From the IMG/VR virus record IMGVR_UViG_3300044638_003844, positions 1 through 22,183 of that record: DNA of 22,183 bases; one strand, 5' to 3'. A program made the translations under genes and the position numbers. Source of the DNA: a virus. The notes beneath the pieces are model-generated. The model had not been told where the DNA came from. It saw only the letters and a program-made list of their open reading frames with translations, and made no database searches. Of this stretch, positions 1 through 22,183 are shown piece after piece. Within the stretch, counting starts at the first letter, position 1, and the number at the start of each line of letters is the position of its first letter.

Positions 1-2
1 GT

Positions 3-125
3 CCTAAGACTAAGGCTGACGCTGGCCGCAAGAAGAGCTTCTGCGCTCGTATGGCTGGTGTAGTCGCCAAGGCTAAAGGCCCGGCAGAACGGGCTAAGGC
101 AAGCATGAGACGCTGGAAGTGCTAA
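3..125 (+). CDS. C-terminal fragment of a small basic phage protein (KKSFCARM...RRWKC type)
   Basis: This open frame enters from the left edge and stops at TAA 123-125, so only the last 40 residues are visible. They are Lys/Arg/Ala-rich, with a KKSFCARMAG segment and a terminal RRWKC. I recognise this ending from small proteins common in environmental tailed phages (possibly the DUF6321 group), usually encoded near structural or lysis genes. Their function is unknown. The two cysteines, one in the FCAR segment and one at the very C-terminus, are typical of that group. The next gene starts one base after the stop, which suggests co-transcription. Family assignment is from memory of the motif only. 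Confidence 0.65.
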   Translation, partial: PKTKADAGRKKSFCARMAGVVAKAKGPAERAKASMRRWKC

Positions 126-126
126 T

Positions 127-273
127 ATGAAGAAAGGACTCTACTCCAACATCCACGCCAAGCGCGAACGTATCGCTAGTGGCAGCAAAGAGAAGATGCG
201 CAAACCCGGCACTAAGGGCGCTCCAACAGCAAAGGCGTTCAAGCAAGCCGCCAAAACCGCTAAGAAGAAGTAA
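127..273 (+). CDS. Small Lys-rich phage protein (MKKGLYSNIHAKRERI family)
   Basis: This is a 48-residue, strongly basic protein that begins MKKGLYSNIHAKRERIASGS and continues with KMRKPGTKGAPTAKAFKQAAKTAKKK. The same motif order (YxNIHAKRxRI, then EKMRKPGxKGAPT) is widespread in small uncharacterised proteins of environmental phages. The charge suggests DNA binding or a minor virion role, but nothing in the sequence proves either. It starts one base after the previous stop and ends two bases before the holin-like gene, so it is part of the same transcription unit. A GGAAG stretch seven bases upstream could act as a weak ribosome binding site. Confidence 0.75.
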   Translation: MKKGLYSNIHAKRERIASGSKEKMRKPGTKGAPTAKAFKQAAKTAKKK

Positions 274-275
274 TT

Positions 276-491
276 ATGAAGTACATACTCGAGCGAATCA
301 AAGAACCATCTACATGGCGCGGCGTGTTTGCGCTGCTCACAGCAGTTGGAATTAAACTGCACCCAGAGATGCAAGAGGCTATTCTGACTACTGGACTAGC
401 GCTTATCGGGCTAATCAACGTCATCCGCAGGGAATCCAATGATACAAAACCTACTGCAAATCCTGCGCCTGTGGTTGGAGATCAAGGTTAA
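276..491 (+). CDS. Holin-like small membrane protein
   Basis: This 71-residue protein starts with a short charged segment (MKYILERIKEPSTWRG). A hydrophobic stretch around residues 17-26 (FALLTAVGIKL) follows, then a second at about 34-49 (AILTTGLALIGLINVI), and a polar, Pro-rich C-terminus. The KEPSTWRG segment followed by one or two membrane helices is typical of small phage holin-like proteins. Its place at the head of a block ending in an endolysin supports a role in making inner-membrane lesions for lysis. The gene overlaps the next ORF by 53 bases. It could also be an antiholin or a pinholin, and lysis function has not been shown. Confidence 0.6.
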   Translation: MKYILERIKEPSTWRGVFALLTAVGIKLHPEMQEAILTTGLALIGLINVIRRESNDTKPTANPAPVVGDQG

Positions 492-660
492 ACGGGCCTC
501 ATGGGAGCTGGAGCGTGACATAGCCAAGTACTGCGATGATGTCGAAACTCAGATCCTTGAAGCTAGGGCCAATGGCCGTGATGCTTTGGCTGACCGGCTG
601 CGCTACCAATTCACACGTTCCAGTAAGATACTTGTATCCTCCCAGCAAGGAGATACTTGA
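439..660 (+). CDS. Lysis-cassette hypothetical protein, possible inner spanin-like partner
   Basis: This 73-residue protein has an amphipathic N-terminus (MIQNLLQILRLWLEIKV) followed by a charged helical region (ELERDIAKYCDDVETQILEARANGRDALADRLR). I recognise the ELERDI...ADRLR pattern from small phage proteins near endolysins but know no function for it. It overlaps the holin-like gene upstream by 53 bases and the lipoprotein gene downstream by 125 bases. An inner-spanin gene overlapping a lipoprotein gene is the Rz/Rz1 arrangement. However, the N-terminus is too charged to be a convincing transmembrane anchor, so the inner-spanin role is only an inference. An AGGGA five bases upstream may help initiation. 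Confidence 0.55.
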   Translation: MIQNLLQILRLWLEIKVKRASWELERDIAKYCDDVETQILEARANGRDALADRLRYQFTRSSKILVSSQQGDT

Positions 661-787
661 GCTTAGAGCCGGTCAGACGTACACTGCTGTCATGGCGCAG
701 AAATGGCATTCAGACTCCCGATACCAGAAACTTGAACTGGAGTTGCTCGATGCCGCCTCTGTCGCCAAACAATCTCAACACAGGTAA
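536..787 (+). CDS. Small outer-membrane lipoprotein, o-spanin-like
   Basis: This 83-residue ORF starts with basic residues (MMSKLRSLKLG), then a hydrophobic run and the lipobox LTGC with the cysteine at residue 22. This predicts signal peptidase II processing to a lipoprotein of about 62 residues. The +2 residue is Ala, compatible with outer-membrane sorting. The mature part is polar, with a helical segment near residues 57-83. Its place between a holin-like gene and an endolysin, and its 125-base overlap with the preceding gene in another frame, match an Rz1-type outer spanin. The lipobox is clear, but spanin function is inferred from position. A lipoprotein here implies a host with an outer membrane. 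Confidence 0.65.
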   Translation: MMSKLRSLKLGPMAVMLWLTGCATNSHVPVRYLYPPSKEILELRAGQTYTAVMAQKWHSDSRYQKLELELLDAASVAKQSQHR

Positions 788-791
788 TGCA

Positions 792-968
792 ATGGAAAGC
801 CCTAGTGAAATGTTAAGCGATCTGAAGGAAATTGGTTCCGTTTTGGGCATAAACGTAGCCGCAATTGCCCTATCCTTGTCCGAGATCGAGCAGACGGTTC
901 GCATCCTAGGTGGTATTGCCGCAATCTTTTATACGCTGGCCAAGATATACAAGCTGTTACACAAATGA
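792..968 (+). CDS. Second holin-like small membrane protein
   Basis: I chose the ATG at 792, four bases after the preceding stop, rather than an upstream ATG at 657 whose first 45 residues are a polar sequence lying inside the lipoprotein gene. The 58-residue product begins MESPSEMLSDLKEIGS. It has two hydrophobic stretches, about residues 18-29 (VLGINVAAIALS) and 38-55 (TVRILGGIAAIFYTLAKIY), and a short basic tail. Short two-helix proteins immediately before an endolysin are usually holins or antiholins. Its stop overlaps the endolysin start (ATGA), suggesting coupled translation. With the protein at 276 this gives two membrane proteins in one lysis cassette, possibly a holin/antiholin pair. 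Confidence 0.6.
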   Translation: MESPSEMLSDLKEIGSVLGINVAAIALSLSEIEQTVRILGGIAAIFYTLAKIYKLLHK

Positions 969-1441
969 TTGATGAACGGTCAGCCAAGTTCATAGCGACG
1001 CTGCTACCTGAAGTCAGGGACGCTTTTATTGCGTTCATCGTGGACGCGAAAGAACTGGTTGCTCAAAATGGACTGGACTACAAGATTATCTGTGGAACCA
1101 GGACGTTTGAAGAACAAGCGGCGCTGTACGCTAAGGGGCGCACTGCTCCGGGTCCAAAGGTAACCAATGCCAAACCAGGATCATCCATGCACAACTTCGG
1201 ACTCGCCATCGACTGCGGCGTGTTCAAGGGTAAAGTGTACATGGATGGCAGCACACCCGCTGACGCAAAGCTCGCTGACCTTATGCATAAACACGCCTCA
1301 ACCTTGTGTGAAAAACACAGGCTGCGTTGGGGCGGCAAATTCAAGAAGCTATACGATGCGCCTCATTTTGAGTACGATACTCCTTATTCTCTTGCTGAGT
1401 TGTGCGCTCGCAGAGAAGCCAAGAAATCCTTAATCGCCTAA
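965..1441 (+). CDS. Endolysin: M15-family peptidoglycan peptidase
   Basis: This 158-residue protein has the signature of zinc peptidases of the M15 (VanY / L-Ala-D-Glu endopeptidase) group, which cut peptide stems of peptidoglycan. Visible motifs are GTRTFEEQAALYAKGRT (about 44-60), the metal-binding SMHNFGLAIDCG with His76 and Asp83 in the HxxxxxxD arrangement, RWGGKF (121-126), and the C-terminal PHFEY with the third zinc ligand His134 and its neighbouring Glu136. The length matches compact single-domain phage endolysins. No signal peptide or wall-binding domain is visible, so release would depend on the adjacent holin-like proteins. The start overlaps the preceding gene by four bases and has no Shine-Dalgarno sequence. 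Confidence 0.93.
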   Translation: MIDERSAKFIATLLPEVRDAFIAFIVDAKELVAQNGLDYKIICGTRTFEEQAALYAKGRTAPGPKVTNAKPGSSMHNFGLAIDCGVFKGKVYMDGSTPADAKLADLMHKHASTLCEKHRLRWGGKFKKLYDAPHFEYDTPYSLAELCARREAKKSLIA

Positions 1442-1445
1442 TCTT

Positions 1446-1691
1446 ATGCCTAAGTCAATGAATGCAATGTTGGCCATCCTTGGTGGCCCTATGGGTGGCA
1501 AAAGCCGCTCCTGTCCTGAATGTGAGTCTCCTATGGAGTCCGACGGTACTTGTTCCGAGTGCGGTTACGGAGAAGAGGAAGAGTACGAGGGCGAGGAAGA
1601 AGGCGAAGATGAGGGCCACATGGAGCGCATGATTGAGTTGCGTGACGATCTTCAGCGGGTTGTGGACAAGCTCAGTAAGCTTATTTCCTAA
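1446..1691 (+). CDS. Acidic zinc-ribbon protein
   Basis: This 81-residue protein has an N-terminal Gly/Met-rich stretch and a four-cysteine zinc-ribbon pattern: CPEC at 23-26 and CSEC at 36-39. A highly acidic linker of mostly Glu and Gly covers about 41-57, and a predicted helix with heptad-like spacing covers 60-80. Function is unknown. Zinc-ribbon proteins of this size occur beside phage structural genes, so a virion assembly or scaffolding role is possible but not shown. The stop overlaps the following tail-protein start (TAATG), indicating translational coupling. Confidence 0.65.
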   Translation: MPKSMNAMLAILGGPMGGKSRSCPECESPMESDGTCSECGYGEEEEYEGEEEGEDEGHMERMIELRDDLQRVVDKLSKLIS

Positions 1692-3622
1692 TGGCACAAG
1701 AGGCACAAGCTGAAGGTGATGACATGTTTCTGGGTTTTGCCAGTAGGCTTGACCCTGCAAACTTGCAGCCTGGCATCTTGCAAGCAAGCTTCAACACTCG
1801 ACTTCAGCGCGGGATTGCCCAGCCCCGCAAGGGCACCAAGCGGTTGACTGAAAGTGAACTCATCGGCTTAACGATGGTTGGCTCCGGCTTGTACGTTGAC
1901 GCTGACGGCCACGATAACATTGTCATGGTCTTTACGGACAGGATGTACCTGTACAAGCCTGCTCAAGGGCAAGACGCCGAGGATTTGATCGGGCCATACT
2001 TGTTTCCTGCTGGACGGACAATCGAGGTTGGCGGCATCTGTGACGTAGTGACGGCGCTGAACAAGGTGTACATCTTCCGAGGCAAGTACGACAAGACGAC
2101 GTTTGTTGCTACTGAGTCCAACGGGGACATCCTCGATAACGCGACTGGCACGATCACAATCACGACTACTCTAGCGCACGGTTACTCCACCGGCGACGAG
2201 GTCACGGTTGGTCTGACGGACGGCGCCGATACGCCAGGACAGGGCATCACCGGCAGCTATGTCATCACGGTGACTGGCACGAATACGTTTACGTTCCAAT
2301 GGACGAACGAGACAGGCTCGACGTTTACGGCACGGACGAACGATCCGGGCTGGACAGCTCGCCGTGGATTGCCACCGCTTGTATGGCAGGATGGGCTGGC
2401 CTCTGTGACTTACGCAGAGCAGAAGTTTACTGTAGACGGCGGCACAGTGACGGGAGTGACGCAGTCTGTGCCATGCGCGGACTTTGGCTTGTACTTTCAG
2501 AACCGGCTTATCCTTAAGTACGGCGATTATCAGATGCTCGTTAGCGACATCCTGAGCGAGCAATGCGACACGACGCTGAACAACTTCGTCATCAATACCG
2601 GCGGGAACGACTCGATTGTAGGGGTGCTTCCGTGGGTGCAAGACCAGTTCTTGGTCTTTATGACCAACAGCATCTACGTTGTTTTCGTAGAGACGGACAA
2701 CTTCGACATCAACTCGCCTCCCGGCGCTAACAGCAGCACGACGGTTGTTACGACCGAAATTGGCTGCTTGGCTAGACGTTCAATTGTAGCTGCCGGCCAG
2801 TTCGTGTTCTTCCTGTCTGCCAACGGCGTTCACATGTTAACGCCCCAGCTTGACCTGAAACTGCTAGGCAACACGCTGCCACTCAGTGAGCCAATTGCGG
2901 ACTTCTTTGACACCGTTAACTACGACGCCGTTCAAAACTCGGTAGCGACCTACTACAGCAACCGCTTTTACATTGCGATGCCCACAGGCACAGCAACTAG
3001 GAACGACAAGATCCTTGTATACAATACGCTCAACCAGAATTGGGAGTCGATTGACTATTATCCTACGGGCTTATTCTCAGATAACTTGATCTTGTCTGCG
3101 TATATCAATCAACGGAGGCTAATGATTATCACCAACTTTGCTGGGGCTGGCCAGTATGGAGGGGTGTTCCTGTCGGAGGAGCAAGTCGAGGGTGACGAGT
3201 TTAATACGTCCAACGCGCTGCCAGTGCTGCCCTTCAACCTGTTCCCAGCGTCCAGCCAGATCACCGAGTCTACGCTGATTCCAAGCACACAGAACTTCGT
3301 CCACATTCCTGCTTCTGTAAAGACTAGGGAGTACGCCTTTGGTGGTACGTCAGAGAAGCGGTTTAGCCGAGGCGAGTTTACCTTCAACAACGTCGCAAAC
3401 GACTTTGTGAAGATTGACACAACCACTTACGACCCAGATGCTACCGAGACTGTCCTTGAGTACAGCTTTAGCGGCACCTCAGACGGAACCTTGCGCCCCC
3501 GCATCGCTGCCCGAGGAACGTCGATAGCTTGCACAGTTAATTTTGTGGTTGGAAGACCAGCCTTGAAAAGTGTTGCTGTTTATGCTATAGCAGCAAATAG
3601 ACCAATGATTTCTCAGGAGTAA
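1691..3622 (+). CDS. Large phage tail/virion protein with FCCH-like insert
   Basis: This 643-residue beta-rich protein begins MAQEAQAEGDDMFLGFASRLDP, followed by LQPGILQASFNTRLQRGIAQPRKGTKRL. That resembles the start of podovirus tail or DNA-stabilisation proteins, which often read as: choose a reference, define parameters, declare a rule about regions. Residues about 130-225 hold a Gly/Thr-rich insert (TITITTTLAHGYSTGDEV ... SYVITVTGTNTFTFQW). It resembles the small beta domain often annotated in phage proteins as the E1 FCCH-like domain. The rest has repeated beta segments such as ILVYNTLNQNWESIDYYP, consistent with a beta-propeller. The collar gene follows at once, supporting a tail hub or nozzle role. 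The exact component (P22 gp10-like or T7 gp12-like) cannot be decided by eye. Confidence 0.65.
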   Translation: MAQEAQAEGDDMFLGFASRLDPANLQPGILQASFNTRLQRGIAQPRKGTKRLTESELIGLTMVGSGLYVDADGHDNIVMVFTDRMYLYKPAQGQDAEDLIGPYLFPAGRTIEVGGICDVVTALNKVYIFRGKYDKTTFVATESNGDILDNATGTITITTTLAHGYSTGDEVTVGLTDGADTPGQGITGSYVITVTGTNTFTFQWTNETGSTFTARTNDPGWTARRGLPPLVWQDGLASVTYAEQKFTVDGGTVTGVTQSVPCADFGLYFQNRLILKYGDYQMLVSDILSEQCDTTLNNFVINTGGNDSIVGVLPWVQDQFLVFMTNSIYVVFVETDNFDINSPPGANSSTTVVTTEIGCLARRSIVAAGQFVFFLSANGVHMLTPQLDLKLLGNTLPLSEPIADFFDTVNYDAVQNSVATYYSNRFYIAMPTGTATRNDKILVYNTLNQNWESIDYYPTGLFSDNLILSAYINQRRLMIITNFAGAGQYGGVFLSEEQVEGDEFNTSNALPVLPFNLFPASSQITESTLIPSTQNFVHIPASVKTREYAFGGTSEKRFSRGEFTFNNVANDFVKIDTTTYDPDATETVLEYSFSGTSDGTLRPRIAARGTSIACTVNFVVGRPALKSVAVYAIAANRPMISQE

Positions 3623-3625
3623 TAT

Positions 3626-4369
3626 ATGCCCGGCCAACAAATCCAAAAAGGAACGACATACGTCAATTACCCTACCCCAGGCGCTAACCAAGTGACTGCG
3701 GAGAACCTGAACGATCATGTCGATAACGCGATCCTGTTGCCGGGAGCTATCTCCGCACAGCTTGAGGACACGCCTCAAGAGAACGATTACCTGTTGGCCG
3801 AAAGAACGGGGACTTTGTTTAAGTACACTCTTGATAGCATTAAGCAGCTATTTTCATCTATCGTTGATGGTTTCTTGCCAGTCTCTGGCGGCACAATGAC
3901 TGGGCCGCTGGTGCTGGTGAACAGCACACCATCTACGGCAGCTACAGCAGCAAGTAAGGGATATGTAGACGCCACAGCGGCAGCTACCGTACTGTCTGGT
4001 TCAATTGTAATGTGGGGCGCATCCACGGTTCCGTCCGGTTGGCTGGAGTGCAACGGACAGTCTACGGCTGGCTATCCTAACCTTATCACGTTATTTGGAA
4101 CTAACCTTCCCGATTTGCGAGGTGAATTTATCCGTGGATGGGATAACGGTCGTGGAGTAGATGTTGATCGAGCGCTTTTATCTGCTCAAGCGCAGTCCAT
4201 GCAGGCTCATACTCATAGCTATAATGTAGTAAACTACAGTACAATTCCATCTAAAGGAGCTGCAACATCAGCTTTTGCTGTAGGAACAGCAGCCGCAACC
4301 ACAGGCTCAACTGGAACCGCCGAAACGCGCCCACGCAACGTAGCCGTGATGTTCATCGTCAAAACCTAA
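3626..4369 (+). CDS. Phage tail-collar domain protein
   Basis: This 247-residue protein has the hallmarks of the phage tail-collar domain in its C-terminal half. These are GSIVMWGASTVPSGWLECNGQ from about residue 130 (split here after SGW as W-L-E-C-N-G), then NLPDLRGEFIRGWDNGRG, a His-containing AHTHSYN, and a terminal ETRPRNVAVMFIVKT. The middle contains FLPVSGGTMTGPLVL and a VNSTPSTAATAASKGYVDATAA segment, typical of tail-fibre shafts. The product is therefore a short fibre or collar protein likely involved in host contact. This is one of the few genes with a good Shine-Dalgarno sequence (AGGAG six bases before the ATG). Confidence 0.9.
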   Translation: MPGQQIQKGTTYVNYPTPGANQVTAENLNDHVDNAILLPGAISAQLEDTPQENDYLLAERTGTLFKYTLDSIKQLFSSIVDGFLPVSGGTMTGPLVLVNSTPSTAATAASKGYVDATAAATVLSGSIVMWGASTVPSGWLECNGQSTAGYPNLITLFGTNLPDLRGEFIRGWDNGRGVDVDRALLSAQAQSMQAHTHSYNVVNYSTIPSKGAATSAFAVGTAAATTGSTGTAETRPRNVAVMFIVKT

Positions 4370-4770
4370 TGACAGTCCAAGACTGGGAACAACTTGTAGA
4401 CACGCTTTATGAACAATGCCGCAACCATATTCAGCTTCTTGGACAAGTGTCCAGAGATGATGTGGATGGCTATCTTAGCTTCTACGGCGTCCATGATAGC
4501 ATTTACGTTGCGCGGCGTGACGAAGTCATTACTGGCATTGCTACAGTGCATCCCGGCGTTAGCGATTTCAACTGGAAGTGGCGTAAACCGAATGGCATTT
4601 GGACGATTCACATGGCTTGGGCAAGCGAGCCTGAAGCGGTTGCGGAAATGTTTAATCAAGGATTTACAAGAAAATCACCAATCACACAATTGTGGGCATG
4701 GAGACACGACCATGCAGTTCAGATCACTCCTAAAAAACTAGAAAGACTTTTATATGGGCGGAGGAAGTAA
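4369..4770 (+). CDS. Small virion-region protein, possibly GNAT-like (T7 gp13-like)
   Basis: This is a 133-residue protein. The pattern HDSIYVARRDEVITGIATVHPGV, then WTIHMAWASEPEAVAEMFNQGF and LWAWRHDHAVQITPKKLERL, suggests the alternating strand-helix layout of a degenerate GNAT acetyltransferase fold. T7 gp13, the small internal virion protein encoded just before gp14, belongs to that fold. Here the gene is likewise followed by a protein resembling gp14. No acetyl-CoA binding Q/RxxGxG/A loop is evident, so enzymatic activity is doubtful. The start overlaps the collar stop (TAATG) and the end overlaps the next gene by 17 bases. The fold call is inferred from pattern and order. Confidence 0.45.
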   Translation: MTVQDWEQLVDTLYEQCRNHIQLLGQVSRDDVDGYLSFYGVHDSIYVARRDEVITGIATVHPGVSDFNWKWRKPNGIWTIHMAWASEPEAVAEMFNQGFTRKSPITQLWAWRHDHAVQITPKKLERLLYGRRK

Positions 4771-5650
4771 ATCAGCACCAGCGCCACCCCCGGCTCCGAA
4801 TTATCAGGAGTCGATGCGGTCTATTTTGCAAGCTCAAGTGGAAATGGCTCCGCAGGTGTATGCCAGCGAGGCGCAATACCAGCCTAAGTATCAGACCCTA
4901 CAGGATCAGATTGCAAAGCAGGCAGCCACTAGTCAAATTCAGTTGTACAAGCAGCTTCAGCCGTCTTACTCGCAACTAGAGGAAGACTACATGAAGTCGC
5001 AGCAGGGTGCGCAGTTGCGCGGCTTGCAGGAGCGTGCCCCAGAGTACATTCAAGCCTTCCAGCAAGCTCAGGGCGTTGGCGGTATCAACCAAGCTCTTCA
5101 GCGGTACACAGAGCAAAAGCTCGGCGGCTTGCAGGCTAACGGGGCAGCACTGTCGCCAGAAGAGCAGCGCATGCTCGACCAACAGGCTAGAGCAGGCTAC
5201 GCAGCTCGCGGAACGTCGCTAGGTGGACAGAGCAATCTTGCCGAGGTGATGAACCGCTACAACGCACGTCAGGCCCGGGAACAGCAGCTTGTAGCTCTTG
5301 GCACAGGCTTGGGTGGCTACTTCCAACAACAGTCCGCCCCTGCGTTGACTTCATTCTACCAGCAGCCTATGTACGCTGGTTCGTTTGGCGGTCAGGCCGC
5401 ACAGAATGCGATGATGGGACAACAGCAGGCTGGCCCGCAGCTCTTTAATCCTGAATCACAGACTGGCATGGGCTCGATCTACGGTGCGTACAACTCGCAG
5501 ATGCAGTATGCTGCTGGAATGGCGCAGGCTGATGCTGCTAGAAGCGCGGGGAAAATGGGAATGATTGGATCACTTGGCGGCGCTGCAATTGGCGCAGCGG
5601 GAACGCTTGGTGCTGCAAAAATTGCAGGCGTTGCTGCAATCGGATTTTAA
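4754..5650 (+). CDS. Internal (inner-core/ejection) virion protein, gp14-like
   Basis: This 298-residue protein opens with MGGGSKSAPAPPPAPNYQES, a Gly/Pro-rich leader I associate with podovirus internal virion protein B-like proteins. Residues about 20-200 are Gln/Ala/Tyr-rich helical sequence with recurrent QQ and QA pairs. The C-terminus (about 265-298) is a Gly/Ala-rich hydrophobic segment (GMIGSLGGAAIGAAGTLGAAK), such as could insert in a membrane. In T7, proteins of this class form part of the inner core ejected into the host to build a DNA conduit. It is the first of several similar Ala/Gln-rich genes. The specific gp14 correspondence is inferred. Confidence 0.65.
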   Translation: MGGGSKSAPAPPPAPNYQESMRSILQAQVEMAPQVYASEAQYQPKYQTLQDQIAKQAATSQIQLYKQLQPSYSQLEEDYMKSQQGAQLRGLQERAPEYIQAFQQAQGVGGINQALQRYTEQKLGGLQANGAALSPEEQRMLDQQARAGYAARGTSLGGQSNLAEVMNRYNARQAREQQLVALGTGLGGYFQQQSAPALTSFYQQPMYAGSFGGQAAQNAMMGQQQAGPQLFNPESQTGMGSIYGAYNSQMQYAAGMAQADAARSAGKMGMIGSLGGAAIGAAGTLGAAKIAGVAAIGF

Positions 5651-6492
5651 TGAACATAATAAATACAACAAACGTAATAAATAAGGCACTTAAACGCGCT
5701 AGGCGTTCCGCTGTTCTATGGAGCGGCGGCAAGGACTCTACTGTGCTGTTGGATCTATGCCTAAAGATTAGGCCGGATATTGAGGTAATCCACTTCAAAT
5801 TGCCATTCTTGTCACACAAGTACAAGCATCACCATGAGGTGCAGGAAGAGCTTAAGCTGACCGTCCACGATTGGGTTCCAGCATCTATTGCGTTAACACA
5901 CGGCAATAACCGCATTGATGTATGTGAAACTTATTCGCTTGGATCAAGTTGCTTTAAAGTGATGCGCGGCACCGAAATGCTGGATCTTACAAAGCCCTGG
6001 GTGTGCGGTAAGGAGTGGTTAAACAGGCCAAAGGCTAATGTTGTTAACGACTTTGATATTTTGTTTTGCGGACACAAGAATAGCGATGAAGATCCGCTGA
6101 CCGGGAAAGTCCCATTGATGGTAGACATGAAGTTCATGGGTAACAACACAGAGATGTGGTTTCCGCTTCGCGAGTGGAGTGACGAAGATGTTTCTCTGTA
6201 CATCACATCAAATAACGTTAAGTACGACCAGAATCGGTATGACTCGGACGTTGTGTCTCGTCCAGATAAGCACATGAACAGTGACTATGTCCATGCCTGC
6301 TTCCGCTGTATTGATCGTAGAGAATCTGCATTTGTGCATTGCCCAAAGTTAAATGCTGACGTAGAGAACTTGCATGAGTTTGTTTTGCACGAAGAGCCAG
6401 TCATCCCCTACTGCAACGTCCGAACTGGACTGTCAAAAGTGCGGGGCGTGTTGCAGCCACAAGGCAAGTTGGCCGATTCTGCGAAAGGATAG
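5650..6492 (+). CDS. PAPS-reductase-like N-type ATP pyrophosphatase
   Basis: This 280-residue protein carries the PP-loop SGGKDST at residues 25-31, the signature of N-type ATP pyrophosphatases such as PAPS reductase. A later PLREWSDEDVSLYI (172-185) matches the family's PLxxWxxxDV element. A HKNSDEDPLTG segment and a cysteine-bearing ACFRCIDRRESAFVHC (215-231) follow. The CysH C-terminal ECGLH motif is absent, so classical sulfate assimilation is not supported. Thiolation or another adenylation-driven modification of nucleic acid or protein, as for DndC-like relatives, is conceivable but unproven. The gene starts at the stop of an inner-core-like gene and overlaps the next, cysteine-rich gene by 119 bases. 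Confidence 0.8.
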   Translation: MNIINTTNVINKALKRARRSAVLWSGGKDSTVLLDLCLKIRPDIEVIHFKLPFLSHKYKHHHEVQEELKLTVHDWVPASIALTHGNNRIDVCETYSLGSSCFKVMRGTEMLDLTKPWVCGKEWLNRPKANVVNDFDILFCGHKNSDEDPLTGKVPLMVDMKFMGNNTEMWFPLREWSDEDVSLYITSNNVKYDQNRYDSDVVSRPDKHMNSDYVHACFRCIDRRESAFVHCPKLNADVENLHEFVLHEEPVIPYCNVRTGLSKVRGVLQPQGKLADSAKG

Positions 6493-6706
6493 ATCCGATG
6501 CAGTTAACATTCCCAAAGAATACATCCGCGACGATCTGCCATTGCTTAAGTGCGTTGGAACTCGCTGTATTGCGCTTTCTGGGATTGTTGGGCAGGAAGT
6601 TTCGTGTACAATCTATGAGCATAGACCGCTTGCCTGCCAGCGGTTTGAGAAAGGCAGTCCTCTTTGTTTAGAAGCTAGAACCAAATTTTATGGCAAGACC
6701 TCGTGA
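6374..6706 (+). CDS. YkgJ-type cysteine-cluster protein
   Basis: This 110-residue protein has an N-terminal CxxCGxCC cluster (Cys20, 23, 26, 27). Further cysteines are at 60, 65, 78, 88 and 98, within KCVGTRC and SCTIYEHRPLACQRF. This is the arrangement of the YkgJ / zinc-or-iron-chelating family, which also contributes to FliB-type protein methylases. The biochemical role is unknown, but metal or Fe-S binding is likely. The only upstream ATG lies 119 bases inside the preceding gene. Its first 18 residues are Ser/Thr-rich and not conserved-looking, so a CTG near 6425 or another start is possible. Pairing with a PAPS-reductase-like gene suggests a joint redox or modification step. The end overlaps the next gene by 17 bases. 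Confidence 0.75.
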   Translation: MSLFCTKSQSSPTATSELDCQKCGACCSHKASWPILRKDRSDAVNIPKEYIRDDLPLLKCVGTRCIALSGIVGQEVSCTIYEHRPLACQRFEKGSPLCLEARTKFYGKTS

Positions 6707-7361
6707 ACTTTATAGTGGAGCCGCACCACAGGCGATGAGTCTGATGGGCGCTGGCATTGCTGACGCTTACGCTAACGTGGGCAGAATCGAAGGGCAGGGT
6801 ATGGCTGCGATGGGAGAAGGGATTGCTAAGGGGATTACCAGCGCGGCGTCAGCGGTGGCTGGGTACATGAAAGAGGCCAAGCAACTTGAGGCGCAGAATA
6901 AGTCTTACGAGAACTTGCTTAAGAATTCTTTGGTTCAGAACATGTTATTTCAAGATAAGCAAGGTCCAGAAGGTGTGATTACAGCCAAGGATCAAGCTTC
7001 TCAATTTCTTGCGCAGACTGCTGACATGAAACCGTCTGAGAAGAATATGGTCTATAACATGATCGTGCCTCCGGCTATCGGGCAGTACTACAAGATGCAG
7101 CAAATCGGAGCAGAGCAGCAGGGCATGTTTAACCGGGCCATGGCTGCCAAAAAGCCGCCGCTTGATCTTGGTGGACTGGATATGGCAATTGATTCAATTT
7201 GGAACCCAAAGCCAGCATCGTCGTCAACGCAGCCATCAACGCAGGACACCACAGCACCTGCCACAGATCTCGCCGCTTTTCTTAGAAGTCGAGGCTGGAG
7301 CGGAAGAGGCCCGGTGCCACAAGCATTGATGGATGAATACAATGCAAGTATAGGCCGTTAA
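6690..7361 (+). CDS. Putative internal virion protein, Ala/Met/Gln-rich
   Basis: This 223-residue protein starts MARPRELYSGAAPQAMSLMG. It continues with a Gly/Ala/Met-rich helical region to about residue 60, then a charged helical part to about residue 150. The C-terminal third is Pro/Ser/Thr-rich (about 163-195), ending in LAAFLRSRGWSGRGPVPQALMDEYNA. No enzymatic motif is visible. Composition and its place among genes of the same type suggest a minor component of the ejected inner core. The start lies 17 bases inside the YkgJ-type gene and has no Shine-Dalgarno sequence, so translation may depend on coupling. Function is inferred only from neighbours. Confidence 0.55.
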   Translation: MARPRELYSGAAPQAMSLMGAGIADAYANVGRIEGQGMAAMGEGIAKGITSAASAVAGYMKEAKQLEAQNKSYENLLKNSLVQNMLFQDKQGPEGVITAKDQASQFLAQTADMKPSEKNMVYNMIVPPAIGQYYKMQQIGAEQQGMFNRAMAAKKPPLDLGGLDMAIDSIWNPKPASSSTQPSTQDTTAPATDLAAFLRSRGWSGRGPVPQALMDEYNASIGR

Positions 7362-7372
7362 CTTTTAATACG

Positions 7373-8488
7373 ATGCCACTATCAGACTATCTTCAAGACA
7401 ACATCGTCACTCGCGGCATTCGTCCGCTTGCTGCCATTGCCGATTACTACATGGCAAACAACCAGCAGCCTGTAGCGCCACAGCAGACTATGGCAATGGA
7501 TGCCAATATGGGCTATCCACTCACGCCACAACAGGAAGCCATGTATGCGCAGGCATCTCCTCGTCGAGTTGTGCAGTTGACGCCGGAAGAAATGGCTGCA
7601 TTTAACGCACAGCGCAGCCAGGTTGACACAAGTTACAGCGGTTCTGGTGCAGACTTTGGTGAACCACAAACTGTGCAAGCAGCGCCTGTAGCACCTCAAG
7701 CTGAACCTACGGCACAAGCAGAGCAGCCATTGTATCCAGAGCGAGAGCATGAACTTCGCAGGCAGGAATTGCGAGCAAAAGTGTTGGCTACGAATAAATT
7801 AATGGATTCACTTATTCAAAGAAATCTTGACTATTCGGAAGCTATACAATCCAGTTTTAAAAGAAAACTTGAAGCTCTTGTTGATCCAGAGCAGCTTAAA
7901 TCTTTTGATGAAAGCAATGCCGCTAAGTCAGTATGGGCTGAATTGCCATCATTAAGAAAAGAGCGCGACTTTGTTAAAACAATTCGAGAAGACATATTGC
8001 AGGCTGAAAAGATACAAAAAGACGATCCAACAAATAAAGCTCGGCTTGTTATTTCGCTTCAGACAATTCTTCCAAAGATGATTCAGTCTGCCGCCTCCGG
8101 TGGATCTGACGCAGTTCAGATGCAGGAATTTATGAAACTTGCACCAGAGCTTGTTAATGGCTACGCAGAATATGCTACATCAATTGGAAAAGATCCACTT
8201 TCAAGTGGAACATATTTTCAATGGTTAAATTCAAGTCAGTTTAAAAAGACGGCAGATCCAGAAGCGTTTATTCAAAAGGTAAAAGAAAAATACAACGTAA
8301 TTGCATCTGCAAGAAATAGCGTTGTAGAAGAATTTCAAAACAGAACTTCACCTGAGTGGTTTAGTAAAACTGGAATTAAAGAACTTCCATTGTTTAAGTC
8401 TGACATTGAATCTGAACTTAATAAACAACAGCCAGCAAAACAAATGGCTGCTCCAAATGTTCAATCTCTTTTAGAGAAATACAAATAA
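7373..8488 (+). CDS. Putative internal virion protein with Pro/Gln-rich N-terminus
   Basis: This is a 371-residue protein. The first 120 residues are Pro/Gln/Ala-rich (NNQQPVAPQQ, APVAPQAEPTAQAEQP) and look disordered. The remaining 250 are charged, helical and Lys/Glu-rich. Base use changes with the domain: the helical part, from about 7780, is clearly more A/T-rich than the flanking genes, which may mark a different origin. No catalytic motif is seen. It lies between two inner-core-like genes and its stop overlaps the next start (TAATG), so a virion role is likely. I do not recognise the family. Confidence 0.55.
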   Translation: MPLSDYLQDNIVTRGIRPLAAIADYYMANNQQPVAPQQTMAMDANMGYPLTPQQEAMYAQASPRRVVQLTPEEMAAFNAQRSQVDTSYSGSGADFGEPQTVQAAPVAPQAEPTAQAEQPLYPEREHELRRQELRAKVLATNKLMDSLIQRNLDYSEAIQSSFKRKLEALVDPEQLKSFDESNAAKSVWAELPSLRKERDFVKTIREDILQAEKIQKDDPTNKARLVISLQTILPKMIQSAASGGSDAVQMQEFMKLAPELVNGYAEYATSIGKDPLSSGTYFQWLNSSQFKKTADPEAFIQKVKEKYNVIASARNSVVEEFQNRTSPEWFSKTGIKELPLFKSDIESELNKQQPAKQMAAPNVQSLLEKYK

Positions 8489-10704
8489 TGGCTACAATCC
8501 AAGAGCTTAGTGATGCGCTGATAAAGGCTGACGCGGCTGGCAATACGCAGGACGCTAAGGCTCTTGCTGATGCTATACGTCAAATGCAGTCTCAGCCCGA
8601 AGCAGCCCAAGAGCCTGCCAGCACGACCGGCGACGTTGCCCGTGGACTTGCTCGAGGGATGGGGCCGGTTGCTATGGGTGCCGCAGCTGGATTGGTTAGC
8701 CCTATTCCCGGTGGAGCTGCGATGGGCGCTACGGCAGTAGCAGCAGGACAGCTTATTGGAGATCCGCTGGTGCTTGGCCTAAACCATTTCATGGGCACTA
8801 ATCTCAAGACGCCCACGGAGCTTTTTGGTGAACTCTTTACTCAGCTTGGCATTGATCCAACTAGCACAGAGGCTGGTCGAGTTGCAGAATCCGTCGGCAG
8901 TTCGGTTGCGTCTACTGCGGCTGGGATCGGACTAGGCAACGTGCTTAAAGGCGCTGCATCCGCAACCGCAAAGAAGATTGGCGCTGTGCTTGCGGATAAG
9001 CCACTGCAACAACTTGCATCCGCTACGGCTGGTGGGGCTACGGCTGAACTTGCTAGGTACGGCGCAGAAGAGCTTGGAGCGGGCACGAAGGGACAGATCG
9101 CTGCATCGTTAGTTGGCGGCATTACTGGCGGGTTAACTGGAGCCAAGCTGGCCGGGCTACGGCCAACCGCACGCACAGCTCCGGCAGTGGCAGGCATGAC
9201 AGCAGCAGAAACGGCTCAAGCTGTAGCTGAGGCTGAGGCTGCTGGAAGACTCGTTCGTACATCTGATGTTATTCAGCCAGGTGGGCCAATCAGCAAGCGT
9301 GCGCAGGATTTGCGTGAAGCTGTTGGCGGTCGAGCGGCTTTAGTCAGACAGGTTGAAGAAAGATCTCAAGATGTTCAAGATTTGCTTGGACAATTTGGTG
9401 CAACCGTTGGGGGTGATGCCATTCGTGATGTTACGGCTAACCTTAACAAAACAAGAGCGGCAGAGATTGCCGCAAATAAGAGTGTTGTTACTGGCATTCT
9501 TCAAGACTTGGACAGCACCGGCGTTACAGTGCCAACCACAGGCGCAATCAAAGTAATCGACGATGAGATTAAGTACCTTAATGGTGTAAATGAAGACTTG
9601 CTTGCTCCAGTTACTGCAAGATTAGAAAGTCTAAAGAAGTCGCTTCAGGGCAAGATTGCATCTCAAGTAGACAACAACTTAAAGCTTGTTGGGGACTTGC
9701 TTGAAGAGCCCGGCTTGGCATCAGTCAAGGGATTATCCGGCAAGTCAACGAAGCGCGTGTACGACGCAATTAAACAAGATCTTGGTGATTTCATTGAGGC
9801 AAGTGGACGCGACAGGGGCGCATGGTCATCTGCCAATGCAAACCTGCATGAGATGGCCAAGGAGTTGCAAGACAGTGCACTTAGGGCGGCACTGAATAAG
9901 GGCCAAATCAATCCAGAGCTTGCTGGAAAGTTGCTATTCAGCAAAGCCAAGAGCGAGATTCAACTGCTCTACAAAAACCTTGATGTCGATGGCCGTGCAA
10001 ACGCCCGCGCTGCAATTCTTGAGAACGTCGCAAGCAACTCGATTGACGCTCAATCTAATCAGATTGTCCCAAGGCGGTTCTTAACCAATCTACAAAAGGC
10101 AGAGCAGCAGACCGGCGTGTTCTTCAGTGGCGCAGACAAAAATGCACTTGATGCTACTGTTCGTTATTTGAAGCTTACTTCAAGAGCTGGCGAGTTCAAC
10201 ATCGACCCAGCTACTGGTCAAAGGCTATTGATTCCAACCATAACTGGAGGATTGGCTGGAGCCGTTGGTTTAACTGGCGCTGCTGCAACTTATGCCGGAG
10301 TTTACACATTAGGCCGCGCTTACGAAACGCCAGCCGTTCGCAAACTGTTGCTTAAACTGCCAAAGGTCGCATCTGGCTCGCCTGAAGAGTTTGCCTTGTC
10401 TAAGCGCATTACGCAGGCAATTCAGTCTACCGTGCAACAGCAGGCCGTTAGCGAGATTGAGCGCAAAAAGATGCCGGTAGCATTTATGCAGCAGGCAAGC
10501 AATAGAGAAGCTCTTGGTAATGGTTATGTGCTTTCTGACCCGGTTAACGGCATGAAGATCGTCAGCAAAGATAATGCATCACACAAGCTGTTTGACGGCA
10601 GTGGTAGGCTTGTTGGCGTTTTTGCTTCTGAGCAAGAGGCAAGAGATAAAGCCAACAAAGAAATTGTCACCAGAATTAAGCGAGAACTCAAGCAGGCCAA
10701 ATAA
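8488..10704 (+). CDS. Large internal virion (ejection) protein
   Basis: At 738 residues this is the longest gene in the window. The N-terminus (ALIKADAAGNTQDAKALADAIRQM, spread over about residues 10-34) has a helical repeat-like segment common at the start of large phage internal virion proteins. Residues about 48-95 and 135-230 are Gly/Ala-rich and hydrophobic with small-residue spacing, suited to membrane insertion. Residues 270-580 are long amphipathic helices, followed by another Gly/Ala patch near 585-615 and a polar C-terminus. No lysozyme or transglycosylase motif is seen, unlike T7 gp16. Position and architecture suggest the largest protein of an inner-core complex that crosses the host envelope during DNA ejection. 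Confidence 0.6.
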   Translation: MATIQELSDALIKADAAGNTQDAKALADAIRQMQSQPEAAQEPASTTGDVARGLARGMGPVAMGAAAGLVSPIPGGAAMGATAVAAGQLIGDPLVLGLNHFMGTNLKTPTELFGELFTQLGIDPTSTEAGRVAESVGSSVASTAAGIGLGNVLKGAASATAKKIGAVLADKPLQQLASATAGGATAELARYGAEELGAGTKGQIAASLVGGITGGLTGAKLAGLRPTARTAPAVAGMTAAETAQAVAEAEAAGRLVRTSDVIQPGGPISKRAQDLREAVGGRAALVRQVEERSQDVQDLLGQFGATVGGDAIRDVTANLNKTRAAEIAANKSVVTGILQDLDSTGVTVPTTGAIKVIDDEIKYLNGVNEDLLAPVTARLESLKKSLQGKIASQVDNNLKLVGDLLEEPGLASVKGLSGKSTKRVYDAIKQDLGDFIEASGRDRGAWSSANANLHEMAKELQDSALRAALNKGQINPELAGKLLFSKAKSEIQLLYKNLDVDGRANARAAILENVASNSIDAQSNQIVPRRFLTNLQKAEQQTGVFFSGADKNALDATVRYLKLTSRAGEFNIDPATGQRLLIPTITGGLAGAVGLTGAAATYAGVYTLGRAYETPAVRKLLLKLPKVASGSPEEFALSKRITQAIQSTVQQQAVSEIERKKMPVAFMQQASNREALGNGYVLSDPVNGMKIVSKDNASHKLFDGSGRLVGVFASEQEARDKANKEIVTRIKRELKQAK

Positions 10705-10707
10705 CTT

Positions 10708-10860
10708 ATGCCACTAAAGAAATCCGCATCAGACAAAGCTTTCACCGAAAACCTCAAGCGCGAGATTGGCGCTGGCAAGCCACAGAAGCAGGCTCTCGCT
10801 ATCGCATACAGCGTCCAGCGTGAGGCTGCGAAGAAAGCTGCGGCAGCCAAGCGCAAATAG
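10708..10860 (+). CDS. Small basic helical phage protein
   Basis: This 50-residue ORF (MPLKKSASDKAFTENLKREI, then GAGKPQKQALAIAYSVQREA and a Lys/Ala tail) starts three bases after the preceding stop and ends three bases before the phosphoesterase gene. The GKPxKQALAIAYSxxR pattern recurs in small proteins of environmental phages that I have seen annotated as hypothetical. The tight spacing and recognisable motif make it a real gene. It is strongly positively charged, so nucleic-acid binding is possible but not shown. Confidence 0.75.
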   Translation: MPLKKSASDKAFTENLKREIGAGKPQKQALAIAYSVQREAAKKAAAAKRK

Positions 10861-10863
10861 CCT

Positions 10864-11616
10864 ATGGCGAACATCACACGGAAGTGGCGACGCTTCCTTG
10901 CAGTCAGTTGCAGCCACGGCTTTATGGCGGATCAGGCTGTGCTCAAGGAAGTGCTCCGTTTCCGTGACCGATGGAAACCAGACACGGTGTTGCATCTTGG
11001 TGATGCTATCGATATGACGTGCCTGCGTAGTGGCGCAATCACCAACGACAGCCACGACGCCACGGTTGACCCCGAGGCTGACCTAAACGATGGCCTAGCA
11101 TTTATCTCGGCGCTGAGACCACAGCACTACTTACTCGGCAACCATGAAGCCCGGCTTGTCACGCTCATGAGCCACCCCAAAGCGATCATCTCGGCTCTAG
11201 CGACTCGCGTCTATCACCAGATCCACGATAGGGCTAAGTCGATCAAGTGCAAGGTCTACGACTACAAGCTCAAGACCGGCTTCGTTGGTCTAGGTGACGC
11301 TCTCTTCCAGCACGGATACTTGCACAGCGAGAACGCCTTGCGTGATTCCGCCGAGCGTATGTGTCACGGCAAGTACACCAAGCTTGTCATGGGGCACATT
11401 CACCGTGTACAAATCGCTGAAGGTCGGCGCATTAAAGGGGTGACTGGCTACTCTGTTGGGTGGCTTGGAGATCCCGAAATGGCTGGCTACGCGGAGAATA
11501 GAATTGCAACGACCACCTGGAGTAGAGGCTGGGCGTGGGGCGAATATACTGACAACGAAACACTTGTATGGCTGACAAAAGAAACAAAGGACGGAAGCTT
11601 CAAGCTGCCGGTGTAG
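10864..11616 (+). CDS. Calcineurin-like metallophosphoesterase
   Basis: This 250-residue protein has most motifs of the calcineurin-like fold: HLGDAID (Gly46-Asp47), LLGNHEARL (Gly92-Asn93-His94-Glu95), FQHG (His150) and MGHIHR (Gly177-His178 and His180). Motif I, normally D-x-H, reads Cys16-Ser17-His18 within VSCSHG, so one metal-ligand Asp is replaced by Cys. I recall phage relatives with the same CSHG variant, so this may be a family trait rather than a defect. Likely substrates are phosphomono- or diesters, including nucleic acid ends, but the sequence does not say which. It overlaps the following helix-turn-helix gene by 49 bases. Confidence 0.85.
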   Translation: MANITRKWRRFLAVSCSHGFMADQAVLKEVLRFRDRWKPDTVLHLGDAIDMTCLRSGAITNDSHDATVDPEADLNDGLAFISALRPQHYLLGNHEARLVTLMSHPKAIISALATRVYHQIHDRAKSIKCKVYDYKLKTGFVGLGDALFQHGYLHSENALRDSAERMCHGKYTKLVMGHIHRVQIAEGRRIKGVTGYSVGWLGDPEMAGYAENRIATTTWSRGWAWGEYTDNETLVWLTKETKDGSFKLPV

Positions 11617-11825
11617 AGGCTGACTGGCTAAGTCAACTTGCCAACAACATGAAGATGGAATTTGCGCCACCAGGGTGGTACACGCTTAACCAAGTGGCAG
11701 AACGTCTTGGCATTGGACGCACAGCGGCAAAGAGTATTCTTGCACACAAAAAGGCTTTAAAACAAAAATTCTGCTGCAAACTTAGCGATGGCAGAAACTT
11801 CTACACAATGCACTACAAGTTATGA
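11568..11825 (+). CDS. Small helix-turn-helix protein
   Basis: This 85-residue protein has a basic N-terminus (MADKRNKGRKLQAAG) and then WYTLNQVAERLGIGRTAAKSILAH at about residues 37-60. That segment reads as a helix-turn-helix with an AERLGIGRT turn. It resembles the DNA-binding part of excisionase/MerR-type or sigma-like domains. The C-terminus (KFCCKLSDGRNFYTMHYKL) may form a wing. A regulator of the replication genes downstream is one reasonable guess. The first 16 codons overlap the phosphoesterase gene and the end overlaps the next gene (ATGAG within TTATGAG). There is no Shine-Dalgarno sequence. Confidence 0.6.
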   Translation: MADKRNKGRKLQAAGVEADWLSQLANNMKMEFAPPGWYTLNQVAERLGIGRTAAKSILAHKKALKQKFCCKLSDGRNFYTMHYKL

Positions 11826-12106
11826 GCCCCGAAGAACAAGAACGCCAAGCCATCATCCAACGCGCAAAAGACATTCTGTCCGAGCACTTTGAATGTGGCG
11901 AGATCCTCGTCCAAGCGCAGGATGAGAACGATAGCGACAATACGAACCGCTACGAGGCTGGCTGGGGCAATCGTTTCGCCCGGGACATGCACATCAATCT
12001 CATGCATAAGGAAAGAGTGCTGGAACATTCTTGGATGGAAGAGTGTGGGGATGAGGACGATGACGATGACGAGGATGACGACGACGAAATAAAATCAAAA
12101 AAGTAG
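11822..12106 (+). CDS. Hypothetical protein with Asp/Glu-rich tail
   Basis: This 94-residue protein has a helical N-terminus (MSPEEQERQAIIQRAKDIL), a middle part with GWGNRFARDMHINLMHKERVLEHSW, and an almost purely acidic run at about residues 75-90 coded by repeated GAC/GAT/GAG triplets, ending in KSKK. Acidic tails of this kind occur on DNA mimics and on SSB-type proteins, where they bind partners. The next gene is an OB-fold protein, so a replication link is possible. I do not recognise the family. It is the last gene before a 71-base gap that holds a possible promoter. Confidence 0.6.
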   Translation: MSPEEQERQAIIQRAKDILSEHFECGEILVQAQDENDSDNTNRYEAGWGNRFARDMHINLMHKERVLEHSWMEECGDEDDDDDEDDDDEIKSKK

Positions 12107-12132
12107 TTGCGCGTAGTAGACCAACGTATACT
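12107..12132 (+). promoter_or_regulatory. Possible promoter before the replication block
   Basis: TATACT at 12127-12132 is close to the bacterial -10 consensus. TTGCGC at 12107-12112 could be a -35 element, but the spacer is only 14 bases, shorter than the usual 16-18. It sits in a 71-base noncoding gap immediately after an ORF stop and 46 bases before the OB-fold gene. The -10 match is visible. Promoter function is inferred. Confidence 0.35.
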
Positions 12133-12143
12133 TTGCTAGGCAT

Positions 12144-12162
12144 TCGGTGAATGGTTCACCGA
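12144..12162. promoter_or_regulatory. 8-bp inverted repeat in the leader of the OB-fold gene
   Basis: The arms TCGGTGAA and TTCACCGA are perfect complements around a three-base centre (TGG). No T-run follows, so it is not an intrinsic terminator. It lies 11 bases after the TATACT box and 15 bases before the start of the OB-fold gene. That position fits an operator for a dimeric repressor or a leader hairpin. The helix-turn-helix products at 11568 and 12813 are candidate binders, by proximity only. Confidence 0.5.
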
Positions 12163-12177
12163 TGAAACACAACAAAA

Positions 12178-12819
12178 ATGAAAGTAGCAACAATTGCAGA
12201 TCTAGCGAACTTGGCCGATGGCAGCGTCATTGGCGAGATGCGAGTCACAATCAAGACGGTGTACCCACCTCGTACCGGGCAGGGCAAATTCGGTGAATGG
12301 CGCGTACAGAACTGCGTCATTCAGGACGCAACCGGAGAGGCTAAGGCAAGCTTCTGGATTCCTGATGAGATGAATGATCTCAAAGGGCAAATGGTGACCT
12401 TGAAGTCACAGCCTGGCAAGAAGGGGCTTGATGGTCTTTCAGTTAAGACCAGCACCCACAGTGGAGAAAATGAACTGAAGGTCACAGACAAGGCTGCCAT
12501 CATCGACGACGCAGGCGCAGCCGTAGCAGCCGCGGGCCCACGCAAGCCGGTGCAGGCCTCGTCGCCTGTGTCGCTTACCGTAGCAGACGCCAAGCGTGCC
12601 TTGTTCCAAGCGGCACAGCTCATGGCTGAAGCCATCAAAGCTGCTGAGTGGGTTGGCGGTCAGGCCAGCGTCACGCCTGAGCAGCTCCAGGCTATCGCTA
12701 CGAGTTTGTTCATCAGTGCAGATCGTGCTGGGTTTGCTAAGGCATTCCCCTCAGCGCAGACGAAGCCGGTGAAGAAAGACGAACCCGTTGAACTTGAGGA
12801 GGACGACCTCAAATGGTAA
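12178..12819 (+). CDS. OB-fold nucleic-acid-binding protein, SSB-like
   Basis: This is a 213-residue protein. Residues 1-100 read as an OB-fold of the type found in phage and archaeal single-strand-binding proteins: VIGEMRVTIKTVYPP, then WRVQNCVIQDATGEAKASFW (split around residues 41-60) and LKGQMVTLKSQPGKKGLDGLSV. A Pro/Ala linker at about 110-130 and a helical region follow, with an acidic C-terminus (EPVELEEDDLKW) like the partner-binding tips of SSB proteins. It most likely coats single-stranded DNA during phage replication. The start is preceded by an A/C-rich leader (ACACAACAAAA) with no Shine-Dalgarno sequence. It overlaps the next gene by seven bases. Confidence 0.7.
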   Translation: MKVATIADLANLADGSVIGEMRVTIKTVYPPRTGQGKFGEWRVQNCVIQDATGEAKASFWIPDEMNDLKGQMVTLKSQPGKKGLDGLSVKTSTHSGENELKVTDKAAIIDDAGAAVAAAGPRKPVQASSPVSLTVADAKRALFQAAQLMAEAIKAAEWVGGQASVTPEQLQAIATSLFISADRAGFAKAFPSAQTKPVKKDEPVELEEDDLKW

Positions 12820-12992
12820 AAGCTAAAGACATCTCCGTACTGTGCGGTGTCACGCTTCAGACAATCCTGAAGTGGTGCCGCGAAGGGAAGATCCCTCACC
12901 ACAGGATCAGCGCACGCTGCCTGCGGTTTGATGTGGCTGAGGTTAACGCTTGGTTACAGGCTAAACGCGATGCCAATAAACAGCAGGGCTAA
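12813..12992 (+). CDS. Small helix-turn-helix (excisionase/MerR-like) protein
   Basis: This 59-residue ORF begins MVKAKDISVLCGVTLQTILK and continues WCREGKIPHHRISARCLRFD and VAEVNAWLQAKRD. The order is helix-turn-helix, then GKIPHHRI as the wing and RFDVAEVNAWL as the last helix. This matches the HTH_17 / excisionase-type DNA-binding domain, which recognises phage or chromosomal sites. The start overlaps the OB-fold stop, and GAGGAGG lies ten bases upstream. The end overlaps the resolvase-like gene by 23 bases. A recombination directionality factor or transcriptional regulator is plausible. No integrase is in view, so the regulator role is favoured. Confidence 0.75.
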   Translation: MVKAKDISVLCGVTLQTILKWCREGKIPHHRISARCLRFDVAEVNAWLQAKRDANKQQG

Positions 12993-13311
12993 AGGTTGCC
13001 GCGGCGAGCGCATGTGGCGCGACGAACTCCGGGCTGCTGGCTTCACGGCAAGACGTGGTCAGCAGTTCGCCGGAGGAACGGACTCGCCAGATGTGATCTG
13101 CGAGGAGCTCAAGAATCTGCACCAAGAGGTAAAGTTTGTCGAGAACCTTAACCTTATTAAAGCTACAGAGCAAGCCGAGCGCGATGGTGCTGGTAAAGCT
13201 TGGATCGTAGCTCACAAGAAGAACCGTACCCCCTGGCTAGTGACGATGAACGCTGAGTTGTTCTTTCGGCTACTCAGGGATGGCATGGACGGCCTTAAAG
13301 CAAATACATGA
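12970..13311 (+). CDS. Holliday-junction-resolvase-like PD-(D/E)XK nuclease
   Basis: With the ATG at 12970 the product has 113 residues: MPINSRAKGCRGERMWRDEL, then GGTDSPDV and HQEVKFVE. Glu13, Asp41, Glu53 and Lys55 (E-V-K) fit the catalytic pattern of the Hjc-like and phage VRR/Holliday resolvase group of PD-(D/E)XK nucleases. The following AEQAERDGAGKAWIVAHKK matches their last helix and strand. I rejected the earlier ATG at 12928 because its extra residues lie inside the preceding helix-turn-helix gene and look unrelated. Likely role: resolving branched DNA during replication or before packaging. Confidence 0.75.
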   Translation: MPINSRAKGCRGERMWRDELRAAGFTARRGQQFAGGTDSPDVICEELKNLHQEVKFVENLNLIKATEQAERDGAGKAWIVAHKKNRTPWLVTMNAELFFRLLRDGMDGLKANT

Positions 13312-13517
13312 AAACAGAAAAACTTAATCAAGTGATTTACGCCAGAACAAATAAGATTTTCAAGCTTTGGAGTGAAGGCAAAATATCTCTTGAAGAGAAC
13401 ATGGAAATGTACATCAGAATGATTGAGGGTTATAAGCGCAAATACCCCATTCAAATGGGGGAGATTTTTGCGACACCTGCTTCGCTAAATTCTGACGCGC
13501 AACAGCCTGTAGATTAA
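13308..13517 (+). CDS. Small hypothetical protein
   Basis: This 69-residue protein starts MKTEKLNQVIYARTNKIFKL. It has a charged helical middle (WSEGKISLEENMEMYIRMIEG) and a polar C-terminal tail. No motif is recognised. The start overlaps the resolvase-like stop by four bases (ATGA), supporting translation. A hairpin followed by five T residues lies within its last third, so transcripts may partly end inside it. Its first 12 bases (ATGAAAACAGAA) are the same as those of the nuclease gene at 15110. Confidence 0.55.
   Translation: MKTEKLNQVIYARTNKIFKLWSEGKISLEENMEMYIRMIEGYKRKYPIQMGEIFATPASLNSDAQQPVD
13445..13469 (+). terminator. Terminator-like hairpin inside a coding region
   Basis: CCCCAT at 13445-13450 pairs with ATGGGG at 13455-13460 around a TCAA tetraloop. 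After GAGA comes TTTTT at 13465-13469. The six-pair GC-rich stem plus T-run fits a weak intrinsic terminator on the plus strand. It is unusual because it lies within the ORF 13308-13517. It could attenuate transcription into the helicase region, or the resemblance may be chance. Confidence 0.35.
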
Positions 13518-13523
13518 ACACTT

Positions 13524-13557
13524 CTGCACCATGCAGGGGCGCGACTGCACAACGCGC
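13524..13557. repeat. Two short inverted repeats in the gap before the initiator-like gene
   Basis: The 47-base gap between 13517 and 13565 holds CTGCA-CCA-TGCAG (13524-13536) and then GCGCG...CGCGC (13539-13543 and 13553-13557, nine-base loop). No clear -10 or -35 box and no T-run are seen. The pair may fold as leader hairpins or serve as protein-binding sites. The arms are only five bases each, so chance cannot be excluded. Confidence 0.35.
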
Positions 13558-13564
13558 ACACTTT

Positions 13565-14113
13565 ATGAACATCAGCATCAATATAACATACGTTAGCGGC
13601 ACAAAGGTCGAACTGGTCGTCCCGCTTGAGGAGCCAGCGCAACTCATCAGCAAATCAGAGTCACCAGTGACACCTGAGCCTGTGCAACCCGCGCAGGACT
13701 TGGCAGATGCCATGTGCATTGTCACGAACAAAGAACTTGAGTCGTCCGGCAAGCGGTACACTTCCGTTAACGAGCTTATCGACGATCTCTGCAAAGACCC
13801 TGAGTCAGGCAGGACGATGAGCATGTACAACATGACGTACACGACTATCGACGGCAAGGAGTGGCAGGTGCCGCCAGGCTTGATGAAAGATCTCGTCATC
13901 ATTTACGGCGAGAAGACCGTCGAGCAGGAGCTACTCAAGGCCCACGCCTGGCTCGAAGCTGACCCTGCAAGACGCAAGACACCTCGCGGCATGGGGCGCT
14001 TCCTTAACGGCTGGCTATCCCGTGCATCGTCAATGGTGCGCACACCGATAAAGACTCTCCTTAAGCGGGACAACCTCATGGGATCACAGCATGGAACACA
14101 AGAAAGGTGGTAG
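13565..14113 (+). CDS. Replication initiator / helicase-loader-like protein
   Basis: This is a 182-residue protein. The C-terminal part, EKTVEQELLKAHAWLEADPA followed by RRKTPRGMGRFLNGWLSRAS, is a signature I recognise at the end of phage replisome organisers and DnaT-like helicase loaders. The basic GRFLNGWLSRA helix is thought to contact DNA or helicase. The N-terminal 45 residues contain beta-like sequence and a Pro/Glu-rich linker, and the middle (VNELIDDLCKDPESG, YTTIDGKEWQVP) is not recognised. It overlaps the DnaB N-terminal-half gene by 23 bases, which supports a helicase-loading role. No Shine-Dalgarno sequence is seen before the start. Confidence 0.6.
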   Translation: MNISINITYVSGTKVELVVPLEEPAQLISKSESPVTPEPVQPAQDLADAMCIVTNKELESSGKRYTSVNELIDDLCKDPESGRTMSMYNMTYTTIDGKEWQVPPGLMKDLVIIYGEKTVEQELLKAHAWLEADPARRKTPRGMGRFLNGWLSRASSMVRTPIKTLLKRDNLMGSQHGTQERW

Positions 14114-14798
14114 ACGCAGGCCGGTGGAGTTGCCGCCTGACACGGTGGTGCCAACTGCGCTGGAGGCCGAGCGCGGCATAGCGTCGATTGCCCTGAACCA
14201 TCCTGAGGTGTTCTTGCACCACATAAGCGAGAAGAACTTCAAGGTGAGCGACATCTTTGATCCGCTTAGTCACCGGGTATGCGAAATCATCTTGCAGCAG
14301 CAGTCCCGCAATGCGTCGTCCGAGATTCGCGTGATCTTCGAGAAGTGCCGCGAGACGCTGCCGGCGACCGAGTTCCACCAACTCAGCGACCTGTATACGC
14401 TGATGCCAATCGCCGGTGCCATCGGCGACCTCGTAGACATAGTCAAGAATACAGCCAAGCGCCGCACCTTGCAGCATGTCGCCTACGAGACGCTCATGGC
14501 CATTAGCGACGCTACAGTGCAGACGCCTGAGCTACTGAGCGACGTTGTCATGAAAGTGGAGAGCTTGTCTCGTGAGCTTGCTCCGCCAAAGGTGATGGAC
14601 ACTAAGGCGCTCCTGCTCAATGCGCTGACACGCTACGAGAGCGGCGATGACGAGTCCATGCGGATAAAGACTGGTTATTCTGCTATCGACAACATCTGCC
14701 CGATCAGATACGGAGACTTCGTGGTCATCGGCGGCGAAACAAAAAGCGGCAAGACGATGCTTGCACTCAACATCATTGCAAACTTAATAAATGAATAA
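14091..14798 (+). CDS. DnaB-type replicative helicase, N-terminal half with Walker A only
   Basis: This is a 235-residue protein. Residues 15-130 match the DnaB N-terminal domain (PTALEAERGIASIALNHPEV, then FDPLSHRVCEIILQQ). A linker helix follows, then the beginning of the RecA-like motor: TGYSAIDNICPIRYGDF (194-210) and Walker A GGETKSGKT (214-222). The ORF stops 13 residues later, at LNIIANLINE. Walker B, the catalytic Glu, H3 and H4 are missing, but they are found in a separate ORF at 16125-16709. DnaB proteins normally have about 450 residues in one chain. The stop lies in AATGAATAAA, which also starts the next gene. Alone it cannot hydrolyse ATP, so function would need the second half. 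Confidence 0.85.
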   Translation: MEHKKGGRRRPVELPPDTVVPTALEAERGIASIALNHPEVFLHHISEKNFKVSDIFDPLSHRVCEIILQQQSRNASSEIRVIFEKCRETLPATEFHQLSDLYTLMPIAGAIGDLVDIVKNTAKRRTLQHVAYETLMAISDATVQTPELLSDVVMKVESLSRELAPPKVMDTKALLLNALTRYESGDDESMRIKTGYSAIDNICPIRYGDFVVIGGETKSGKTMLALNIIANLINE

Positions 14799-15105
14799 AC
14801 TCGTAAACCTTACACCTCACGATATCCATATTACTGGGTATGGCGTGATCGAGCCGAGCGGTTACTCGGTCAAAGTACACTCACACCTGAGTAAGGTGGC
14901 AGACGTCGATGGTGTACCCATAATGTGCTGCAAGGACGCTAAGGTTAGCAACCTACCTGACCCCGTGAAAGGCATCCTGTACATCGTCCCTGGCTATGTG
15001 CGTACTGCACTGCCCAACAGGACAGATTTGGCTAGTCCAACAAAACTCATCCGCGACGGAGCCGGCAAGATCGTCGGCTGCGGGGCGCTTGAAATTAACC
15101 CATAA
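14791..15105 (+). CDS. Conserved phage protein of the NLTPHDI family
   Basis: This is a 104-residue protein. Its start, MNKLVNLTPHDIHITGYGVI, followed by an SGYSVKV strand, a GILYIVPGYVRTAL segment, then NRTDLASPTKLIRDGAGKIVGCGAL, matches a family found in many phages and bacteria. That family is recognised by the LTPHxI start, the (Y/V)IVS-like middle, the RTDxxxP element and the final (V/I)GCxxL. I know no function for it. It is the first gene between the two helicase halves and starts inside the stop junction of the first half. It is intact and of normal length. Confidence 0.8.
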   Translation: MNKLVNLTPHDIHITGYGVIEPSGYSVKVHSHLSKVADVDGVPIMCCKDAKVSNLPDPVKGILYIVPGYVRTALPNRTDLASPTKLIRDGAGKIVGCGALEINP

Positions 15106-15109
15106 CAAA

Positions 15110-15889
15110 ATGAAAACAGAACTACTACAAAACCTAGAAATGACAACTTACCGTGGAATGCACGGTCTATCGAAGCACAGCCTCGACGCCTTCGCAGTCT
15201 GCCCGGCGTACTACAAGTGGAAGGAGCGTCAAGAGTGGAAGCCGTCCCGCGAGATGGAACTTGGCACGCTTGTCCACAGCCTCGCTCTTGAGGGGCGCTG
15301 TGAATATGCCATTGCTCCAGCGTGCGATCGCCGCACCAAGGAAGGCAAACTCACTTGGGAGAACTTCTGCCAAGAGAACATTGGCAAGGTTATCCTTAAC
15401 GAAGACGAAGGGGCGCGTGTTGAGGGCGCTTGTGCAGCCGTAGAGCCGTTACTCCAGATGGTGACAGCAGCGAAGATTATCGAGGCGTCCATGTTCTGGG
15501 AACGTGATGGCGTGCAATGCAAGGGCAGGCCTGACATGATTACCGAGATCAAGGGACGTCCGGCTATCGTGGATCTAAAGACGACCAGCGACTTCTCGAA
15601 ATTCGACCACAAGTTCTTTGGCTTTGGTTACGATAAGCAGGCCGCTTGGTACACCTACGGCCTTGAGCAGATCACTGGCCAAGAGGACATCGACTTCTAC
15701 TTCCTAGTTGTCGATATGCAAGCACCTCACTTGAGTCAGTGGGTGAAAGCGTCCACGGAACTCATCGACATTGCTAACCAGCAACTCGACGTGACGTTGT
15801 CGCAGTACAAGCTGTGCCTCGATCAAGACGTGTGGCCCGGTCCACCAACGATGCGCGTCATGTTGCCAAGAAGATGGGAGGAAGCATGA
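15110..15889 (+). CDS. PD-(D/E)XK exonuclease, RecE/DUF3799-like
   Basis: This 259-residue protein shows the motif set of RecE-like and Cas4/RecB-like nucleases: CPAYYKWK (31-38), GTLVH with His56, GRPDM with Asp142, the catalytic core VDLKTT with Asp155 and Lys157, and QAAWY with Gln177 and Tyr181. These enzymes usually digest 5' strands to give single-stranded ends for annealing. I placed the start at 15110, after an ATAACAAA leader, because the longer frame from 14996 overlaps the preceding gene with unrelated sequence. It lies between the two halves of the helicase. A single-strand-annealing partner is not recognised nearby, apart from the OB-fold protein at 12178. Confidence 0.85.
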   Translation: MKTELLQNLEMTTYRGMHGLSKHSLDAFAVCPAYYKWKERQEWKPSREMELGTLVHSLALEGRCEYAIAPACDRRTKEGKLTWENFCQENIGKVILNEDEGARVEGACAAVEPLLQMVTAAKIIEASMFWERDGVQCKGRPDMITEIKGRPAIVDLKTTSDFSKFDHKFFGFGYDKQAAWYTYGLEQITGQEDIDFYFLVVDMQAPHLSQWVKASTELIDIANQQLDVTLSQYKLCLDQDVWPGPPTMRVMLPRRWEEA

Positions 15890-16128
15890 GCGACTGGGTA
15901 CTCATCCGCCGCACTAATGTGCTGCAAAACGTGGAGCTGCCACGGCCAAAGAAGACGCAGGACGTCATCTGTATCGGCCCGAAGGACGCACTAGGCTCGA
16001 AGATGGAAGCGCTTATGCTTCTGCCCGAGAACCAATCGACGGATCTTATCGAGGTGAAGTATCTGCTTGAGCCGTACACGGGCCAGCACAGTCACACGTC
16101 TGCAAGGCCAGGCAATGGAACGCGATGA
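15886..16128 (+). CDS. Small hypothetical protein between the helicase halves
   Basis: This 80-residue protein starts MSDWVLIRRTNVLQNVELPR and ends in a polar, Gly/Ser/His-rich tail. I chose 15886 because GGGAGG lies five bases upstream, one of the few strong Shine-Dalgarno sequences in the window, and the start overlaps the exonuclease stop (ATGA). No family is recognised. The stop overlaps the start of the second helicase half (ATGA), so that half is probably translated by coupling from this gene. Confidence 0.6.
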   Translation: MSDWVLIRRTNVLQNVELPRPKKTQDVICIGPKDALGSKMEALMLLPENQSTDLIEVKYLLEPYTGQHSHTSARPGNGTR

Positions 16129-16709
16129 ACAAAGGAATACTCGTCATCTCGCTTGAGATGCCAGCTAACCAGATCATTGACCGGCTTGTCGCTCGGTTAG
16201 GCAACGTCAGCCTGCGTGTGCTCGCTGAAGGTGCGAAGCATGAGCGTGACATACGAGGCGTCCATAGTGCCATCCAGAAGCTCAATAACAGCCGTTTGGT
16301 GGTGCGGGACGATCTGTACGACATAGCCAACATCTGCGCCACTGCACGGGCTATGGCGAAGTCGCCGGACGGCCTCGGCGTGCTGTTCGTGGATTACATC
16401 CAGCTTGTCAGGTGCGACTTGGGCAAGGATAGCAGCCGTGAGCGTGAAGTCGCCGAGGTCAGCCGGAGCCTGCGACTACTTGGCATCGAATTAGGTTGCC
16501 TTGTGATCAGCATTACGCAACTAAATGAGCAGGGTAAAGCTCGCGAAAGTCGTGCAATCGGGCAAGACGCTACAGCCGTGATGGTTGTGAAGCTCTCTGA
16601 TGACGCAGAGTTCCGCGAGGTTGGCATACCCATCCAACGAAACGGCCCGTGCGGCGTGAGCGCAAACTTACGCTTTACAGGCAAAACCGCTACATTCCAT
16701 AATGAATAA
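16125..16709 (+). CDS. DnaB-type replicative helicase, C-terminal motor half
   Basis: This is a 194-residue protein. It starts MNKGILVISLEMP, which is strand two of the DnaB RecA-fold with the H1a SLEM glutamate. Walker B VLFVDYIQL (86-94), H3 VISITQLN (127-134) and H4 with the arginine-finger region QRNGPCG (171-177) follow, ending LRFTGKTATFHNE. These are the motor parts missing from the 14091-14798 protein, in the right order. Placing the two side by side gives LALNIIANLIN then NKGILVISLEM, which needs no extra residues. The gene starts at a stop/start overlap and its stop lies in AATGAATAAA, the same word that ends the first half. The most likely product is one part of a two-chain helicase. 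Confidence 0.85.
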   Translation: MNKGILVISLEMPANQIIDRLVARLGNVSLRVLAEGAKHERDIRGVHSAIQKLNNSRLVVRDDLYDIANICATARAMAKSPDGLGVLFVDYIQLVRCDLGKDSSREREVAEVSRSLRLLGIELGCLVISITQLNEQGKARESRAIGQDATAVMVVKLSDDAEFREVGIPIQRNGPCGVSANLRFTGKTATFHNE

Positions 16710-16923
16710 AATCAAACACTACCAAGCATATATGAAGATTGAACCTGACAACTCAAACAAAGCCATCCCGTACTTGTGGGGCTTTGCTACTCTCGCCGTC
16801 TTTGACGGACTGGCCATCGCTTACTTCGCTGAAGAGCTATGGGAGGCCATTGTATTGCTCATCCTATTTTGGGCCAGTGCAGCGTTTGCGGTATCGGCAA
16901 TGCAAGAATGGAGGGGCAAATGA
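16702..16923 (+). CDS. Small two-helix membrane protein
   Basis: This 73-residue protein begins MNKIKHYQAYMKIEPDNSNK. Two hydrophobic segments follow, about 24-42 (YLWGFATLAVFDGLAIAYF) and 46-66 (LWEAIVLLILFWASAAFAVSA), then a short charged end. It probably lies in the host inner membrane. It starts inside the stop of the second helicase half and its own stop overlaps the next start. No family is recognised. Superinfection exclusion, lysis control or membrane anchoring of replication are all possible and cannot be told apart here. Confidence 0.6.
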   Translation: MNKIKHYQAYMKIEPDNSNKAIPYLWGFATLAVFDGLAIAYFAEELWEAIVLLILFWASAAFAVSAMQEWRGK

Positions 16924-17189
16924 CTGACGAACAAATTAACGAGCGGATCACAGAAGTAACGGGCTTATGGGATCACCCATACAGTTCTGATACACGGCGA
17001 ATGATGGACTTTTGCAACGACCTCAACGCCATGCATGAGGCGGAGGCTACGCTGACAGAAGATCAGCTTTGGATAATGGCTCGCCAGATTGAAAGAAATT
17101 GGGAAGACCAATGGTATTTCAGGGCAACCGCTCGGCAACGGGCAGAGGCGTTCCTTCGGACATTACACAAATGGGAGGACAGCAAATGA
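16920..17189 (+). CDS. Phage ABA-sandwich-like protein
   Basis: I start this at 16920, where GGAGGGG lies just upstream and the ATGA overlaps the membrane-protein stop. The 89-residue product runs MTDEQINERITEVTGLWDHP, then MMDFCNDLNAMHEAEATLTE and ATARQRAEAFLRTL. The MTxEQINxxIxE start, the DYCNDLNAMHEAE core and the RAEAFLRTL end match the small proteins grouped as the phage ABA sandwich domain. These are common in phage early regions and have no known function. The longer frame beginning at 16839 would overlap the membrane gene and was not used. Confidence 0.75.
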   Translation: MTDEQINERITEVTGLWDHPYSSDTRRMMDFCNDLNAMHEAEATLTEDQLWIMARQIERNWEDQWYFRATARQRAEAFLRTLHKWEDSK

Positions 17190-17338
17190 TCAGCACAGGT
17201 TACCCTGGTGATAGCGACCCGCTGGCAGAGCTGCCCACATGCCCGGACTGTGGGATTTGGCTTACGCAAGATTTGTTTGATGACTGGATCTGCGAAGACT
17301 GCGACGCTAAAGAGAACAAGAATGAAGAACCCACCTAA
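17186..17338 (+). CDS. Small zinc-ribbon protein
   Basis: This 50-residue protein has CPDC at 19-22 and CEDC at 36-39, a two-knuckle zinc ribbon, with an acidic linker and a polar tail. The start overlaps the preceding stop (ATGA), and GGGAGG lies ten bases upstream. Small zinc ribbons in phage early regions often bind RNA polymerase or DNA, but nothing here shows a target. Its pattern of paired CxxC motifs is like that of the zinc-ribbon protein at 1446, although the rest is unrelated. Confidence 0.65.
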   Translation: MISTGYPGDSDPLAELPTCPDCGIWLTQDLFDDWICEDCDAKENKNEEPT

Positions 17339-17408
17339 AATTCAGGTTGCTATTGCTGTGTTGAGCATCATAGCTTTGGCCCTGAGTCTAATCCTCGACA
17401 GAGAATGA
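17322..17408 (+). CDS. 28-residue single-helix membrane microprotein
   Basis: The ORF reads MKNPPKIQVAIAVLSIIALA then LSLILDRE. Basic and proline residues precede one clean hydrophobic helix (about residues 8-24), which is followed by DRE. It overlaps the zinc-ribbon gene by 17 bases and its stop overlaps the next start (ATGA), as for its neighbours. The clean membrane segment and the junction pattern argue for a real gene despite the length. The function is unknown. Confidence 0.5.
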   Translation: MKNPPKIQVAIAVLSIIALALSLILDRE

Positions 17409-17656
17409 GTGCTCAACTAATCGACAACCTCATGGAGAAGATCCATGTGTTAACACAAGAAAATAAACGACTAAAAGATGAGAACAAGACAAAGACAGAG
17501 ACAATCGAACGGCTGGGTAGCGCGCTTGCGCAAGATCGATCCCCGGGAGTGGCGCAACAGAATCATGGAACTGCCAACACGGATGCAGGTGTTTGTGGCG
17601 CAGATTGTGTGGTGGGATTACTTTGCGGACAAGACGGTGCCGGACCGGTGGCCTGA
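17405..17656 (+). CDS. Coiled-coil ORF, C-terminal half probably out of frame
   Basis: Residues 1-43 (MSAQLIDNLMEKIHVLTQEN, then KRLKDENKTKTETIERLGSA) form a convincing coiled coil. After about residue 44 the sequence turns into a Gly/Ala/Cys-rich run with no structure, exactly where the +1 frame becomes protein-like (RLRKIDPREWRNRI and MELPTRMQVFVAQI). Either this is a short coiled-coil gene that overlaps the next one by about 90 bases, or the two are parts of one protein joined by a frameshift near 17530. The start overlaps the microprotein stop, so the first part is likely translated. Confidence 0.5.
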   Translation: MSAQLIDNLMEKIHVLTQENKRLKDENKTKTETIERLGSALAQDRSPGVAQQNHGTANTDAGVCGADCVVGLLCGQDGAGPVA

Positions 17657-17819
17657 CCTAGACATGTGGATCAGAGCACATCCTTTCACTTTCCGCAAGG
17701 AAGTGTGGCCTTCAGACGAGGAGATGGTTGATGCGCTCATTGGCATCGGCTACGAGCCCCGAACTGCGCTTCGTCGCATGGGGATCAACCAAAATAACAA
17801 GTGGCACAAGTACAACTAA
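17565..17819 (+). CDS. Hypothetical phage protein (MELPTRMQVFVAQIVWWDYF)
   Basis: From the ATG at 17565 the product is 84 residues: MELPTRMQVFVAQIVWWDYF, then PDRWPDLDMWIRAHPF and MVDALIGIGYEPRTALRRMG. I recognise the MQVFxAxIxWWDYF and RWPDLDxW pattern from small uncharacterised phage proteins. Relatives often have a charged RxEWRxRI segment just before it. The same segment is present here from 17528 in this frame, so translation may start earlier (ATG 17478) or arrive by frameshift from the coiled-coil ORF. The stop overlaps the next start (TAATG). Confidence 0.6.
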   Translation: MELPTRMQVFVAQIVWWDYFADKTVPDRWPDLDMWIRAHPFTFRKEVWPSDEEMVDALIGIGYEPRTALRRMGINQNNKWHKYN

Positions 17820-18010
17820 TGGACGCAAACGAACTAATCATGTACAGGCACGTTTTGGCCCAGGCTGCGTCCGCTATCGAGCAGCTTAAGCATTGCTTGC
17901 TACGGCACTACGACGCTCACTCGGCGTTTGCCAACGACCGGGCTGCACTGCTAGACGCTGACCTTGTGCTGGCGGAGGCGTACAAGCTGACAACGAAGGA
18001 GGCGAAATGA
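17819..18010 (+). CDS. Small helical hypothetical protein
   Basis: This 63-residue protein starts MDANELIMYRHVLAQAASAI and is helical throughout, with EQLKHCLLRHYDAHSAFAND in the middle. The start at 17819 overlaps the preceding stop, and an alternative ATG at 17801 lies inside that gene. No motif is recognised. Its stop overlaps the kinase-like gene start (ATGA), and its last codons supply the GGAGG used by that gene. Confidence 0.55.
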   Translation: MDANELIMYRHVLAQAASAIEQLKHCLLRHYDAHSAFANDRAALLDADLVLAEAYKLTTKEAK

Positions 18011-18489
18011 TCCTCCGCACAAAGATCATCGGTTTCACTGGGCTATCCGGCTCAGGCAAAAGCTACGCAGCCTCGGTCGTTCGGGAGTGTTATCCTGCCT
18101 ACCGACTGTTCTCGTTTGCGCACGAGATTAAACGACTGGCTGGCTGTTATATGGGCTGGGATGGCGAGAAGGACGAGCGTGGACGCAAGCTCTTGCAAGA
18201 CTTAGGCATGGCAGGCCGAGCATATAACCCGCAGTTGTGGGTGAGCTTCATGCCGCCAGACAGACTGCTCGTCATCGACGACGTGCGCTTCCTCAACGAG
18301 GCTGCGGCTATCCGTGAGCATGGCGGGATTGTTATCCGTGTCAGGCGATTCGGCGTAGACCCGATGGATCATGTTTCGGAGACCGAACAAGAGCAGATTA
18401 ACCCGGACTTCACGCTGATCAACGACGGCAGTGAGACGTTCAAGCACATCCTGCTACACGAGCTAAAGAAATATGGCAGCAATGAATAA
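18007..18489 (+). CDS. P-loop deoxynucleoside monophosphate kinase-like protein
   Basis: This 160-residue protein opens with strand IIGFTG and the Walker A loop GLSGSGKS at residues 12-19. Later it has LLVIDDVRFLNEAAAIREHG, where IDDVRF is a Walker B-like strand with the family's VRF(x)NE feature, and a conserved-looking DHVSETE. This order is that of phage dNMP kinases and related P-loop kinases, which phosphorylate deoxynucleotides for phage DNA synthesis. At 160 residues it is shorter than T4 gp1 (about 240), so the lid or base-binding part is reduced. It has the clearest Shine-Dalgarno in the window (AGGAGG). Its last codons overlap the next start in an AATGAATAAA word. Confidence 0.75.
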   Translation: MILRTKIIGFTGLSGSGKSYAASVVRECYPAYRLFSFAHEIKRLAGCYMGWDGEKDERGRKLLQDLGMAGRAYNPQLWVSFMPPDRLLVIDDVRFLNEAAAIREHGGIVIRVRRFGVDPMDHVSETEQEQINPDFTLINDGSETFKHILLHELKKYGSNE

Positions 18490-18775
18490 ACGTCAGCTAT
18501 GGATACGCCGGGTTGAAGCTCGGTGCGGGATTGCGCCCCTTGACTTCAAGATGGCGCGGTACATTGAGTTGCTCAACATCAGTAACATGCAGGACTTACG
18601 CTGGTCGTTCACGACACCCAAGAGCGTGTACGGCATTGGTGCTGGCACGATAAACAAGCTGAAGGTGTTGGCTGGCGTGCCGGTGCCGCCGGTAAAGACA
18701 TCATGGAAACGGGAGGCGCTGCGGTTGTATGCGCTTCTCGACGCAGCAGGAGTAGAGTATATTAAACAACGATGA
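18482..18775 (+). CDS. Hypothetical protein with HhH-like segment
   Basis: I start this at the ATG in AATGAATAAA (18481-18490), by analogy with two other junctions, although an in-frame ATG at 18473 is possible. The 97-residue product starts MNKRQLWIRRVEARCGIAPL. It contains VYGIGAGTINKLKVLAGV, which resembles a helix-hairpin-helix DNA-binding turn (GxGxxTxxKL). The C-terminal region is helical (SWKREALRLYALLDAAGVEY). No family is recognised, and the HhH reading is tentative. Its stop overlaps the next start. Confidence 0.5.
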   Translation: MNKRQLWIRRVEARCGIAPLDFKMARYIELLNISNMQDLRWSFTTPKSVYGIGAGTINKLKVLAGVPVPPVKTSWKREALRLYALLDAAGVEYIKQR

Positions 18776-18975
18776 CACCAGACGAAGAGATTTATTGGAT
18801 TGAAGCTGGCTTGGCCTGCGATGGCGTTGAGCTAGATGAATGGGAAAAGGACGCAATCATCCGCTATGGGCGAATGCTGACCAATCGGTTTATGGAGGAC
18901 ATCCATGACTTGCGTCTTGAGAACAGCGCACAGGCAGCAATGATTGAGCAGCTTAAGAATGAAATACAAAAATGA
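18772..18975 (+). CDS. Small helical hypothetical protein (MTPDEE)
   Basis: This 67-residue protein begins MTPDEEIYWIEAGLACDGVE. It is helical and acidic, ending in a likely coiled coil (IHDLRLENSAQAAMIEQLKN). The start overlaps the preceding stop (ATGA). Its first 11 bases (ATGACACCAGA) are identical to those of the next gene, 200 bases downstream, and both starts lie in ATGA overlaps. The HDLR segment also appears in the product at 19803. No function can be assigned. Confidence 0.5.
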   Translation: MTPDEEIYWIEAGLACDGVELDEWEKDAIIRYGRMLTNRFMEDIHDLRLENSAQAAMIEQLKNEIQK

Positions 18976-19217
18976 CACCAGAGAACGCTATCGCCGCCGA
19001 GATGCTCTTGCTTCAGGCCGAGGAGGAGATTTCAAGATTGAAATCCGAAATTCAAATTTTGAAAAAGGAACGTGAAATTGAAGCTGACATCCAGCTTAAG
19101 ATTGCGCTTAAGGCTGACCACTACTACATGCAGCTCCAAGCCATCAAGGAGAGCGCATTCGGCGAGATCCACGGTATTACGGCGGAAGACTTGTCCTTTA
19201 TGAGCGAACGAGAATGA
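18972..19217 (+). CDS. Small coiled-coil protein (MTPENA)
   Basis: This 81-residue protein starts MTPENAIAAEMLLLQAEEEI and continues with a strong coiled coil (SRLKSEIQILKKEREIEADI), then a short non-coil C-terminus. The coiled-coil DNA at 19029-19066 is A/T-rich and contains AAATCCGAAATT, a 12-base word found again in the repeat array at 19881. The start overlaps the previous stop and the stop overlaps the next start, both by ATGA. No family is recognised. Confidence 0.5.
   Translation: MTPENAIAAEMLLLQAEEEISRLKSEIQILKKEREIEADIQLKIALKADHYYMQLQAIKESAFGEIHGITAEDLSFMSERE
19029..19066. repeat. AT-rich repeat, short copy within a coiled-coil gene
   Basis: This 38-base A/T-rich patch inside the gene at 18972 contains TTTCAAGATTGAAATCC and the 12-base word AAATCCGAAATT (19041-19052). 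The same word is at 19881-19892 in the longer array. It is the weakest of the three copies and could reflect shared coiled-coil codons (KSEI) rather than common origin. Confidence 0.4.
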
Positions 19218-19798
19218 GTGACAACCCCAAGCGCAAGAAGCGCAACGCAGTCTATCGGTCACCAGAGTCCCGTGCTAGGCAACTAGCCGGGCTTTCTGGC
19301 GTGAAGATAGAGAAGCATGTGCCAGGCGTAGTCATGGAAAAGGTCAACGGACAAGGGGCGCTTGCGGGTATACCGCCGGAGATACAAAAGAAGGTGCTCG
19401 ATCTGTTCATCACCGGGCAGCATAGCCGTGCGATAGCCATGCAGCTCGGGATCAGCGAGCGGAGTGTGGATGAGATCAAGGTGAGTGCGCTCGACATGGA
19501 CTCGCAGTTCCGCAATGCGTACTTCAACACGAACCTGAAGGCCAAGCTACAATCGGTGATCGACGGCGCCGCCCAGCGAGTCATGGAGCTTATGCCGGAG
19601 ATGAGCGCCAAGGATGCTGTGCTAGCCCTGGGGATCACATTGGACAAGTATGCTAACCTAGAGAAGAACCGTGTCCCGGATCAGTTGCACCAGCATGTGC
19701 ATCTGCACACGAACAACGACATCTCTGCCGCTTTCATGGCGGCCCTTAAGCCGCCGAAAGCACAAGACGATCATGTTGGAACGATTGAAAACGAGTGA
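19214..19798 (+). CDS. Helix-turn-helix protein, possible small terminase subunit
   Basis: This is a 194-residue protein. A basic N-terminus (MSDNPKRKKRNAVYRSPESR) precedes IPPEIQKKVLDLFITGQHSR and then AIAMQLGISERSVDEIK, a clear helix-turn-helix at about residues 53-90. A helical region with QRVMELMPEMSAKDAVLALG and ITLDKYANLEKNRVPDQ follows, ending His/Asn-rich. The layout of helix-turn-helix followed by a helical oligomerisation segment that mentions ALGITLDKY is like that of phage small terminases and terminase-like regulators. No large terminase gene follows in this window, so the call is tentative. A transcription regulator is the main alternative. Confidence 0.55.
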   Translation: MSDNPKRKKRNAVYRSPESRARQLAGLSGVKIEKHVPGVVMEKVNGQGALAGIPPEIQKKVLDLFITGQHSRAIAMQLGISERSVDEIKVSALDMDSQFRNAYFNTNLKAKLQSVIDGAAQRVMELMPEMSAKDAVLALGITLDKYANLEKNRVPDQLHQHVHLHTNNDISAAFMAALKPPKAQDDHVGTIENE

Positions 19799-19802
19799 TG
19801 CG

Positions 19803-20093
19803 ATGGCTGGTCTACCTTGTAAATCAGACATTCAACTTCTAAATTTCAAGGTGGACTTCAAAAATCAAATTTCAAATTCCAAATCCGAAATTGAAAATCA
19901 AATTTCAAATTTCAAAATCAAATCTCAAATTCAAAATTTAAATTTGGTTTTACCGAACGGGATTGACTTGGCCAATGAGGTACACGACCTGCGCGATCTT
20001 ACCGAGCGGTATTGGCGCATCATCCAAGCGCAGCATGTGCGCATCGCGCTCTTAGAGAACGACTTGCAATGTGCGAGGACTGCGAAGCTCTAG
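19803..20093 (+). CDS. Protein with 11-residue repeats encoded by AT-rich repeat DNA
   Basis: From the ATG at 19803 (an in-frame ATG at 19773 overlaps the previous gene) the product has 96 residues. Residues about 13-50 are a repetitive segment containing KNQISNSKSEI followed by ENQISNFKIKS, an 11-residue period matching a 33-base DNA period. This fits a hendecad coiled coil, but its DNA belongs to a repeat family that also occurs in noncoding DNA at 21.4 kb. The C-terminal 45 residues (LANEVHDLRDLTERYWRIIQ, then RIALLENDLQCA) look like ordinary helical phage protein. I read this as a small coiled-coil gene altered by repeat expansion or insertion. Confidence 0.5.
   Translation: MAGLPCKSDIQLLNFKVDFKNQISNSKSEIENQISNFKIKSQIQNLNLVLPNGIDLANEVHDLRDLTERYWRIIQAQHVRIALLENDLQCARTAKL
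19841..19949. repeat. AT-rich repeat array, coding copy
   Basis: About 110 bases are built almost only of AAATTTC, AAATC and AAATTC words. AAAATCAAATTTCAAA occurs at 19861-19876 and again at 19894-19909, exactly 33 bases apart. ATTTCAAAATCAAA is at 19909-19922. Both words recur in the intergenic gap near 21.35-21.41 kb. The array stands out sharply from the surrounding, more G/C-rich DNA. It is translated as part of the gene at 19803. Confidence 0.8.
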
Positions 20094-20251
20094 AAGAGGA
20101 AGCGGAGTTCTATGCTAATGAGGCCGCTAAATGGCGGGCAATGTATGAGCTAGCACATGTGCGCGAGGTAAGGTTGGCCAAGCAACTGGCGATGCTGCTG
20201 GCTAGTCTGCGCCGGGTTGCGCGTGAGGTGCGTGGAGTGGGGTCGAATTAG
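20069..20251 (+). CDS. Small helical hypothetical protein, last rightward gene
   Basis: From the ATG at 20069 the product is 60 residues: MCEDCEALEEEAEFYANEAA, then KWRAMYELAHVREVRLAKQL and a hydrophobic/basic helix (AMLLASLRRVAREVR). It has one CxxC at the N-terminus. It overlaps the preceding gene by 25 bases. Its TAG stop at 20249-20251 overlaps the TAA stop of the opposing gene, so rightward and leftward transcripts converge exactly here. No family is recognised. The longer frame starting at 20012 lies inside the previous gene and was not used. Confidence 0.55.
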   Translation: MCEDCEALEEEAEFYANEAAKWRAMYELAHVREVRLAKQLAMLLASLRRVAREVRGVGSN

Positions 20252-20715
20252 AGTTTAGACTTCAATTCTCGACGATAATTCAGCACCAAAAGATCTTCAA
20301 TGGCTTGGCTTGTGATTAGATTTTCTTTGACGCACTCACCCTGACCATCCAAAAGAAGCCACCTTTCAGCCTTGGTGCGATATACGTTCATTTTAAAATC
20401 TGGGGCGATGTAATAATCTCCCAGTTGAATGCACGGGTCTGTTTTTTCGTCATCAAACAACCCCGCGCCCTCAATAAGCTCGTCGATTTTAGCGAGCGTT
20501 TGCCAGCAAAAGATTCGATTTGCTGCCTTAACTTCCTCTTGGCTCGTCAACCTATCCGGCCTTGCTATGTCGCGGAATTGACTAGTCTTACCGTTTGCGA
20601 TTAACGTGCATGGCTCGTCCAAGAATCTGGCTGCGCGGAAAAGTGCAACGGCTTTGTGTGTTGGCATACGCTCCTCAGCGCACCCCATAAATGTAATACT
20701 CGCTGTTTTTGTCAT
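20248..20715 (-). CDS. Hypothetical protein, leftward operon
   Basis: This 155-residue protein begins MTKTASITFMGCAEERMPTH. It contains ALFRAARFLDEPCTLIANGK and a middle region with EVKAANRIFCWQTLAKIDEL, ending in ITSQAIEDLLVLNYRRELKS. It looks like a mixed alpha/beta soluble protein. I do not recognise the family. The start is preceded by a 24-base spacer made of AACCC repeats with no Shine-Dalgarno sequence. It is the last gene of the leftward block and converges on the gene at 20069 with overlapping stop codons. No hairpin terminator is visible between them. Confidence 0.6.
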   Translation of the reverse strand: MTKTASITFMGCAEERMPTHKAVALFRAARFLDEPCTLIANGKTSQFRDIARPDRLTSQEEVKAANRIFCWQTLAKIDELIEGAGLFDDEKTDPCIQLGDYYIAPDFKMNVYRTKAERWLLLDGQGECVKENLITSQAIEDLLVLNYRRELKSKL

Positions 20716-20719
20716 GATG

Positions 20720-20736
20720 TTGGGTTGGGTTGGGTT
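20720..20736. repeat. TTGGG pentamer repeat in the leader of the 155-residue gene
   Basis: TTGGGTTGGGTTGGGTT is 3.4 copies of TTGGG. In the leftward mRNA it reads as AACCC repeats, directly before the start at 20715 with CATC between. It occupies most of the 24-base space between two leftward genes. The same 16-base core occurs at 20901-20916. The leader would be unstructured and C/A-rich, so it may help SD-independent initiation. Confidence 0.85.
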
Positions 20737-20739
20737 GAA

Positions 20740-20901
20740 TTAGCTGTCGCAGTTCGCTACGCGCCTCACGGTAATATGGCGCTGGTTTGCCCATAAGCGG
20801 GCCTCCTTGGCCGAGGTGAAGTGCCGAATAAGCTGTCTCGGCCACAGACATTCAAGCGTCCAGGTGTTTTCGACTCTGTAGAGGAGTGCTTTGTCTTTCA
20901 T
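20740..20901 (-). CDS. Small hypothetical protein, leftward operon
   Basis: From the ATG at 20901 the product has 53 residues: MKDKALLYRVENTWTLECLW, then PRQLIRHFTSAKEARLWANQ and RHITVRRVANCDS. It is basic, with a probable strand-helix-strand layout (WTLECLW, SAKEARLWANQ, HITVRRV). The longer frame from 20967 lies inside the upstream gene. It starts immediately after a spacer of CCCAACCCAACCC that follows the preceding stop. It ends 24 bases before the next start. No family is recognised. Confidence 0.55.
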   Translation of the reverse strand: MKDKALLYRVENTWTLECLWPRQLIRHFTSAKEARLWANQRHITVRRVANCDS

Positions 20902-20916
20902 GGGTTGGGTTGGGTT
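20901..20916. repeat. Second TTGGG pentamer repeat, before the 53-residue gene
   Basis: TGGGTTGGGTTGGGTT is identical to 16 bases of the repeat at 20720-20736. In the leftward mRNA the repeat starts at the stop codon of the upstream gene (TAA) and runs straight into the ATG, so the spacer between the two genes is made of it entirely. No Shine-Dalgarno sequence can fit in this spacer. Confidence 0.85.
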
Positions 20917-21289
20917 AGTCCGCGATGGCGCTCCACATTGCATTGAATTCAGCGTCCGACACGCCACAAGTGCACCCTATCATCGGATGATATGGCATTG
21001 GATGCCCGGAACAATAGGCGCAGAGCGGAGCAGGTTGCACCCGATCGATCAGCTTAGTGGGCACTGGCTTGTCGTTATCGACGTAGCGCAGGTGCGCTTT
21101 GTACTTGTGGCCACGCGCAGTCTGAAGCGAGCGACCCCAGCCGCAGTAAGTGACGCGCACTGGGCGACCGTCCAGGGTGCCAGTGAGACCGTCCCAGCCG
21201 TGCACGGCTTTGCGCACGGCGGTGTGGACGTAAGTAACGCCGTAACGGCGAGTCTCGCGAACGTAGGGTAGTAGGTTGATGATTGTCAT
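20915..21289 (-). CDS. Hypothetical protein with Cys-rich C-terminus, leftward operon
   Basis: This 124-residue protein starts MTIINLLPYVRETRRYGVTY. Its middle region is beta-like (GTLDGRPVRVTYCGWGRS), and the C-terminal part has APLCAYCSGH followed by GCTCG, a CxxC...CxC set that could bind zinc. I do not recognise the family. Its start at 21289 follows a leader of A and C only for about 22 bases (CAAAACC, then AAAAAC twice, then ACA), without Shine-Dalgarno. The AT-rich repeats lie immediately upstream. It is the first gene of the three-gene leftward block. Confidence 0.6.
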   Translation of the reverse strand: MTIINLLPYVRETRRYGVTYVHTAVRKAVHGWDGLTGTLDGRPVRVTYCGWGRSLQTARGHKYKAHLRYVDNDKPVPTKLIDRVQPAPLCAYCSGHPMPYHPMIGCTCGVSDAEFNAMWSAIAD

Positions 21290-21290
21290 A

Positions 21291-21312
21291 TGTGTTTTTG
21301 TTTTTGGTTTTG
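21291..21312 (-). promoter_or_regulatory. A/C-only translation leader of the 124-residue gene
   Basis: In the leftward transcript, 21312 to 21291 reads CAAAACC, AAAAACA, AAAACACA with no G or T. It is directly before the ATG. With the AACCC leaders of the next two genes, it shows a consistent style of unstructured A/C leaders. This may replace Shine-Dalgarno pairing. Confidence 0.5.
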
Positions 21313-21319
21313 CTTATCT

Positions 21320-21418
21320 GAAATCAAATTTGCTTTTCTGATTCCAGATTTCAAAATCAAAATGGTATTGGTAATTTCAAAATCAAAATTGGTTTTCTAA
21401 AATCAAATTTCAAAAAAG
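21320..21418. repeat. AT-rich repeat array, noncoding copy
   Basis: This lies in the 300-base gap between 21289 and 21590. ATTTCAAAATCAAAAT occurs at 21348-21363 and 21374-21389, and AAAATCAAATTTCAAA at 21399-21414. Both words are shared with the coding array at 19841-19949. No ORF covers the array. It sits upstream of the leftward three-gene block, so it may contain its promoter or an AT-rich unwinding element. The rest of the gap is G/C-rich, with a CGTCA repeat and the terminator of the Gp88-like gene. Confidence 0.8.
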
Positions 21419-21508
21419 GTTTTTGCCTGGGGAAAGCCAAAGCCGAAACGCACCTGGGCGACACGGAGCCGCCGCCGCATGGGTGTGCTGGTGCGCAGTA
21501 TGGCGCAG

Positions 21509-21525
21509 CGTCACGTCACGTCACG
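21509..21525. repeat. CGTCA pentamer repeat in the 300-base intergenic gap
   Basis: CGTCACGTCACGTCACG is 3.4 copies of CGTCA, the same copy number and unit length as the TTGGG repeats 600-800 bases away. It lies between the AT-rich array and the Gp88 terminator. Iteron-like protein binding is possible. No other copy is noticed in the window. Confidence 0.7.
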
Positions 21526-21546
21526 CAAAAGCGCCAACGCGAAGGC

Positions 21547-21583
21547 AAAGAAAAGCCCCCAGGCGCGAAACCTAGGGGCGCTT
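21547..21583 (-). terminator. Intrinsic terminator of the Gp88-like gene
   Basis: Read leftward, AAGCGCCCCTAGG pairs with CCTGGGGGCTT around a TTTCGCG loop (eight pairs with one G-T wobble, a two-base bulge, then three more pairs), followed by TTTTCTTT. The stem begins seven bases after the stop codon of the gene at 21590-22165. The structure, the T-run and the position make this the clearest terminator in the window. Confidence 0.8.
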
Positions 21584-21589
21584 GTGGGG

Positions 21590-22165
21590 CTAGTGAAGGC
21601 GGTAAACGACAGTCTGAACATCTTTGTTCCAGCATGCGCGACAATCGCCGCATTTGTTGCCTTGTGCTGGCGCTGGACACGTTCCGCTTGTGGAGGATAC
21701 TTCGCTTGTGGTCACGCCGAGGTTCTCTGCTAGGCTGTTGGGGCCCGCTTTGTCGATCATGTAAGCGGAAAGACGCACCGTAAGGTTTGAAGGGAATGAG
21801 CCGAACAATTCAACGTATTCGCTGACGATGCCGTATTCCTTCGTGGGGAGCCAAAAGCGAATCTCTGGCAATGCAATGGCAATGCGGACGATTGCCTTGA
21901 GCGTTTTGATGCTCTGAAGGTCGCCGCTATCGAACCAGCGAAAGTATCCGCTTTTCTCTGTGCTGCGGATCTTCTCGATCATAGCAGGAACCCATTCGGG
22001 CGACTCCATTAGCGCCAAGCGTGCTTGCAAGGTTCTCTGGACGTTGGGCATGCGATAAAAGCCCTTTAGCGCATAGCAGCCATGGCAACCGGAGCCTTCG
22101 ACTTGCGCGAGTTTCGATCCGGTCTTGCATGCTAGGGCTGGAACGCTCCAACCTTGGCAAGGCAT
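21590..22165 (-). CDS. Gp88-family phage protein, possibly continuing past the window end
   Basis: This 191-residue protein matches the Gp88 family: MPCQGWSVPALACKTGSKLA, then SGCHGCYALKG (Cys27, Cys30), YFRWFDSGDLQS (74-85), FWLPTKEY (104-111) and a C-terminal cysteine cluster with Cys163, 172, 175 and 178 (TCPAPAQGNKCGDCRACW). The cysteine pattern suggests metal or Fe-S binding, but the role is unknown. The frame stays open through the six codons visible upstream of 22165, and related proteins often have residues before the MPC segment, so the true start may be outside the window. It has its own terminator downstream, so it is not in one transcript with the other leftward genes. Confidence 0.8.
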   Translation of the reverse strand: MPCQGWSVPALACKTGSKLAQVEGSGCHGCYALKGFYRMPNVQRTLQARLALMESPEWVPAMIEKIRSTEKSGYFRWFDSGDLQSIKTLKAIVRIAIALPEIRFWLPTKEYGIVSEYVELFGSFPSNLTVRLSAYMIDKAGPNSLAENLGVTTSEVSSTSGTCPAPAQGNKCGDCRACWNKDVQTVVYRLH

Positions 22166-22183
22166 TTTGGAGGGTTGAGAGAG

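Follow-up and report, generated by a model that had tools for sequence, protein, structure and literature searches.

Related PP-loop and CxxCxxCC proteins

Several described enzymes resemble the two viral proteins considered here, a protein of the PP-loop/PAPS-reductase superfamily (hereafter PPL) and a CxxCxxCC protein of the YkgJ type (hereafter YkgJ). The APS and PAPS reductases (CysH, PF01507) have the same domain as PPL and carry cysteines that align with C119 and C217xxC220 of the latter, and one of their structures (2goy) is among its best fold matches. However, PPL lacks the ECGLH motif, its loop is not degenerate, a single cysteine stands for the CC pair of the reductases and it has an additional cysteine, C231. 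The loops of CysH-type reductases are degenerate (SSFGIQ, TAFGAE) because these enzymes bind PAPS or APS, whereas those of PPL, CysD, DndC and TtuA are of the ATP type. The CysD and CysD-like adenylyltransferases (NF003587, TIGR02039) share with PPL the superfamily, an ATP-type PP-loop and a W-T/S-D-x-D motif. Nevertheless, PPL scores far below their cut-offs, belongs to a separate clade and has no CysN partner, and the CysD of Escherichia coli is devoid of the four-cysteine set.

Like PPL, in which the Fe-S site is putative, DndC (TIGR03183) combines an ATP-type SGGKDST loop with a four-cysteine site of the Fe-S type, three of the cysteines being at matching positions. These three residues of DndC (C146, C280 and C283), together with a fourth cysteine, C273, are the reported or predicted ligands of a 4Fe-4S cluster (PMC12193691). 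The two proteins differ in that PPL matches DndC with an E value of only 9e-4, has its fourth cysteine after the CxxC instead of before it, is about 270 aa long instead of 500 and has no Dnd partners. The tRNA thiolases TtuA and TtcA are PP-loop enzymes that carry a [4Fe-4S] cluster and provide fold matches to PPL (5mkp, 5b4f), but their sequence match with PPL is confined to the PP-loop region. Finally, FliB and the YkgJ-type proteins of the PF03692 family possess, as viral YkgJ does, a CxxCxxCC domain with eight conserved cysteines. In FliB, a PF03692-like CX4CX3CC motif binds one [4Fe-4S] cluster (PMC8598068). By contrast, viral YkgJ proteins are stand-alone proteins of 93–110 aa that constitute a virus-only subfamily and do not include any methyltransferase part.

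Genomic context of the two genes

The window, i.e. the whole stretch of DNA analysed, is an IMG/VR virus record of 22,183 bases. Judged from its gp16-like, gp10-like and tail collar matches, the block that carries the two genes is the cassette for the tail hub and the ejection proteins of a P22-like podovirus (Table 1). The small cassette protein of 223 aa did not match any family in profile searches. Rfam and tRNA scans of the 22,183-base window gave no match and detected no tRNA genes.

Table 1. Coordinates of the cassette genes and of the PPL and YkgJ motifs within the window.
Feature	Position	Strand	Basis or remark
Hub/phage stabilization (gp10-like) protein	1691..3622	+	Virion families; "phage stabilization" and "head closure" matches
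Tail collar/fibre protein	3626..4369	+	PF07484, 1e-11
Probable gp14/gp7-like ejection protein (MGGGSK...; Gly/Ala-hydrophobic C-terminus)	4754..5650	+	Suggested by position and membrane-spanning tail; directly 5' of PPL
PPL, 280 aa, PP-loop/PAPS-reductase superfamily	5650..6492	+	Pfam PF01507, 4e-11; conserved core ends at about 258–260
ATP-type PP-loop motif SGGKDST, PPL residues 25–31	5722..5742	+	Conservation over 210 sequences
Invariant C119 of PPL	6004..6006	+	210/210; profile alignment to the APS-reductase-type protein L250
Invariant C217-x2-C220 of PPL	6298..6309	+	210/210 each; aligned with the CxxC of APS reductase and of CysD-like L247
Invariant C231 of PPL (CPK motif)	6340..6342	+	210/210
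PPL/YkgJ ORF overlap, 119 nt	6374..6492	+	Stop-to-start
YkgJ-type CxxCxxCC protein, 110 aa	6374..6706	+	Pfam PF03692, 1e-8; residues 1–18 unconserved, core from D19
CQKCGACC motif of YkgJ, residues 20–27	6431..6454	+	Conservation analysis
Small cassette protein, 223 aa	6690..7361	+	ORF
Probable gp15/gp20-like ejection protein, 371 aa	7373..8488	+	Suggested by position
gp16-like DNA transfer (ejection) protein	8488..10704	+	phrog_770, E 2e-42; 29% to P22-type gp16 of Salmonella phages

The place of the pair is the same in most related loci. In 210 of the 213 distinct PPL loci, the start of PPL coincides with the end of an ORF of 100 aa or more, and these upstream ORFs have a Gly/Ala-rich hydrophobic C-terminus in 97% of cases, against 18% of the control ORFs from the same loci (the marker being the C-terminal tail statistic only, as the N-terminal MGG motif was dropped, start-codon calls being unreliable). 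Both gene order and this membrane-type tail suggest that the upstream ORF probably encodes a gp14/gp7-like (outer-membrane) ejection protein. According to a review, all gp14- and gp16-like proteins contain membrane-spanning elements (PMC8954989). This position is kept in phages whose PPL proteins share only about 30% identity; therefore, the pair is a standing part of the cassette and does not result from a recent insertion. The initial annotation had rightly located the two genes among virion genes, a probable gp14/gp7-like gene being found upstream and later ejection genes downstream in a recurrent arrangement, but its description of the pair as inserted is weakened by the age and constancy of this location.

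In four loci (L079, L085, L117 and L110), the region 3' of PPL encodes consecutive low-complexity cassette proteins that start with MGG and end with FGG(T/A/S/M) or (M/V)GG(L/M).

Sequence and predicted structure of PPL and YkgJ

PPL belongs to the PAPS reductase superfamily, as it matches Pfam PF01507 (PAPS_reduct) with a score of 43.6 bits for a gathering threshold of 22.5 (E 4e-11), and 30 of 31 members match PF01507 at E≤0.01. Within the loop region, W24, S25, G27, K28 and D29 are present in all 210 sequences compared, G26 in 207 and S30 in 209. C119, C217, C220 and C231 are each found in 210 sequences out of 210, and many polar residues are invariant too. In the profile alignment, C119 falls on the CC pair of APS reductase, and the CxxC of this enzyme is matched by C217/C220. 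The CxxC and one cysteine of the CC pair of the CC...CxxC ligands of APS reductase are thus aligned in PPL and the second CC cysteine is absent; it may be replaced by C231, located 11 residues past the CxxC, a position without counterpart in APS reductase or DndC. The ECGLH motif is absent from the PPL of the window and from the 31-row alignment.

The AlphaFold model of PPL (pLDDT 89.6, pTM 0.85) gave weak PDB matches (TM 0.37–0.43) to FAD synthase, APS reductase (2goy), CysD, TilS and TtuA (5mkp, 5b4f). From these matches to a predicted model, the superfamily is clear and no particular family stands out. The nearest cellular proteins in profile comparisons are two CysD-like proteins (L247 and L248, E 3e-18) and E. 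coli CysD (4e-14), followed by CysH (2e-5), an APS-type reductase (3e-5) and DndC (9e-4). PPL remains far below all the NCBIfam cut-offs, with 30 bits against 154 for PRK02090, 24 against 165 for cysH and 28.9 against 195 for CysD, and TIGR03183 (DndC) is not listed for it at E≤1. In a tree, a check that the initial annotation had proposed, the 57 viral PPL proteins lie outside the sulfate-assimilation reductases and apart from CysH, APS reductase, CysD and DndC on a branch supported at 100/100, the order within these references being unsure owing to long branches. The cassette does not encode any CysN-like neighbour. PPL is therefore not a sulfate-assimilation reductase, as motifs (no ECGLH, ATP-type loop), scores and tree all exclude it, and its membership of the DndC family is ruled out by the scores and by the lack of Dnd-type partners in the 18–22 records examined for them.

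YkgJ matches the Pfam family CxxCxxCC (PF03692) with 36 bits for a gathering threshold of 23 (E 1e-8), and such a match was obtained for 22 of 22 YkgJ members. Besides the CQKCGACC motif, the protein has C60, C65, C78, C88 and C98, and also C5 in its unconserved N-terminus. Eight cysteines are conserved in 178–179 of 179 sequences. The structure model of YkgJ is poor (pLDDT 45) and sequence searches found no solved structural relative. By analogy with FliB, a role of YkgJ in Fe-S chemistry is likely.

All these features agree with the initial annotation, which had described the first product as a PP-loop enzyme with SGGKDST, cysteines of its own and no ECGLH end, the second as a protein with CxxCGxCC and five more cysteines (to which C5 is to be added), and the two genes as overlapping by 119 bases.

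Association of PPL with YkgJ

Viral contigs were scanned with PPL and YkgJ queries, which yielded about 400 loci (the same contig being represented more than once in some cases), and profile HMMs were then run on all of these. YkgJ was counted as a partner when encoded on the same strand within 700 bp, and genes too near a contig end were left unassessed. Among 216 distinct same-strand PPL genes, 194 have a YkgJ gene within 700 bp, 10 do not and 12 could not be assessed because of a contig end, so that YkgJ is found beside 194 of the 204 assessable PPL genes of these related viral contigs. Reciprocally, the 205 distinct YkgJ genes comprise 198 with a same-strand PPL within 700 bp, five too near an end and two with an inverted PPL; counting the latter two (L341 and L361), PPL adjoins YkgJ in 200 of 200 assessable cases. 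The co-occurrence that the initial annotation had put forward for verification is thus conserved. As about 200 distinct viral loci carry the two genes together, the association reflects more than chance: the pair is real, old and virus-specific.

The PPL genes without YkgJ (about 5%) retain all four cysteines, so that YkgJ is not strictly needed. In nine tested records in which no YkgJ adjoins PPL, none was found anywhere in the record, although these contigs may be incomplete. In a maximum-likelihood tree built from 57 PPL representatives, most lineages have YkgJ and about four changes are needed to account for its absence, which is the pattern that a small number of independent losses of an ancient partner would give. 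None of the loci examined carries a single-frame fusion of PPL and YkgJ.

Some loci depart from the usual arrangement. YkgJ is inverted relative to PPL, yet adjacent to it, in L341 (YkgJ at 2362–2679 on the + strand, PPL at 2792–3610 on the − strand) and in L361 (5863–6282, +, and 6287–7207, −), and the PPL of both has SSGKDSQ in place of SGGKDST. In L078–L082, a gene encoding an unrelated MGG protein of 138–143 aa lies between PPL and YkgJ, and the association is kept.

The overlap between the two genes

In 28 close relatives, substitutions are mostly synonymous for PPL codons through most of the PPL core, whereas from about PPL residue 259 it is for YkgJ codons that they are synonymous; purifying selection thus acts in the expected frame on each side of PPL residue 258 or so. 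No separate constraint is seen on residues 1–18 of YkgJ, residues 264–270 of PPL are modelled with low confidence by AlphaFold and PPL genes devoid of YkgJ end near residue 260. The overlap is therefore made of a spare PPL tail and a spare YkgJ head, and the conserved cores barely overlap. Synonymous change falls at PPL residues 227–242, just upstream of the YkgJ ATG, and this drop fits a real YkgJ start there.

In other lineages, PPL and YkgJ overlap in a different frame, abut, are separated by the gene of 138–143 aa or have YkgJ inverted. Because of these different arrangements, the overlap is a local compaction and gives no evidence of functional coupling. Coupled translation, which the initial annotation had suggested from the length of the overlap, is weakened accordingly and was rejected as the reason for the linkage, since the latter outlasts both an intervening gene and an inversion. 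A programmed frameshift between PPL and YkgJ was likewise rejected: there is no fusion frame, and such a frameshift is not needed, as the YkgJ of distant members has its own ATG just before the DC motif.

Distribution of the family

A survey of 50,697 deposited phage records revealed no counterpart of either protein in such a pairing. When 84,980 bacterial and archaeal genomes were scanned by pattern, only two full-length relatives (L089 and L090) were retrieved, both on metagenome-assembled contigs (Proteobacteria and Chthoniobacter) that carry the pair among phage-like genes. These contigs are probably viral DNA binned with, or integrated in, a host, and could be hints of possible hosts. As far as these collections show, the family is viral. 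A "PAPS reductase" of an uncultured Caudovirales phage (A0A6J7XPH8, from BFVD) has the same fold over its full length (TM 0.87/0.92, 32% identity) and is an uncharacterised member of the PPL family already present in UniProt. A putative ferredoxin from an Acinetobacter phage record (31%) was discarded, as it has cellular-gene neighbours and no PP-loop gene nearby.

No description of the PPL-YkgJ pair was found in the open-licence literature searched. The pair is a new family pairing inside two known superfamilies, and its function is possibly new.

Proposed function and alternatives

PPL and YkgJ may constitute a virus-specific two-protein enzyme, catalysing an ATP-dependent modification of the Fe-S type and produced with the ejection (pilot) proteins, one of which would be its likeliest substrate. 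This reading is held tentatively, as quite possible but short of probable, and its part concerning the enzyme class (ATP-dependent Fe-S-type modification) is moderately supported. The following model can be proposed. PPL would bind ATP through its intact SGGKDS loop and adenylate the substrate, and its four invariant cysteines would, by analogy with APS reductase, DndC and TtuA, most likely coordinate a [4Fe-4S] cluster. YkgJ, perhaps in complex with PPL, would bring a second Fe-S (or Fe/Zn) centre and act as a donor of electrons, iron or sulfur, the recipient being either PPL or the substrate. Overall, sulfur would most likely be transferred onto the adenylated substrate. As none of 18 long records encodes a cysteine desulfurase (Aminotran_5), a sulfur donor from the host would be needed. 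An ejection protein of the same cassette would be the likeliest substrate, because of the fixed place of the pair between the gp14-like and the gp15/gp16-like genes, with tRNA or DNA coming second. A bolder and rather unlikely version is that the pair is a phage modification system not recognised before, which modifies an ejection protein (probably its gp14-like neighbour) in a sulfur- or Fe-S-dependent way, and that a large uncultured group of podoviruses requires this modification to deliver the genome.

Whatever its substrate, a putative two-gene enzyme module is fixed within the ejection cassette of a wide group of podoviruses. Should it act on virion proteins, this would introduce the new idea that the machinery of genome delivery is modified enzymatically; should its target be RNA or DNA, the small set of thiolases would gain a new Fe-S PP-loop family. 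The strict co-occurrence and the four plus eight invariant cysteines make a direct biochemical test possible.

PPL and YkgJ could also thiolate or otherwise modify tRNA or other RNA of the host or phage in the manner of TtcA and TtuA, their place among virion genes only setting late expression. The SGGKDS loop and four-cysteine site are of the kind found in TtuA and TtcA, the PDB fold matches include structures of TtuA, and tRNA-modifying genes are common in phages of 35–65 kb. This alternative is nonetheless unlikely, as the window is devoid of tRNA genes, no RNA-binding domain was recognised and a tRNA enzyme would not be expected to stay so strictly linked to one ejection gene in very divergent phages.

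Virions can hold Fe-S clusters, as found in gpL of phage lambda (PMC10721106), and this makes a serious rival of the proposal that both proteins are virion Fe-S proteins, packaged and ejected with the gp14/15/16-like proteins and acting in the periplasm or the host instead of modifying other proteins. Their location inside the ejection cassette would suit such a role, but the full conservation of the enzyme core, with SGGKDS and many polar residues, exceeds what a structural role would require, and no signal or membrane segment was seen in either protein; we consider this proposal quite unlikely.

A modification of packaged DNA, by DndC-like phosphorothioation or another thiolation, would accord with the match of three of the four PPL cysteines to the Fe-S ligands of APS reductase and DndC. 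It is improbable, however, as DndC is the weakest profile match and the fourth cysteine is located elsewhere; phosphorothioation is further disfavoured because no DndD-type AAA_23 ATPase was found in 22 records, nor the desulfurase in the 18 mentioned above. It is likewise improbable that PPL is a CysH-like auxiliary metabolic gene acting in sulfate reduction or sulfur supply in the host, with YkgJ as electron carrier. This is what the superfamily annotation would suggest, and the label of auxiliary metabolic gene is often given to phage "PAPS reductases" (literature, PHROG category). Against it stand the lack of the ECGLH catalytic cysteine, a loop of the ATP type and not of the degenerate PAPS-binding one, the CysH and CysD scores far below cut-off, the separate viral clade and the fixed place of PPL in a virion cassette, auxiliary genes being usually scattered. 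The database label "PAPS reductase, sulfur AMG" is probably wrong for the PPL family. Lastly, the absence of YkgJ beside some PPL genes and the lack of fusions would be consistent with two unrelated cargo genes merely travelling together in one late operon, but this is very improbable given that PPL neighbours every assessable YkgJ, even in loci where the operon is interrupted by another gene or disrupted by an inversion.

Other features of the window

A DnaB-type replicative helicase is encoded by two separate ORFs of the window. The first (14091–14798) stops just past the Walker A region (DnaB_C profile positions 2–44) and the second (16125–16709) corresponds to positions 49–255 of this profile; a PDDEXK (DUF3799) gene and two small ORFs lie between them. 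The C-terminal half of DnaB is an ORF of its own (194–216 aa) in all seven related records that were tested. A homologue of Gene product 88 (PF17338) with a GCYA cysteine motif lies at the end of the record, on the − strand (21590–22183).
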